From Roseateles puraquae (GTDB lineage Bacteria > Pseudomonadota > Gammaproteobacteria > Burkholderiales > Burkholderiaceae_C): a stretch of 64,000 nucleotides of DNA. Both the position numbers and the translations under genes were made by a program. Under the pieces are notes generated by a model. It was not told the DNA's origin. It ran no database searches and saw nothing but the letters and a program-made list of their open reading frames with translations. Shown piece by piece: positions 1-64,000 of this stretch (within the stretch, counting starts at the first letter, position 1; each line of letters opens with the position of its first letter). The stretch lies in contig NZ_NISI01000001.1 of NCBI RefSeq assembly GCF_002205845.1, forward strand, positions 744,001 through 808,000, written 5' to 3'.

Positions 1-266
1 ACCACATCGTTCACCCGCAGTCGCACCGCGGGCGTCTCCCCGGCCAGGGCCTGCCGCTCGACGCGATCCACCGGCACGGGCACTGCCAGGGCGGCGGCGA
101 GTGCCGCCTCGGCGGCCTGCACACGCTCCTGCGGCGTCTCGCCCTTGAGCGTGGCGCGCAGGCTCACGACCTTGCGCTGGTTGACCACCAGCTCCGCCTC
201 CTGCGCCTGCGCCGTGCTGGCCAGGGTGCACAGCGTCCACAACAGCATCCAGCACCAAGCTCTCAT
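1..266 (-). CDS. MscS-like channel, N-terminal fragment (cut by window edge)
   Basis: Only the first 88 codons lie in the window; the gene runs off the left edge. The start is the ATG at 266-264. The protein opens with a signal peptide (hydrophobic WMLLWTLCTLAS, then AQA) followed by a predicted periplasmic stretch containing VVNQRKVVSLRATLKGETPQ and an Ala-rich helix. This resembles the periplasmic N-terminal region that precedes the channel domain in many long MscS-family proteins. No membrane or pore segment is visible, so the family call rests on weak similarity. It lies 25 bp after soxA on the same strand and could be the last gene of that transcript. Confidence 0.5.
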   Translation of the reverse strand, partial: MRAWCWMLLWTLCTLASTAQAQEAELVVNQRKVVSLRATLKGETPQERVQAAEAALAAALAVPVPVDRVERQALAGETPAVRLRVNDV

Positions 267-291
267 GCGGCCTCCGGTTGGAGGCCCGAGC

Positions 292-1023
292 TTAGGGCCT
301 GACGCCCGGCGGCTGCATCGGCAGTCCTGCGGAACGACGCGCGAGGTAGACCTCCAGCGCCAGCAGCTCCGCGCTGTCCCAGTCCCAGACGGTGGCGCGC
401 ACGCCGTTCAGGCAGCCGCGCAGCCGCCGCTGCAGGCTGCCCAAGGATTGCCACTCCAGGCGGTAGACGGGGTAGTCGTCCACGTGGCCCTGCGGGATGA
501 GGCTGCCGCCCAGGCGCAGGCCGGCACGTTCGTCGTGGCACTGGGCGCAGGAGAGGTTCAGGGCACCCAGGCGCGTCTTGAAGAGACGCTGCCCCTGGGC
601 CGCCGCGGCATCCAGGGCCGGCCCGCGGGGCGGTTGCAGCGGCAGGCCGCGCGACTGCTGGGCGACCAGCGCGGTCAGCGCGAGCAGCGGTTCGGCCTCC
701 GGCGCCCAGGCGGGCTGCTGCTGGTGCTGAACGCGGCAGCGTTGGATACGGCCGGGGAGGTCCAGCAGGCCACGGTCCCAGGCGGGGTAGCGCGTGGCAG
801 CGCCGCGCAGGGTCTGCGGCTCGCCGTGGCAGCTCGCACAGGACTTGGGCCCGCCCGCCCACAGCTCCCGGCCGAAGGCCAGGGCCAGTTGTGCGGGATG
901 CTGGGTGTCGTCGGCCTGCAGGGCGCGCAGGGCGGGGGTCATGGTGTCCCGGCCAGAGCGGCGCTCATCAGCCACGCTCACCAGCGCCACGCCCACGAGC
1001 AGCAGACCCAGCCCCGCCTTCAT
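292..1023 (-). CDS. soxA: SoxA, sulfur-oxidation diheme cytochrome c subunit
   Basis: SoxA pairs with SoxX in the periplasm and oxidatively conjugates thiosulfate to the SoxY carrier arm. The 243-residue protein has a signal peptide (residues 1-18) and two heme c motifs, CASCH (Cys62, Cys65, His66) and CAQCH (Cys159, Cys162, His163). A C-terminal GCLNGVRA places Cys204 where the family carries its cysteine heme ligand/active-site persulfide. The length and the spacing between the two hemes fit the diheme SoxA class. The ATG overlaps the soxZ stop by 4 bp (ATGA), so translation is coupled. It is the last sox gene here; no soxB or soxCD follows. Confidence 0.93.
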   Translation of the reverse strand: MKAGLGLLLVGVALVSVADERRSGRDTMTPALRALQADDTQHPAQLALAFGRELWAGGPKSCASCHGEPQTLRGAATRYPAWDRGLLDLPGRIQRCRVQHQQQPAWAPEAEPLLALTALVAQQSRGLPLQPPRGPALDAAAAQGQRLFKTRLGALNLSCAQCHDERAGLRLGGSLIPQGHVDDYPVYRLEWQSLGSLQRRLRGCLNGVRATVWDWDSAELLALEVYLARRSAGLPMQPPGVRP

Positions 1024-1343
1024 CCCACGGCCAGCACACGCACCTCACGGTGCTCGAAGCCCTGGTCACCCTGCCACACGAAGCTCAGCTCGCCGCTCTT
1101 GGACGTCTGCATCCAGAAGGACAGATACGGGTTGGCCGACACCGCGGCGAACAGCTCGGCCGAGAACACCAGCTCGCCTTCCAGCCGGCATTCGAAGCGC
1201 CGCACCAGGTCGCGTGGCAGCCGGTTGCCGCCGTCGTCGTTGCGATAGCCGGTTTCCATCGCGTGCGCAACCGTGGCCCTCACCTCGAAGGGCTGGCCGG
1301 CCGTGACACGCGCCGGCAGGTGGATGACGGCACGCGCAGCCAT
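1020..1343 (-). CDS. soxZ: SoxZ, thiosulfate-oxidation carrier partner
   Basis: SoxZ is the small immunoglobulin-like partner of SoxY; the SoxYZ heterodimer carries the sulfur substrate between periplasmic Sox enzymes. The 107-residue protein starts MAARAVIHLPARVTAG and has the typical GQPFEVRATVAHAMETGYRND stretch near the N terminus and SGELSFVWQGDQGFEHREV near the C terminus. There is no signal peptide, as is usual, since SoxZ is exported with SoxY. A longer reading frame exists upstream, but the ATG at 1343 overlaps the soxY stop as TGATG and gives the family length. Confidence 0.92.
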   Translation of the reverse strand: MAARAVIHLPARVTAGQPFEVRATVAHAMETGYRNDDGGNRLPRDLVRRFECRLEGELVFSAELFAAVSANPYLSFWMQTSKSGELSFVWQGDQGFEHREVRVLAVG

Positions 1344-1753
1344 CAGGGCTCCACACAGGCGGCCAGGGTCACGATGACCTCCAGGCTGCTTTGCCAGCAA
1401 CGGCCATCGGCGGCCTTGGCCACGGCCACGATGCGCTGGCTGCGGGCCAGGCGCATGCGGGTGCTGAACTCGGGCCGCGCCACCGCCGGGCCGAAGCTCA
1501 CATGCACCACCTCGGGCTCGGGGTTCAACGGCGTGAACAGGGCCAGCCCCACCACCGGCTCGCTGGCCACGAGGCGCACCGGGACGGCGTTGCCGTTCTC
1601 CACCAACTCGGCCATCTCGATCTTGAGCGGCCCGGCCGTCGGGTCTCGCCCAGCCCAGGCGCGGATGGCGGCGCGCATCGCGTCCTCGGAGGCGCGCGCC
1701 GCCGGCAACAAGGCGAGCGCCCCGGCCGCACCGATGAAGACCCGCCGCCTCAT
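1343..1753 (-). CDS. soxY: SoxY-like sulfur carrier with atypical C terminus
   Basis: SoxY carries sulfur intermediates on a cysteine at the end of a flexible C-terminal arm. The 136-residue protein has an export signal with an RRR start and a hydrophobic core (residues 2-20), and a SoxY-type beta domain containing AELVENGNAVPVRLVAS and NPEPEVVHVSFGP. The family normally ends in GGCGG. This protein ends in VTLAACVEP, so one cysteine (Cys133) sits near the end but both flanking glycine pairs are gone and two residues follow differently. The assignment is supported by position between soxX and soxZ and by the body of the protein. Its ATG overlaps the soxX stop (ATGA). Confidence 0.88.
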   Translation of the reverse strand: MRRRVFIGAAGALALLPAARASEDAMRAAIRAWAGRDPTAGPLKIEMAELVENGNAVPVRLVASEPVVGLALFTPLNPEPEVVHVSFGPAVARPEFSTRMRLARSQRIVAVAKAADGRCWQSSLEVIVTLAACVEP

Positions 1754-2154
1754 GGCGTGGCCAGGCTGCCGAGGTAGGCCACGATGTCGTCCAGCTGCTG
1801 CTCGGTCAGCGCCGGGCGGCCCGCCCAGGCCGGTGCCACGTCGCGCAGCCCGTCGGTCGAGCGGAACGGTGGCATCACGGTGGCCGGGTTGAAGCGGCGC
1901 ATGTCGGCAATGCGCTCCAGCAGCCCGTCACGCGTGAGGCGAGCCGCTGACAGCGCCAGCGGCGGCGCCAGGTTGCCCTGGTTGGGGTCGCCCTGCGCGG
2001 TCAGCGCGTGGCAGAGCAGGCACAGGCTCTGGGTGCGGTCGGCCACCAGGGCCCGACCGCGCTCGATGCCGCCCGCCGGTGCGGGCGCAGGGGCAGCGGT
2101 CTGCGCACTGGCCTGCGCGCCGGCGATCAACGCGAGCGCCAGCGCCGCACGCAT
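1750..2154 (-). CDS. soxX: SoxX, sulfur-oxidation monoheme cytochrome c
   Basis: SoxX is the monoheme partner of SoxA. The protein has an N-terminal signal peptide ending near AQASAQ, a Pro/Ala-rich linker, a heme c motif CLLCH (Cys45, Cys48, His49), and a probable axial methionine in ATVMPPF (Met94), then the helical C terminus of class I cytochromes. I chose the ATG at 2154, which forms TGATG with the stop of the molybdenum hydroxylase gene; a GTG one codon upstream is an alternative. It is the first sox gene of a run transcribed from the iorAB-like genes. Confidence 0.92.
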   Translation of the reverse strand: MRAALALALIAGAQASAQTAAPAPAPAGGIERGRALVADRTQSLCLLCHALTAQGDPNQGNLAPPLALSAARLTRDGLLERIADMRRFNPATVMPPFRSTDGLRDVAPAWAGRPALTEQQLDDIVAYLGSLATP

Positions 2155-4304
2155 CACACCAGCGCCTGCTTGCGCAGCGGCAGGTCGCGGATGCGCTTGC
2201 CCGTGGCTGCGAAGATGGCGTTCAGCACGGCCGGCGCGGCCACCGCAATGGTGGGCTCGCCCACGCCGCCCCAGAAGCCGCCCGAGGGCATGCAGATCGT
2301 CTCGACGGCCGGCATGTCGGCCAGCTTCATGACCGGGTAGGTGTCGAAGTTCTGCTGCTCGACGCGGCCGTCCTTCAGCGTGATCTCACCATACAGCGCG
2401 GCCGACAGGCCGTAGGCGAAGCTGCCTTCCACCTGCGCGGCGATCTGCTGCGGGTTGACCGCATGGCCGGGGTCGGTGGAGGCCACGATGCGATGGATCT
2501 TGAGCTCGCCCTTCTTGGACACCGACACCTCGGCGCAGGCCGCCACATAGCTGCCGAAACCCATGATCTGCGCCAGGCCCAGGTAGCGCCCCTTGGGCCG
2601 CGGCTTGCCCCAGCCCGCCTTGGCGGCCACCGCGTTCAGCACCGCCAGGTGCTTGGGCGAATTGGCCAGCAACTCGCGGCGCAGCTCCAGCGGGTCACGC
2701 TTGGCGGCATGCGCAACTTCGTCGATGAAGCACTCCAGGTAGACCGCGTTCTGGTTCAGGTTCACGCCGCGCCAGAAGCCGGGCGGCACGGCCGGGTTGC
2801 GCATCGCGTGGTCGATCAGCAGGTTGGGCACCACGTAGCCGAGCGCGCCTTCGGCACCGCCGGCATTCAGGCCCTGGAACACGACGGGGTCTTTGCCGTC
2901 CTTGATGTTCTGCGGAAAGATGCCCGCGATGATGCTCTGGCCCGAGATGCGCATGTGCAGCGCGGTGAGCTTGCCGGCGGCGTCCAGGCCGGCGGTGAGC
3001 TTGCACTGCGTCACCGGGTGGTAGCGGCCGTGCATCATGTCTTCTTCACGGCTCCAGATCAGCTTGACCGGCGTGCCCGGCAGGGCCTTCGCGATGATGA
3101 CGGCCTGGCGCACCCAGTCGTGCACCGCCCCACGCCGGCCGAAGCCGCCGCCCAGGTGCAGCTTGTAGACCTCGCACTGCGACGGCGGCAGGCCCGAGGC
3201 CTCGGCAGCCGCGGCGAGCGCAGCCTCGCCGTTCTGCGTCGGCGTCCAGACCTCGCAACGCTCCGGAGTCCACTTGGCCGTGGCGTTCATCACCTCCATG
3301 GTCGCGTGGTTCTGGTGCGGGTAGCTGTAGACCGCCTCGACCTTGCGCGCCGCGGTGGCCAGCGCACCTTTCACGTCGCCCTGGCTGCTGCCCACGGCGG
3401 CATCGGGCGCATCCAGCCCGGCCTTGAGCACCGCCGCGGTGTCCGCACTGTTCTGGCCGGCGTTCGGGCCCTCGTCCCAGACGATGGGCAGGGCCTCCAG
3501 CGCGGTCTTGGCCCGCCACCAGGTGTCGGCCACCACGGCCACGGCGGAGTCGCCCACCTGCACCACCTTCTTCACACCGGGGCGGCTCATCACCGCGGCA
3601 GCATCGAAGCTCTTGACCTTGCCGCCGAAGACCGGGCAGTCCTTGATGGCGGCGTTCAGCAGGCCTGGCATTTGCAGGTCCATGCCGTAGACCTGCGAGC
3701 CGTCGAGCTTGGCGCGGGTGTCCAGCCGCTTGATCGGCCGGCCGGCGATCTTCCAGGCCGAGGCCGGCTTGAGCGTGATGTCGGCCGGCGGCGCGAGCTT
3801 GGCGGCCTCGGCGGCCAGCTGGCCATAACTGAGCCGTTTGCTGCCATGCTGCACAAAGCCCGCCGCCGTCGTGCACTCGACCACGGACACATTCCACTGG
3901 TTCGCCGCCGCCTGGATGAGCAGCGCCCGGGCCAGTGCGCCGCCCTTGCGCACGTACTCATGCGAGTCACGCACGCCGCGGCTGCCGCCGGTGCTCATGC
4001 TGCCCCACACGCGGTTGCGGGCGAGGTTCTGGCCGGGCGTCGGGTACTCGGTCTTCACACGCGCCCAGTCGCACTCCAGCTCTTCGGCCACGAGCTGGGC
4101 CAGGCCGGTCAAGGTGCCCTGCCCCATCTCGCTGCGCGCGATGCGGATGACGACGGTCTCGTCGGGCAGCACCTGGACCCAGGCATTCAGCTCGGGCGTC
4201 TCGCCGGCCTGCGCCAGGCCCGGCACATGAAAGCCCACCATCAGGCCGCCGGCTGCGGCGCTGGTCGCATGCAGGAAGCCGCGCCGGTTCATGACCGCGT
4301 TCAT
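2154..4304 (-). CDS. Molybdenum hydroxylase large subunit (isoquinoline 1-oxidoreductase/aldehyde dehydrogenase type)
   Basis: This is the molybdopterin-binding subunit of a xanthine-dehydrogenase-family enzyme that hydroxylates N-heterocycles or aldehydes with water. The 716-residue protein starts with a Tat signal ([15 protein letters not shown]), so the enzyme is predicted to be periplasmic. Recognisable are the cofactor-binding [10 protein letters not shown] around residue 385, the mid-protein [14 protein letters not shown], and [15 protein letters not shown] around residue 680, whose glutamate is the conserved catalytic base. There is no fused FAD domain, as in the two-subunit IorAB layout. 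The start ATG overlaps the stop of the iron-sulfur subunit by 4 bp. The true substrate cannot be read from the sequence; close linkage to soxXYZA is unusual. Confidence 0.88.
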
Positions 4305-4795
4305 GCCTGGCCTCCTTCGATGACGATCGGGATCTGCTTGCGCTGCACCTGGCCGGCCGCCAGGTGGATGGCGGCGCGCACCCGGTTGTAGGTGCCGCAG
4401 CGGCAGATGTTGCTCATGGCGGCGTCGATGTCGGCGTCCGTCGGCCTGGGTTTGGCCTTGAGCAGCGCCGCCGCCGCCATCAGCATGCCGCTTTGACAGA
4501 AGCCGCACTGCGGCACGTCCAGCGCGTCCCAGGCCTTCTGCAGCGGATGCGAGGCGTTGGGAGCCAGGCCTTCGATGGTGGTGATCTTCTGCGCCGGCGT
4601 GAGCGCCGAGGCGGGCATCACGCAACTGCGCACCGGAGCGCCGTCGATGTGCACGGTGCAGGCACCGCATTGCGCCACGCCGCAGCCGTACTTGGTGCCC
4701 GTGAGGCTGAGCTGCTCCCGCAGCACCCACAGCAATGGAGTGTCAGGCTCCGCCTCGAACTGCACCCGCTTGCCGTTGACCGTCAATTCCGCCAT
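4301..4795 (-). CDS. (2Fe-2S) subunit of molybdenum hydroxylase (IorA type)
   Basis: Small electron-transfer subunit of the adjacent molybdenum hydroxylase. The 164-residue protein has the plant-ferredoxin-type cluster ligands in [11 protein letters not shown] (Cys38, Cys43, Cys46) plus Cys58, and the second cluster ligands in CGFC (Cys97, Cys100) and CRCG (Cys131, Cys133). All eight ligands are present. It has no signal of its own and is probably carried out by the Tat signal of the large subunit. It is the first gene of the run; the downstream ATG overlaps its TGA. Confidence 0.92.
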
Positions 4796-4837
4796 GCCTG
4801 CCCTTTCGCATCGCCGTCACGGTGGCGAGCGCGCGGG

Positions 4838-4867
4838 AGACTAGCAGCAACCGACGCGCCATGTCAT
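4838..4867 (-). promoter_or_regulatory. Candidate sigma70 promoter of the iorAB-sox run
   Basis: On the minus strand ATGACA (4867-4862) and TAGTCT (4843-4838) are 18 bp apart, about 40 bp upstream of the iorA-like ATG. The -35 matches 5 of 6 consensus positions, the -10 only 3 of 6. It is the best candidate in the 83-bp gap between the response regulator and the iorA-like gene. Confidence 0.35.
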
Positions 4868-4878
4868 GCGGGGCGGCA

Positions 4879-5571
4879 TCACCCCCCGGCGGCCTCGGCA
4901 ATGCGGTAGCCCACGCCGGGCTCGGTCAGCAGCACACAGGGTTCTCCCGGATCGGCTTCGAGCTTGGCGCGCAGCTGGCCCATGTAGAGCCGAAGGTAGT
5001 GCGTCTGCTCGGTGGCATCGGCGCCCCAGACATCAGCCAGCAGCCGCCGGTGGGTGACCACCTGGCCGGCCTGGCGCACCAGGCGCGCCAACAGCTTGAA
5101 CTCCGTGGGGGTGAGCCGCACGTCCACGCCGTCGCGGCGCACGCGATGCGCGGTCAGGTCCACCTCCAGCCCGGCACGCCGGTACAGCGTGATGGCCGGC
5201 TGCGCCACCGTGCCGCGATGGCGCAGTGCCACGCGCAGGCGGGCCAGCAGTTCACCGATGCCGAAGGGCTTGACGAGGTAATCGTCCGCGCCGGCATCCA
5301 GCAACCGGATCTTGTGCCCCTCCACCTGCCGCGCCGAGATGACGATGAGCGGCGTGGACCGGTCGCGACGCAGCGCCTGCAGCAGGGTCTCGCCGTCGCC
5401 ATCGGGCAGGCCAAGGTCCAGCAGCACGGCGTCGAGCGTGCCGGTGTGGGACAGCTGCGCCATCGCATCGGCCAGGCTCGCAGCGGCCAGCACTTCGTAG
5501 CCCTCCACGGCCAAGGCCTCGCGCAGCGTCGCGCGCAGTTCGCGGTCGTCCTCGACGAGCAGCAGCTTCAC
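4879..5571 (-). CDS. KdpE-like OmpR-family response regulator
   Basis: DNA-binding response regulator partnered with the kinase immediately upstream. Receiver domain residues 1-115 with the acidic pair EDD (8-9) and phosphoacceptor Asp52 in VLLDLGLPDGDG, the conserved Lys in LVKPFG, then a winged-helix domain (about 130-225) with RLTPTEFKLLARLVR and LRLYMGQLRAKLEADP, which is characteristic of KdpE. The start is GTG at 5571 preceded by GGAGG; it overlaps the kinase stop as GTGA. In many bacteria KdpE controls potassium uptake, but no kdpFABC genes are nearby, so the target is unknown. Confidence 0.85.
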   Translation of the reverse strand: MKLLLVEDDRELRATLREALAVEGYEVLAAASLADAMAQLSHTGTLDAVLLDLGLPDGDGETLLQALRRDRSTPLIVISARQVEGHKIRLLDAGADDYLVKPFGIGELLARLRVALRHRGTVAQPAITLYRRAGLEVDLTAHRVRRDGVDVRLTPTEFKLLARLVRQAGQVVTHRRLLADVWGADATEQTHYLRLYMGQLRAKLEADPGEPCVLLTEPGVGYRIAEAAGG

Positions 5572-6851
5572 ATCGCCTCCGGCAAGGCCGGTGCCTCGCG
5601 AAGCGGCAGCCAGCATTGAAAGCTGCAGCCGCCATGGCCGCGCGGGCGCAGCGTGAGGCGCCCGTGGTGCGCCTGCGCAATCGCGCGGCAGACCGCCAGG
5701 CCCACGCCTGCGCCGGGCGGGCGCTGGGCAAAGTCGGCCAGGTCACCACGCTGGAAGGCGTCAAACACCCGCTCCCGCCACGCCGGCTCGATGCCTGGGC
5801 CGCGGTCGCGCACCGCCAGCACCACATCGCCGCCGATGCGGCGCACCACCAGCTCCACCGGCGCCGCCGGCGGGCTGTACTTCAGGGCGTTGTCGATGAG
5901 GTTGTCCAGCAGCTGCGACATCAGGGCCGCATCACACCACAACAGGGGCAGGCCGGGCTCGATGCGCGACCGCACCCGCTCGCCGTCCGGCCGGCGGCGC
6001 ACCCGGCGCAGCGCCGCGCCGACGATCTCCTCGGCCGACTCCCAGTCGCTGCGCAGGGCCACGCCGGGCGCACCGAGGCGGGCCAGCTGGAGGGTGTTGT
6101 CGGTCAGGCGCACCAGTCGGGCGGTCTCGTCCACGATGCGGCTGGCGAGCTCGCCGCGCTGGGCGGCACTGAGCCGCTCGCCCTGGGTCTGCAGCGCCGA
6201 GGCCGAGCCCATGATGGTGGCCAGCGGCGTGCGGTAGTCGTGCGAGATGGCGGCAAGCATCGCATTGCGCGTGGTCTGGACCTCGGCCAGCTCGCTGGCG
6301 CGGCGCGCCTCGTCATGCACCCGCTGCCGCTGCAGGGCCAGGCCCATCTGGTCGCACAAGGCCTGGGCATGGGCCATCAGGTCGCCGGGCAGGGCCCGGG
6401 CGCCCAGGCCGAAGAGCACCACCGCCCCGAAGGCGGCCTCACGGCCGCGCAGGGGCAGGTAGAGGTCGGGCTCACCCGCATGGTGATCGGTGCCGGGCCC
6501 CAGCGCGCGGCCGCTGGCGGCGCACAACTGCAGGCCGGCGAGCGCATTCGCATCCGGCTCGCCCAGCACCAGGTCAGGCGCCTGCGGCTGGGGCTGCAAC
6601 AACGCCGCCACGGGGGCGGTGGCGCGGGCGGCCAGGGCGCGCGTCAGGTCGGCGGCATGCGTTTCGGGCCGGTCGGCATCGCGCATCAGGTCGCCAAACT
6701 CGCGCAGTTCGCGCTCCAACTGCGCGGCGCGCTGGGCCGCCCTCAGGCTGCGCCAGGCCTGGCGCAGCTTCCAGCCCACCCAGGCCAGCGCCATCAGCGA
6801 GCCCAGGGCAACCCAGGGCAGCAGGTGGACGAAGGGACGGGTGGGCGTCAT
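5568..6851 (-). CDS. KdpD-like sensor histidine kinase, lacking the KdpD N-terminal domains
   Basis: Sensor kinase of 427 residues. One N-terminal membrane segment (about 9-28), a GAF-like region (about 65-175), then a HisKA domain with ISHDYRTPL (His204), and an ATPase domain with N-box NLIDNALKYSP, DRGPGI and GAGVGLAVC. The H-box and the catalytic core resemble KdpD. The large KdpD N-terminal half (KdpD domain, universal-stress domain) and the four-helix membrane region are absent. It follows the SPFH gene after only 12 bp and overlaps the response-regulator start by 4 bp, so the three genes probably form one operon. Confidence 0.85.
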   Translation of the reverse strand: MTPTRPFVHLLPWVALGSLMALAWVGWKLRQAWRSLRAAQRAAQLERELREFGDLMRDADRPETHAADLTRALAARATAPVAALLQPQPQAPDLVLGEPDANALAGLQLCAASGRALGPGTDHHAGEPDLYLPLRGREAAFGAVVLFGLGARALPGDLMAHAQALCDQMGLALQRQRVHDEARRASELAEVQTTRNAMLAAISHDYRTPLATIMGSASALQTQGERLSAAQRGELASRIVDETARLVRLTDNTLQLARLGAPGVALRSDWESAEEIVGAALRRVRRRPDGERVRSRIEPGLPLLWCDAALMSQLLDNLIDNALKYSPPAAPVELVVRRIGGDVVLAVRDRGPGIEPAWRERVFDAFQRGDLADFAQRPPGAGVGLAVCRAIAQAHHGRLTLRPRGHGGCSFQCWLPLREAPALPEAM

Positions 6852-6863
6852 GGGCGGCGCAGT

Positions 6864-8921
6864 TTAGGCGGGCACCGCTTCGGTCAGGGTGGGCACGGCC
6901 GACGCGCCCAGGCGGTCCTTGACGAGACCCGCCAGCAACACATCCACCAGCGTGCCGCCCTGGCCCGCCGCGGCGCCGCCCACTAGCACCTCCGGCACCA
7001 GCTTGACGCCAGCGCCGGCCAGCGCCTGGGCCACCTGCACGATGGCGTAGTTGCCCGATTCCATCGAGCCGATCTTCTGCCGGATGACCTCGGCCTCGGC
7101 CTCGCCGATGGCCAACGTGCGGCCGGCTTCGGCCTGGCCGGTGACGCGGGTCACCTCGGCATCGGCCTCGGCGGTGATCTTCTTGGAGCGGGCCGCGCCA
7201 TCCGCGGTCTTGACGGCGGCCTGCGCGCTGAACTCGGCGATCGCCACCTTGCGCTCGGCATCCACCACCTGGGCCTGCGTGCGGGCCAACGCCGTGGCCT
7301 GCTCCAACTGCTGGCGCACGCCCTGGGCCTCCATCTGGGTCGTGAAGGTGACCTTCTCCTGCTCGGCGAGCTTGCGGTCGGTGAGCGTCTTCATCAGCTC
7401 GGCCGGCGGCACGATGTCGCCGATGAGGGTCTCGACCGCCCCCACGTCGTAGGCCTTGAGCGCCAGCGCAATGGCCGCCTTGGCCTCGGCCTGGCGTTCG
7501 CTGCGCTTCTTCAAGAAGTCGATGACATCGGAGTTCTGCGCCGCGTTGCGGAAGTAGTTGCCGATGGTGGGCTCCAGCACCTGCGTGACCAGCGCCTCCA
7601 TGCTGCCGAAGCGGGCGATGACCTTGGGCGCGTCGTTGCGCGGGATGTGGATGATCTGGCTCACGTCCAGGTTGAAGGTGAAGCCATCGGCCGAGCGCAC
7701 GGTGATGGTGGAGAGATTGGCATCGAGCTTGTGAGCCTCGGTCTTGCCCGTGGCCCAGTTCAGCACCACGTTGGCGGTGGGCACCACGCGCACCTTGTGG
7801 GTGTAGGTGTTGATGGCGTATTTGCCTGGGTCCAGCACGTCCACCCACACGCCCTTCTCGCCGCGGCGGACCATGTTGGCATGGCGGAAGCCCTCGCCGG
7901 TGACGTCCTCCCCAGCCTTGCCGACGAAGGCCACCACCACACCGACCGAGGCGATGGGCACTTCGGTCATGTCGATGATCTCGACGGTGGCAAACATCGG
8001 GTTGATGAAGTAGCGGCCGGCCAGCAGCACCTGCTCCTGCAGGCCTTTGGTGCCGCCTGCGTTCACGAAAGCCTGCGGGTCCTGGTAGACGTTGTGGCCC
8101 GGCACTTCGGGGCCGGCGATCTCGCCGGTGTGCAGGGACGCGCCTTCGCGGGTGGTCACGATGCCCACCTTGTTGTCGGGCACATCGGTCACCGGCACCT
8201 GCGTCACGCGGAACAGGCCCGGGTTGATGCGGTATTTGCCCTGGGGAATGACGTTCATCTGCGGGCCACGCTCGCCGCCGCCGGCCATGAAGGCGCGGGC
8301 GTCCTGGAAGCTGTCGCAAGCCACGGCGCGGCCGATCACCCGGCCACCGGCCAGGGGCCGGCCATCACGCGCTTCGACAATGCCGATCTTGCCCGGCTCG
8401 ATCACGGTCATGCGCTCCAGGCGCACGCTGAACAACAGGGTATTGATGCGCCAGGCCCCGGGCGGCACCACGCTCATTTGCAGGCCACGCTCGCCGCCAG
8501 CCAGGAAGGCGCGCGCATCCTGGAAGTTGTCGCAGTCGACATGCCTTGCCAGCACGCGCCCGTCCGGCAAGGGCAGGCCATCGCAGGCCTCGACGATGCC
8601 GATGGCGTCGTCCGGCACGACGGTGAACTTGACCAGATCCACCTGGTACTGCCAGGGCCACAGCCCCAGGTGCAGCCCCGGCGCGAGGGTGTCGGCCTGC
8701 AGGCCGGCCTCGCCGAACAGGGCCACGATGCGGCCGGGCGGCAGTTCGCGGTGGCGGCCGAAGAGGACGAACTTCTTGGTGACCGTGCCGATGGAATCAT
8801 CCGGCACGATCACAAAACCGAAGAGGCGCAGCGTGCGCTTGTAGAAGACCAGCGCGATGACAAGCAACAGCGCAAGCAACGACCACCACGGATGGTCGAT
8901 CGGGAAGGTCAGGGTGTCCAT
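6864..8921 (-). CDS. SPFH/flotillin-type membrane protein with five internal repeats
   Basis: A 685-residue protein with one N-terminal membrane segment (about 13-27). Between residues 38 and 380 a unit of about 65 residues recurs roughly five times (38-97, 101-166, 173-238, 246-311, 321-378): an IGIVE-type strand, a DG.PL..GR turn, a FQDARAF..GG segment, and a closing PPG.WRIN. Then follows an SPFH domain (about 380-560) and an Ala/Glu-rich coiled coil of flotillins (AEADAEVTRVTGQAEAGRTL) and a short hydrophobic tail. SPFH proteins organise membrane microdomains and scaffold signalling. The start ATG at 8921 was chosen because the membrane segment follows at once. It heads the operon with the kinase and regulator. 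Confidence 0.82.
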   Translation of the reverse strand: MDTLTFPIDHPWWSLLALLLVIALVFYKRTLRLFGFVIVPDDSIGTVTKKFVLFGRHRELPPGRIVALFGEAGLQADTLAPGLHLGLWPWQYQVDLVKFTVVPDDAIGIVEACDGLPLPDGRVLARHVDCDNFQDARAFLAGGERGLQMSVVPPGAWRINTLLFSVRLERMTVIEPGKIGIVEARDGRPLAGGRVIGRAVACDSFQDARAFMAGGGERGPQMNVIPQGKYRINPGLFRVTQVPVTDVPDNKVGIVTTREGASLHTGEIAGPEVPGHNVYQDPQAFVNAGGTKGLQEQVLLAGRYFINPMFATVEIIDMTEVPIASVGVVVAFVGKAGEDVTGEGFRHANMVRRGEKGVWVDVLDPGKYAINTYTHKVRVVPTANVVLNWATGKTEAHKLDANLSTITVRSADGFTFNLDVSQIIHIPRNDAPKVIARFGSMEALVTQVLEPTIGNYFRNAAQNSDVIDFLKKRSERQAEAKAAIALALKAYDVGAVETLIGDIVPPAELMKTLTDRKLAEQEKVTFTTQMEAQGVRQQLEQATALARTQAQVVDAERKVAIAEFSAQAAVKTADGAARSKKITAEADAEVTRVTGQAEAGRTLAIGEAEAEVIRQKIGSMESGNYAIVQVAQALAGAGVKLVPEVLVGGAAAGQGGTLVDVLLAGLVKDRLGASAVPTLTEAVPA

Positions 8922-8992
8922 GCGGAACAGCGGTGGTGAAGAGGCCCCCACTGTGTCCAGGCGGGCATCAGGGCCGCATAAGGGACTCAGCA

Positions 8993-9110
8993 ATAAAAAG
9001 ACCCCCAGCGCACCGCGCTGGGGGTCAAACCGTCTACCGCTGTCACGGCAAGACGCCTGCTCAGGGAGGAAAAGCAGGGGGCTCTCAACCCGCCACCAAT
9101 GTAGAACGGG
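8993..9110 (-). ncRNA. Candidate small RNA with anti-Shine-Dalgarno loop
   Basis: No minus-strand gene lies between the SPFH gene and 10044, yet a strong minus-strand terminator sits at 9000-9026. Upstream of it on the same strand are two more hairpins: 9056-9078 with a 6-bp stem (CCTGCT/AGCAGG) and an 11-nt loop carrying CCTCC, and 9031-9055 with a stem of nine pairs and one bulge (CGTCT...AGACG). A fourth weak pairing (ACCCG/CGGGT) spans 9088-9111. Three consecutive hairpins ending in a U-tract, with an exposed CCUCC able to pair with ribosome binding sites, is the layout of many regulatory RNAs. The 5' end and promoter are not resolved. A long leader of the SPFH mRNA is an alternative reading. 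Confidence 0.5.
8995..9026 (-). terminator. Strong intrinsic terminator, minus strand
   Basis: An 11-bp perfect stem (GACCCCCAGCG at 9000-9010 against 9016-9026) with a 5-nt loop, followed on the minus strand by TTTTTATT. It lies about 80 bp upstream of the SPFH start codon and reads toward it, so it ends a transcript that begins to its right. Confidence 0.85.
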
Positions 9111-9332
9111 TGCCGGCCAGGCGTGTGTAGGACGAGACGCCGAATCCGCCGTTGACAGGTCGCTGACGGTCTACATCGGCTTACAGAAATGGGCCTGCCC
9201 GAGCCCCGTGGCGTGCAAAACCGCATGGTCGGCATGTGTCGGGTGTATCGGTCTGTGAGACCCGGCCCGATCGGGGTTGTACATCCCTAGACTGCGCCCC
9301 GTTTTGCAAAGTCCCAGGTCTGGTTGTCGCCC

Positions 9333-10025
9333 ATGATTCCCTCTCTTGAAGCGCTGTTCAGCGCCCCCCGCCATGACACCGGCCACCCCGACCTCGCCTT
9401 GGACAGCGGCTTCGGCGGGCTGGACGGCGACGCGCTGGACCTGGTGGAGCGTCGCTACGGTGACCGCGGCCTGGCCGTGTCACGCGAACACTTCAGCAGC
9501 CGCAACCAGGACGGCGACATCGTCTGCACCGCCCGCGAACGCACCGGTGAGCGCATCGTCGGCACCCTGTCGGTGCGTTTCGATGGCCCCGAGGGCCTGC
9601 ATGCCGACTTGCTGTTCAAGGCCGAGCTGGACGACTGGCGGGCCGACGGCCTGCGCCTGTGCGAGTTCGGCGGCCTTGCGGTGGACCGCCATTCGCATGA
9701 TCCCAAGCGCGTGCTGGCCCAGATCTTTCACCTGGGCTATCTGCACGCGCACCGCCGAGCCCGCTGCGACCGGCTCGTCATCGAGGTCAACCCGCGGCAC
9801 ACCGGCTTTTACCGCCGCTGCCTGGGCCTGGTGCCGCTGACAGCCGCACGGCACAACCCGCGGGTGAACGCGCCGGCGGTGCTGATGAGCGTGGATTTCG
9901 CGAGCATTCGCGAGCAGATTGCGCTGTGGGGCGGCCAGCCGGACCAACTGGCCTGTGCCCGCAGCCTCTACCCCCTGGCCTGGGATGAAGCGACCGAGGC
10001 CACGATGCTGGCCCGGCTGCCCTGA
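9333..10025 (+). CDS. N-acyl amino acid synthase FeeM-type acyltransferase (GNAT-like)
   Basis: A 230-residue protein resembling the FeeM/autoinducer-synthase-like branch of the GNAT fold, which joins acyl chains from acyl-ACP to amino acids. Visible landmarks are the central RIVGTLSVRF strand, LRLCEFGGLAVD, a helix QIFHLGYLHAHRRARCDRL, and EVNPRHTGFYRRCLGLVPL, the signature segment where these proteins describe the neighbour-strand and the FYRR loop. The first ATG (9333) is used; an in-frame TTG nine bases upstream is possible. No obvious ribosome site precedes it. It stands alone, divergent from the candidate small RNA. Substrate and product are unknown. Confidence 0.7.
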   Translation: MIPSLEALFSAPRHDTGHPDLALDSGFGGLDGDALDLVERRYGDRGLAVSREHFSSRNQDGDIVCTARERTGERIVGTLSVRFDGPEGLHADLLFKAELDDWRADGLRLCEFGGLAVDRHSHDPKRVLAQIFHLGYLHAHRRARCDRLVIEVNPRHTGFYRRCLGLVPLTAARHNPRVNAPAVLMSVDFASIREQIALWGGQPDQLACARSLYPLAWDEATEATMLARLP

Positions 10026-10043
10026 CCCCGGCCGCACCTGCGC

Positions 10044-10268
10044 TCAGAACTGCGTGGGCACCGCGCTGGTGGTATCGACCGGCTTGCGCGGCACGAACAC
10101 CTTGCTGAACGCGGCGACCAGCCGCTGGGCGAAATGCGGGTCGGCCTGGATGGCGAGCAACTCCCGCCCTTCCCCGTCGTAACCCTTGATCTGGCCCGGC
10201 ACGGCGTCATAGACCCAGTGGTGGACGTGAGGCGACACGTCGCGGTTGCGGCGGCTGGCGTCAGACAT
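10044..10268 (-). CDS. Small protein of unknown function
   Basis: A 74-residue soluble, polar protein (starts MSDASRRNRD, contains HHWVYDAVPG and IKGYDGEGRELLAIQADPHF). I do not recognise a family. It overlaps the end of the next upstream small gene by 8 bp on the same strand, which supports a two-gene unit, and its codons show the GC-rich third positions of real genes here. Confidence 0.55.
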   Translation of the reverse strand: MSDASRRNRDVSPHVHHWVYDAVPGQIKGYDGEGRELLAIQADPHFAQRLVAAFSKVFVPRKPVDTTSAVPTQF

Positions 10269-10458
10269 CGAACTTCCTCACGTCGAAGCTGGTTTCCTGC
10301 CAGTCGTCCCAGCTGGCGTCGGTGGCTTCCACGCCCGCCAGGAATTCATCCTGCAGCTGCTCTTCGGCCGTGTGGGCATGCGCGCTGGTGACGCGGCGGA
10401 TGGCTTCGCGCAGCTGCAGCACGGAGGCTTGCGCGAGGGTGGCGAGTTGGACGTTCAT
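10261..10458 (-). CDS. Small protein of unknown function
   Basis: A 65-residue protein predicted to be helical over its first half (MNVQLATLAQASVLQLREAIRR) with an acidic second half (EEQLQDEFLAGVEATDASWDDW). No family is recognised. The ATG at 10458 is preceded by a GGAGATGCC stretch with a plausible ribosome site. It probably shares a transcript with the 74-residue gene that overlaps its end. Confidence 0.5.
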   Translation of the reverse strand: MNVQLATLAQASVLQLREAIRRVTSAHAHTAEEQLQDEFLAGVEATDASWDDWQETSFDVRKFDV

Positions 10459-10541
10459 GGCATCTCCGATGTCGATGAACGCAGTCTCGGCCGCCGTCCG
10501 TGATCAAGGTATCGCACCTAGGGGGTGTCGGCGGGGGACGT

Positions 10542-10580
10542 TGGGGGGATGCACCCCCACCCTATCCCTCCAAAGGGGGG
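10542..10580. repeat. G/C-tract double hairpin, possible dispersed intergenic repeat
   Basis: TGGGGG (10542-10547) pairs with CCCCCA (10554-10559) around GATGCA, and a second CCCTCC/GGGGGG pairing follows at 10565-10580. It sits just past the GH43 stop, between two genes transcribed the same way. It has no U-tract. It occurs once in this window, so its repeat nature is only a suspicion. Confidence 0.3.
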
Positions 10581-10602
10581 CACGCCCGACATTGACGCCG
10601 GG

Positions 10603-12276
10603 TCAGGGGCCCGGCTCGAAGTCCACCCAGGCGAAATCAGCGGTGGCGGGCTTGTCCGTCGCGCTGAAGGCGTACAGGCCCAGGTAGACCCCCGTGAACC
10701 CGCCGGCGGACTCGGTCGACAGTTGGTAGGTCGGCACGGTGCACAGCGGCTGCCAGGTGGACTCGCCGGTGGCCGGACGCCAGGCCAGCGCATACGCCTG
10801 AGGCGTGGCGATGACCTGCAACTGCAACCGGGTCTGCGGGACGACCGTCTCGGCGAGCAGGTTCGCGTCACCGCTGCCGGCCCGCTGGCGGCACTCCAGG
10901 CGAGGCGCGGGCGCCGACCTGAGCTGCAGCAGCACATGGTGTGTCTCGTTCATGCGCAGGGCAATGCCGGCCGCGTCGTCCGGCGCCGCCGGCGTGAACG
11001 CCAACTCGGTGGCGAACCGCTGGCTGAGCCGCTCCTGGCGACGTCCGACGAAGGCCGGGGTGCCCACGGTGTCCAGCCCGGTACGGGCGCCGATCAGGCG
11101 CAGCTGCCCAGGGCGGGCCGTCAGGGACCACAGGCCCGGCGCCAGGGTACGCAGGAAGGTCCAGTGCGGCGGGAGCGCTTCGTCGGGCTTGAAGGTCTCG
11201 CGAACCGGCGCGGGCGACCACGGCGCCCAGGCGGGCAGCCGCTCGGTCGGCTGGGCTTCAGCCAGCATGCCGCCTTGCCCGAACACCGGCCAGCCGTCTT
11301 CGCGCCACTGCACGGGGGCCAGCACGGTCTCCCGCCCGATGTGGTGGTGCCGCCCACCCGCGGCCGCCTGGGGACGGATCGCCAGCAGGGTGGCCCACCA
11401 CGCCCCCTCGGGGGTCGTGACGAGGTCGGCATGACCCAGGGCTTGCAGCGGGTGGTCCGGCAGGTGCCGGTGTGTCAGCACGGGGTTGTCGGGATGGGGC
11501 TCGAACGGCCCCCAGGGGGAACGGGAGCGCGCCATGGTGATGCGGTGGTCATAGGACGTGCCCCCCTCGGCGATGAGCAGGTAGTACCACCCGTCCCGTT
11601 TGTACAGGTGCGGGCCCTCGGGCCAGATGCCGCCCATGCCCGACCAGACGAGCCTGGGCGTCTCCAGCAGGCGGCCGGCTTCCAGGTCCACGCGGGCCTG
11701 GTAGACGCCGCCATTCCGGCCTCCGCCGTGGCGCGTGTAGTAGACGGTGCCGTCATCGTCGAAGAAGAACGAGGGGTCCATGCCGAACACGGATTCCTGC
11801 AGACGCACCGGGTCTGACCACGGCCCCGCCGGGTGCCGGGCCGTGAGGAAGAAGTTGCCGATGCCCTCGACATCGGTCGTGACGATGTAGAAGCGCCCGC
11901 CACCACAGCGCAGCGTCGGCGCAAAGATGGCCTTGGAGCTCTTGCGGCCGACGAAGCTGATCTGCGAAGCCCGCGACAGGGCATTGCCGATCAGCCGCCA
12001 GTGCACCAGATCCCGGCTGTGATAGATCGGCAGCCCCGGCAGGTACTCGAAGGTGCTGGTGACGAGGTAGTAGTCGTCGCCGGAGCGGCACACGCTTGGG
12101 TCCGAGGCGAAGCCGCTGAGCACGGGGTTGGTGAACGTCGCCGGACGTGGCGCTGTTGGCACCGGCGCCGGCACCGCGAGCACCGCCGAGGAGGCCGGCG
12201 TGGCCGGTGGCGCCGAGCAACCGAGGCCCATCGCGCCGAGACAGAACACGGCCCACCAATGCCGCCAGGATGCCAT
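10603..12276 (-). CDS. Glycoside hydrolase family 43 lipoprotein
   Basis: GH43 enzymes remove xylose or arabinose from hemicellulose (beta-xylosidase or alpha-L-arabinofuranosidase). The 557-residue protein starts at ATG 12276, which has GGAGAGG five bases upstream; its N terminus is a lipoprotein signal (lipobox LGCS, Cys20). The five-blade propeller carries the three expected acids: Asp59 in GFASDPSV (base), Asp167 in VFGMDPSFFFD (pKa modulator) and Glu220 in GGIWPEGPHLY (acid). The C-terminal part (about 370-555) is a beta-sandwich typical of long GH43 xylosidases. It follows the TonB receptor by 112 bp on the same strand and is probably cotranscribed. Exact specificity is not decidable from the sequence. 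Confidence 0.9.
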   Translation of the reverse strand: MASWRHWWAVFCLGAMGLGCSAPPATPASSAVLAVPAPVPTAPRPATFTNPVLSGFASDPSVCRSGDDYYLVTSTFEYLPGLPIYHSRDLVHWRLIGNALSRASQISFVGRKSSKAIFAPTLRCGGGRFYIVTTDVEGIGNFFLTARHPAGPWSDPVRLQESVFGMDPSFFFDDDGTVYYTRHGGGRNGGVYQARVDLEAGRLLETPRLVWSGMGGIWPEGPHLYKRDGWYYLLIAEGGTSYDHRITMARSRSPWGPFEPHPDNPVLTHRHLPDHPLQALGHADLVTTPEGAWWATLLAIRPQAAAGGRHHHIGRETVLAPVQWREDGWPVFGQGGMLAEAQPTERLPAWAPWSPAPVRETFKPDEALPPHWTFLRTLAPGLWSLTARPGQLRLIGARTGLDTVGTPAFVGRRQERLSQRFATELAFTPAAPDDAAGIALRMNETHHVLLQLRSAPAPRLECRQRAGSGDANLLAETVVPQTRLQLQVIATPQAYALAWRPATGESTWQPLCTVPTYQLSTESAGGFTGVYLGLYAFSATDKPATADFAWVDFEPGP

Positions 12277-12388
12277 GGGACCTCTCCGACACAACACAAG
12301 GGCCCGGGCCGCGGGCCCGAGCCAGAAGACGTAGGCCCGGCACGCCGGGGCACCGGCGCGGCAAGGCCCGTGGACTGACGCCGCGACC

Positions 12389-15300
12389 TCAGAACTTCAT
12401 CTGCGCGGTCAGCTGGTAGGTGCGGCCCGGGTCCCAGTAGGTACGGGTCGCATACTCCTCCTGCACGAACGACTTCTGCTTGGCCGCCCCGAGGTTGGCC
12501 ACGTCGAAGTTGATCGACACGCCGGGCTTCCAGCCCACCCAGTCACCGATCTCCAGTCGCGTGGAAAGGTCCATCTGGAAGTAGGCGCGGTTGGCCTTGA
12601 TCAGCTTGTAGGCGACGTTGCCGTCGGCCGACATGGTGTCGAAGGAGCTCTGGGCCTGGTAGTTGCTGCTCAGCCGGATCGAGCCTCGGCTGTTCTCAAA
12701 GTACACCGTCAGGTTGGCGGTGTAGGGCGAGACACCGATGGGCACCTGGCCGCTGGTGCCAGGGTCCTGCAGGGTGCGCGTGTAGTTGGTGACAAAGCCG
12801 AAGCCGTTGATCGGCAGCCAGCGGTCCAGCGACTGCGACCAGGTCAGCTCCCAGCCCTTGAGCTTCATGACGTCTTCCGTGTTGACCGGCTGGCTGAGCG
12901 TCATCAGGTGCCGGTCGGGGCCGCCGCTGGCGTTCACGGCGGCCTCGGCGGTGCTGCCGGCCGCGTAGGTCAGGGAATCGGCGCCGTAGAGCTGGCGGAT
13001 CTGCGACAGCGTGAGTTGCTGCGTGACCGTGCGCGGGAAGTTCTTGATGTGCTTGGCGAAGAACGCCGCGGCCAGGTAGCCGCCCTTCTTGTCGGTGTAC
13101 CACTCCCAGCCCAGGTCCAGGTTCTTGGCCTCGAAGGGCTTCAGGTTGGGGTTGGTGGCCGTCACCTGCTGGAAGGCGACGTCATTGACCGTCAGCTGCA
13201 GCGGCCGCAGGTCGCTCGGGTTGGCGCGCGTGATCGACTTGGAGCCGGCCGCGCGGATGATCATGTCGTCGGCAATGTTGTAGGCCAGGGTGGCGCTGGG
13301 CAGGCTGCTGTTGTAGGAGGCGCGCGAGGACGTCTCCACGATCAGTTGCGGGTAGCGCGCGCCTTGGCTGGCATTGGTGGTGCCGCCGTCGGGCAGCGCC
13401 GTGGTGCGCGGGTCGGCCACGGCGGTGAACACCCCGATGGTCTGCATCGCGTGGGTGCGGCGCAGGCCCAGGTCGTAGCGCAGCAGCCGGTCGAATACGC
13501 GGGTCTTGCCGTTGACTTCCAGGTAGGTGCCGAAGATGTCTTCACCAAAGCGCTGGGCCGACACACCGCTGAAGCCGTTGCCCGTTCCGGCCGTCAGGTT
13601 GGAGGCCAGGTCGTAGTAGCGCGTATCAGCCGCAAAGCGGGACCAGTCCAGGTTCACGAAGCCGGAGCGGCCGGGCATCAGGTACTTCGACACGTCGGGC
13701 ACGGCGGAGCCGAGATAGGCCAGCGCCGGGGCACCCTTCGTCCAGCCCGTGCCGAAGCCGGGGTACTGCGAGGCCACGTTGACCGACGCGGCATTGGCCG
13801 CGGTGATGCTGCCGTTGCAGGCATTGGGGTTGGTGCTGTTGGGGGCAGCCATCGCAAAGTTGAGATACCCGCCGCAGGTGATGTTGGCCCAACGCCCGTC
13901 GTCGCCCATGCCGGTGATGCGACGCAGATAGGTGTCGTAGGCCATGCCGCCCTTGACCGTGAGGCGATCGTCGCCCCAAGCCAGGTCCCAGCGCGCGCCG
14001 CGGGTCTTGATGTCGCGACCCTCACCATTGATCGTGGCCGTGACGCCTGTCGGGCCGCCGGTGTACCAGCCGTAGTTCTTGGGGTCGTTGGGGTCGATGC
14101 TGGGCGTGTAGACGGGGTAGTCGCCGTTGTGGCTGATGGAGGTGGTAAACGGTTTGGCGACGTTGGTGGGAATCAGCAACGTCGGGGCCAGGCGGTCGAA
14201 GGTGCTGCGCGCCATGTTGCCCTGGGCGGTCAGCTTCCACTTGTCGGCCACGCGCCACTCGAAGCCGGGCGTGATCGACGTGAACGAGGTGTTCTCGTCC
14301 ATGCGCCGCCACTCCAGGAAGCCGACCGAGTTGAGGAAGGTGCCGCCCGTGGCAAAGCAGTAGTTGCCGCAGTCGGTGCGGTCGTAGGTCATGCCCATCG
14401 GGATGACGCCGCTGTTGCGCACGCTGATGTTGAAGTCGGAGCGCTCCTGGCGGTTGGTCTTCTTGCCGAGCAAGAGATCGAAGTAGCTGTCGAAATCGTC
14501 GGTGGGGCGGAACTCGAAGCTCAGCAGCCCGTTCAGCCGCTTGCGCTGGCCCTCGAAATAGACCGGCCGCGGCAGGCGGGGCACGTAGCCGTTGTCCAGC
14601 TGCTGCACGGTGGCGCCGGGGTTCAGCGCCTTGAGCAGCGCCGCATCAATGACCTGGCCGGCGACCAGGGTCTGCGTGACGCCGCCGACCGTGTAGGTGC
14701 CGGCGGCCGCCGCGGGCACGGTGGTCGGGATGTTCCAGGCGCCGGCCGTCGTCCCGGCGGTGCTGGAGGTGATGCCCGACTGCGAGGGGTTGGCCAGGCG
14801 CGGGGTGATCCAGTCCTGCACATAGCCCACCTCGAAGCCTTTGGTGGCGACGCGGTTGTCGGCGAACGACACGCCGGCCAGCACGCCAAAGCTGTCACTC
14901 AGCGTGGTGCTGTAAAGCGCCGTTCCCCGCGTGCTTGCATGCGGCGACGGGTCGTTCTTGGCCAGTTGCAGCTTCAGCACGCCGCGGGTGCCTGGCTTGT
15001 CGAAGGGGCGCGCCGTGCGCATGTTCACCACGCCGGCGATGGCGCCTTCGAGCATGTCGGCCGTCGGGCTCTTGGACACCGTGATCCGCGAGAACAGGTC
15101 GCCGGGCAGGAAGTCGAGGTCGACCTCGCGGTTGGCGTTGGAGGCGCTGCCGAAGCTGGTGGACGCGGACGCCACCGGCGCGCCGTTGAGCAGGATGCGC
15201 GTGAAGTTGGCCCCGAGGCCGCGCACCTGGATGTTCAAGCCTTCGCCGGTGACGTCGCGATTCACCTGGACGCCCGGCACGCGCGAGATGGATTCGGCGA

Positions 15301-15556
15301 GGTTGTTGTCCGGGAACTTGCCAATGTCCTCCGCGTGGATGGAGTCCGTCAGGCCGATGTTGTCGCGCTTCTCGCGCGCCGATGCCGCCAGCGAACTGCG
15401 GAACCCGCTGACCACGACGGTCTCGAGCTGCTTGGGCTGTTCGGCCTGTTGGGCATAGGCCTGGTTGACCAGTGCGGCGAGCACCGTGACCGTCAGCGCG
15501 CCGCGGGGCGCGGGCACCGCGCGTGGGCGGCCGCAGCCGGGCTGGGATGTCTTCAT
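12389..15556 (-). CDS. TonB-dependent receptor, probable oligosaccharide uptake
   Basis: Outer-membrane active transporter of 1055 residues. A signal peptide ends near AYAQ (residue 35), followed by a TonB box region (LETVVVSGFRSSL, about 44-56), a plug domain (about 60-190, with ISRVPGVQVNRDVTG and IQVRGLGANFTRILLNGAPV) and a long 22-strand barrel ending in the terminal phenylalanine (LTAQMKF). The length and the VVVSGFR start match the carbohydrate-type TonB receptors of proteobacteria. The ATG has AGGAGA upstream. With the GH43 lipoprotein behind it and a LacI-type operator in front, it forms a small hemicellulose-oligosaccharide locus. Confidence 0.92.
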   Translation of the reverse strand: MKTSQPGCGRPRAVPAPRGALTVTVLAALVNQAYAQQAEQPKQLETVVVSGFRSSLAASAREKRDNIGLTDSIHAEDIGKFPDNNLAESISRVPGVQVNRDVTGEGLNIQVRGLGANFTRILLNGAPVASASTSFGSASNANREVDLDFLPGDLFSRITVSKSPTADMLEGAIAGVVNMRTARPFDKPGTRGVLKLQLAKNDPSPHASTRGTALYSTTLSDSFGVLAGVSFADNRVATKGFEVGYVQDWITPRLANPSQSGITSSTAGTTAGAWNIPTTVPAAAAGTYTVGGVTQTLVAGQVIDAALLKALNPGATVQQLDNGYVPRLPRPVYFEGQRKRLNGLLSFEFRPTDDFDSYFDLLLGKKTNRQERSDFNISVRNSGVIPMGMTYDRTDCGNYCFATGGTFLNSVGFLEWRRMDENTSFTSITPGFEWRVADKWKLTAQGNMARSTFDRLAPTLLIPTNVAKPFTTSISHNGDYPVYTPSIDPNDPKNYGWYTGGPTGVTATINGEGRDIKTRGARWDLAWGDDRLTVKGGMAYDTYLRRITGMGDDGRWANITCGGYLNFAMAAPNSTNPNACNGSITAANAASVNVASQYPGFGTGWTKGAPALAYLGSAVPDVSKYLMPGRSGFVNLDWSRFAADTRYYDLASNLTAGTGNGFSGVSAQRFGEDIFGTYLEVNGKTRVFDRLLRYDLGLRRTHAMQTIGVFTAVADPRTTALPDGGTTNASQGARYPQLIVETSSRASYNSSLPSATLAYNIADDMIIRAAGSKSITRANPSDLRPLQLTVNDVAFQQVTATNPNLKPFEAKNLDLGWEWYTDKKGGYLAAAFFAKHIKNFPRTVTQQLTLSQIRQLYGADSLTYAAGSTAEAAVNASGGPDRHLMTLSQPVNTEDVMKLKGWELTWSQSLDRWLPINGFGFVTNYTRTLQDPGTSGQVPIGVSPYTANLTVYFENSRGSIRLSSNYQAQSSFDTMSADGNVAYKLIKANRAYFQMDLSTRLEIGDWVGWKPGVSINFDVANLGAAKQKSFVQEEYATRTYWDPGRTYQLTAQMKF

Positions 15557-15663
15557 GCTTGTCTCCTGAGTGGGGCCATCGAGGGCCGATTGCGTGGCCA
15601 GGGCACTGACGGCCCTTTCTGATGGTTTGGGTCACCCACGGGTGTCATGCCATCTGCCAGCAA

Positions 15664-15680
15664 ATTATGTAGCGCTACCA
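15664..15680 (-). promoter_or_regulatory. LacI-type operator overlapping a putative -10 of the TonB receptor gene
   Basis: The perfect palindrome GTAGCGCTAC (15669-15678), read as TGGTAGCGCTACAT on the minus strand, is a GCGC-centred operator of the kind used by LacI-family sugar regulators. On the minus strand CATAAT (15669-15664), a good -10 hexamer, directly abuts it. It lies about 110 bp upstream of the receptor ATG. No LacI-type regulator gene is in the window. Confidence 0.6.
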
Positions 15681-16210
15681 ATTCTTGTTGGACTCAGGTT
15701 TGCCCTCACACATTCAGCAAGGCCGGAGGCGTACGGGCGCGCTCCTGGAGCGACGGCTGGCAGGCATATCTGAATCGGTATCGCTGGACAGGAAAGATTG
15801 ATCAATCCAGCAGAGGCACTGTTGCGCACCGACGGCGGACAACCGCCCGAGAAGCCCATAAACAGGGGATTCGCAGTCGCTTCGACGGCGTTTTGGCGTC
15901 GTGCTCCACGGCGCCATCGCGTCCACCACGCGAGGCCGACGTGTGCCGCACCCCAAGAAGATCCGGCCTCTCGCTGGCGAGCGCCCGTGGGACGGAGCGC
16001 TGCTCGCTCGCCGCCTGGTTGCGATATCAGGAACGCAAATGGAGCCAACACCCAACCCGCCAAGCGAGTCAGCGCCCCTTAGACAGCGCCAGAGCCCTGG
16101 AGCAGCTCGCGCTCGGGCTGGGACGGCGACTCACCGAGCCGTACCGTCACCCACGGCGCGCACGCGCCTGCCGGCCTGTATCGGCATAGACCAGCGCAAC
16201 CAAGGAGCGG
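15681..16210. other. Intergenic stretch without a supportable gene
   Basis: About 530 bp between the receptor promoter and the tRNA-Arg terminator. Open frames on both strands have no domain, no ribosome site and low-complexity composition, and I reject them. The only structure I see is the 12-bp perfect palindrome GATTGATCAATC at 15796-15807, which could be another regulator site. GC content is lower in its left part than in the genes around it. Confidence 0.6.
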
Positions 16211-16229
16211 GGGGTGCGCGTTGCACCCC
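16211..16229 (-). terminator. Hairpin after tRNA-Arg
   Basis: A 7-bp perfect stem GGGGTGC/GCACCCC with a 5-nt loop, six bases past the tRNA 3' CCA on the minus strand. There is no clear U-tract, so termination may be weak or the hairpin may protect the 3' end before processing. Confidence 0.45.
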
Positions 16230-16234
16230 GGAGA

Positions 16235-16311
16235 TGGCCTGTCCGGAGGGACTCGAACCCCCGACCTGCTGCTTAGAAGGCAGCTGCTCTATCCAGTTGA
16301 GCTACGGACAG
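16235..16311 (-). tRNA. tRNA-Arg (anticodon TCT)
   Basis: A full cloverleaf of 77 nt including encoded CCA (16237-16235). The 7-bp acceptor CTGTCCG/CGGACAG is perfect; D-arm GCTCAACTGGATAGAGC; anticodon stem GCTGC/GCAGC with loop CTTCTAA giving anticodon TCT; T-arm GGGGGTTCGAGTCCCTC. It reads AGA codons. Its 5' end is 16 bp from the stop of the OPT transporter gene on the same strand, so it may be cut out of the transporter mRNA. Confidence 0.97.
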
Positions 16312-16327
16312 GCTGAACGCGTGATTA

Positions 16328-18310
16328 TCAGATCAGCACGTTGATGATGGCGTCGCCGATGCCCATCAGCGCGGCGCCGGAGATCAGGCCGGCGCAGATG
16401 GGCTCCATGCCTTCCACCCAGATGCGATGACCGCGGCTGCCCGGGTTGGCCTTGTGCTTGCGGGCCATGTACCAGAACAGCAGCGCACCGACGAACATCA
16501 TGAACGTGGCTTGCGGCGGCAGGGTGACGCCCAGGCCAATGGCCACCGCCGACAGGCCCGAACGGCCGCGCGTGACGATGCGGGCCACTTCGATGACGAC
16601 GGCCGCAATCGCAGCGACCGCCATGGAGATGAGCGCGGAGGTGGGCAGGCTGGTCAGGCCCTTGGCAATGATGTCGGCCACGCCCTTCCACTGCAGCGCC
16701 GCGGGGAAGCCGAACTGGTCGGAGACCATGCTCGCCGCGGTGTTGACGCCGTTGGCATCAGGCTTGATGAAGAGCAGGAAGAACAGCGGCACGCACACCA
16801 GCACGCCGGCCAGGTTGCCGATCACGTGGCCGATGGCCTGGTGACGCGGCTTGCCGCCCAGCATGTAGCCGGGCTTGATGTCCGACAGCAGGTTGGCCGC
16901 GTTGGAGGCCACCTCGGCCGTCATGCCGGCCGGCAGCAGGTTGGAGCCGGGGTTGCTGCGGTCCAGCGCACCCATCGAGAACTGCGTGATCTTGGACAGC
17001 GCACCCGTGGGCGTCCAGGAGGTCAGCGCCATCGAGTTGGTGCAGATGACGGTGAGCACGAAGATCAGCGGCAGCGACACCAGGGTCAGCCACAGCGGCA
17101 CGCCGAAGAAGGCGTGCGTGGCGTAGCAGCCCATCAGGCTGACGACGGGCACGCCGATCCAGGAGATCCACAGCGGCACTTCGATGTCCTTCAGCAGATC
17201 GCTCTGCGGCTCGGCCGGCTTGGCCGGCTTGCGCTTGAAGGCCGCCACGAAGATCTCCGGCTTGGCCAGCAGGCTGACCAGCGCGCCGACCACCATCATC
17301 GTGACGCCCCACCACAGCGACCACTGGTTGACGATCTCCACCCGGCTCAGCGGCACGAGCACACCGTTGGGGCCGATGCGGGGCGCGATGTCACCGACCT
17401 GGATCATCACCGGCGCCAGCACCACGAAGTTGACGAAGGCGCCGAGGAAGCAGCTCGCCGCAATCGCGATGCCCATCAGGCCGCCGGTGCCGATCAGCGC
17501 CGCGTCCACCACCAGGCGCAGGCCCAGGGTGCGGAAGTCGGTGCCGAGGATGTTCGGGATGAAGCCATGGGCCTTGACCGCCCAGGCGTAGTAGTAGTCG
17601 TCGATGCGGTCGTGCAGGTGCCAGGGCTCGGTCAGGCCTGCCCACTTGTCCAGCATCAGGATCTTGAACTGGACGAGCTTCATCCAGCCTTCGCCGCAGA
17701 TGCCCTGCAGCAGCGCGGCGCCGCCCGCCACCCACCCAAGCAGCTTGGCCTTGAACACGCCCTCATTGCCCTGCCCGTGATACAGCGAATCCAGCACCAC
17801 GCCACAGGCCCGGCCCTCGGGGAAGGGGGCCTGGTCTTCATTGATGAAGCGGCGCTTCAGCGGGAAGGCCAGCAGCACGCCGATGAGCGACACCAGGAAC
17901 ATCCAGATGCCGATCTGCCACCAGGCCGGCACATGCCCCGAGACGAGCATGTAGGCCGGCAGGCTGGAGATCAGCGCGGTCGTCACGTAGCCGGCAGCGG
18001 TGGCGATCGACTGGGTGCAGTTGTTCTCCAGGATGGTGTAGTCCTGCGCGAAGCCGCTGGCATGCAGGGCCCGGAAGAGCGCGAACGCGAGGATCACCGA
18101 GGTCAGGCCGACCCCGAGCGAAATGCCGGTCTTGGCGCCGATGTACAGGCCGGTCGACGAGAGCACACCGCCCAGCAGGAAACCGGTCAGGCCCGAACGC
18201 AGCGTGAGCTGGGCCATGTCGCCGCGGAAGACGTTCTTGAACCACCACTCGTCCTTTTGGGCGCGGGACCAGGTGGCGATCTGCTCGTCGGTCAGGTGTT
18301 GAAGTGCCAT
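16328..18310 (-). CDS. OPT-family oligopeptide transporter
   Basis: Inner-membrane transporter of 660 residues with about 14-16 predicted membrane helices. OPT proteins import small peptides or metal-siderophore complexes with protons. Family landmarks are GFLLGGVLSSTGLYIGAKTG near residue 45, the loop with FINEDQAPFPEGRACG, and NPGSNLLPAGMTAEVASNAANLLSDIKPGYMLG about two thirds through (written here only as a region around 430-475), followed by GKPRHQAIGH. The C-terminal helix pair ends just before the tRNA-Arg gene. It begins 122 bp beyond the tRNA-Pro terminators, from which it is probably transcribed independently. Substrate is unknown. Confidence 0.9.
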   Translation of the reverse strand: MALQHLTDEQIATWSRAQKDEWWFKNVFRGDMAQLTLRSGLTGFLLGGVLSSTGLYIGAKTGISLGVGLTSVILAFALFRALHASGFAQDYTILENNCTQSIATAAGYVTTALISSLPAYMLVSGHVPAWWQIGIWMFLVSLIGVLLAFPLKRRFINEDQAPFPEGRACGVVLDSLYHGQGNEGVFKAKLLGWVAGGAALLQGICGEGWMKLVQFKILMLDKWAGLTEPWHLHDRIDDYYYAWAVKAHGFIPNILGTDFRTLGLRLVVDAALIGTGGLMGIAIAASCFLGAFVNFVVLAPVMIQVGDIAPRIGPNGVLVPLSRVEIVNQWSLWWGVTMMVVGALVSLLAKPEIFVAAFKRKPAKPAEPQSDLLKDIEVPLWISWIGVPVVSLMGCYATHAFFGVPLWLTLVSLPLIFVLTVICTNSMALTSWTPTGALSKITQFSMGALDRSNPGSNLLPAGMTAEVASNAANLLSDIKPGYMLGGKPRHQAIGHVIGNLAGVLVCVPLFFLLFIKPDANGVNTAASMVSDQFGFPAALQWKGVADIIAKGLTSLPTSALISMAVAAIAAVVIEVARIVTRGRSGLSAVAIGLGVTLPPQATFMMFVGALLFWYMARKHKANPGSRGHRIWVEGMEPICAGLISGAALMGIGDAIINVLI

Positions 18311-18432
18311 GGAATCTCAGGCTGCGCTTGTGGCGCGGCCCCGGTTGAAGCAAAGCTGCGGATTGTCCCGGCCGACCGCTCGGTCGACCTTCGGGGATGC
18401 CCCAGGAGCGAGAGCCCCCGGATGCGGGGGCT

Positions 18433-18478
18433 TCAAAAAAAACAAAACCCGCCGCCGGCAACAGCCAGCGGCGGGTTT
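18433..18478 (-). terminator. Intrinsic terminator of tRNA-Pro/addA transcript
   Basis: An 11-bp perfect stem AAACCCGCCGC/GCGGCGGGTTT (18445-18455 with 18468-18478), followed on the minus strand by TTTTG and a run of eight T (18440-18433). A second hairpin AGCCCCCG/CGGGGGCT lies just beyond, within 18414-18432. It ends 12 bp after the tRNA-Pro CCA. Confidence 0.88.
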
Positions 18479-18490
18479 GTCGAAAAGGTT

Positions 18491-18567
18491 TGGTCGGGGC
18501 GGCGGGATTCGAACTCGCGACCCTCTGCTCCCAAAGCAGATGCGCTACCAGGCTGCGCTACGCCCCG
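18491..18567 (-). tRNA. tRNA-Pro (anticodon TGG)
   Basis: A 77-nt cloverleaf with encoded CCA (18493-18491). The acceptor CGGGGCG/CGCCCCG is perfect; D-arm GCGCAGCCTGGTAGCGC; anticodon loop TTTGGGA with anticodon TGG; T-arm CGAGTTCGAATCC. The 5' C-G start is typical of proline tRNAs. The 5' end is 15 bp from the addA stop codon on the same strand. Confidence 0.97.
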
Positions 18568-18582
18568 ATCAAGCCGCGCATT

Positions 18583-21500
18583 CTAGTCCAAGGTGACGAC
18601 CCTTCCCGTGCCGGTGATAAGCGCGGCCCGAACGACCTCTCCTGGCTGCAACGCCTGCACCGCCGTCACGTAGCCGCGCAGCTGCTCGTGATAAGCCTGC
18701 ACGGCCTCCGGCGTGAGGCCGAGCTTGTAGTCGAGCACCCACCAGGTGGCCGGCTCGGTGGCAGTGGCGCGGCGGTGCACGAGGCGGTCGATGCGCCCTT
18801 CCCCGCCGGCCACGGTCACCGGCACCTCGTTGCCGGCCCAGAGCAGCGCCGAGGGGTCGAAGAAGGGCCGTGCCGCGTCGCTGCCCAGGATGGCTTCGAC
18901 GCTGCGCGCCAGTTGGTCGCGGCCTGCCGCGTCCAGGCCGAAGGCCTGCGAGCTGCCGGCCAGCAGCACCTCCAGGGGCTGGGCCTGCCCCGGTTGGCTG
19001 GCCCACTCCAGCACGCGATGCAGGGCCTCGCCCACCTGGGCGGCGCGGGCGTTGTCGGCCGCGCGCACCGGCAGCGGCTGACGCTCGCCCTGCCAGGCCG
19101 GCAACGGCCGCCAGCAGCGCGGGGGCGCTTCGCCGGCCGCGCCCTCTTGCAGCGGCACCGGCCAGGGCTGGCCCAATGGCGCCAGGCGCGACCACCAGCT
19201 GTCCTGTGGCCGCTTGGCCGGCGTGCGGCTCACGATGAGGGTGCGCCGGGCCCGCGTGAGTGCGACGTAGAGCGCATTGAACTCCTCTCGCTGGCGGGCT
19301 GCCTGCTCCTCAGCCACCAGCCCGCCCAGGGACGGCGGCGGCTTGGCTTCGGAGCCGAAGAAGGCCGCGCGCTGCGGCGCCGGCTGGCCGACCGGCCAGT
19401 CCAGCAGCAGGCCGTAGGTCTCGGCCTTGGGAGGCGCGGCCTCGGCATCCAGCAGCACCACCACGTCGGCCTCCAGGCCCTTGGCGCCGTGGATGGTCAA
19501 CAGCTGCACACCATCCCCCCCAGGCGCAGCCGCCCAGGTGAGCGGCCGGCTGCGCAGCGCGCGCACAAAGCCGTAGAGCTGGGCATAGCGGCCGCCGTCC
19601 AGGTCCAGCGCCGCGCGCAGCAGCGCCTGCACGCTCTGCACGCGGGCGCCGGCTTCGGTGGGCGGGCTGCTGGCCAGCAGGCGGGGCAGCAACTCACCTT
19701 CGTGCACGATGCGATCCAGCAGCTCATGCGGCGTGCTGCGCGTGGCTGCGGCCTGCCAATCGGCCAGCAGCCGCTGCGCCCGGGCCAGCGCCGGGCTGGG
19801 TGATGGCAGGCTCTGCACCGCCGCCCACCAGGGCCGGGGCGTCTCGGTGGCCGGCGCGTCCAGGTAAGCGATGCGGCCGGCGGCGGCGGCCAGACGCAGC
19901 AACTCGTCTTCTCCGACGCCGAACAGCGGGCTCGCGAGCGCCTGGGCCAGCGACAAGTCGTGACCTGGCGAGGCGAGCGCATCCAGCAGCGACAGCAGAT
20001 CACGCACCGCCGGGGCCTCGGCCAGCGACGTCTCCTCGGGCGCCGCGTGCGGGATGCCAGCCGCCGTCAGGGCCGTGCTGAGCTGGCGCAGCGGCTCGCG
20101 CTTGCGGGCCAGCACGAAGACCTGCCCGGGCCGCAGCTCCGGCCGGGCCGCCAGCAGGCCTGCGATGCACGCGGCCACGCGCCGCGCCTCGGCCTCGCGG
20201 CGCTCGAACTCGGGCTCGTGGCGAGGCTCGGTCAAGCTGGGTCGCCAGGCCAGCGGGTCGATCTCGCGCTCGGCCTTCTCGCCCGGCGGTCCGTCCAGCA
20301 GCCACAGGCCCGCCAGCGCATCACTGCCCGGCGCGCCCTCGGTGGTGTGAGGCCGAAAGCCCTCCAGCACGCCGTCCAGCGCCCCGTTGACGGCCGCGAG
20401 CACTTCAGGCGCATTGCGCCGGGTGTGGTCGCAGGCCAGGCTAGCTCCACCCAGGCCACCGACGATGAACTCCCGCGCGGCCAAGAACACCCGCGGCTCG
20501 GCCCGACGGAAGCGGTAGATGCTCTGCTTGGGATCGCCCACGATGAAAACGCTCAAGCCCGCGCCGCCGCCCGCGCCGGCATAGGCCGACAGCCAGCCAT
20601 GCAACGCCTGCCATTGCAGCGGACTGGTGTCCTGGAACTCATCGATCAGCAGGTGACGCACCTGCGCATCCAGCCGTTGCTGCACCCAACCGGCCAACTC
20701 CGGCTGGGCCAGCAGCGCCAGCGCACCGCGTTCCAGGTCGTTCATGTCGACCAGGCCGCGCTGGCGCTTCAGCGCCTCGAACTCGGCCACCAGCCGCAGG
20801 CCCAGGCGGCACATGGCCGCATGCTGTTCCGCGGCGGCCTGCTGCTCGGCATCGGCGCGCAGGGCCTCCAGGTCAGCGGTGACCTGGCGCCACAGCGGCA
20901 GGTCGTCGCAGGCCTTGCCGAGCTTGCGCGGGGAGCCCATGCCCTTCTCGGTGAACAGGGCCGCCAGCACCTCGCCGAGGCTGCCGGCGTCGATCAGATC
21001 GGCCGCAGCGCTCTGCGCCTTGGCGCCGGTGATGGCTCCGAGCGCGCGAGCCAGCGCGGCAATGTCCGGCGCCAGCGCCTCGAAGCGTTCGGCGGGGTCC
21101 TGCGCCGGGGGTGGCAGGCTGCCGGCGAGCACGCGATGGGCATCCGCCAGGCCCAGCTCCACCCGCTTGGCGAAGGCGGCCAGCAGCCACTCCCGCAGGT
21201 TGTGTCGCCCCCGCGCCAGGGTCAAAGCCTGGAAGTCGGCCAGCAGCGCGGCGTCGGCCAGCACGGCGGCATGGAAGCGCCGCCAGAGCGTGGGCATCAG
21301 CTCGGCTTCGTCCTCGATCAGCTGCAACTCGGGCGAGATGCCAAGCTCCGTCAGCAGCGACAGCGGCGCCGCATGCAGCAGCTGGGAGAACCAGCCGTGG
21401 AAGGTGCGCACCTCCACACCGCGGCCGCCCCGAAGCAGCTCCGCCTGCAGCTGCGCGAGCCGCGGGCGCAGGCGGTCGGCATCCTCGGCCGAGAGGCCCC

Positions 21501-21801
21501 GATCGACGAGGGCCTGGCGCTGGTCGGCCTCGTTCGCGCGGGCGAACTCCGCGAGCCACTGGGCCAGCCGCTCGCGCATCTCGCCGGCGGCCTTGCGGGT
21601 GAACGTGATGGCCACGATCTGCTGGGGCTCGGCGCCCGCCAGCAGCGCACGCAGGATGCGCGACACCAGCATCCAGGTCTTGCCCGCACCGGCGCAGGCT
21701 TCGACGATGCTGCTGCGCGCCGGGTCGCAAGCGATGGCGTAGAAAAGCTCCCGCGGAATGCGCTGGCCGTCGGCGTAATAGGCGAACTGGGTGCCGCTCA
21801 T
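18583..21801 (-). CDS. AddA/RecB-like helicase-nuclease subunit
   Basis: Subunit of a double-strand-break repair complex that unwinds and trims DNA ends before RecA loading. The 1072-residue protein has a UvrD-type superfamily 1 helicase with Walker A ACAGAGKT (residues 35-42), TFTRKAAGEMRERL, TFHGWF, the Walker B region IDEFQDTSPLQW near residue 385, GDPKQSIYRFRRAEP and TIHGAKGLEADVV, then a C-terminal PD-(D/E)XK nuclease with VTVAGGEGRIDRLV and WVLDYKLG near 1020. The ATG at 21801 overlaps the stop of the AddB-like gene (ATGA). It is followed by tRNA-Pro after 15 bp. Confidence 0.92.
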   Translation of the reverse strand: MSGTQFAYYADGQRIPRELFYAIACDPARSSIVEACAGAGKTWMLVSRILRALLAGAEPQQIVAITFTRKAAGEMRERLAQWLAEFARANEADQRQALVDRGLSAEDADRLRPRLAQLQAELLRGGRGVEVRTFHGWFSQLLHAAPLSLLTELGISPELQLIEDEAELMPTLWRRFHAAVLADAALLADFQALTLARGRHNLREWLLAAFAKRVELGLADAHRVLAGSLPPPAQDPAERFEALAPDIAALARALGAITGAKAQSAAADLIDAGSLGEVLAALFTEKGMGSPRKLGKACDDLPLWRQVTADLEALRADAEQQAAAEQHAAMCRLGLRLVAEFEALKRQRGLVDMNDLERGALALLAQPELAGWVQQRLDAQVRHLLIDEFQDTSPLQWQALHGWLSAYAGAGGGAGLSVFIVGDPKQSIYRFRRAEPRVFLAAREFIVGGLGGASLACDHTRRNAPEVLAAVNGALDGVLEGFRPHTTEGAPGSDALAGLWLLDGPPGEKAEREIDPLAWRPSLTEPRHEPEFERREAEARRVAACIAGLLAARPELRPGQVFVLARKREPLRQLSTALTAAGIPHAAPEETSLAEAPAVRDLLSLLDALASPGHDLSLAQALASPLFGVGEDELLRLAAAAGRIAYLDAPATETPRPWWAAVQSLPSPSPALARAQRLLADWQAAATRSTPHELLDRIVHEGELLPRLLASSPPTEAGARVQSVQALLRAALDLDGGRYAQLYGFVRALRSRPLTWAAAPGGDGVQLLTIHGAKGLEADVVVLLDAEAAPPKAETYGLLLDWPVGQPAPQRAAFFGSEAKPPPSLGGLVAEEQAARQREEFNALYVALTRARRTLIVSRTPAKRPQDSWWSRLAPLGQPWPVPLQEGAAGEAPPRCWRPLPAWQGERQPLPVRAADNARAAQVGEALHRVLEWASQPGQAQPLEVLLAGSSQAFGLDAAGRDQLARSVEAILGSDAARPFFDPSALLWAGNEVPVTVAGGEGRIDRLVHRRATATEPATWWVLDYKLGLTPEAVQAYHEQLRGYVTAVQALQPGEVVRAALITGTGRVVTLD

Positions 21802-24338
21802 GTCAGGTCGTCTTTCCGGCACAGGCCGCGGGCTTCGCAGTAGTCGCAGACGCGGCCTTCGCCCAGCGCTGGCAGCGCCTGGCCCGCGAGCACGGCCGAG
21901 AGGTCGGCTTGCAAGCCCTCTCGCAGCACCCGCGCGGTGGCGCTGACCTCCGGGTGAGGCACGGTCACCAGCGCATCGGGCTCGTCCATCGCGAGATAAG
22001 CGGCCTGCAGGGCCGGGTTGGCCTCCATCAGCAGGGCGTAGACCGCGAGCTGGGTGTCCTCCAGCGGAGTCTTGAGCTTGTCCTTGAGGTCTTTGGCGCG
22101 GCCGGTCTTGTAGTCCAGCAACAAGCGGCCGGCCGGTGTGATGTCAATGCGGTCGATGCGGCCTTGCAGCGTGACGCCGGCCAGTGAGCCCTCGAAAGGC
22201 TGGCAGCGACGCTCGACCTCGCCCGCCTCGAAGCGCTGGCCGGCGGCTTCGGTCTCGGTCAGCCAGCTGATGTAGCGCGGCAGCACCCGCTCGAACGCCG
22301 CGCGAAACGGCAGGAAGTCCGCCGCGTCCAGGCTCGCAGCTTCCGCATCGGCCGCCGCACGCAGGTCGGCCAGGTCGTCGCCACTGCGCGACTCATGAAA
22401 GCGCCGCAGCACGTCATGCAGCCAGGTGCCGTAATCGCGCTTGTCGAGTTCAACGTCCAGTTCGTCGGGCTCGCGCAGGCCGAGCACGCTGCGGCTGAAG
22501 AACTGATAGGGGCAGTTGCGCAGCGCCTCGATGCTGCTGGCGCTGAGTTGCACCGGCAAGCGGCGCGGCACCGCGGCGCGGCGATGCGCCGGCAGAGACG
22601 CGAGCGGCGCTGCCTCACGTTCGTCCACCCAGGCGGGCACTGGCCCACCCCAGGCGGCTTCCAGGCGCTCGATCAACGGGCTGGGCGGCAGCGGCTCGGC
22701 GCCGGCATGGCTGCAGCGAAGCAACGTCACCGCGGGCAGGCGCAGCAATTGTGCGAAGGCCCAGGCCTGCGCCGCGCGCTGCGCGGCCAGGTGCGGCAGA
22801 CCGAGGGCTTGGGCATCGGCGTCCGACAGCACGCCATTGCGCGGCGCGGCGGGCGCCAGCGTCGCCGCGTCGGCGCCGGGAAGCACGGCAGCCCCAAAAG
22901 GCCGCAGCAGCACCCGGGCCAGTGGCGTGATGACCACCGCGGGCTGGGCGTCTTCCGCCGGGCTGAACTGCGCGCTTTCGAGCGTGGCGTCCACCCAGGC
23001 CAGGAACTCATCCGGCCGCAGGCGGGTGGCGCCGATGACCTGCTCATGCGCGCTGCCTGCCCAGGGATTGCGGCTGATCCACAAGGCGCTGAGCAGCGGC
23101 TCGCCGCCCTCGACCTCGGCCAGCGAGCCCAGGCGACGGAGCACGCGGCCCAGGTCGGCCAGCCAGCCGCCGAGCTTGCGCGGCCCACCGGCCAGCGGTT
23201 CGGCCGCATCACGTGCCTCGCGCCAGAGTGGCAGACCGAGCGCGTCCAGCGGGCCGGTCTCGCGCCAGCCCTTGCGGCGGCACAAGGCCTCCAGGTCCCG
23301 CAGGGCCTCGGCGTCAAAGCCGGCCCCGAGCGACGACTTCATCCAGGCCAGCCAGTCGTCCACGCCCCCCTGCGCCAGTTGCGCGCGCAGCAGCGCCATC
23401 AGGGCCGCCGCAGCCGGCGTGGTGGCCAGCGTCCAGCCGGTTTCGTCATGGATGGGCACGCCCTGGCGCATCAGCAGGGTGCGCACGCGCCGCACGGCCA
23501 CGCGGTCCTGGGCCAGCAAGGCCACAGGCGTGCGCCCGGCGTTCAGGTGCTGCAGCACGGCGGTGGCGGCTTGCTCGGCCAGGGACTCGAAATCGGTGCA
23601 GCGCGCCAGCTGCAGCTCGGCGCCGGTCGCCGGGACGCTGTCGAGGTCGACGTCCGCCTGTAGGCACAGCGACGGCACCGCGCCGGCGGTGAGCGCCTGG
23701 GCGAGTGCGTCAGGGCCGCCCACTTCAAGCACGAGCCAGGCGCTGGGCCGCTGTGTGAAGAGGGCATCGGTGGCCAGCGCGCGGTCGTCGGACTGTGCCC
23801 AGGCCAGGGCCACGAGACCCAGGGCACGCTCCAGATCGCCAGGGCCGCCTGCCTGCGACGCCAGGCGCTCGGCGGCCGATTCGAAGAAGGCCGCCCGCTG
23901 CGATGGGGCGCGCTGGCCCGCGGCACGGCTCAGGGCATGTGCCGTCTCGACGAGTCGGGCGCGCGCGGCCACATAGGCCTTCTCGTCACGGGTCCGCAGG
24001 GCCTGGGCCCAGGATTGGCCCGCGAGCAGGCCATCGGCCGTGAAGGCGTCGATGGCTGCATCCCCGCTGATCTGGCCCGGTGCGGCCAGCCGGCTGGGGC
24101 CGAGCGACGAGGCCAGGCTGTGGCTGGTGGTGATCAACGGCGCCCAGCCACCCTGCGCAGCAAAGGCGCGGCGGGCGGGAGCGATCTGTTGCGCGAACGG
24201 CAGCAGCAGCACCGCGTCGCGCGCGGCAGCGCCCCGGCTCGCCAGCCAGTCGCTGCTCACGGCGGCCAGGCGGCGCCAGAAGCCGGGAATGTCTTCTCCA
24301 GGCACCAGGCCCAGGCTGAGGGTGTCGTGCACTTGCAA
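21798..24338 (-). CDS. AddB-like exonuclease subunit with probable 4Fe-4S cluster
   Basis: Partner of the AddA-like gene. The 846-residue protein has a degenerate helicase-like N-terminal half and a C-terminal PD-(D/E)XK nuclease with GRIDRIDITPAGRLLLDYKTG near residue 740. Four cysteines are placed as in the iron-sulfur nuclease of AddB: one in LRNCPYQFF (about 607) and three in CDYCEARGLC (about 832-841), just before the C terminus. Its stop overlaps the AddA start by 4 bp. The pair is divergent from trxA across 143 bp. The locus suggests an AddAB rather than RecBCD pathway at this position; RecBCD elsewhere cannot be excluded. Confidence 0.9.
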   Translation of the reverse strand: MQVHDTLSLGLVPGEDIPGFWRRLAAVSSDWLASRGAAARDAVLLLPFAQQIAPARRAFAAQGGWAPLITTSHSLASSLGPSRLAAPGQISGDAAIDAFTADGLLAGQSWAQALRTRDEKAYVAARARLVETAHALSRAAGQRAPSQRAAFFESAAERLASQAGGPGDLERALGLVALAWAQSDDRALATDALFTQRPSAWLVLEVGGPDALAQALTAGAVPSLCLQADVDLDSVPATGAELQLARCTDFESLAEQAATAVLQHLNAGRTPVALLAQDRVAVRRVRTLLMRQGVPIHDETGWTLATTPAAAALMALLRAQLAQGGVDDWLAWMKSSLGAGFDAEALRDLEALCRRKGWRETGPLDALGLPLWREARDAAEPLAGGPRKLGGWLADLGRVLRRLGSLAEVEGGEPLLSALWISRNPWAGSAHEQVIGATRLRPDEFLAWVDATLESAQFSPAEDAQPAVVITPLARVLLRPFGAAVLPGADAATLAPAAPRNGVLSDADAQALGLPHLAAQRAAQAWAFAQLLRLPAVTLLRCSHAGAEPLPPSPLIERLEAAWGGPVPAWVDEREAAPLASLPAHRRAAVPRRLPVQLSASSIEALRNCPYQFFSRSVLGLREPDELDVELDKRDYGTWLHDVLRRFHESRSGDDLADLRAAADAEAASLDAADFLPFRAAFERVLPRYISWLTETEAAGQRFEAGEVERRCQPFEGSLAGVTLQGRIDRIDITPAGRLLLDYKTGRAKDLKDKLKTPLEDTQLAVYALLMEANPALQAAYLAMDEPDALVTVPHPEVSATARVLREGLQADLSAVLAGQALPALGEGRVCDYCEARGLCRKDDLT

Positions 24339-24433
24339 TTGGGGCCTCCCGCCCCGAGCTACCGGCTCACTTCGGTCACCCCGGTGACCGTCCGGGCAAA
24401 GTGGCTATGTCACAATGATTTTGCCTATACGGA

Positions 24434-24453
24434 CGGTACCCGAGGCGGTACCG
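24434..24453 (+). promoter_or_regulatory. Hairpin in the trxA leader
   Basis: A 7-bp perfect stem CGGTACC/GGTACCG with a 6-nt loop, 28 bases upstream of the trxA ATG and downstream of the AT-richer promoter zone (24405-24430). The ribosome site AAGGAACC follows it. Role unknown. Confidence 0.35.
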
Positions 24454-24481
24454 CCACCCTTCTGAGGCCAAGGAACCTCCC

Positions 24482-24811
24482 ATGAGCAGCGAATTGATCA
24501 AGCACGTTTCCGACGCGTCGTTCGACGCCGACGTCATCCAGTCCGGCAAGCCGGTGCTGGTGGACTACTGGGCCGAGTGGTGCGGTCCCTGCAAGATGAT
24601 CGCCCCCATCCTGGACGAAGTCGCCAGCGGTTACGGCGACAAGCTGCAGGTCGCCAAGATGAACGTCGACGAGAACCGTGAAGTGCCGGCCAAGTTCGGC
24701 ATCCGCGGCATCCCGACGCTGATGCTGTTCAAGGACGGCCAGCTCGCCGCCACCAAGGTCGGCGCCCTGTCCAAGGCCCAGTTGACCGCCTTCATCGACG
24801 CGAACCTATAA
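24482..24811 (+). CDS. trxA: Thioredoxin
   Basis: Cytoplasmic thiol-disulfide reductant. The 109-residue protein matches thioredoxin 1 over its full length: [15 protein letters not shown] with active Cys34 and Cys37, the buried lysine and cis-proline region [11 protein letters not shown], and the C-terminal amphipathic helix LTAFIDANL. The ATG follows AAGGAACCTCCC. The rho gene follows on the same strand after 242 bp, as in many proteobacteria. A promoter for rho seems to overlap the trxA stop codon. Confidence 0.97.
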
Positions 24812-24812
24812 T
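24782..24812 (+). promoter_or_regulatory. Candidate rho promoter inside the end of trxA
   Basis: A perfect TATAAT (24807-24812) overlaps the trxA TAA stop codon; TTGACC (24782-24787) lies 19 bp upstream. The spacer is 1-2 bp longer than ideal. Predicted start near 24819 would place the long hairpin below at the very 5' end of the rho mRNA. Confidence 0.5.
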
Positions 24813-24821
24813 CGCGCCCAA

Positions 24822-24868
24822 CTGCTGCAGTGCACGTCTGACGCCTACCGGCGCCGGCACTGCAGCAG
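24822..24868 (+). promoter_or_regulatory. Long hairpin in the rho leader
   Basis: Perfect 12-bp arms CTGCTGCAGTGC (24822-24833) and its complement (24857-24868) with a 23-nt loop that contains the small palindrome CCGGCGCCGG near its end. No U-tract follows, so it is unlikely to be a simple trxA terminator. Rho commonly regulates its own synthesis through its leader, so a structural role there is plausible. Confidence 0.5.
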
Positions 24869-25053
24869 CCAAAGCCAACACGCCCCGGGTTCCACGGAAC
24901 CCAGCCAGCGTGGCCTCGGCTCCCCTCCCCCAACTTCTCTGAATCTGCCTTGCTCGCTGTTTGAGCGTTGGCCCTTTCGGTCCTGTCCCGGGGAAGCCGT
25001 GGAACCGCCGTTTCGCCTGGGCTGGCGCTGCGGCCCCTGACGGGTGTTCACCC

Positions 25054-26319
25054 ATGCATCTTTCCGAACTCAAAGCACTTCACGTCTCCGCCCTCATCAA
25101 GATGGGCGAGGAGCTGGAGATCGACAACGTCACCCGCCTGCGCAAGCAGGAGCTGATGTTTGCCATCATGAAGAAGCGCGCCAAGGCCGGCGAGCAGGTC
25201 TTCGGTGATGGCGTGCTCGAGGTGCTGCCGGACGGCTTCGGCTTCCTGCGCTCCATCGAGGCCAGCTACATGGCGTCTACCGACGACATCTACCTGTCGC
25301 CAAGCCAGATCCGACGCTTCAACCTCCACACCGGCGACCTCGTCGAAGGTGAAGTGCGCGTGCCCAAGGACGGCGAGCGCTACTTCGCCCTCGTGAAGGT
25401 CGACCGCGTCAACAACCAGACGCCGGAGGAGAGCAAGAACAAGATCATGTTCGAGAACCTGACGCCCTTGTTCCCCAAGGAGCAGTTCAAGCTCGAGCGT
25501 GAAGGCTTCAAGGGCGAAGAGAACATCACCGGCCGCATCGTCGACCTGATCGCCCCCATCGGCAAAGGCCAGCGCGCGCTGATCGTGTCGCAGCCCAAGA
25601 CCGGCAAGACCGAGATGATGAAGAGCCTGGCGCACGCGCTCGTGGCCAATCATCCCGACTGCCACCTCATCGTGCTGCTCGTCGACGAGCGCCCCGAGGA
25701 AGTGACCGAGATGATCCGCACCGTGCGCGGTGAGGTCATCAGCTCCACCTTCGACGAGCCCGCCGCCCGCCACGTGCAGGTGGCCGAGATGGTCATCGAG
25801 CGCGCCAAGCGCCTGGTCGAGCTCAAGAAGGACGTGATCATCCTGCTGGACTCGATCACCCGCCTGGCCCGCGCCTACAACAACGTGCTGCCCAGCTCCG
25901 GCAAGGTGCTGACCGGCGGTGTCGACGCCAATGCCCTGCAGCGCCCCAAGCGCTTCTTCGGCGCAGCCCGCAACATCGAGGAAGGCGGCTCGCTGACCAT
26001 CATCGGCACGGCGCTCATCGACACCGGCTCGAAGATGGACGAAGTCATCTACGAAGAGTTCAAGGGCACCGGCAACTGCGAAATCCACCTGGATCGCCGC
26101 ATGGCCGAGAAGCGCGTCTATCCGTCCATCCTGATCAACAAGTCCGGCACGCGCCGCGAAGAGCTGCTGCTCAAGCCCGAGATCCTGCAAAAGAGCTGGA
26201 TCCTGCGCAAGCTGCTCTACAACATGGACGAGATCGAGGCGATGGAGTTCATCCTCGACAAGATGAAGGCGTCGAAGAACAACCTGGACTTCTTCGACAT
26301 GATGCGGCGCGGCGGCTGA
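25054..26319 (+). CDS. rho: Transcription termination factor Rho
   Basis: Hexameric RNA-dependent ATPase that ends transcripts. The 421-residue protein starts [14 protein letters not shown]; an upstream in-frame extension is not used because this start gives the known Rho N terminus. It has the N-terminal helix bundle (1-47), the cold-shock-like RNA site with DGFGFLRS (60-67), Walker [12 protein letters not shown] (180-190), Walker [17 protein letters not shown], the Q-loop [20 protein letters not shown] and the C-terminal NNLDFFDMM. Full length and no unusual insertion. Confidence 0.98.
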
Positions 26320-26360
26320 CCCTTCTCAGCCCCAACTAGCCAAACCGCTGGGAAGCCCGC

Positions 26361-26376
26361 TACAATCGCGGGTTTT
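26361..26376 (+). promoter_or_regulatory. Short hairpin or -10 element before rpmE2
   Basis: TACAAT at 26361-26366 is a good -10 but no clear -35 precedes it. The same bases form the loop of a 5-bp CCCGC/GCGGG hairpin followed by TTTT (26356-26376), which could also be a weak rho terminator. I cannot decide between the two from the sequence. Confidence 0.3.
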
Positions 26377-26446
26377 CCGCCCAGACAACTCCGGAAAGTG
26401 CGCCCAGCGTATTGAGCGTGGCTCCCGACCTAGCCAAGAGGTTCCC

Positions 26447-26698
26447 ATGAAAGAAGGCATTCACCCCAACTACCGCGACGTCGTGTTCGTCGACCTGTCC
26501 AATGGCTTCCAGTTCGTGACGCGCTCGACCGTCCAGACCAAGGAAACCATCGAACTCGACGGCAAGACCCTGCCGCTGGTGAAGCTGGAAACCACCAGCG
26601 AGTCGCACCCCTTCTACACGGGCACGCAAAAGAGCGTCGACAACCTGGGCGGCCGCGTCGAGAAGTTCCGCAACAAGTTCGCTCACCTCAAGAAGTGA
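26447..26698 (+). CDS. rpmE2: Ribosomal protein L31 type B
   Basis: Large-subunit ribosomal protein of 83 residues, starting [20 protein letters not shown]. It has the longer type B layout ([24 protein letters not shown] in its second half) and no cysteines, so it lacks the zinc-binding CxxC of the type A form. Type B L31 often replaces the zinc form under zinc limitation, but in many Burkholderiales it appears to be the standard copy. The ATG follows AAGAGGTTCCC. A strong terminator follows. Confidence 0.95.
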
Positions 26699-26732
26699 TC
26701 GGGCCGCAGTCCTTGCGACTGCACCACCACCG

Positions 26733-26760
26733 AAAGGGCAGCTCAGGCTGCCCTTTTGCA
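26733..26760 (+). terminator. Intrinsic terminator of rpmE2
   Basis: A 10-bp perfect stem AAAGGGCAGC/GCTGCCCTTT with a TCAG loop and a short T-run, 34 bases after the rpmE2 stop. Confidence 0.85.
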
Positions 26761-26843
26761 TTCTTGCTGCACTGCTGACACGCTTTTGCCTACCCCTGCC
26801 GGTTTGACGGCATGATGCCGCCCGTCTCATCCCACATTCCCGC

Positions 26844-28484
26844 GTGAACCTGCCCACCCCCGCCATCGTCGCCGAGCGCGGCGTCGAGCGCCTGCCACGA
26901 CTGGCGCTGATCCTGCTGTGCGCCGCCTACGTGCTGCCCGGCATCTTCGGCCGCGACCCCTGGCGCAATGCCGACCTGACGGCCTTCGGCTTCATGGCCA
27001 GCATCGCCGAAGGCCGCGCCTCCTGGTGGCAACCGGCCATCGCCGGCATCCCGGCCGACGGCGGCCCCCTGCCCTATTGGCTGGGCGCGCTGGCCATCAA
27101 GGCCCTGCCCTTCCTCGACGCCCCGGTTGCCGCCCGCCTGCCGTATGCCGTCGTCCTCGTGGGCGTGCTGGTGGCCGTCTGGTATGCCTGCTTCCATCTG
27201 GCCCGCACCGAGGCGGCCCAACCCGTGGCCTTCGCCTTCGGGGGGGAGGCGCAGGCGGTGGACTACGCCCGCGCGCTGGCCGATGGCAGCCTGTTGGCGC
27301 TGATGGCCTCGTTGGGCCTGCTGCAACTGGGGCACGAGACGACACCTGAGCTCGTGCAGTTGCTGGCGGTGGCCGTCTACCTGTACGGCCTCGCTGCTGC
27401 GCCGTTCCGCGCCTGGCGCTCCCGCCTCGCGGTGCTGGCCGCGTTGCCGACCCTGGCCGCCAGCGGTGCCCCGACCGTCGCCTGCGCCTTGGGCGTGCTC
27501 GGCGTGCTGTTGAACCACCGCTCCAGCTACGACGCCGCCAAGTCGCAACGCGCCTGGCTGCTGGGCGCGCTGACACTGGCGGTCGTGGCCGCCTGGGCTT
27601 TCGATGGCTGGGCCTGGCGACTGCAACCGGAGGTGCATGTCGGCTCGCTGCTCACCTTGCTCGCCTGGTTCTGTTGGCCGGCCGGCCCCCTGGCGCTATG
27701 GACGCTGTGGCGCTGGCGCCGACACGGCCTGCGGCGACACATCACGGTGCCGGCCATCGCGCTGCTGGTGCCGCTGACCGCCTGCATCGGCATGGACGGC
27801 TCGGAGCGCGCGCTGCTGTTGGCGCTGCCGTCGCTGGCCATCCTGTCAGCCTTCGCGCTGCCCACGCTCAGCCGCGGCTTCTCGGCGGCGGTGGACTGGT
27901 TCTCGGTCTTCTTCTTCAGCGCGGCTGCCCTGTTCTTCTGGCTGTACTACCTGTCGATGCACACAGGCTGGCCGGAGCGGCCGCTCGCCAATCTGAAGCG
28001 CCTGGCCGAGGGCTTCGAACCCCAGTTCAGCCTGGTCGCCCTGGTGATGGCGGTGCTGGCCTCGGTCGCCTGGCTGGCCCTGGTGCGCTGGCGCACCGCG
28101 CGGCACCGCCATGCGCTCTGGAAGAGCCTCGCCCTGCCCGCCGGTGGCGTAGCCCTGGGCTGGTTGCTGGTCATGAGCCTGCTGCTGCCGCCGCTGGACT
28201 ACGCCCGCAGCCTCGCCCCGCTGGTGTCGCGCCTGAAGGCCCGCATGCCGCCCGAGGTGTCCTGCCTCGCCGCCCCCGAGCAGAACCTGCCCACGCTGGC
28301 AGCGCTTGAATGGCACGGCGGCTGGACGGTGCTGGGACGAGGCGCCATTGCCACGTCCGGCTGCAGCTATGCGGTGGTGGGCGCCGGCCAGGCCACGCCG
28401 CCGGGCTGGCAGGTGGTGGCGCAGGTCAAGCGCCCGACCGACCGCAGCGGCAGCGCCGGCCTGGTGTTGCTGAAACGGCAGTGA
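26844..28484 (+). CDS. Large polytopic membrane protein, possible GT-C glycosyltransferase
   Basis: A 546-residue protein with about 11-13 predicted membrane helices and a C-terminal soluble tail (about 460-546). Near the N terminus, after the first helix, PGIFGRDPWRNADLTAFGFM resembles the catalytic loop of ArnT/PMT-type glycosyltransferases, where an acidic residue after the first helix is essential, and the next helices follow the same order. I do not recognise a named member, so the activity is an inference. The start is a GTG at 26844; no better start or clear ribosome site is seen. It is convergent with phoR, 5 bp apart. Confidence 0.65.
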   Translation: MNLPTPAIVAERGVERLPRLALILLCAAYVLPGIFGRDPWRNADLTAFGFMASIAEGRASWWQPAIAGIPADGGPLPYWLGALAIKALPFLDAPVAARLPYAVVLVGVLVAVWYACFHLARTEAAQPVAFAFGGEAQAVDYARALADGSLLALMASLGLLQLGHETTPELVQLLAVAVYLYGLAAAPFRAWRSRLAVLAALPTLAASGAPTVACALGVLGVLLNHRSSYDAAKSQRAWLLGALTLAVVAAWAFDGWAWRLQPEVHVGSLLTLLAWFCWPAGPLALWTLWRWRRHGLRRHITVPAIALLVPLTACIGMDGSERALLLALPSLAILSAFALPTLSRGFSAAVDWFSVFFFSAAALFFWLYYLSMHTGWPERPLANLKRLAEGFEPQFSLVALVMAVLASVAWLALVRWRTARHRHALWKSLALPAGGVALGWLLVMSLLLPPLDYARSLAPLVSRLKARMPPEVSCLAAPEQNLPTLAALEWHGGWTVLGRGAIATSGCSYAVVGAGQATPPGWQVVAQVKRPTDRSGSAGLVLLKRQ

Positions 28485-28489
28485 CGCCT

Positions 28490-29857
28490 TCAGTGGTCTG
28501 ACAGCGCGGCGGCGTTGAAGGCCGCTTCGTCTCCGAGCGCCGAGTCGCTGGCGTGGCGCACCCGCGCTGCCGGGAACATCAACCGGAAGCGCGAGCCTTT
28601 GCCCACTTCGCTTTCCACCATCAGCTCGCCGCCATGCCTTTGCATGATGTGCTTGACGATGGACAAGCCCAGCCCGGTGCCGCCCGTCTCGCGGGACCGG
28701 CTGCCGTCCACGCGGTAGAAGCGTTCCGTCAGGCGCGGGATGTGTTCGCGCGCAATGCCTGGGCCGGTGTCCACGACACAGATCTCCGCGTTGCCCCCTT
28801 CCAGCACGCGCCAGGCCAGGTCGATCTGGCCGCCTTCGGGCGTGTAGCGCACGGCATTGGTCACGAGGTTGGCAATGGCGCTGAGCAATTCGCTCTCGAT
28901 GCCAGCCAACTCCGCGTGCGTCGCCGGGCGCAGGTTCAAGCGATGGCTGCCGGCGGACAGCACCTCGGCGTCTGCCGCAATGCGCGTGAGGAGCCCGTCC
29001 AGCGCCACCCAGCGGTCTGGCGCCGGCCGCGGGCTGCCTTCCAGCTGCGCGAGCGTGAGCAAGTCGGCCACCAGGGTCTGCATGCGCTGGGTCTGCTGGT
29101 TCATCAGCGTCAGCACGCGGTCTCGCTCGACTGCGGTGAGCGGCAGGGTGTGCAGGGTCTCGATGAAGCCCGCGAGCACGGTCAGCGGCGTGCGGATCTC
29201 GTGCGACACGTTGGCGACGAAATCCCGCCGCATGGCCTCGTTGCGCACCCGCTCGGTGATGTCCAGCGACAAGACCAGCCGCATGCCCTCGCCGTAGTCC
29301 CGCACGATGATGGACAGCGTGCCCGGGCCCCGGCTGTTGCCCAGCACCAGCGGCTCGGCATAGCTGCCCGCCTGCAGATAGGCGACGAAGGCCGGCGCCC
29401 GAACGAGGTTGGTGATGCGCTGGCGCAGGTCACGCTCGGGGTCGAGAGAGAAATGGTCGGCGGCGACCCGGTTGCACCAGACGATCTGCTCCTGCGCATC
29501 CAGCATCAACACGCCATTGGGCGAGGCCTCGATCGCCGACAGGAACTGCTCCAGCTCCAGCCGGCCACGGGCGACCGAACGGTCACGATCCCGCACCGCA
29601 CGCTCGATGCGATAGCCGAGCTCGCCCCAGAGCCCGGTGTCACGCGGCGCGCTGTCGAGCTGATTGCCGCGCAGCCAGGTCAGCAGCCGATGGCCGCGGA
29701 CCGCATCGACGAACAGCATCAGCACCACACCGCAGAACACCCCGACACCGAGCGCCAGGCTGTCCACGCCCGTGGCCGCTCGCACGACCGCTCCCACACC
29801 GAAACCGAGCAAGGTGGCCCCGAGGGCCATCAGGAGTCGCGACAGCAGCCAGGTCAT
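28490..29857 (-). CDS. phoR: PhoR, phosphate-regulon sensor kinase
   Basis: Membrane kinase that phosphorylates PhoB when phosphate is scarce. The 455-residue protein has two N-terminal membrane segments (about 7-28 and 34-52), a PAS domain (about 104-200, starting QFLSAIEASPNGVLMLD), HisKA with NVSHEIRTPL (His219), and an ATPase domain with NLVTNAVRYTPEGG, DTGPGI and GGTGLGLSIVKHI. This domain order is the PhoR pattern, with no periplasmic sensor. It lies 16 bp after phoB on the same strand and is the last gene of the pst-pho run. Confidence 0.95.
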   Translation of the reverse strand: MTWLLSRLLMALGATLLGFGVGAVVRAATGVDSLALGVGVFCGVVLMLFVDAVRGHRLLTWLRGNQLDSAPRDTGLWGELGYRIERAVRDRDRSVARGRLELEQFLSAIEASPNGVLMLDAQEQIVWCNRVAADHFSLDPERDLRQRITNLVRAPAFVAYLQAGSYAEPLVLGNSRGPGTLSIIVRDYGEGMRLVLSLDITERVRNEAMRRDFVANVSHEIRTPLTVLAGFIETLHTLPLTAVERDRVLTLMNQQTQRMQTLVADLLTLAQLEGSPRPAPDRWVALDGLLTRIAADAEVLSAGSHRLNLRPATHAELAGIESELLSAIANLVTNAVRYTPEGGQIDLAWRVLEGGNAEICVVDTGPGIAREHIPRLTERFYRVDGSRSRETGGTGLGLSIVKHIMQRHGGELMVESEVGKGSRFRLMFPAARVRHASDSALGDEAAFNAAALSDH

Positions 29858-29873
29858 GCAGGAACGAAACGCC

Positions 29874-30575
29874 TCAGGCCGACAGCGCGCTGCTGTGTTG
29901 GGTCAGGCGGTAGCCGGCACCGCGCACAGTCTCGATCATGCGGGCGCATTGCACGCGCTCCAGGGCCTCGCGCAGGCGCTTGACGTGGACGTCGATGGTG
30001 CGTTCCTCGATGAAGACGTGGTCGCCCCAGACGCGGTCCAGCAGCTGCGAGCGGCTGTGCACGCGCTCCGGATGGGTCATCAAGAAGTGCAGCAGCCGGA
30101 ACTCGGTCGGGCCGAGCTTGACCTCGGTGCCGTCGCGGCTCACGCGGCGTGTGCCTGGGTCCAGCAGCAGCGGGCCCACCTCCACCGCACTGTCCAGCGC
30201 CTCGGGCGCCTTGCGGCGCAGCACGGCGCGGATGCGGGCGAGCAGCTCGTTGGTGGAGAACGGTTTGGTGACGTAGTCGTCGGCGCCAGCATCCAGCCCG
30301 GCGATCTTGTCGCCTTCTTCGGCCCGGGCCGTCAGCATGATGATGGGCAGCTCCTTGGTGCGGGCCGCACCACGCCACTGGCGCGCGAGTGCCACGCCGC
30401 TCTGGCCGGGCAGCATCCAGTCCAGGACCACCAGGTCGGGCAGCACGCGGTCGACCTCGTACTGCGCCTGGGTGGCGCTGGCGGCCAGCGTCACCTCGAA
30501 GCCGGCGTGACGCAGGTTGATGGAAATGAGCTCGGCAATCGCCGATTCGTCTTCAACAACAAGGATGCGGCTCAT
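29874..30575 (-). CDS. phoB: PhoB, phosphate-regulon response regulator
   Basis: OmpR-family activator that binds Pho boxes. The 233-residue protein has a receiver domain with EDE (8-10), phosphoacceptor Asp52 in VVLDWMLPGQSG and the conserved lysine in VTKPFS, and a winged helix with GPTEFRLLHFLMTHPERVHSR and RTIDVHVKRLREAL. I use the ATG at 30575; a TTG two codons upstream is less likely. It follows phoU by 2 bp. Its predicted targets here are the pstS promoter and the divergent FAS1 lipoprotein promoter. Confidence 0.96.
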   Translation of the reverse strand: MSRILVVEDESAIAELISINLRHAGFEVTLAASATQAQYEVDRVLPDLVVLDWMLPGQSGVALARQWRGAARTKELPIIMLTARAEEGDKIAGLDAGADDYVTKPFSTNELLARIRAVLRRKAPEALDSAVEVGPLLLDPGTRRVSRDGTEVKLGPTEFRLLHFLMTHPERVHSRSQLLDRVWGDHVFIEERTIDVHVKRLREALERVQCARMIETVRGAGYRLTQHSSALSA

Positions 30576-30577
30576 GC

Positions 30578-31285
30578 TCAACGGACCATGGTTTCGACGG
30601 CCTCGGGCGTGTTGTGGCGCACGTCCTGACCCTTGACGATGTAGATGACGACCTCGGCCAGGTTCTTGGCGTGGTCGCCGACGCGCTCGATGGCCTTGGC
30701 CACGAACACCAGGTCGATCGACGACGAGATGGTGCGCGGGTCTTCCATCATGTAGGTGATGAGCTTGCGCAGCAGGCCGTCGAACTCCTTGTCGATCTCG
30801 TCGTCATGCTTGAGCACGTCCAGCGCGCGCTCCACGTCCAGGCGAGCAAAGGCGTCGAGGGCCTTGCGCAGCTGTGTCGTGGCCAGCTCGGCCTCGTAAG
30901 CCAGGTCAGACATCGGCACGCGCAGCCGGCTGGACACGCCCCCCGACACCAGGCGCTGCGCCGTGCGGGCGATGCGGGCTGCTTCGTCACCGACCCGCTC
31001 CAGGTTGGCGATGCTCTTGGAGATGGCAATCAACAGGCGCAGATCGCGCGCGGTGGGCTGACGGCGGGCGATGATGGTGGAGAGATCCTTGTCGATCTCG
31101 ACTTCCATCGCATTGACACGGCCTTCGCGGGCCAGCACTTCGTCGGCCGACTCGGCCGAGAAGTCACCGAGGGCCTGTACCGCCTGGGCCACCTGGGCCT
31201 CGACGAGGCCGCCCATTTCGAGCACGCGTGTGGAGATGCCGCTGAGCTCGGCGTCGAACTGGGTGGAGAGATGTTTGTCGACCAT
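30578..31285 (-). CDS. phoU: PhoU, phosphate signalling and transport regulator
   Basis: Cytoplasmic helical protein that restrains PhoR through the Pst transporter. The 235-residue protein consists of two PhoU three-helix repeats with the characteristic EMEVDKDLSTIIARRQPTARDLR-type metal-binding segment in repeat one (about 68-92) and DPRTISSSIDLVFVAKAIERVGDHAKN in repeat two (seen as a region near 185-215). It sits between pstB (14 bp away) and phoB (2 bp). Confidence 0.95.
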   Translation of the reverse strand: MVDKHLSTQFDAELSGISTRVLEMGGLVEAQVAQAVQALGDFSAESADEVLAREGRVNAMEVEIDKDLSTIIARRQPTARDLRLLIAISKSIANLERVGDEAARIARTAQRLVSGGVSSRLRVPMSDLAYEAELATTQLRKALDAFARLDVERALDVLKHDDEIDKEFDGLLRKLITYMMEDPRTISSSIDLVFVAKAIERVGDHAKNLAEVVIYIVKGQDVRHNTPEAVETMVR

Positions 31286-31299
31286 TCTTGGCTCCTGGG

Positions 31300-32085
31300 T
31301 CAGCCGAAGCGACCGGTGATGTAGTCCTCGGTGTCCTTGCGCTTGGGCTTCATGAAGAGGTCGGCTGTGGGGCCGAACTCGATCAGGTCGCCCAGGTACA
31401 TGTAGGCCGTGTAGTCGGAGCAGCGCGCAGCCTGCTGCATGTTGTGGGTCACGATGGCCACGGTGTAGTCACTCTTGAGCTCGTGGATGAGCTCTTCGAT
31501 CTTGCCGGTGGAGATCGGGTCCAGTGCCGAGCAGGGCTCGTCCAGCAGCAGCACTTCGGGCTTGATCGCAATGCCACGGGCGATGCACAGCCGCTGCTGC
31601 TGACCGCCGGAGAGGCCGGCACCGCTCTGGTTGAGCTTGTCCTTCACTTCGGTCCACAGCGCGGCCTTCTTGAGGGCCCATTCGACGCGCTCATCCATCT
31701 CCACGCGCGGCAGCGTCTCGAACAGGCGCACGCCGAAGGCGATGTTGTCGTAGATGGACATCGGGAAGGGCGTGGGCTTCTGGAAGACCATGCCGACCTT
31801 GGCGCGGATCAGCGAGACGTCATCCTTGCTGGCGAGGATGTTCTCGCCGTCCAGCAGGATCTCGCCTTCGGCACGCTGTTCGGGGTAGAGCTCGAACATG
31901 CGGTTGAGCGTGCGCAGCAGCGTGCTCTTGCCACAACCCGACGGGCCGATGAAGGCGGTGACCTTCTTCTCGGGGATGTCGAGGTTGATGTTCTTCAGGG
32001 CGTGGAAGTTGCCGTAATAGAAGTTCAGGTTGCGCACCGAGAGCTTGGCGCGCTCGCCCACGGGCGTTTCGACTTTGGCGTCCAT
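31300..32085 (-). CDS. pstB: PstB, phosphate ABC transporter ATPase
   Basis: ATP-binding subunit of the high-affinity phosphate importer. The 261-residue protein has Walker [13 protein letters not shown] (about 52-63), the ABC signature [14 protein letters not shown], Walker [14 protein letters not shown] and the switch histidine in [26 protein letters not shown] near the C terminus is typical of PstB. The ATG at 32085 is 12 bp from the pstA stop. Confidence 0.97.
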
Positions 32086-32097
32086 GAAAGCGGTTCC

Positions 32098-32958
32098 TTA
32101 GTGTTTGTTCTTGAAGAGCACGCGGGCCAGGATGTTCAGCATCAGCACGCCCACGGTGATCAGGAAGACGCCGGCCCACGCCAGCTTCTGCCAGTTCTCG
32201 TAGGGGCTCATCGCGAACTTGAAGATCGTGACCGGCAGGCTGGCCATGGGCGAGCTGAGGTCGCTCGTCCAGAACTGGTTGGACAGGGCCGTGAACAGCA
32301 AAGGCGCCGTCTCGCCCGACACCCGCGCCAGGGCCAGCAGGATGCCGGTGATGACGCCGGCGCGAGCCGCCTTGAGCGTGATGGACAGAATGACCTTCCA
32401 CTTCGGCGTGCCCAGCGCGTAGGCCGCCTCGCGCAGTGCGTTGGGCACCAGGCTCAGCATGTTCTCGGTCGTGCGGATGACCACGGGGATGACCAGCAGC
32501 GCCAGGGCCAGCGAGCCCGCAAAGCCCGAGAAGGTCTTGAACTTGGCCACCACCACCGCGTAGACGAACAGGCCGACCACGATGGAGGGTGCCGACAGCA
32601 GGATGTCGTTGATGAAACGCACCGCGCTGCCGAGCCAGGTCTTCTGGCCGTACTCGGCAAGGTACACGCCGGCCAGGATGCCCACCGGCGTGCCGACCAG
32701 CGTGGCCAGGCCCACCATCACGAAGCTGCCGAAGATCGCGTTGGCCAGGCCACCGCCCTCGCCCTGCGGCGGCGGCGTCATCTGGGTGAAGGTGGCCAGG
32801 CTCAGGCCGCCGATGCCGAGATAGATGGTCTCGAACAAGATCCAGATCAGCCAGAACACACCGAAGGCCATGGCCCCCAGCGACAAGGTCAGCGCCACCG
32901 CGTTCACGCGCTTGCGCTTGGCATGCATGGCCAGGCGGCCCGCGTCAAGTTGGCTCAT
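32098..32958 (-). CDS. pstA: PstA, phosphate ABC transporter permease
   Basis: Inner-membrane permease of 286 residues with six predicted helices; the ABC permease coupling loop contains [19 protein letters not shown], and LPNAL-type and TENML segments fit PstA. The ATG overlaps the pstC stop by 4 bp (ATGA), so the two permeases are translationally coupled and should be made in equal amounts. Confidence 0.95.
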
Positions 32959-33977
32959 GAACGGGCTCCTTCGCCCTTCTTCAGGCGTGCGAGCAGCAGC
33001 TTGGAGATGGACAGCACGATGAAGGTGATGAGGAAAAGGACCAGGCCGAGGTACATCAGCGAGGCCTGGTGCAGGCCCTCGCCGGCTTCGGCGAACTCAT
33101 TGGCCAGCGCGGAGGTGATGCTGTTGGCGGCTTCGAAGACCGACAGCGAGCTCAGCTGGTTCATGTTGCCGATCACGAAGGTGACCGCCATCGTCTCGCC
33201 CAACGCGCGCCCGAGGCCCAGCATGATGCCGCCGACCACGCCCGTCTTGGTATAGGGCAGCACCACGCGCGAAACGACCTCCCAGGTCGTCGCGCCCAAC
33301 CCGTAGGCCGATTCCTTCAGCATGGGCGGCGTGACCTCGAAGACGTCGCGCATCACCGACGCGATGAAGGGGATGATCATGATCGCCAGGATGATGCCGG
33401 CCGACAGGATGCCGATGCCCACGGGCGGGCCCGAGAACAGCGCGCCGAGATACGGCACCCCACCAAACATCGCCTGCAGCGGCTGCTGCACGAAGGTGGC
33501 GAGGATGGGCCCGAACACCAGCAGGCCCCACATGCCGTACACGATGGACGGCACGGCCGCCAGCAGCTCGATGGCGATGCCCAGCGGGCGCTTGAGCCAG
33601 CTGGGCGAGAGTTCGGTCAGGAAGATCGCAATGCCAAAGCTCACCGGCACGGCAATGATCAGCGCGATGAAGGAGCTGGCCAGCGTCCCGTAGATCATCA
33701 CGAGGCCGCCGAACTTCTCTTGCACCGGGTCCCATTCCGCGCTGGTGAGGAAACCCAGGCCGAAGGCCTGCAGTGCGGGTGCGGCACCGATGATGAGGGA
33801 GGCGATGATGCCCACCATCAAGGCCAGCGTGAGCCAGGCGGCACCTTGCGACAGCGCGGCAAACAGCGCATCGGCCCAGGGGGCCACGCGGCGGCGCGGA
33901 GGTTGCGGTTTCATCGAATGCGGCTGAGGTTCGCTGCGATCGGCATCGCGGCTGTCGGCGGGGAGTATGGCGGCCAA
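32955..33977 (-). CDS. pstC: PstC, phosphate ABC transporter permease
   Basis: Inner-membrane permease of 340 residues with a cytoplasmic N-terminal extension and six helices; the coupling loop has [20 protein letters not shown], and [20 protein letters not shown] lies just before it. The listed start is a TTG with GGAGG five bases upstream; an ATG at 33914 ([10 protein letters not shown]) would remove 21 residues but has no visible ribosome site. A hairpin separates it from pstS. Confidence 0.93.
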
Positions 33978-34026
33978 GGAACCTCCGAAAAGGTCAGGTC
34001 AGGAAATGCGGCGCCACCTGTGCCAA

Positions 34027-34046
34027 GGCCCGGCGAGTGCCGGGCC
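34027..34046 (-). promoter_or_regulatory. Hairpin between pstS and pstC
   Basis: A perfect 8-bp stem GGCCCGGC/GCCGGGCC with a 4-nt loop, about 25 bp after the pstS stop and without a U-tract. Such intercistronic hairpins often stabilise or attenuate so that the binding protein is made in excess over the permeases. Confidence 0.55.
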
Positions 34047-34069
34047 ATGGCCGGATCAGCGCCCGGGGA

Positions 34070-35119
34070 TCACTTGTAGGCGATGGCCTTGCCGGCGGTG
34101 TCCTTGATCTGGTCGGCCCACTGCTTGCGCACCAGGTCCTTCACGCTCGCGGGCAGCGGCACGTAGTCGAGGTCGTCGGCCATCTTGTCACCGTTGACGT
34201 AGGCCCACTCGAAGAACTTGAGCGCGGCGCTGGCGTTGGCGGCCTTGTCCTGCGACTTGTACATCAGGATGTAGGTCGGGTTGGTCAGGGGCCAGGCGGT
34301 CTTGCCGGGTTGGTCGGTCGTGATCTGGTAGAAGGTCTTGTTCCAGTCGGCACCAGCGGCGGCGGCCTTGAAGGCGTCATCGCTCGGGTTCACCCACTGG
34401 CCGTCCTTGTTCTTCAGCTGAACGAACGTCATCTTGTTCTGCTTGACGTAGGCGTACTCAACGTAGCCGATCGAGTTCGGCAGACGCTGCACGAAGGCGG
34501 CCACGCCCTCGTTGCCCTTGCCGGCCGTACCGGCCAGCCACTTCACCGTGGTGCCTTCACCGACCTTTTCCTTCCACTCGGGGCTGACCTTGGACAGGTA
34601 GTTCGTGAAGATGAAGGTGGTGCCAGAGCCGTCAGCGCGGGCCACCGGAGCGATGGCGGCATCGGGCAGCGGCACGCCGGGGTTCAGCGCGGTCAGGGCC
34701 GGGTCGTTCCACTTGGTGATCTTGCCGAGGTAGATGTCGGCGAGGGCCTGGCCCGTCAGCTTGACCTGACCCGGGTTGATGCCCTTGATGTTGATGACGG
34801 GCACCACGCCGCCAATCACCGTCGGGAACTGCACCAGGCCGTCCTTGGCCAGTTCTTCGTCCTTCAGCGGCATGTCCGAGGCGCCGAAGTCCACCGTCTT
34901 GGCCTTGATCTGGCGGATGCCGGCACCCGAGCCGACCGACTGGTAGTTGATGCGGGCGCCCGTGGCCTTGTTGTAGGCGTCGGCCCACTTGGCGTAGATC
35001 GGCGCCGGGAAGGTGGCGCCGGCACCGGTCACATCCTGTGCCTGGGCGGCGGAGACGCCGAACAGACCCGCCACGGAAGCGGCGAGCGCGAGGGACTTGC
35101 TGACCTGGACAAAGTTCAT
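34070..35119 (-). CDS. pstS: PstS, periplasmic phosphate-binding protein
   Basis: High-affinity phosphate receptor of the Pst importer. The 349-residue protein has a signal peptide (MNFVQVSKSLALAASVAG, cleavage near AAQA), then DVTGAGATFPAPIYAKWAD, YQSVGSGAGIRQI and DFGASDMPL, which hold phosphate-binding residues, and RADGSGTTFIFTNYLS. I chose the ATG at 35119 (GGAAGG upstream) over an upstream extension because the signal peptide starts there. It is the first gene of pstSCAB-phoU-phoB-phoR and has a Pho-box promoter. Confidence 0.97.
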   Translation of the reverse strand: MNFVQVSKSLALAASVAGLFGVSAAQAQDVTGAGATFPAPIYAKWADAYNKATGARINYQSVGSGAGIRQIKAKTVDFGASDMPLKDEELAKDGLVQFPTVIGGVVPVINIKGINPGQVKLTGQALADIYLGKITKWNDPALTALNPGVPLPDAAIAPVARADGSGTTFIFTNYLSKVSPEWKEKVGEGTTVKWLAGTAGKGNEGVAAFVQRLPNSIGYVEYAYVKQNKMTFVQLKNKDGQWVNPSDDAFKAAAAGADWNKTFYQITTDQPGKTAWPLTNPTYILMYKSQDKAANASAALKFFEWAYVNGDKMADDLDYVPLPASVKDLVRKQWADQIKDTAGKAIAYK

Positions 35120-35159
35120 CTGAAACACCTTCCGCTGAGCGGTTTTGACGACGTCCGCC

Positions 35160-35204
35160 ATCCTAGGGAGGCTTTGTGACGATTCGGTGACTTGGCCGTC
35201 ACAA
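35160..35204 (-). promoter_or_regulatory. Pho-box promoter of pstS
   Basis: On the minus strand, AAGTCAC-CGAA-TCGTCAC (35193-35176) forms two 7-bp units repeated at 11-bp spacing like the PhoB consensus CTGTCAT repeats, and a weaker third unit TTGTGAC precedes them (35204-35198). The last unit ends exactly 10 bp before TAGGAT (35165-35160), a good -10. No -35 is seen, as expected for a PhoB-dependent promoter. Confidence 0.65.
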
Positions 35205-35274
35205 AACGGTTCTTCCTAACCCCGGCGCCCGAAGGGAATGGCTCGACCGATGGGTCTCGCCGCCGTTTATGACA

Positions 35275-35320
35275 TTGTCATTTTTCCCTTCATGCGATTG
35301 TCATCTTGGGTTTCTAGAGT
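35275..35320 (+). promoter_or_regulatory. Pho-box promoter of the FAS1 lipoprotein gene
   Basis: On the plus strand, CCTTCAT-GCGA-TTGTCAT (35287-35304) repeats at 11 bp; another TTGTCAT lies at 35275-35281, 12 bp upstream of the first unit. TAGAGT (35315-35320) follows exactly 10 bp after the last unit. The layout is the same as at pstS and better matched to the CTGTCAT consensus. Confidence 0.65.
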
Positions 35321-35359
35321 GCGCCGCACGAACTTTCAACCCCACTCGGAGTGCACCCC

Positions 35360-35839
35360 ATGATTCGTCGTACGTCGCTGATGGCCCTGGCTGCCGCGGC
35401 GCTGCTGGCCGCCTGCGCCACCACGCCCGCCCCGGCGCCCCTGACAGACACCCTGGCCCGCGACCCGCAGCTCAGCACGTTCAACCGCCTGGTGGCGCAA
35501 GCGGGGCTGGCTGACGAACTGCGCACGGCCGGCGCGCTGACGGTGTTCGCACCGAGCGACGAGGCCTTCAAGGCCGTGCCCGCCAAAACGATGGAAGCCC
35601 TGGCGGCCGACCCGGCGCAGCTGAAGGCGGTCCTGGCGTATCACATCATCGACGGCCGCGTGACCGCCGCTGACGTCAAGCCGGGCGCCGCCAAGACGCG
35701 CCAGGGCGCTTCGCTGGCCCTGGCCAAGGCGGGCAGCTTCGTGACGGTGGACGATGCCGTCGTCCAGCAGGCCGACGTGGTCGCCACCAATGGCGTGGCT
35801 CATGTGATCGACCGCGTGCTGATGCCGCCGAAGAAGTAA
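35360..35839 (+). CDS. FAS1 (fasciclin) domain lipoprotein
   Basis: A 159-residue surface or periplasmic lipoprotein. The ATG at 35360 is used (GGAG upstream; a GTG nine bases earlier is possible). The N terminus is a lipoprotein signal with lipobox LAAC (about residue 18). The rest is one FAS1 domain: FNRLVAQAGLADELRT, the H1 motif LTVFAPSDEAFKAVP, LKAVLAYHIIDGRV and the H2 motif ATNGVAHVIDRVLMPP. FAS1 proteins act in adhesion or as extracellular binding modules. The Pho-box promoter suggests phosphate-starvation expression. Confidence 0.92.
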   Translation: MIRRTSLMALAAAALLAACATTPAPAPLTDTLARDPQLSTFNRLVAQAGLADELRTAGALTVFAPSDEAFKAVPAKTMEALAADPAQLKAVLAYHIIDGRVTAADVKPGAAKTRQGASLALAKAGSFVTVDDAVVQQADVVATNGVAHVIDRVLMPPKK

Positions 35840-35870
35840 GCACGGCGTCCTCGCCCGACATCACCCAGCA

Positions 35871-35894
35871 AAAGGCCGCCCGAGGGCGGCCTTT
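35871..35894. terminator. Bidirectional terminator between FAS1 gene and glmM
   Basis: A 10-bp perfect stem AAAGGCCGCC/GGCGGCCTTT with a CGAG loop; A-rich on the left side and T-rich on the right, so it can work for both converging genes. Confidence 0.85.
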
Positions 35895-35912
35895 GTCATC
35901 GGCGGGCCTCGA

Positions 35913-37244
35913 TCAGGCCGCGACCGCGTCGGCGAGGCGGCGTGCGCAACGCTGCGCGAGGTCCGCGTCGGATGCTTCCACCATCACGCGCAGCAGGGGC
36001 TCCGTACCCGATGCTCGAATGAGCACCCGGCCCCGGTCGCCCAGTTCAGCCGTCACCGCCGCCTGGGCTTCTGCCAGGCCGGTGCTGTTCTTCCAGTCCT
36101 GGCCCGGCTGCAGGCGCACGTTGATCAGGGTCTGCGGAAAGAGATCCACCCCCTGCAGCTGCTCGGCGAGGCTGCGCCCGCTGCGGCAGACCGACTGGAG
36201 CACCAGCAAGGCGCTGACGATGCCGTCGCCCGTGGTGTGCTTGTCCAGGGCCAGCAGGTGCCCGGAACCTTCGCCGCCGAGCTGCCAGCCCCGGGCCGCC
36301 AACTCTTCAAGCACGTAACGGTCACCCACCTTGGCGCGCACGAACTCGACATCCCGCGCCCGCAGCGCCAGCTCCACCGCCATGTTGGTCATCAGCGTGC
36401 CCACCGCACCCGGGACGCGCGCGCCCTGGCTCAAGCGGTCGGCCACCATGACGTAGAGCAGTTCATCGCCGTTGTAGAGGCGCCCGCTGGCGTCCACGAG
36501 CTGCAGCCGGTCGGCATCGCCGTCCAGCGCCACGCCGTAGTCGGCCCCATGGGCCTTGACGGCCTCCACCAGCGCGCCCGGCGAGGTCGCACCGAAGCCG
36601 GCATTGATGTTGAAGCCGTCAGGCTTGCAGCCAATGGCGATCACTTCGGCGCCCAGCTCATGGAACACATCCGGCGCCACGTGATAGGCCGCGCCGTGGG
36701 CCGCATCGACGACGATCTTCAGGCCCTTGAGGGTCAGGTCCGAGCCGAAGCTGTTCTTGCAGAACTCGATGTAGCGGCCTCGCGCATCTTCCAGGCGCTT
36801 GGCGCGGCCGAGGCTGGCGGAGTCGACCCACTGCGGCGCTTCCTCCAGCGCGGCTTCGACGGCCAGTTCCCACGCATCCGGCAACTTCTCGCCCTTGGCG
36901 GAGAAGAACTTGATGCCGTTGTCGGCGAAGGCGTTGTGCGAGGCGCTGATGACGACACCCAGGTCCTGGCGAAGTGCGCGCGTCAGGTAGGCCACGCCCG
37001 GCGTGGGCAGCGGGCCCGTCAGCAGCACGTTGACGCCGGCCGACGCGAAGCCCGCCTCCAGGGCCGACTCGATCATGTAGCCAGAAATCCGGGTGTCCTT
37101 GCCGATCAGGACCGTCGGGCGCTTGGCCGACTGGCGGAGCACGCGGCCTACCGCGTGGCCCAGGCGCAGCATGAAGTCGGGGGTGATGGGGGCCTGGCCG
37201 ACCGTGCCGCGGATGCCGTCGGTGCCAAAGTACTTGCGGCTCAT
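35913..37244 (-). CDS. glmM: Phosphoglucosamine mutase
   Basis: Converts glucosamine-6-phosphate to glucosamine-1-phosphate for peptidoglycan and LPS. The 443-residue protein starts [13 protein letters not shown] (upstream extension rejected), has the phosphoserine loop [14 protein letters not shown] (Ser near residue 101), the metal-binding DGDADR, and [17 protein letters not shown] and [15 protein letters not shown] for sugar and phosphate binding. It follows folP by 13 bp. Confidence 0.97.
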
Positions 37245-37257
37245 CGAGCTCTTCCTC

Positions 37258-38100
37258 TTATTCAATCGCCGGAATTGTCGCCGCATCCACGGCGGCCCAG
37301 ACCTTCAAGGCGTCCACCGTGGCGGGGACATCGTGCACCCGCAGGATGCGCGCCCCCGCAGCCACGGCGCGCAGGCCTGCCGCCAGGCTGGCCGCGAGCC
37401 GCTGATGCACCGGTCGGCCAGTGATGTCGCCCAGCGCGCGCTTGCGAGACCAGCCCACCAGCAACGGATAACCCAGTTCAGCCAACTGCTGTTGGCCAGC
37501 GAGCAACCGCAGGTTGTGCTCGGCCTGCTTGGCAAAGCCGTAGCCCGGATCGAGCGCGATGGCCTGCGCCGGAATGCCGGCCGCTTGCGCCGCCTGGGCG
37601 CGTGCAACGAGGAAGCCGCGCACGTTGGCCACGACATCGTCGTACTGGGCCAAATCCATCATCGAGGCAGGTTCGCCACGCATGTGCATCAGGCAGACCC
37701 CCGCGCCCGTGCCTGCCACCGCCTCCAACGCCCCCGGGCGCTGCAGGGCTTGCACGTCGTTGATGATGTCCACGCCCGCCGCCAGCGCGCGCCGCATGAT
37801 CTCGGGCTTGTACGTGTCCACCGAGACAGGCACACCGAGGGTGACGGCCGCGGCGATGACCTCCGCGATGCGCCCCCACTCGGCCTCGGCATCGACATGT
37901 GGCGCCCCGGGGCGGGTGGACTCGCCGCCGATGTCCAGGATGTCGGCGCCTTCGCTCACCAGGCGTTCGCAGTGGGCGATCGCCGCGCGCCGGTCATCGT
38001 GATGGCCGCCGTCGGAGAACGAGTCAGGCGTCACGTTCACGATACCCATCACGCGCGGACGGCTGAGGTCGATGGAGAAACGCCGGGTCTGCCAATGCAT
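37258..38100 (-). CDS. folP: Dihydropteroate synthase
   Basis: Condenses pterin pyrophosphate with p-aminobenzoate in folate synthesis; target of sulfonamides. The 280-residue protein starts [19 protein letters not shown], chosen over a 51-residue extension because the fold begins here. It has [27 protein letters not shown] and [11 protein letters not shown] loops of the family and a C-terminal [12 protein letters not shown]. It sits in the conserved ftsH-folP-glmM order. Confidence 0.96.
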
Positions 38101-38121
38101 GGAGGTCTTGTGGAATGGACA

Positions 38122-38147
38122 ACGGGCCCGGTGGTTGCCGGGCCCGT
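38122..38147 (-). terminator. Hairpin between ftsH and folP
   Basis: A 10-bp perfect stem ACGGGCCCGG/CCGGGCCCGT with a TGGTTG loop, just after the ftsH stop on the minus strand. No U-tract follows; it is more likely a partial terminator or mRNA stabiliser. Confidence 0.5.
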
Positions 38148-38164
38148 CAGGGGTGGGGGAAGGA

Positions 38165-40063
<1,899 letters not shown>

Positions 40064-40148
40064 TGCGACTCCTTGGCCCTGATGGCCCAGCGCGGGTTTC
40101 AGGACTGTGGGGGCGATTTTAGGGTCGGCAAGGGGTCAACCCCTGTAA

Positions 40149-40850
40149 TCACCGGTTTTTCAATCCGAGGCCGACCAAGAATGTCTCGGAAGACCGTTCC
40201 CGGGAGGCCTTGGGCTTGAAGGGCTTGACGGTCTTGAAGTGGGCCTTGAAAAGGGCCACCAGCTCGTTGTAGCCGCTGCCATGGAAGACCTTGGCCACCA
40301 GCGCCCCATCGGGCTTGAGGTGGTGGCTGGCGAAATCCACCGCCAACTCGATCAGGTTGGCCACGCGCGCCGAGTCGGTCACGGAGATGCCAGACAGATT
40401 GGGCGCCATGTCAGACACCACCACATCCACGGGCCGCCCGGCCAGGGCCGCTTCCAGTTGGGCCAGCACGGCGTCCTCCTGGAAATCTCCCTGGATGAAC
40501 TGCACGCCCTCGATGGGCTCGAACTCGAGCAGGTCTAGCGCAATGATGGTGCCGTTGAGCTGGCCCACCGCTGCACCGCCCTGCCCGGCCTCCTTAGGTG
40601 CGAACTTGCGCCGCAGGTACTGGCTCCAGGCCCCAGGGGTCGCGCCGAGGTCGACGACCACCTGGCCCGGGCGGATCAGCTTGAGCTCCTCGTCGATTTC
40701 CTTGAGCTTGTAGGCCGCCCGCGAGCGGTAACCGTCCTTCTGAGCCTGCTGGACGTAAGGATCCGAGACATGGTTGTTCAACCAAGCCTTGTTGAGTTTC
40801 TTGCTCTTTGTTTGAGTTTTCACATGCGTATTAGAAGGGACAACCGGCAT
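40149..40850 (-). CDS. rlmE: 23S rRNA 2'-O-methyltransferase RlmE (FtsJ)
   Basis: Methylates U2552 of 23S rRNA, a late step of large-subunit assembly. Landmarks: [35 protein letters not shown], the SAM motif [31 protein letters not shown] and the C-terminal [16 protein letters not shown]. The ATG at 40850 is listed; a GTG at 40823 gives an N terminus closer to family length, and neither has a clear ribosome site. It is divergent from yhbY and upstream of ftsH, the usual order. Confidence 0.94.
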
Positions 40851-40926
40851 CGCCGGTTGCGGCAAAGGCTCATGTCGCGCAGCGACGTGAAGGCGCTCCG
40901 CGCCGTGCCGGAGCCATAATTCGAGG

Positions 40927-41403
40927 ATGCCTCAAATCAATCTCACCCCCGCCCAGCGCAAGGAAAAGCGCGCCGATGCCCATCACCTCGACCCGGTCGT
41001 GATGATCGGCGGCGAGGGGCTGACGCCGGCCGTCGTGAAGGAAACCGACGCGGCGCTCAAATCCCACGGCCTGATCAAGGTCCGCGTGCTGGGTGACGAC
41101 CGTGACGCGCGGGAAGCCATGCTGGCCCAGTTGTGCGATGAACTGAATGCAGCGCCTATCCAGCACATCGGCAAGCTGCTGGTGCTGTGGCGCCCCATCC
41201 CCGAGAAGGTCAAGGCCGAGCGCGAAGACGCCCGTCCGGGCCCGCGCGTCGTGAAAATCGTGAAGTTCTCCAAGAGCGGCAATGCGCGGCCGCAGGTCAG
41301 CAAGGTCAAGGTGCTCGGCAACGAGCGCGTGACCCAAGGCGGCGAAATCAAGCGCGCCAAGCGCCGCAAGCCGACCAGCGTCAAGAAGTCTTTCGCAGAC
41401 TGA
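40927..41403 (+). CDS. yhbY: YhbY-family RNA-binding protein (CRM domain)
   Basis: Small RNA-binding protein linked to 50S ribosome assembly. The 158-residue protein has a CRM domain over residues 1-95 ([39 protein letters not shown], and the conserved GKLLVLWRP) and a basic C-terminal extension ending in [17 protein letters not shown], longer than the E. coli protein. A CATAAT at 40915-40920 so close to the ATG would imply an almost leaderless mRNA; this is uncertain. Confidence 0.92.
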
Positions 41404-41824
41404 TCCAGGCCAGGGCCAGCACCGCCAGGCCCTTCACGCCGAAGAACGCGAGCGACACGCCGTGCAAGGCGGCAAATGACGCTACCCCGGTGCCCATCCG
41501 GGCGTCTGCCATCAGCGGCTGCAGGCCGTAATAGCCGGCGATGGTGCAGAACAGCGCCACCATGGGCAGCACCAGGCGCATCGAGAACTGGCTGCCACCG
41601 AGACCTGCTTCAGCGGCATCGCGGGCCAGGCGCCGCTCCAGCAGCATCAACACGAGGCCGAGCGCCAGGCTGACCTGCGCCTCCATTGCAAACACGCGCG
41701 CGACGTAGGCCCCGGCCTGCCCACGCTCCAGCACGGCAAAGGCGCTGGGCGTGGCCACGAAGGCAATGCACAGCAAAAAGCCGCCCCACAGGGCGGCCAG
41801 CAGGGCCTGGAGCCGCGCGAACAT
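41381..41824 (-). CDS. DUF4149 membrane protein
   Basis: A 147-residue inner-membrane protein with four predicted helices. The start region LLAALWGGFLLCIAFVATPSAF and the segment between helices one and two match the DUF4149 family, whose function is not known. The ATG forms TGATG with the greA stop, so it is translationally coupled to greA, a linkage conserved in Burkholderiales. Its end overlaps the 3' end of yhbY by 23 bp on the other strand. Confidence 0.85.
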   Translation of the reverse strand: MFARLQALLAALWGGFLLCIAFVATPSAFAVLERGQAGAYVARVFAMEAQVSLALGLVLMLLERRLARDAAEAGLGGSQFSMRLVLPMVALFCTIAGYYGLQPLMADARMGTGVASFAALHGVSLAFFGVKGLAVLALAWISLRKTS

Positions 41825-42300
41825 CACTCGTAGCGGACGGCGATGATCTCGTAGCGGCGCACGCCGCCCGGCGCCTGCACCTCGGCGGTGTCGCCGGCTT
41901 CCTTGCCGATCAGGGCGCGGGCGATGGGCGAGCCGATGGAGATGCGGCCGAGCTTGATGTCGGCTTCGTCGTCGCCGGTGATCTGGTAGGTGACGGCATT
42001 GCCGCTGTCTTCGTCTTCCAGGTCAACGGTGGCACCGAAGACCACGCGGCCGCCGGCGTCCAGCGTCGCGGGGTCGATGATCTGCGCAACCGAGAGCTTG
42101 CCCTCGATCTCGAGGATGCGGCCTTCGATGAAGCCCTGCTTGTCCTTGGCGGCGTCGTACTCGGCGTTTTCGCTCAGGTCGCCCTGCGCGCGCGCCTCGG
42201 CGATGGCCTGGATGACGGCCGGGCGCTCCACGGTCTTGAGCCGGTGCAGCTCTTCCTTCAGCGCCTCGGCGCCGCGCTTGGTCAGGGGGATGGTGCTCAT
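41824..42300 (-). CDS. greA: Transcript cleavage factor GreA
   Basis: Rescues backtracked RNA polymerase by stimulating transcript cleavage. The 158-residue protein has the N-terminal coiled coil (about 1-75) with the tip acids in the [12 protein letters not shown] segment and the C-terminal FKBP-like domain with [18 protein letters not shown]. The start at 42300 ([14 protein letters not shown]) gives the standard GreA length; a short upstream extension is not used. Confidence 0.96.
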
Positions 42301-42319
42301 GTCGATTCTTCGCTGGGGC

Positions 42320-42363
42320 AAAAAGAGGCCGCCGCTGCGGCCCGGGCGCTCCCGGGCGGCGGC
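42320..42363 (-). terminator. Intrinsic terminator between carB and greA
   Basis: On the minus strand a GC-rich stem (GCCGCCGC/GCGGCGGC, 42363-42356 with 42335-42328) encloses an inner CCCGGG/CCCGGG hairpin and is followed by CTCTTTTTG. It would end the carB transcript and separate greA. Confidence 0.65.
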
Positions 42364-42386
42364 GGCGGCATCAATGAAGTGAAAGT

Positions 42387-45662
<3,276 letters not shown>

Positions 45663-45683
45663 GGCGGTCTGCGCTCTTGGAAC

Positions 45684-46325
45684 TTAGAGAGTGGCCGTGG
45701 CCAGCTTGGCCCCGAATCCAACGAATAGTGCGCCGACGCCGGCGTTCGCGGTGCTGGCCAGCTTGCGCCGCGCACGGAAAGCGGCGGCCAGGCGGGCGCC
45801 GGCGAAGATCAGCGTCGAGAGGTAGATGAAGCTGAGCACCTGGATGATGGTGCCCAGGATCAGGAAGGTCAGCGCGGGATGCGGATAGGCCGGATCGACG
45901 AACTGGATGAAGAAGCTCAGCAGGAAGGCAATCGCCTTGGGGTTGAGCAGGCTCACCACCAGCGCCTTGCGGAAGGGCTGGCGCGCGTCGACCTGGCGCG
46001 GCGCCTCTTCGGCGGGCGCGTCGCCGCGCCAGGTGGCAAACGCCCCGCGCAGCAACTGCAGGCCGATCCAGCCAAGGTAGACCGCGCCCACCATCTTCAC
46101 GACGAAGAACACCTGGGGGCTGGCCATCAGCAGCGAGGCGCCGCCCGCTGCGGCGGCGGTCATCAGCACGGTGTCACCCACGAACACACCGCAAGCAGCC
46201 GTGTAGCCCGCGCGAACACCGCGCTGCGCCGCGACCGACAGGACGTACAGCGAGTTGGGCCCGGGCAGCAGGATGATGAACACCGCTGCCGCGAAGAAGG
46301 TGCCGAGGTCGGTGATGCCGAACAT
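45684..46325 (-). CDS. leuE: LysE/RhtB-family amino-acid exporter, LeuE type
   Basis: Inner-membrane exporter of 213 residues with six predicted helices, starting MFGITDLGTFFAAAVFIILLPGPNSLYVL, with the family GPNS motif in helix one. AACGVFVGDTVLM and the LLNPKAIAFLLSFFIQF segment, and a C-terminal VGFGAKLATATL, resemble leucine exporter LeuE over the whole length. It lies between carA and carB, 10 bp after carA and 21 bp before carB, a placement seen in Burkholderiales. Confidence 0.88.
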   Translation of the reverse strand: MFGITDLGTFFAAAVFIILLPGPNSLYVLSVAAQRGVRAGYTAACGVFVGDTVLMTAAAAGGASLLMASPQVFFVVKMVGAVYLGWIGLQLLRGAFATWRGDAPAEEAPRQVDARQPFRKALVVSLLNPKAIAFLLSFFIQFVDPAYPHPALTFLILGTIIQVLSFIYLSTLIFAGARLAAAFRARRKLASTANAGVGALFVGFGAKLATATL

Positions 46326-46335
46326 GAGGCCCTCC

Positions 46336-47496
<1,161 letters not shown>

Positions 47497-47533
47497 AGGG
47501 GGTCTCCGCAAGTGGGGCGCGTGCCCAGCATCA

Positions 47534-47618
47534 ACCCGTCCGAAGACGGGTCAACTTGAAGAAACCGAAGGGGTTTGCGCCGGGCAGCAGGTGGGTTCAG
47601 GTAAACCCATCGAGTATA
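47534..47618 (-). promoter_or_regulatory. carA leader: -10 element and hairpin
   Basis: On the minus strand TATACT (47618-47613) is a near-consensus -10 with no convincing -35. About 60 bp downstream a hairpin ACCCGTC/GACGGGT with CGAA loop (47534-47551) lies in the leader, 38 bp before the start codon. Pyrimidine or arginine control of carA is common but not provable here. Confidence 0.4.
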
Positions 47619-47664
47619 GCCGACCCGGGTAAGTACGGAGGCTTCGTGACCCGTTCGTGACGCC

Positions 47665-48066
47665 TCAAAGGGCCGCGATGCCGGCCTTGGCGATCTCTGC
47701 GTCTTCGATGGACTTCACGCCGCTCACGCCGACGGCGCCGATGCACTGGCCGTCCACCAGGATGGGCACGCCGCCTTCGAGCAGCCCCTGCACGCCCGGG
47801 GCGCTCAGGAAGGACGTGCGCCCCTGGTTGATGATGTCCTCGTAGACCTTGGACTCGCGGCGCCCCAGCGCGGCGGTATGGGCCTTGGCGGGGGCGATCT
47901 GCGCCGAGATCGGCGGTGCGCCGTCCAGGCGTTGCAGCCACAACAGATGACCACCCCCATCCACAATGGCGATGGTCACCGCCCAGCCGTGGCTGGTGGC
48001 GTGGGATTCCGCGGCGGCTGCGATGCGCTTGACGTCGGCGAGTTCGAGTTGGGCTTGCTGTTTCAT
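47665..48066 (-). CDS. GlcG/HbpS-type (DUF336) heme-binding-like protein
   Basis: A 133-residue protein of the GlcG/HbpS family, members of which bind heme or occur in glycolate loci. Family stretches are IAIVDGGGHLLWLQRLDGAP, AKAHTAALGRRES and PILVDGQCIGAVGVSGVKSIEDAEIA. No signal peptide. The ATG at 48066 was chosen over a 24-residue extension. It is divergent from the Bax-inhibitor-1 gene. The specific role is unknown. Confidence 0.82.
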   Translation of the reverse strand: MKQQAQLELADVKRIAAAAESHATSHGWAVTIAIVDGGGHLLWLQRLDGAPPISAQIAPAKAHTAALGRRESKVYEDIINQGRTSFLSAPGVQGLLEGGVPILVDGQCIGAVGVSGVKSIEDAEIAKAGIAAL

Positions 48067-48158
48067 GGCCTTGCTTTCTGGTCGAGTAGCCCCAATGTAC
48101 CCACCCGGCGCCGACCTAGAATCGGTGCGGTTTCCCATTGGATCTACGGAGGATCTCC

Positions 48159-48851
48159 ATGAACGAAAGCTTGCAGACTCAGTACGGCTACGCCGGCACT
48201 GGCCTGGCCGCCGACCGTCAGCGCGTGCTGCGCAACACCTATTGGCTGCTCGCCCTGTCGCTCGTGCCGACCGTGCTCGGCGCCTGGGTGGGTGTGGCCA
48301 CCGGCCTGTTCCAGTTGATGAGCCCGGGCGTCAGCATGGCGGTGTTCTTCATCGGCGCCTTCGGCCTGATGTTCGTCATCGAGAAGACCAAGGAGAGCGC
48401 CACCGGCGTCGTCGCCCTGCTCGCCTTCACGTTCTTCATGGGCCTGATGCTGTCGCGCCTGATCGGCTACGTGCTCGGGTTCAAGAACGGCACGTCGCTC
48501 GTCATGACCGCCTTCGGCGGCACGGCCGCGGTGTTCTTCGCAATGGCCAGCCTCGCGACCGTCATCAAGCGTGACCTGTCGGCGATGGGCAAGTTCCTGA
48601 CCGTCGGCGCCATCGTGCTGTTCGTGGCCTGCATCGCGAACTTCTTCCTGCAGTCCTCGGCCCTGATGCTGACCATCCTGGTGCTGATGCTCGGCGTGTT
48701 CTCGGCCTTCATGCTGTACGACATCAAGCGCGTGATCGATGGCGGCGAGACCAACTACATCAGCGCGACGCTGGCGATCTACCTGGACCTGTACAACGTG
48801 TTCCAGAGCCTGCTGTCCCTGCTGGGCATCTTCGGCGGCGACCGCGACTGA
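48159..48851 (+). CDS. Bax inhibitor-1/YccA family membrane protein
   Basis: A 230-residue inner-membrane protein with seven predicted helices. It has the BI-1 features: a soluble N terminus (MNESLQTQYGYAG), first helix starting NTYWLLALSLVPTVLG, the central KNGTSLVMTAFGGTAAVFFAMA and the C-terminal DIKRVIDGGETNYISATLAIYLDLYN that carries the conserved aspartates. Bacterial members interact with FtsH or act as calcium-leak channels. The ATG has GGAGG upstream. Confidence 0.92.
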   Translation: MNESLQTQYGYAGTGLAADRQRVLRNTYWLLALSLVPTVLGAWVGVATGLFQLMSPGVSMAVFFIGAFGLMFVIEKTKESATGVVALLAFTFFMGLMLSRLIGYVLGFKNGTSLVMTAFGGTAAVFFAMASLATVIKRDLSAMGKFLTVGAIVLFVACIANFFLQSSALMLTILVLMLGVFSAFMLYDIKRVIDGGETNYISATLAIYLDLYNVFQSLLSLLGIFGGDRD

Positions 48852-48867
48852 CGCCTCGCCCCACATG

Positions 48868-48893
48868 AAAGGCGGCCTGCGGGCCGCCTTTTT
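48868..48893 (+). terminator. Intrinsic terminator of the BI-1 gene
   Basis: A 10-bp stem AAAGGCGGCC/GGCCGCCTTT with a TGCG loop and TTTTT, 17 bases after the stop. Confidence 0.88.
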
Positions 48894-48927
48894 CATTGCA
48901 GGCGACCACTGCCACCACGGAGCGACG

Positions 48928-50529
48928 TCAGCGCCGCAAAGCCACCACGCTCAGCGAGGCCGGCGGCAGTGTCAGCCGCACGCGGCCCGCCTCTGCCCGC
49001 ACGGCCACCGGGCGAGGCACCACCTGCTGTGGCCGCTCGAAGCTATTGACGCTGTCAAAGCGCGGCGCGGCCAGCACTTCACCCTGCGCGCCCACGGCAC
49101 CCCCTTCCGCGGCCAGCTCGACCGCCAGCGACTGCGCGGGGTCGAGGTTGACGAGCGCCACCCACACCTGCCCATCACGCCCTCGCGCCGCAACCGCGTC
49201 AAGCCGTGGCAGGCGCACGTCGCCCAGCACGACGTCGCCGGCCTCGAAGGCCAGCGGCAGCCGCTCGGCATCCTGGAAGGGGATGTAGAGACGGAAGGCG
49301 TGGTAGGTCGGCGTCAGCACGATGCCGCGGTCGGACGTGAGGATCATGGCCTGCAGCACATTGACCATCTGCGCCACGTTGGCGCCCCGCACCCGCTCGG
49401 CGTGCCGCATGAAGATATTGAGGTTGAGCGCCGCGATCAGCGCGTCCCGCTGCGAATTCTGCTGCTGCAGGAATGCCGGGTTGCTGCCTGGTAGCGGCGC
49501 ATACCACGCCCCCCATTCATCCACGTACAGCCCCACCTTGCGCTCGGGGTCGTAACGGTCCATCACGGCAGCATGGCGGCGCACATAGCCGTCCATGTCG
49601 AGCGTGTTTCTGAGGACGGCGGCGTACTCGTCGACACCGAAGGCCTGCGACGGGTGCGATGGCGGCCACTTCTCGATGCCGGTGTAGCTGTGCAGGGACA
49701 GGCCCTCCATGCCCCAGCTGTAGATGTGGTCCTTCCAGTGGCTCATGACCACGTCGGTGAACCGCTCATCGCCCTGATTCGGCCCAGAGGCAATGCGCAA
49801 CATCTTGTTCGGCGCCTGCTGCTGGGCCGGATGGTGGTTGAGCACGAAGGTGGCGTACTTCTTGAGCTCCGCCGCGTACTCCTCGGGCTTCATGGAGCCG
49901 CCGCAACCCCAGGTCTCGTTGCCGATGCCCAGCATCGCCACCTTGAACGGCGCCCGCGCCCCGTTGCGCACCCGCTCCCGGGCCAGCGTGGAGCCGTTGG
50001 GCGACGTCAGGTACTCCAACCAGCCGCTGGCCTCGGCCACGGTGCCGGAGCCGACGTTGATGGACAGATAGGCGTCGGCGCCGATCTGCTGCGCGAAGTC
50101 GAGGAACTCGTGGCTACCGAAGGCATTCGACTCCTCCACGCCGCCCCAGTCCGGGTTGAGCGTGACGGGCCGCCGGCCGCGCGGGCCGATGCCGTCGCGC
50201 CAGTGGTATTTGTCGGCAAAGCAGCCGCCCGGCCAGCGCACATTGGGCACGCGCAGCGCCTTGAGCGCCGCCACCACATCCTTGCGGATGCCGCGGACGT
50301 TGGGGATGGGTGAATCGGGCCCGACCCACACGCCGCCATAGATGCCGGTGCCCAGATGCTCCGCAAACTGGCCGAACAGATGCCGGCTGATCGTCGGTCC
50401 GGCCGCCTGTGTGGACAAGGTCAGGACCACCGGCGCCTCGGCCGCCGGGGCGGCCATGGCGGGCACGCCGGTCACGGCCAAGGCCGTCGCCAGCGCCGCC
50501 CCCGTGGCGCTTCGCGAGAACAGGTTCAT
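48928..50529 (-). CDS. GH51 alpha-L-arabinofuranosidase
   Basis: Removes terminal arabinofuranose from arabinan or arabinoxylan. The 533-residue protein has a signal peptide (cleavage near AMA, residue 26), so it acts in the periplasm or outside. The barrel holds the acid/base Glu205 in GIGNETWGCGG and nucleophile Glu338 in YVDEWGAW; RWPGGCFADKYHWRDGIG is a GH51 signature. The C-terminal beta-sandwich starts near 400. It follows the GH5 gene by 57 bp on the same strand and is probably cotranscribed. Confidence 0.93.
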   Translation of the reverse strand: MNLFSRSATGAALATALAVTGVPAMAAPAAEAPVVLTLSTQAAGPTISRHLFGQFAEHLGTGIYGGVWVGPDSPIPNVRGIRKDVVAALKALRVPNVRWPGGCFADKYHWRDGIGPRGRRPVTLNPDWGGVEESNAFGSHEFLDFAQQIGADAYLSINVGSGTVAEASGWLEYLTSPNGSTLARERVRNGARAPFKVAMLGIGNETWGCGGSMKPEEYAAELKKYATFVLNHHPAQQQAPNKMLRIASGPNQGDERFTDVVMSHWKDHIYSWGMEGLSLHSYTGIEKWPPSHPSQAFGVDEYAAVLRNTLDMDGYVRRHAAVMDRYDPERKVGLYVDEWGAWYAPLPGSNPAFLQQQNSQRDALIAALNLNIFMRHAERVRGANVAQMVNVLQAMILTSDRGIVLTPTYHAFRLYIPFQDAERLPLAFEAGDVVLGDVRLPRLDAVAARGRDGQVWVALVNLDPAQSLAVELAAEGGAVGAQGEVLAAPRFDSVNSFERPQQVVPRPVAVRAEAGRVRLTLPPASLSVVALRR

Positions 50530-50586
50530 GAGAGGTCCTTGGCGTGAGGCGGCGCTGCAGGCGTCATGGCCCCATGCCGCCCGCTG

Positions 50587-52107
50587 TCACTTGGCGGGCG
50601 TGTAGTTGCGCAGCACAAAGGGCGCGCTCAGCCACAGCGGCTGACCCACCTGCCCGATCTGCACCGACAGGTTGACCGTGCCGGCTGGCTGGTCGACCTG
50701 CGCCGTGCCGTTCAACACCACCGGCTCCAGCTTGCTGGTCAGCATGGCCGAGCCGGACAGCACCGCGGTGTAGGGTGGCGCCCCGAGCTGCAGCGACAGC
50801 GGCACCTGGACCTGCGCCTTGGGATCATCCGTCTCCAGCCGCGCCCACAGCAGCACCTGGAGCTTGTCGCCCTTGCGGATGTCGCCCGTGATCGGAGCGA
50901 TGGCGCCGATGTCCCACGGATTGGCACGTTTGCCCGTCAGCGCGACGCGCAGGCAGGTCTTGCCTGCTGCGTCGCAGGCCACCTGCTGCGTGGACTGCCC
51001 CTCGCCATACACCGACCAGGCACTGACCTTGTTCACGTTGATGAGGTGCTCCAGCGCCGGATCGCTGCGCGCGGCCATGGCCGCCGCAGGGGCGCCGGGT
51101 GACGGAACCAGCGCATTCAGGATGGGCTTGACCCAGCCATCAGCCTTCATGTCCCAGACGATGAAGTCGGAGTCGAACTGCCAGTAGGTCCAACCAAAAC
51201 CCCGCGCCTCGGCGGCCCGCGCCACGGCGGATGTCCAGGCCACACGCTGGGCCAGCGGCCCGGTCTCGAGCGCACCAAACTCACCCAGCAGGATGGGCCG
51301 GCCCGTCTTCTGCGCCCAGGCCCGGACCTTGTCGAAGTCCTTCTTGATTTGCTCCTGCTCAGCCGCCGTACCCCAGGTGACGCCGGAGGTGTTCTTGAGC
51401 TCCTCCACCCAGTGCGCCCCTTGGTGCGTGAAGGGGAATGGCGAGTAGTAGTGGAAGGTCACGACCAGGTTGCGGTCACCCTCGGGCAGCTGGAGACTGT
51501 CCAGGTGATCCATGGAGTTCCAGAACTTCGGACCCACGACCACGCGACGCTTGGGATTGCTGGCGCGGATGATCTGCAGGTTCTCCGCCAGGATGTCGTT
51601 CCAGAGCGGGTCGGCGGCGCCGTTGGGCTCGTTCAGGATCTCGAACAGCACCGCATCGGGCGCATCCTTGTAGCGCGGGGCCACTTGGCGCCAGAAGGCC
51701 TTGAGCTTGCTGCGGCAGGTGTCGATGGCCTTGGCGCAGTCCATGAAGTTGTGCTGGTCGATGATGACCTGCAGCCCGGCGTTCAGCGAGGCGGCAAGCA
51801 CCTCGTCCAGCGTCTTGAACCAGCTCGCCGGCAATTGGCCTTGTGCATCCATGTGCTCGAAGGCGTGCAGGTTCAGACGCACGTGATCGAAACCACCTTC
51901 ACGGATGAGCCGCAGATGGCGCATCTGGAAACGCGCCTGGGCCGGGTCTTTCCAGATCGGGTCGTAGCCCAGCACATTGACGCCACGCTTGAGTGCCAGC
52001 GGGGGCAGCTCAGCGCCCTGGGCGCGAGCCGGCTGCAGCGCGCCGAGCATCAGGCCGAGGGCCAGACAGGCAGCGCCGAACAGGCGCGGAAAGGGGTGTC
52101 GCAACAT
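50587..52107 (-). CDS. GH5 endoglycosidase with C-terminal carbohydrate-binding-like domain
   Basis: The 506-residue secreted protein has a signal peptide (cleavage near ARA, residue 29), then a GH5 barrel with LKRGVNVLGYDPIW, DQHNFMD, the acid/base Glu160 in EILNEPNG and nucleophile Glu276 in LLGEFGA. After about residue 345 a beta-sandwich region resembling family 4/9-type carbohydrate-binding modules follows. GH5 covers cellulases, mannanases and xylanases; specificity is unknown. The ATG at 52107 has AAGAGG upstream; the longer frame is rejected. Confidence 0.9.
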   Translation of the reverse strand: MLRHPFPRLFGAACLALGLMLGALQPARAQGAELPPLALKRGVNVLGYDPIWKDPAQARFQMRHLRLIREGGFDHVRLNLHAFEHMDAQGQLPASWFKTLDEVLAASLNAGLQVIIDQHNFMDCAKAIDTCRSKLKAFWRQVAPRYKDAPDAVLFEILNEPNGAADPLWNDILAENLQIIRASNPKRRVVVGPKFWNSMDHLDSLQLPEGDRNLVVTFHYYSPFPFTHQGAHWVEELKNTSGVTWGTAAEQEQIKKDFDKVRAWAQKTGRPILLGEFGALETGPLAQRVAWTSAVARAAEARGFGWTYWQFDSDFIVWDMKADGWVKPILNALVPSPGAPAAAMAARSDPALEHLINVNKVSAWSVYGEGQSTQQVACDAAGKTCLRVALTGKRANPWDIGAIAPITGDIRKGDKLQVLLWARLETDDPKAQVQVPLSLQLGAPPYTAVLSGSAMLTSKLEPVVLNGTAQVDQPAGTVNLSVQIGQVGQPLWLSAPFVLRNYTPAK

Positions 52108-52185
52108 GGCCAGCCTCTTGTCTCCGGAGGGGTGATGGCGCCGGCACCGCGCATGCATGGCGCTGGCGTCCGGCCGGGGCAGAAC

Positions 52186-52233
52186 TAAACAAAGAACTTT
52201 GTTTATCTATTCTTCCCCAACAGAACCGATCAA
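52186..52233 (-). promoter_or_regulatory. Promoter and palindromic operator of GH5-GH51
   Basis: TTGATC (52233-52228) and TAGATA (52209-52204) are 18 bp apart on the minus strand. A perfect 20-bp palindrome TAAACAAAG-AA-CTTTGTTTA (52186-52205) starts at the -10 and covers the predicted start point, the position of a repressor operator. It ends 78 bp before the GH5 ATG. Confidence 0.6.
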
Positions 52234-52247
52234 CAAACCCGGGTTCT

Positions 52248-52290
52248 CCCGGAGAAATGACTCCGGGCGCAGCCATGTTTACTAAAACAT
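52248..52290. promoter_or_regulatory. rlmD-end hairpin and second inverted repeat
   Basis: CCCGGAG/CTCCGGG (52248-52267) is a perfect 7-bp stem after the rlmD stop, a possible terminator without a U-tract. Beyond it ATGTTT-ACTA-AAACAT (52275-52290) is an inverted repeat overlapping the rlmD stop codon, which shares the GTTTA motif of the operator above and may be an auxiliary site. Confidence 0.4.
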
Positions 52291-53642
52291 CAGCGCTCGA
52301 AGACGGCAATGCTCTCGACGTGGGCGGTGTGCGGGAACATGTTCACCGCGCTGGCTGCCGTGCAACGGTAGCCCGCCAGGTTGACCAGCAGCCCGGCGTC
52401 GCGGGCCAGCGTGGCCGGGTTGCAGCTGACATAGACGATTCGCCGCGGTGCCACCCAGCCCGGGGCGAGCGACGGGTCTTGCGCGATGTCGGCCACTGCC
52501 TTGGCCAGGGCGAAGGCGCCCTCGCGCGGCGGGTCGATCAGCCAGCGATCGGCCGAGCCATCAGCGGCCAGCAGCTCCGGCGTCATTTCGAACAGGTTGC
52601 GTGCCACGAAGCTCGTCTTGTGCGCCAGGCCGTTGACGATCGCGTTCTCGCGCGAGCGCTGCACCAGGGCCTCGCTGCCCTCGATGCCCAGCACCTCGCG
52701 GGCCTGCGTGGCCAGTGGCAGCGTGAAGTTGCCCAGGCCGCAGAACCAGTCGATCACCCGGTCCCCGGGCTGCACCGCCAGCAGGCGCAGCGCGCGGCCC
52801 ACGAGAGCCGCATTGATGTGCGGATTGACCTGGGTGAAATCGGTCGGCTTGAAGGGCATCACCACGCCGAATTCCGGCAGTCGGTAGGCGAGCTGGGGGC
52901 CGCCTTCGTCCAGCAGCTTGACGGTGTCCGGGCCCTTAGGCTGCAACCACCACTGCACGCCGTGCTCGGCGGCAAAGGCCCGCAGCAAGGCGACGTCGCC
53001 AGCCGGCAGCGGGTTGAGGTGGCGCAGCACGAGGGCAATGACGTCGTCGCCCATGGCCAGCTCGATCTGCGGCAGGCGATCGCGCTCGGCCATGCTGGCG
53101 ATCAATGCGCGCAGTGGCATCAGCAGGTCGCTCACCACCCGCGGCACCACCTTGCAGACCTGCATGTCGGCCACGTAGCGGCTCTTGCGCTCGTGAAAGC
53201 CGATCAGCACCTCGCCTTTCTTGGCCACGTAGCGCACCGAAAAGCGCGCCCGGTAGCGGTAGCCCCAGGTGGGACCTTCGATCGGACGCAGCAGCACATC
53301 GGGCTTCACCTTGCCCAGGTGCCAGAGGTTGTCCTCCACCACGCGCTGCTTCACGGCCACCTGGGCGCCCGCCTGCAGATGCTGCATCTTGCAGCCGCCG
53401 CAGGCCCCGGCGTGCAGGCCGAAGTGCGGGCAGCCCGGCGTCACGCGCAGCGGGCTTTCCTTCTTGATCTCGGTGAGCTGGCCCTGCTCCCAGTTGTTCT
53501 TGCGGCGAGCAATCTGCGCCTTGACGACCTCACCCGGCAGAGCGCCGTCGATGAAGACCACCTTGCCCTCGGCGTTGTGCGCCACGCCCTGCGCTTCCAG
53601 TTCGAGGCTCTCGACCTTGAGCCAATCCGTTGTCTGAGTCAT
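52290..53642 (-). CDS. rlmD: 23S rRNA (uracil-1939-C5)-methyltransferase RlmD
   Basis: Radical-free, SAM-dependent m5U methyltransferase. The 450-residue protein has an N-terminal TRAM domain, the 4Fe-4S ligands in [17 protein letters not shown] with a fourth cysteine upstream in the region, the SAM motif [14 protein letters not shown] and the catalytic cysteine in [12 protein letters not shown]. It lies immediately downstream of rpoS, a conserved order in beta- and gammaproteobacteria. Confidence 0.95.
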
Positions 53643-53690
53643 GGGCCGGATTGTCGCCGAGCCCCTTGGCCTGGCCTCGGCGCGCCGCCG

Positions 53691-54713
53691 TCAGAAGATG
53701 CTGTCGCGGTCGACGCCGTGGCGCATCATGTTGCGCTTGAGCTTGGCCAGCGCCTCGATCTGAATCTGGCGGATGCGCTCGCGCGTGAGCTTGAGGCGGA
53801 TGGCCAGCACGTCCAACGTCTCGGGCTCGCGGTCCGACAGGCCGTAGCGCCCGGCCAGCACCTCGCGCTCGCGCTCGTTCAGGCTGGCCAGACCATGCTG
53901 CAGCAACTCCTCGACCTCGTGGGACAGGCGCAGGCCCATGGGGTCGATGGCCTGGTCATCGGCGACGAGGTCCACCATCGACTCGCCGCCCTCGCCGTTG
54001 CGGTCCACCGGCGCATCGAGGGAACTCGGCAGCTCGGCATAGGCCAGCAGCTCGGCCACTTCATCGACCGGGCGGCCCAGGGCCTGGGCGACATCTTCTG
54101 CCCGCACGCGGCCTTCGCCCCCCTGCGCGCTTTGCAGGGCCTCGAGCGCGCGCCGGGCCTTGAGCACCTGGTTGAGCTCGCGCACGATGTGCACCGGCAG
54201 GCGCACCAGGCGGGCCTGGTGCATCAAGGCGCGCTCGATGCCCTGGCGGATCCACCAACTCGCATAAGTCGAGAAGCGAAAGCCGCGCTCGGGTTCGAAC
54301 TTGCCGATCGCATGCATCAGGCCAAGGTTGCCTTCCTCGATGAGGTCGCTCATCGGCAGGCCGCGGCCCAGGTAGTTCTTGGCGATGCTGACGACGAGCC
54401 GCAGGTTGTGCTCGATCATGGCCTGACGCGCTTGAAAGTCGCCGGCCCGCGCGGCCTGCGCGGTCTCGAACTCCTGCTGTGGCGTCAGCAGCGGCGTGCG
54501 GCGGATGTCGCGCAGATAGGCCTGCAGCGCATTGCCGACTTCGACGTCGTCGGCGGTCACCCGCAGCGCACGAACGTCTTCATCCGGCGCCTCTGTCGGC
54601 GCATCGGCGCCGTCGACCGGCTCATCGTGGCCATGCGCCTTCAAGGCGCTCAACAGCGCGCCCGCCTCAGCAGCGTCGTGGTGACCGTTGGGCTTGGGCG
54701 CAGCGCGTTTCAT
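53691..54713 (-). CDS. rpoS: RpoS, stationary-phase/general stress sigma factor
   Basis: The 340-residue sigma factor has region 1.2 ([16 protein letters not shown]), region 2 ([16 protein letters not shown], then [35 protein letters not shown] seen as a region near 120-155), region 3 and region 4 with the helix-turn-helix near [18 protein letters not shown]. The N-terminal 60 residues are acidic and variable, as usual. The start is the ATG at 54713; long upstream extension is out of frame with any family homology. It follows nlpD. Confidence 0.95.
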
Positions 54714-54757
54714 GGCATGTTCGCTGGCCCGGGGTGAACACTCGTGGAAGCGTCCGT

Positions 54758-55666
54758 TCAGCGCGGCGGCAGCAGCTTGGCCGGGTCGACGGGCTTGCCG
54801 AGACGGCGCACTTCGAAGTGCAGCTTGACGTTGTCGCTCTCGGTGGAACCCATTTCGGCAATCCTCTGGCCCTTGCGCACGACTTGATCCTGCTCGACCA
54901 ACATGGCCCGGTTGTGGGCATAGGCGGTCAGGTAGGTGTTGTTGTGCTTGATGATGACCAAGTTGCCGTAGCCGCGCAACCCCGAGCCGGCGTAGACCAC
55001 GCGGCCATCGGCCACGGCGTAGACCGGGTCGCCCGGCTTGCCGGCGAAGTCCAGGCCCTTGTTGCGCTGCTCGTCGAAACCGGCGCTCACCGGTTGCGAG
55101 GTCGGCCAGGCCCACGACAGCGTGTCGTCGTCAGCGGCTGATTCCTTCGGAGATTCCTTGGGCGCCTCCTTGGGCGCTTCCTTGACCGCGGCCGCTGGCG
55201 TGCTGGCCGCCGAGGCGGCGCTGGCGGAGTTCACCGGCGCCTTGGCATCCAGAGGTCGGGTCTCGATCTTGGGCGCAGTTGCGATGGGCTTGGCGGTCAC
55301 GGCGCTCGGGTCCAGGCCCGGCGGGACCACGCGCAGCACCTGTCCGACCTCGATGCGGTTCGGGTTCTCGAGGTTGTTCCACTTCGCGACGTCGCGCCAG
55401 CTCTGCCCGTTGTCCAACGCGATGCGGATCAGCGCGTCGCCCGGCTTGACGGTGTAGTAGCCCGGCTTGCCGGCGTTCTCGGCACCCGGCGGTGGCTTCA
55501 CTTCGGCCGCAGCCGCCGAGGCTGCCGACGCCGGTGCGGCGGGTGGTGTGACTCGAGCAGCCTGCGGGTTGCGATCCTCGACCGGCGCACGGTGCAGGGA
55601 GGTACCGCAGGCAGTCAGCAGCAACGAGGTGAGAACAACGGAGAGAAAACGCAAGCTTGAGGGCAT
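54758..55666 (-). CDS. nlpD: NlpD-like LysM/M23 lipoprotein, degenerate LytM
   Basis: Outer-membrane lipoprotein that activates the amidase AmiC at division. The 302-residue protein has a lipobox LTAC (Cys20), a Pro/Ala linker, a LysM domain (about 70-113, [18 protein letters not shown]), a long Ala/Pro/Lys linker and a C-terminal M23 domain (about 195-300). Two catalytic histidines of active M23 peptidases are not conserved: the HxxxD position reads NKGLD, and the final HxH reads KLHFEV. This predicts an activator, not an enzyme. The rpoS gene follows 44 bp later. Confidence 0.92.
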
Positions 55667-55729
55667 CGTGTGGCTAAAGCACGTTGGAAGGCCGACCCGA
55701 TTGTGTGGCGCGGTGCGCCGGCGGCCCCG

Positions 55730-56530
55730 TCAGACGACGCCCGATTTTAGGGGGACGAACAAAACGGCCTCGTGTTCGCTCCGAACCCAGTGGCTGCGGC
55801 CGCCCTCCAGCAGATGGTCCAGCACCACCAACACTTGGCCGCGGCCGCTGGCGGTCGGGGCAATGAGCCGGCCGCCCGGCGCCAGTTGTTCCAGCCAGGC
55901 TGGAGGGATGTCCTCCCCCCCGGCCGCCGCGATGATGCTGTCGAAAGGGCCGCTGGGCGCATGACCCAGACGACCATCGCCCCAGATGAGGCGCGGCGCT
56001 CGCGGCAGGGCCAGACGCTGCAGGTTCTGCCGCGCCTTGTCATGCAGCCCCTGCAGCCGCTCGATGGACGTGACCTGCCGCGCCAGCAGCGCGATGACGG
56101 CCGCCTGGTAGCCACAGCCGGTGCCGATCTCCAGCACCCGCCCCAGCGAGCCACGCTGCTGCGCGCCGCGGCCCGCCAGCAGCAGGCCGAGCATGTGGGC
56201 CACCACCGAGGGTTTGGAGATGGTCTGCCCATGCCCGATGGGCAAGGCGGTGTCTTCATAGGCCTGGGCAGCCAGCGCGCTGTCCACGAACTCGTGACGC
56301 GGCACGGCCGCCATGGCGGCGAGCACCTGCTCGTTGAACTTTCCCTCGGCGCGCAGCCGCGCGACCATGCGCTCGCGCACGGCGCCACCATCCAGGCCGG
56401 TGCCGCTGGGCCGCGCCAGCTTGGCCGCGTCGGCCGTGGCCTGGCGCAGATGGCGCTGCGGCATCAGCAACTCACGCTGCGGCGCGGCAGCCGACTTGAG
56501 GCTGGCAGGAAAGCGCTTGGGTGCGCTCAT
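55730..56530 (-). CDS. pcm: Protein-L-isoaspartate O-methyltransferase
   Basis: Repairs isoaspartyl damage in proteins using SAM. The 266-residue protein has a 50-residue N-terminal extension, then VRERMVARLRAEGKFNEQVL, PRHEFVDSALAAQAYEDTALPIGHGQTISKP (seen as a region near 80-105), the SAM motif VLEIGTGCGYQAAVIALL and AAGGEDIPPAWLEQL. The ATG directly abuts the surE stop. Confidence 0.95.
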   Translation of the reverse strand: MSAPKRFPASLKSAAAPQRELLMPQRHLRQATADAAKLARPSGTGLDGGAVRERMVARLRAEGKFNEQVLAAMAAVPRHEFVDSALAAQAYEDTALPIGHGQTISKPSVVAHMLGLLLAGRGAQQRGSLGRVLEIGTGCGYQAAVIALLARQVTSIERLQGLHDKARQNLQRLALPRAPRLIWGDGRLGHAPSGPFDSIIAAAGGEDIPPAWLEQLAPGGRLIAPTASGRGQVLVVLDHLLEGGRSHWVRSEHEAVLFVPLKSGVV

Positions 56531-57274
56531 TCAAAGACCCAGGCGCTGCTTCCAGCTGCCGAGCGAGGCGTGCTCGGTGAGATCCACCTGCAGCGGCGTG
56601 ATGGAGACTCGTCCGTGGGCCGTGGCGTGGAAGTCGGTGCCCTCGCCCGCATCTCGCGCATCGCCGGCAGGACCGATCCAGTAGATGGTCTCGCCCCGCG
56701 GGTTGACCTGCTCGATGATGGCCTCGGCCGAGTGACGCCGCCCCAGCCGTGTGATCTGGCGGGGCAGGCGGTCCGCATCCGCGCGGTTCGGGATGTTCAC
56801 ATTCAGCAGGAAGGGCTGGCCCAGCCCGCCAGCGATGACCTGCTCGACGACGCTGCGCGCCGTGCGGGCCGCGGCCTCCAGTTCGCCCCAGCCCTTCTCG
56901 GCCTGCGAGAAGGCGATGGACGGGATGCCGAAGAGATAGCCCTCGGTGGCGGCCGCGACCGTGCCTGAATAGAGCGTGTCGTCGCCCATGTTGGCACCGT
57001 TGTTGATGCCGGAGAGCACCAGGTCAGGCCGGTAGCCGAGCAGGCCGCTCAAGGCGAGGTGGACGCCGTCGGAGGGTGTGCCACTGACGTAGCGAAAGCC
57101 GTTGGCGGCGCGGTAGACGTTCAGCGGCCGGTTCAGCGTCAGGGAATTGGACGTGCCGCTGGCGTTCTGCTCGGGCGCGATGACGTCGATCTCGCCGAGC
57201 CCCTGGCAGGCCTGAACGAGGGCCGCGAGGCCGGGGGCAAGGTAGCCGTCGTCGTTGGAAATGAGAATGCGCAT
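56531..57274 (-). CDS. surE: 5'/3'-nucleotidase SurE
   Basis: Phosphatase for nucleotides and polyphosphate in stationary-phase survival. The 247-residue protein starts [15 protein letters not shown] with the metal-binding DD pair, followed by [28 protein letters not shown] and [26 protein letters not shown] (the metal- and phosphate-binding segments). The long N-terminal extension in the same frame has no family match and is rejected. First gene of the surE-pcm-nlpD-rpoS-rlmD run. Confidence 0.96.
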
Positions 57275-57310
57275 GACCGAGATTGTAGGGAGAGCGTCAC
57301 CTGCGAGACC

Positions 57311-57323
57311 GGGTGTAACACCC
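57311..57323. promoter_or_regulatory. Palindrome between surE and the oxidoreductase
   Basis: GGGTGTAACACCC is a perfect 13-bp palindrome midway in the 91-bp divergent gap, 9 bp upstream of TATCAT (57332-57337), a possible -10 of the oxidoreductase gene. Likely a regulator site; no regulator is adjacent. Confidence 0.35.
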
Positions 57324-57365
57324 TGGATTCCTATCATGGACGACCCGACGATGAAGGAGACCTCG

Positions 57366-58343
57366 ATGAAGGCATGGCTGTGCGAAAACCCGGTGGGCGT
57401 GGAAGCGCTGCAGTGGCGCGAACTGCCCGCCCCCGCCCTGGCGGCCGGCCAGATCCGGGTACAGATCAAGGCGGCCAGCCTCAATTTCCCGGACCTCCTC
57501 ATCGTGCAGAACAAGTACCAGATGAAGCCGCCCCTGCCCTTCGTGCCCGGGACGGAGTTCTCGGGCGTCGTCAGTGAAGTCGGCGAAGGCGTCAAGGGCT
57601 TTGCCGTCGGCCAGCGCGTGGCTGCCTTCGGCGGGCTCGGCGGCTTCGCAACCGAGGTCTGCATCCCCGCAGCGCTGGCTATGCCGCTACCGGAGGGGTT
57701 TGTGTTCGAAGACGCGGCCGCCTTCATCTGCACCTATGCCACGAGCCACCATGCGCTGATGGACCGTGCCGCCCTGCAACCGGGTGAAACCGTGCTCATC
57801 CTCGGCGCGGCCGGCGGCGTCGGCACGGCCGCGCTGCAGATCGCCAAGGCCGCCGGCGCGCGCGTCATCGCGGCCGCCGGCAGCGACGACAAATGCAAGG
57901 CCTGCCAGGCCCTGGGCGCAGATGCCACCATCAACTACGCCACGCAGAACCTGCGCGACGAACTCAAGGCCCTGACCGAAGGCAAGGGACCGGACGTCAT
58001 CTATGACCCGGTCGGCGGCGATCTGGCCGAGGCGGCCTTTCGCTCCATCGCCTGGCGTGGACGCTACCTGGTCATCGGGTTCGCGCAGGGTGCCATTCCT
58101 TCGTTGCCGCTGAACCTGGCCTTGCTCAAGGGCGCGTCGCTGGTGGGCGTCTTCTGGGGCGAGTTCGCCAAGCGCGAGCCCGGCCGCAATGCGCGCATGC
58201 TGGGTGAACTGGCCGCCTGGTACGGCGCTGGCAAGGTCAAGCCGGTGCTGGACCGCGTGCTGCCCATGGAGCAGCTGCCCGCCGCCTTCGCGCGCATGGC
58301 GGCTCGCGAGGTGGTCGGCAAGTTGGTTCTTACCAATCCTTGA
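57366..58343 (+). CDS. Quinone oxidoreductase-like (zinc-free MDR family) protein
   Basis: NADPH-dependent oxidoreductase of 325 residues. The MDR fold is seen in [49 protein letters not shown], the Rossmann segment [25 protein letters not shown] and [30 protein letters not shown] (region). The absence of the catalytic zinc cysteines points to the quinone-reductase or enoyl-reductase branch. The ATG at 57366 has AAGGAG upstream; an ATG five codons earlier is possible. Divergent from surE. Confidence 0.9.
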
Positions 58344-58447
58344 AGCCTGAAACGGGGGCGCGTTGTGGCCGCTTCGCGGCGGGTTTACCAGAGGGCGTGC
58401 GCTACATTCCCCCTTGATTCGACAGCCGCCTTCCGCGCCCCAGCGCC

Positions 58448-59191
58448 ATGACCGTCAAAGTTCTCATCATTGAAGACAACCCCGTGGCCCGAAGCTTCCT
58501 GTGCCGGGTGGTGCGTGAGAGCTTCAGCGATGCGATGGAGATCACCGAGGTCGGCGATCTCGAGAACGCGCGGCGGCAGGTGGCCAAGTTCGGCGGCGCG
58601 AATGGGGACGTGGGCTTCAAGCTCATCCTGGTCGACCTCGAACTGCCCGACGGCAATGGCATGGAGTTCCTGACCGAGATCAACGGCTCCACGGCCATCA
58701 AGATCGTCACGACGCTCTACTCCGACGACGACCACCTCTTTCCGGCGCTGCAATGCGGCGCCGATGGCTATCTGCTGAAGGAAGACCGCTTCGAAGTGCT
58801 GGTGGAAGAGCTCCAGCGCATCGTGCGTGGACAGCCGCCGCTGTCGCCGGCCATCGCGCGCCGGCTGCTGTCGCACTTCCGCCCGAGTTCCAGCGACAGC
58901 GGCACCATGCCGCTGAACTCGGGCTTCGGCGCGCTCTCGACCTCGCAGGCCGCGTTTGCCAACAGCCGCAGCGTGGCACTGGACCCGCCGCCCGAATGGG
59001 AGCGCCTGACGCCGCGTGAGAGCGAAGTGCTGACCTACCTCAGCAAGGGCTTCACGATCAAGGAGATCGCGAACCTGATGGGCATCAAGTGGTTCACGGT
59101 CAACGACCACATCAAGAGCATCTACAAGAAGCTCAACGTCAGCAGCCGGGCCGAGGCCGCGGTGCTGGCGTCCAAGCAGGGTCTGGTCTGA
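58448..59191 (+). CDS. LuxR/NarL-type response regulator
   Basis: A 247-residue two-component regulator: receiver with IIEDN (acids at 9-10), phosphoacceptor Asp63 in LILVDLELPDGNG, YLLKEDR with the conserved lysine, a long linker (about 140-180) rich in serine, and a C-terminal LuxR helix-turn-helix with RLTPRESEVLTYLSKGFT and FTVNDHIKSIYKKLNV. No kinase gene is adjacent; its partner is elsewhere. Possibly cotranscribed with the oxidoreductase 104 bp upstream but no data decide this. Confidence 0.92.
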   Translation: MTVKVLIIEDNPVARSFLCRVVRESFSDAMEITEVGDLENARRQVAKFGGANGDVGFKLILVDLELPDGNGMEFLTEINGSTAIKIVTTLYSDDDHLFPALQCGADGYLLKEDRFEVLVEELQRIVRGQPPLSPAIARRLLSHFRPSSSDSGTMPLNSGFGALSTSQAAFANSRSVALDPPPEWERLTPRESEVLTYLSKGFTIKEIANLMGIKWFTVNDHIKSIYKKLNVSSRAEAAVLASKQGLV

Positions 59192-59207
59192 ACCGTCGCC
59201 CCGCTGA

Positions 59208-59233
59208 CAAAGCCCTGGTCCGCCAGGGCTTTG
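59208..59233. terminator. Terminator between response regulator and AhpD-like gene
   Basis: An 11-bp perfect stem CAAAGCCCTGG/CCAGGGCTTTG with a TCCG loop between converging genes. Confidence 0.8.
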
Positions 59234-59246
59234 TCGCTTCTTGGGC

Positions 59247-59807
59247 TCAGCGCGGGCGCAGCTTCACGCCGGGGAAGTCGACCGGCACGTCCAGGGCCAC
59301 GTTCACGTAATTGGTGAACAGGTTGAGTGCGACGTGGGCCACGATCTCGACCACCTGGCCGTCATCGAACCCCGCTGCACGCAGCGCGGCCACATCGTCT
59401 GCGCCGACCTGCCCACGCTGCTCAACCAACTGCAGCGCAAACCGCAGGGCCGCCGCCGTGGCGGGGTCGGCTGATTGCCCGGCCTGGGCGGCACTCATGG
59501 CCTCGGCGGTGGCACCGGCCTTGCGACCGAGGGCGGTATGGGCTGCGAGACAGTAGTCGCATCGGTTGCGGTCCGCCACGGCCACCGCAATCTGCTCGCC
59601 CAGCCGCGCCGGAATGCGGCCGCCTCCGAGGGCGCCGAAGAAGCCCCACATCGCCTGCAGGGCGGCCGGCGAGTTGGCCACAGCGCGGAACATGTGAGGC
59701 GTCGCCCCGAAGGCGCCGTGCACGGCGGCCAGCAGCGCACGGCTGGCCTCGGGCGCCTCGGCACCCAGCACGAGAGGAACGCGGGCAGCAGCAGAAGTGG
59801 TGGTCAT
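59247..59807 (-). CDS. AhpD-like carboxymuconolactone-decarboxylase-fold protein
   Basis: A 186-residue helical protein of the CMD/AhpD group. The segment LGEQIAVAVADRNRCDYCLAAHTALGRKAG (region 84-115) contains the CxxC and downstream His arranged as in alkylhydroperoxidase AhpD, which reduces peroxides through a disulfide. The ATG at 59807 was chosen over an N-terminal extension. It is divergent from the AraC regulator, which probably controls it. Confidence 0.88.
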   Translation of the reverse strand: MTTTSAAARVPLVLGAEAPEASRALLAAVHGAFGATPHMFRAVANSPAALQAMWGFFGALGGGRIPARLGEQIAVAVADRNRCDYCLAAHTALGRKAGATAEAMSAAQAGQSADPATAAALRFALQLVEQRGQVGADDVAALRAAGFDDGQVVEIVAHVALNLFTNYVNVALDVPVDFPGVKLRPR

Positions 59808-59825
59808 GGAGAAGCCTTTCAGTGG

Positions 59826-59846
59826 CAGTGGAGAAGGCCTCCACTG
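59826..59846. promoter_or_regulatory. Inverted repeat between AhpD-like gene and AraC regulator
   Basis: CAGTGGAG/CTCCACTG (8-bp perfect arms, 5-bp spacer) lies 20 bp upstream of the AhpD-like ATG. It could be an operator read by the adjacent AraC-type protein or an mRNA hairpin. Confidence 0.4.
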
Positions 59847-59904
59847 TGGCGCCCCAATCAAGACGAAAGGTATCTTCCAGTCTCGCAAATCAACCCAATC
59901 ATCC

Positions 59905-60762
59905 ATGACCACCGCACTCCCCCTGGACCGCCTGAGCCCGCTGTTCGAACGCTTTCGCGTGCGGGCGAGCCTCTTCCATGCCGGGCCGCTGTGCGGCGTG
60001 ACCCACTTCGACGCCCAGCCGGGGCGAGGTTTCCTGCATGTGATGCGCCGCGGCGAGATGACCGTCCAACATGCGGCGGAGACGGGCCTGGTGCAGCGGC
60101 TCCAGGTGAGCGAGCCCAGCCTGGTGTTCTATCCGCGCCCCCTGGCGCATGACTTCCACAATGCACCGGCGGACGGCGCCGATTTCGTTTGCGCCTCGCT
60201 GGACTTCGAACCCGGCCATCCGCTGGTGCAGGCCCTGCCGCCGCTGGTGGTGCTGCCGCTGCACCGGGTGGCGGGGCTGTCGGCCACGCTGGGGCTGCTG
60301 TTCGGCGAGGCCGAGCAGGTGCGGTGCGGCCAGCGGTTGCTGGCCGACCGACTGTTCGAGGTGCTGTTGCTTCAGCTGCTTCGCTGGATGCTGGAGCAAG
60401 CCGATGCGCCCCTGCCCCTGGGCCTGATGCGCGGGCTGAGCGATCCCGCCTTGGCACGTGCCTTGACCGCGCTGCATGCCGACCCGGGGCGCGCCTGGTC
60501 GCTGCCGGCCATGGCCAGCGAGGCCGGGCTGTCGCGCAGCCGCTTCGCGGCGGTCTTCCGCGACGCGCTGGGCCAGACACCCGCCGACTACCTGGCCGAC
60601 TGGCGCCTGAGCATCGCCCGCCGCGAACTGCGCGCCGGCAAACCGCTGAAGGTGCTGGCCGCGGAACTGGGCTATGCCAACGCCTCGGCACTGAGCCGCC
60701 TGTTCGTGCACAAGCATGGCGGGCTGTCCCCGCGCGCCTGGCTGCAGCAGCAGGCGGGGTAA
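59905..60762 (+). CDS. AraC-family transcriptional regulator with cupin N-terminal domain
   Basis: A 285-residue regulator. The N-terminal half (about 1-170) resembles the cupin_6 domain common next to oxidoreductase and CMD genes; the C-terminal half has two helix-turn-helix motifs, WSLPAMASEAGLSRSRFAAVFR and LKVLAAELGYANASALSRLF, then the AraC-type HGGLSPRAW. The ATG at 59905 gives the natural N terminus (MTTALPLDRLSPL). Divergent from the AhpD-like gene across 97 bp and only 10 bp before the copper-cassette gene. Confidence 0.92.
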   Translation: MTTALPLDRLSPLFERFRVRASLFHAGPLCGVTHFDAQPGRGFLHVMRRGEMTVQHAAETGLVQRLQVSEPSLVFYPRPLAHDFHNAPADGADFVCASLDFEPGHPLVQALPPLVVLPLHRVAGLSATLGLLFGEAEQVRCGQRLLADRLFEVLLLQLLRWMLEQADAPLPLGLMRGLSDPALARALTALHADPGRAWSLPAMASEAGLSRSRFAAVFRDALGQTPADYLADWRLSIARRELRAGKPLKVLAAELGYANASALSRLFVHKHGGLSPRAWLQQQAG

Positions 60763-60772
60763 AGTGACGGTC

Positions 60773-61153
60773 ATGTCGCGCCCCGGCCGCTTCCTCGTGC
60801 TTTGCCTGCTGCTCGTGCTGCTGCCTCTGCGCGGCGTGCTGGCGGCCAGCGCCATGGGCTGCGAGGCGCTGCCGCAGCCTGCCGCTCAACACGAACAGCA
60901 CCCGGGCCATGAAGGTCATGAAGCGCACCAGCAGCACGAAGGCCACGACCCGCGCGCCGCTGCCGGCAACGACCACCATGCCGCTGGCAAGCCGTGCAAG
61001 CTCTGTGCCCCGTGCTGCCTGGCCGCCGCGCCCCCGCCGGTGATGCTGCTGGACACCCATCTCACGATGCCCGCGGCCCGCGTGGCCGGCGCGCCGGCCG
61101 AGGCCTGGGTGGGCATCGTGCCGCCCCTGCCCGATCCGCCGCCAAGGGGCTGA
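60773..61153 (+). CDS. Small His/Cys-rich exported protein, CopL/DUF2946-like
   Basis: A 126-residue protein with a signal peptide (residues 1-24), a histidine cluster (about 40-69, HxxHxxH spacing with Gly and Glu) and a cysteine group CKLCAPCC (75-82), ending PPLPDPPPRG. This layout resembles CopL/DUF2946 proteins found with copper-resistance genes. Homology is weak because of low complexity. The start is the ATG at 60773; an upstream frame overlaps the AraC gene and is rejected. Followed by TolC-type and multicopper-oxidase genes. Confidence 0.65.
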   Translation: MSRPGRFLVLCLLLVLLPLRGVLAASAMGCEALPQPAAQHEQHPGHEGHEAHQQHEGHDPRAAAGNDHHAAGKPCKLCAPCCLAAAPPPVMLLDTHLTMPAARVAGAPAEAWVGIVPPLPDPPPRG

Positions 61154-61232
61154 CTCTCTCGCCGCTGTCGCGCCGCTTCGTCCCGCACCTCGGGGCAGGC
61201 GGCTCCGTGCTCATCCAGCCCGAGAGGCCTGC

Positions 61233-62615
61233 ATGTTCTCCCTGCTTGTTTCGCGAGCGCCCTTGGGCGCCGCCTTGTTGCTGGCCGGCTGCGCCAGCCT
61301 TCCCCCCGACGCTCCGTTGCAGGACGTCAACCGCTTGACCCAGGCCCACACCGGCCAGCCCGTCGCCGCCCAAGCCATGGACGCGAGCGAGGTTGAAGCT
61401 GCGCTGCGCGCGCCCTTGTCCATGGACGAAGCCGTGCGCCTGGCGCTGCGCAACAGCCGCGCCCTGCAGGCACGCCTGTCACGCCTGGGCGTCACCGCCG
61501 CCGAAGTCGCCGAGGCAGGCCGCCTGCCCAACCCGGGCTTCACCTTCAGCCGCCTGACCCGTGGCAGCGAGGTGGAACTGGAGCGCGGCTGGCACATCGA
61601 CCTTGCCCGGCTGCTGACGCTGCCACTGGTACGGCAGGTCGAGGCCCGCCGCCTGGACGGCGAGCAGCGCCAGGCTGCGGCCGAGGTGCTGGCCCTGGCC
61701 GCTGACACGCGACGCGCCTGGGTGCGCGCCGTGTCGGCCGAAGAGACGCTGGTCTATCGGCGCCAGGTGATGGACGCTGCGGCGGCCGGCGAAGAGCTCG
61801 CCCGCCGCATGCAGGCCGCCGGCAACTTCAACGCCCTCGCCCGTGCGCGCGAACAGAGCTTTGCGACCGAAGCGCGGCTGAACCTCGCGCGCGCCGAGGC
61901 CCAGCGCCTGGCGGCGCGCGAGCGGCTGGCTCGCCTGCTCGCCCTGGACGACGTGCAAACTGCCCGGCTGCGCCTGCCGGAGCGGCTGCCCGAATTGCCC
62001 ACCGCGGCACGCGGGCAGCCGGACGTCGACACCCTGGCCCTCACCCAGCGCCTGGATGTGCAGGCGGCGCGCCTGGCACTGGAACAAGCGGCCCGCCAGA
62101 CCCAGCTCGCCCAGACCACACGTTGGGTGTCGATGCTGGAGCTGGGCACGGTGCGCAACACGGCCAATGACGCGCCCGTGCAACGCGGCTGGGAGGTCAC
62201 GCTGGAGCTGCCACTCTTTGGCCCCGGCCCCCTGCCGCGCGCGCAGGCGCTTGCCGCCGTTGCCGCGCACGAGGCCGCAGCCACCGCACTGCGCGCTCGC
62301 TCCGAAGTGCGCGAGGCTTATGGCCTGTACCGCAGCGCCTGGGAGATCGCGCGCCAGCATCGTGACGAAGCCCTGCCGCTGGCACGCCGCATCTCCGACG
62401 AACAACTGCGGCGCTACAACGCGATGCTGATCGGCGTCTTCGAGCTGCTGGCCGATGCGCGCGCCCAAGTAGCGGCCGTAAGCGCCGCTCAGGAGGCCTT
62501 GCGTGACTTCTGGCTAGCCGAGGCCGATCTCGATCAAGCCCTGCTCGGCCCCGTCGCGCCGTCGCTCCCCCAGGCCGGCAGCACGCCCGCGGCGGCTGCA
62601 GCCGCTGCCCACTGA
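61233..62615 (+). CDS. TolC-family outer-membrane efflux lipoprotein
   Basis: Outer-membrane channel of a metal or drug efflux system. The 460-residue protein has a lipobox LLAGC (about Cys20), then two homologous TolC repeats of long amphipathic helices with the typical SMDEAVRLALRNSRALQA and LTQRLDVQAARLALEQAA starts. The C-terminal tail is Ala/Pro-rich. No periplasmic adaptor or RND pump follows in the window; the gene sits in a copper context. Confidence 0.9.
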   Translation: MFSLLVSRAPLGAALLLAGCASLPPDAPLQDVNRLTQAHTGQPVAAQAMDASEVEAALRAPLSMDEAVRLALRNSRALQARLSRLGVTAAEVAEAGRLPNPGFTFSRLTRGSEVELERGWHIDLARLLTLPLVRQVEARRLDGEQRQAAAEVLALAADTRRAWVRAVSAEETLVYRRQVMDAAAAGEELARRMQAAGNFNALARAREQSFATEARLNLARAEAQRLAARERLARLLALDDVQTARLRLPERLPELPTAARGQPDVDTLALTQRLDVQAARLALEQAARQTQLAQTTRWVSMLELGTVRNTANDAPVQRGWEVTLELPLFGPGPLPRAQALAAVAAHEAAATALRARSEVREAYGLYRSAWEIARQHRDEALPLARRISDEQLRRYNAMLIGVFELLADARAQVAAVSAAQEALRDFWLAEADLDQALLGPVAPSLPQAGSTPAAAAAAAH

Positions 62616-62630
62616 ATTCCGAGGATTGCC

Positions 62631-63995
62631 ATGTTCAATCGACGCTCCCTGCTCGGCGCGGCCTCGCTCGCAGCCGTGTCCAAGGCGGCCCTGGCGGCCG
62701 TGCCCGAACCCGTCATCCAGACCTCCCCTGACACGCAGGCGCCGCACCTGCCGCCCAACGGGCGCCCCTACAACCCGGTCGTCACCCTCAATGGCTGGAC
62801 GACCCCCTGGCGCATGAACCAGGGCGTGAAGGAGTTCCACCTGGTTGCGGAGCCGGTGGTGCGCGAAATGGCGCCCGGCTTCAAGGCTCGGCTGTGGGGC
62901 TACAACGGCCAAAGCCCCGGGCCCACCATCGAAGTGGTGGAAGGCGACCGCGTGCGCATCTTCGTCACCAACCGCTTGCCTGAGCCCACCAGCATGCACT
63001 GGCACGGCCAGCGCCTGCCCAATGGCATGGACGGCGTCTCCGGCCTGACCCAACCGGCCATTCCGCCAGGCAAGACCTGGGTGTACGAGTTCGTCGCCCG
63101 CCGCCCGGGCACCTTCATGTACCACCCGCATGCCGACGAGATGGTGCAGATGGCCATGGGCATGATGGGGCTGTGGATCACCCACCCCAAGGCACGGCAT
63201 CCGCAGATCGACGAGGTCGACCGCGACTACGCCTTCCTGCTGAATGCCTACGACATCGAGCCCGGCAGCGCGACGCCCAAGATCATGACCATGCTCGACT
63301 TCAACCTGTGGAGCTGGAATAGCCGCGTCTTCCCGGGAATCGCGCCGCTGGTGGCACGCCAGGGCGACCGCGTGCGCATCCGCATCGGCAACCTGACGAT
63401 GACCAACCATCCCATCCACATCCACGGCCATGAGTTCACCGTGACGGGCACCGACGGCGGCCCCGTGCCGCGCACCGCGCGCTGGCCCGAAGTGACGACC
63501 GATGTGGCCGTAGGCCAGATGCGGCAGATCGAGTTCATCGCCGACGAGGAAGGCGATTGGGCCTTCCATTGCCACAAGTCGCACCACACGATGAATGCGA
63601 TGGGGCACGGTGTGCCGACCATGATCGGCGTGGACCAGAGCGACCTCACCGAAAAGATCCAGCAACTCTTGCCGGACTACATGGCCATGGGCTCGAGCGG
63701 CATGCACGAAATGGCCCACATGCACATGCCCGGGCCTGACAACACCGCACCGATGATGACCGGCGACGGCCCCTTCGGCCCGATCGGCATGGGCGGCATG
63801 TTCAGTGTCCTGAAGGTGCGCCGCGGCCTCAAGCGCGGCGACTACAGCGACCCCGGCTGGTTCCAGCATCCCGCCGGCACGCTGGCCCGCGAGGTGGGCG
63901 ATGCACCGCCGGCGCCCCAAGCACCGGGCACCCCCGCCGAGCCGGCGTCAGCCGACGTGCAGGTGCGCAAGCCGCAGGGGCATCACGGGCATTGA
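62631..63995 (+). CDS. Two-domain multicopper oxidase, probable copper resistance
   Basis: Periplasmic oxidase that uses oxygen to oxidise Cu(I) or phenols. The 454-residue protein has a Tat-like signal (FNRRSLLGAASLAAV) and all four copper-site motifs: HWHG (123-126), HPHAD (165-169), HPIHIHGH (260-267) and HCHKSHHTMNAM (313-324). Only about 95 residues separate HPHAD from HPIHIHGH, so the middle cupredoxin domain of three-domain oxidases is missing. A Met-rich segment (MHEMAHMHMPG, near 365) may bind copper. The ATG has GAGGA upstream; the stop is five bases from the window end. Confidence 0.92.
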   Translation: MFNRRSLLGAASLAAVSKAALAAVPEPVIQTSPDTQAPHLPPNGRPYNPVVTLNGWTTPWRMNQGVKEFHLVAEPVVREMAPGFKARLWGYNGQSPGPTIEVVEGDRVRIFVTNRLPEPTSMHWHGQRLPNGMDGVSGLTQPAIPPGKTWVYEFVARRPGTFMYHPHADEMVQMAMGMMGLWITHPKARHPQIDEVDRDYAFLLNAYDIEPGSATPKIMTMLDFNLWSWNSRVFPGIAPLVARQGDRVRIRIGNLTMTNHPIHIHGHEFTVTGTDGGPVPRTARWPEVTTDVAVGQMRQIEFIADEEGDWAFHCHKSHHTMNAMGHGVPTMIGVDQSDLTEKIQQLLPDYMAMGSSGMHEMAHMHMPGPDNTAPMMTGDGPFGPIGMGGMFSVLKVRRGLKRGDYSDPGWFQHPAGTLAREVGDAPPAPQAPGTPAEPASADVQVRKPQGHHGH

Positions 63996-64000
63996 GCCGC

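Follow-up and report, generated by a model that had tools for sequence, protein, structure and literature searches.

A predicted membrane-tethered, vault-like SPFH protein with tandem repeats in Roseateles puraquae and huge phages

What kind of protein carries a run of repeated units at the N-terminal side of an SPFH domain, and what might such a run be for? The question is raised by P0001 of Roseateles puraquae, which is encoded in the window, the 64,000-nucleotide stretch of DNA analysed here (positions 744001-808000 of the forward strand of a contig; the host genome is 6.06 Mb). An open reading frame check places the ATG of the gene at 8921 and its stop at 6864 on the minus strand, giving a product of 685 aa. 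The architecture, as read from the sequence, is an N-terminal transmembrane helix, five units (mostly four in relatives), an SPFH domain and a coiled coil (Table 1). Taken as a whole, the evidence is best explained by a membrane-tethered, vault-like SPFH protein that forms a ring or dome, a reading that we consider probable. The alternatives are weighed below beside the evidence that bears on each of them.

Table 1. Positions in the window of P0001, its predicted parts and the two genes that follow it
Feature	Position in window	Strand	Details
Vault-like SPFH protein P0001	6864..8921	-	685 aa; Pfam Band_7 at residues 356-536, E 6.2e-28
N-terminus and predicted transmembrane helix, residues 1-36 (helix about 11-33)	8814..8921	-	Model helices 11-25 and 27-33; hydrophobic stretch in the family, K+R bias
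Unit 1, residues 37-98; degenerate, without the FQDARAF segment	8628..8813	-	Unit alignments, profile, model
Unit 2, residues 99-171; extra unit, cleanly missing in four-unit relatives	8409..8627	-	Unit and family alignments
Unit 3, residues 172-242	8196..8408	-	Unit alignments, profile, model
Unit 4, residues 243-319	7965..8195	-	Unit alignments, profile, model
Unit 5, residues 320-385; its end lies within the Pfam SPFH match	7767..7964	-	Alignments, Pfam, model
SPFH core, residues 386-505; most conserved part of the protein	7407..7766	-	Pfam, family alignment
Predicted coiled coil, residues 506-620; flotillin-2 coiled-coil likeness by sequence profile	7062..7406	-	Profile, model
C-terminal tail, residues 621-685; variable, low model confidence	6867..7061	-	Model, family alignment
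Histidine kinase (HisKA, HATPase_c)	5568..6851	-	12 bases downstream of P0001
Response regulator (Response_reg, Trans_reg_C); overlaps the 3' end of the kinase gene at the window locus	4879..5616	-	

Tandem units run into the SPFH domain

The presence of a tandem repeat in P0001 is confirmed. Unit bounds were set by eye as given in Table 1; those used for local alignment, with 1000 shuffles per pair, differed by one or two residues. Units 2 and 3 align with a score of 199 (z 38), which none of the shuffles reached, and are the closest pair, as the preliminary description of this DNA had stated. The same holds at 0 of 1000 shuffles each for units 2 and 4 (score 104), 3 and 4 (109), 2 and 5 (67), 3 and 5 (59) and 4 and 5 (55). 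Unit 1 has a single clear partner in unit 2 (55, 0 of 1000 shuffles); it matches units 4 and 5 weakly, with 7 and 4 of 1000 shuffles reaching the observed scores, and its alignment to unit 3 is not significant (352 of 1000). Internal similarity is thus significant among units 2-5, and the AlphaFold2 model of P0001 has the same strand pattern in all units, not a single non-repeated fold. The module of about five tandem copies that had been proposed for residues 38-378 is therefore real, with unit 1 a degenerate copy.

The same description had placed the module ahead of the SPFH domain. It is indeed multi-copy and N-terminal, but unit 5 (320-385) extends past the point at which the Pfam SPFH match (356-536) begins, so that the units run into the domain. 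The suspicion that a module of this kind is unusual for SPFH proteins holds within the genome itself, where the unit profile found none in 31 open frames longer than 250 aa at the loci of the six other SPFH genes (best E 0.48 and 0.51).

Of 96 non-identical proteins of the family, 21 have five units and 75 have four by a unit profile to which all 96 had contributed. Before this count, eight sequences that were incomplete, broken or duplicated (L021, L034, L064, L131, L136, L139, L143 and L144) were excluded, and rows with identical cores were then merged (115 to 96). The difference between the two forms is clean: eight sequences of a 21-row alignment are without unit 2, which is missing as a block.

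The predicted fold of the units is that of vault repeats

Pfam finds SPFH/Band_7 (PF01145) as the only domain of P0001, at 98.5 bits against a curated cut-off of 23.6, which places the protein in the SPFH/Band 7 superfamily; Band_7 matches at E≤1 in 72 of 72 family members. By sequence, the best PDB matches of P0001 and of the family profile are QmcA and flotillin-2. With the predicted structure as the query, all 15 Foldseek matches in the PDB at E≤0.001 are the major vault protein (MVP; best 1.4e-8), followed by an SPFH structure at E 0.01. VIA-align likewise gives MVP at ranks 1-12, with low TM-scores and a predicted model as the query. Because of these 15 hits, it is fairly secure, as far as a model allows, that the units have a vault-type fold and carry the strand order of the MVP repeat. 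A new fold for the units was entertained as a candidate and rejected on the Foldseek and VIA-align matches. Of the earlier idea of an undescribed domain, one half stands, in that no domain named in Pfam or NCBIfam covers the units, and the other falls, in that their predicted fold is that of the MVP repeat. The SPFH part of P0001 is poorly modelled by AlphaFold2, and the two alignments that fit MVP over the shoulder and cap helix (rmsd 11.7 for 9bw6 and 43.3 for 9bw5) lie in this poor region of the model.

In P0001, as in MVP, its top PDB match by structure, tandem beta repeats are followed by an SPFH domain, here a candidate counterpart of the vault shoulder, and a long helix. The two differ in that MVP has nine repeats against four or five units in the P0001 family, and in that P0001 has a predicted transmembrane helix whereas MVP has none, its half-cages being joined at their N-termini. 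Unlike in MVP, the SPFH part of P0001 is recognised as Band_7, the coiled coil is flotillin-like and there is no Vault match in Pfam. The Pfam models of the Vault repeat and the MVP shoulder gave no match to P0001 up to E 1, and none to the 72 family members among the matches listed (25 of 41 families). Membership of MVP by sequence was accordingly rejected as a candidate, the 21-row and 72-row profiles also having returned nothing. The canonical Vault repeat (PF01505) has no match in 10 gene-carrying genomes or in 395 genomes from the phylum to which G618, the carrier of locus L031, belongs; the control genomes were likewise silent, so that these scans are no evidence of absence. The domains of MVP are called unique to the vault in the accessible part of a 2026 paper (PMC13100048).

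The likeness to MVP might also stem solely from a common ancestor of the MVP repeat and SPFH1, the N-terminal half of the SPFH domain. The units could be tandem copies of SPFH1, and P0001 a flotillin with an extended SPFH1 stack and without special vault kinship, as is suggested by the overlap of unit 5, itself similar to units 2-4, with the start of Band_7, and by the rank of SPFH structures next after MVP in Foldseek. We regard this reading as tenable but rather doubtful, and favour a vault-like protein.

The repeats are predicted to be cytoplasmic

A transmembrane helix was called in 87 family members, and the 84 with a start near the helix were scored; L086, which has no N-terminus, and three members without a start Met near the helix were left out of the count. 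Lysine and arginine number 0.23 on average ahead of the helix, compared with 1.45 in the 12 residues that follow. They are more frequent after than before it in 72 of the 84 members, equal in 9 and less frequent in 3; net charge agrees less well with a cytoplasmic side (49, 21 and 14). Positive charge marks the cytoplasmic flank of a transmembrane helix (the positive-inside rule). Since the excess of K+R follows the helix, the repeats, the SPFH domain and the coiled coil would, by this rule, be cytoplasmic. A periplasmic placement of the repeats, suggested earlier, is not borne out by these counts, and the reading of P0001 as a periplasmic sensor was rejected on the charge bias around the helix. 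Nor did any of the results hint that the repeats sense a ligand, as the proposed sensor array would suggest.

P0001 compared with flotillins and other SPFH proteins

FloT, QmcA and HflK/C have an SPFH domain and a coiled coil as in P0001. They differ from P0001 in that they are not known to have a repeat run preceding the SPFH domain. Among phage profiles, phrog_200, named 'lipoprotein', aligns with P0001 and two relatives from phage contigs over their SPFH and coiled-coil part. This match begins at profile position 113-119 of 379, inside the last unit in P0001 and L145, and the earlier units are unmatched.

P0001 could be an ordinary flotillin-like scaffold of membrane microdomains, with the repeats as a spacer without special function. 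Its coiled coil resembles that of flotillin-2, plasmid relatives are recorded as flotillin family or SPFH protein, and conservation is highest in the SPFH core, where 75 of 120 positions have the same residue in 95% or more of 72 sequences; by the same measure it is lower in units 1, 3, 4 and 5 (14 of 62, 12 of 71, 19 of 77 and 22 of 66 positions). However, P0001 scores 17.4 bits with the NCBIfam equivalog FloT, whose cut-off is 700, and thus falls outside that family. The invariant positions in units 1, 3, 4 and 5 go beyond the needs of a free spacer, and four or five units are present in 96 of 96 family proteins, though the profile used for drawing this set includes the units. We consider a plain scaffold with a spacer an unlikely description of P0001.

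Distribution in bacteria, plasmids and viruses

Among named genomes, the closest relatives of P0001 are in Roseateles and Pelomonas (91-94% identity over the best segment). The close family is present in 12 of 20 Roseateles genomes (E≤1e-30), the copies in G311 and G312 being interrupted or partial. In two Roseateles-type MAGs (L021 4905-6949 and L034 4989-5675) the SPFH gene is also interrupted or partial. Matches were found in 6 of 300 genomes sampled from the order and 5 of 299 from the phylum, its own genome included in both cases, and all the others are in a distant subfamily, 'sub2'. Members of the distant subfamily (L036-L039, L062, L063, L065 and L066; plasmid L159 and L160) have four detectable units, the second and third separated by a stretch of about 40 residues, and the two plasmid genes opened are annotated as flotillin family/SPFH protein. 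Matches at E≤1e-10 occur in 68 of 72,556 plasmid records, mostly from Rhizobium (49) and Streptomyces (16); two plasmid relatives that were opened (Rhizobium and Paraburkholderia) have four units each.

Six of 50,697 phage records match. One is LR756502.1, a 642-kb uncultured phage (94% of the query matched at 46.5% identity), and the other five are from Vibrio phages (49-53% of the query, about 27% identity), two of which were opened and are Ackermannviridae with three units detected. One of the two opened records carries an SPFH annotation. A family profile search of viral contigs gave 87 relatives, and the analysis used the best 80. Terminase (PF03237) was detected in 16 of the 21 viral records tested, namely in all 16 of at least 250 kb (250-642 kb), whereas the five shorter records (72-133 kb) gave no match. 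Tail sheath was matched in 10 of the 21 (four above cut-off), and 11 of 61 viral loci hold a Gp23-like capsid gene. L082 and L084 come from records that are probably near-copies, since their proteins agree in score, length and start.

Five units are present in 21 of 26 bacterial rows, the window included, against 0 of 62 viral rows; the four-unit 'bacterial' rows L028-L032 are MAG contigs that could be binned phage. A family tree was built with unit 2 removed and rooted at the midpoint, and support for its deep branches is weak. It sets the close family (62 viral-database and 26 bacterial rows, including the window) apart from eight 'sub2' rows with full support. Within the close family, the 21 five-unit rows, all bacterial or from the window, fall among viral and four-unit rows. 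Because the best tree (37 rows) requires two changes and a single clade is not rejected (cost of the constraint 7.2 log units, AU p 0.111), the sequences indicate that the fifth unit arose once or twice. The five-unit rows come together in 2% of 200 bootstrap trees.

The placement of bacterial five-unit proteins among viral sequences, and the patchy occurrence in the genus, order and phylum given above, would suit an escaped giant-phage gene. Such a gene would have originated in host takeover or counter-defence and would still bring a phage-related benefit, for example against superinfection. However, the tree, midpoint-rooted and weak in its deep branches, gives no direction of transfer, the gene in the window adjoins two-component genes, and a deeper bacterial subfamily exists (the eight 'sub2' rows). 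We consider such an origin improbable.

A histidine kinase accompanies the gene in Roseateles

In the window the vault-like gene is followed by a kinase and a response regulator (Table 1). The kinase is encoded by 11 of 20 Roseateles genomes, always beside the SPFH gene or its broken or partial copy. It is present in 11 of the 12 SPFH carriers, the exception being G317, which has the most diverged copy of intact length (86% identity), and at E≤1e-60 it was found in 0 of the 8 Roseateles genomes without the SPFH gene. The downstream kinase frame is open in G311 and G312, whose disrupted SPFH genes may reflect assembly error. A role as scaffolds for membrane kinases is ascribed to flotillins in bacteria. 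Because the kinase co-occurs with the SPFH gene in Roseateles, we propose, with less certainty than for the architecture and by analogy with flotillins, that the Roseateles cage may house or control the histidine kinase of the same putative operon. A signalling role for P0001 is possible through this gene link.

No partner gene common to all bacterial carriers was found among the downstream neighbours. Elsewhere these include a patatin (L016), a cation efflux protein (L031) and, at L017, a HisKA protein outside the Roseateles kinase cluster. At L014 (2373-3140) and L025 (7085-8002), an ordinary SPFH gene is located 66-68 bases 3' of the vault-like gene, and the two products are a possible hetero-oligomer pair.

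One phage clade often has NAD-handling genes near the SPFH gene

On the basis of the tree, the viral loci (61 after removal of identical ones) were assigned to clade A (36), clade B (11) and clade C (14, a mixed remainder). Clade A encodes a NAMPT-like gene at 22 of its 36 loci, within 1 kb of the SPFH gene at 17 and on the same strand at all 22, and a nucleoside-deoxyribosyltransferase-like gene at 19 (14 within 1 kb). PRPP-synthetase-like (12), NADAR (10) and macro-domain-like (9) genes also occur at these 36 loci. By a crude gene tiling, the SPFH gene is located directly between the NAMPT-like and deoxyribosyltransferase-like genes at 10 of the 36 loci. No NAMPT-like, deoxyribosyltransferase-like, PRPP-synthetase-like or NADAR gene was found at the loci of clades B and C. 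Pfam, applied to one member per neighbour cluster, recognised NAPRTase, Nuc_deoxyri_tr2, Pribosyltran and NADAR, the Macro match being below cut-off. NAPRTase takes in both nicotinate and nicotinamide enzymes, and we take the phage neighbour to be NAMPT.

Compact runs of NAMPT-like, SPFH and deoxyribosyltransferase-like genes are seen at L078, L093, L097, L104, L111, L132 and L140, and PRPP-synthetase-like, NADAR or macro-like genes occur just 5' of the compact phage clusters. Two other kinds of neighbour were seen at viral loci: at L044 (7015-9777, a viral contig) a uracil-DNA glycosylase domain is fused to a family A DNA polymerase just 3' of the SPFH gene, and a peptidase M28-like gene (L127 6286-7029 and relatives) occurs in eight loci, less than 1 kb from the SPFH gene in seven of them. 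Membership of a known defence system was rejected as a candidate, since PADLOC gave no match for P0001, for two phage-contig relatives or for a NAMPT-like neighbour.

When whole viral records are counted, 20 of 30 encode NAPRTase, among them 15 of the 16 that are at least 250 kb. For jumbo phages in general, NadV is given as present in 33% in the accessible text of a survey (PMC9503650), a rough comparison given that our records are related and that matched huge phages without the SPFH gene do not enter into it. In the vault itself, TEP1 is described as having NADase activity, and NAD+, ADP and ADP-ribose as bound in the SPFH shoulder, in the part available to us of a further paper (PMC13174449). 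That a putative membrane-tethered, vault-like cage of huge phages works in NAD+/ADP-ribose conflict is a long shot. If it were true, the SPFH core would owe its strong conservation to a pocket for nucleotides, and vault-like cages would have had a long-standing part in NAD-linked immunity, some bacteria having kept a taller, five-tier version of them.

Proposed assembly and significance

As to the assembly, cage height and function of P0001, we infer the following from the SPFH superfamily and the vault. Neighbouring copies of P0001 would line up to make a ring or dome, the wide end of which would rest against the membrane from the cytoplasmic side. Its wall would be built of the repeats, like the barrel of the vault; the SPFH domains, arranged in a ring, would be the shoulder, and the coiled coils would close the top. 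One extra unit would be one more tier of wall; if each unit adds a tier, a five-unit cage would be taller than a four-unit one.

Vault-like proteins in bacteria and phages are not new as a statement, since a paper of which part was available (PMC13404743) cites Sokolskyi 2019 and Burroughs and Aravind 2016 for MVP homologues in bacteria, and Santos et al. 2023 for MVPs encoded by phages of the gut. These MVP-related proteins, known to us through that citing text, possibly overlap the P0001 family. SPFH genes in phages are also already known (for example PMC13384950, in the part available). The main texts of a jumbo-phage survey (PMC7824862; SPFH, band-7, stomatin or flotillin) and of a huge-phage paper (PMC7162821; SPFH, stomatin, flotillin, band 7 or HflC) mention none of the terms given in brackets, nor do the accessible parts of the main text of the NAD survey (PMC9503650) mention SPFH, band-7 or stomatin. 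P0001 is invisible to the Pfam vault models, and an annotation-based survey would therefore probably miss it. In searches of open PubMed Central papers we came across no description of a membrane-anchored family whose vault-type repeats escape Pfam, of the forms of this family with four and with five units, of its occurrence in huge phages or of its NAD-gene neighbours.

In eukaryotic cells, vaults rank with the largest particles. A relative in Roseateles that is anchored in the membrane, with four or five repeats and a clean variant of one additional unit, would be a simple system in which to study the role of the repeats. Giant phages share this architecture, often with NAD-handling genes next to it in one clade, which offers a testable tie to the reported NADase and ADP-ribose binding of the vault. 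The family suggests a route by which a membrane SPFH protein may have become a vault-like cage through duplication of its repeats.
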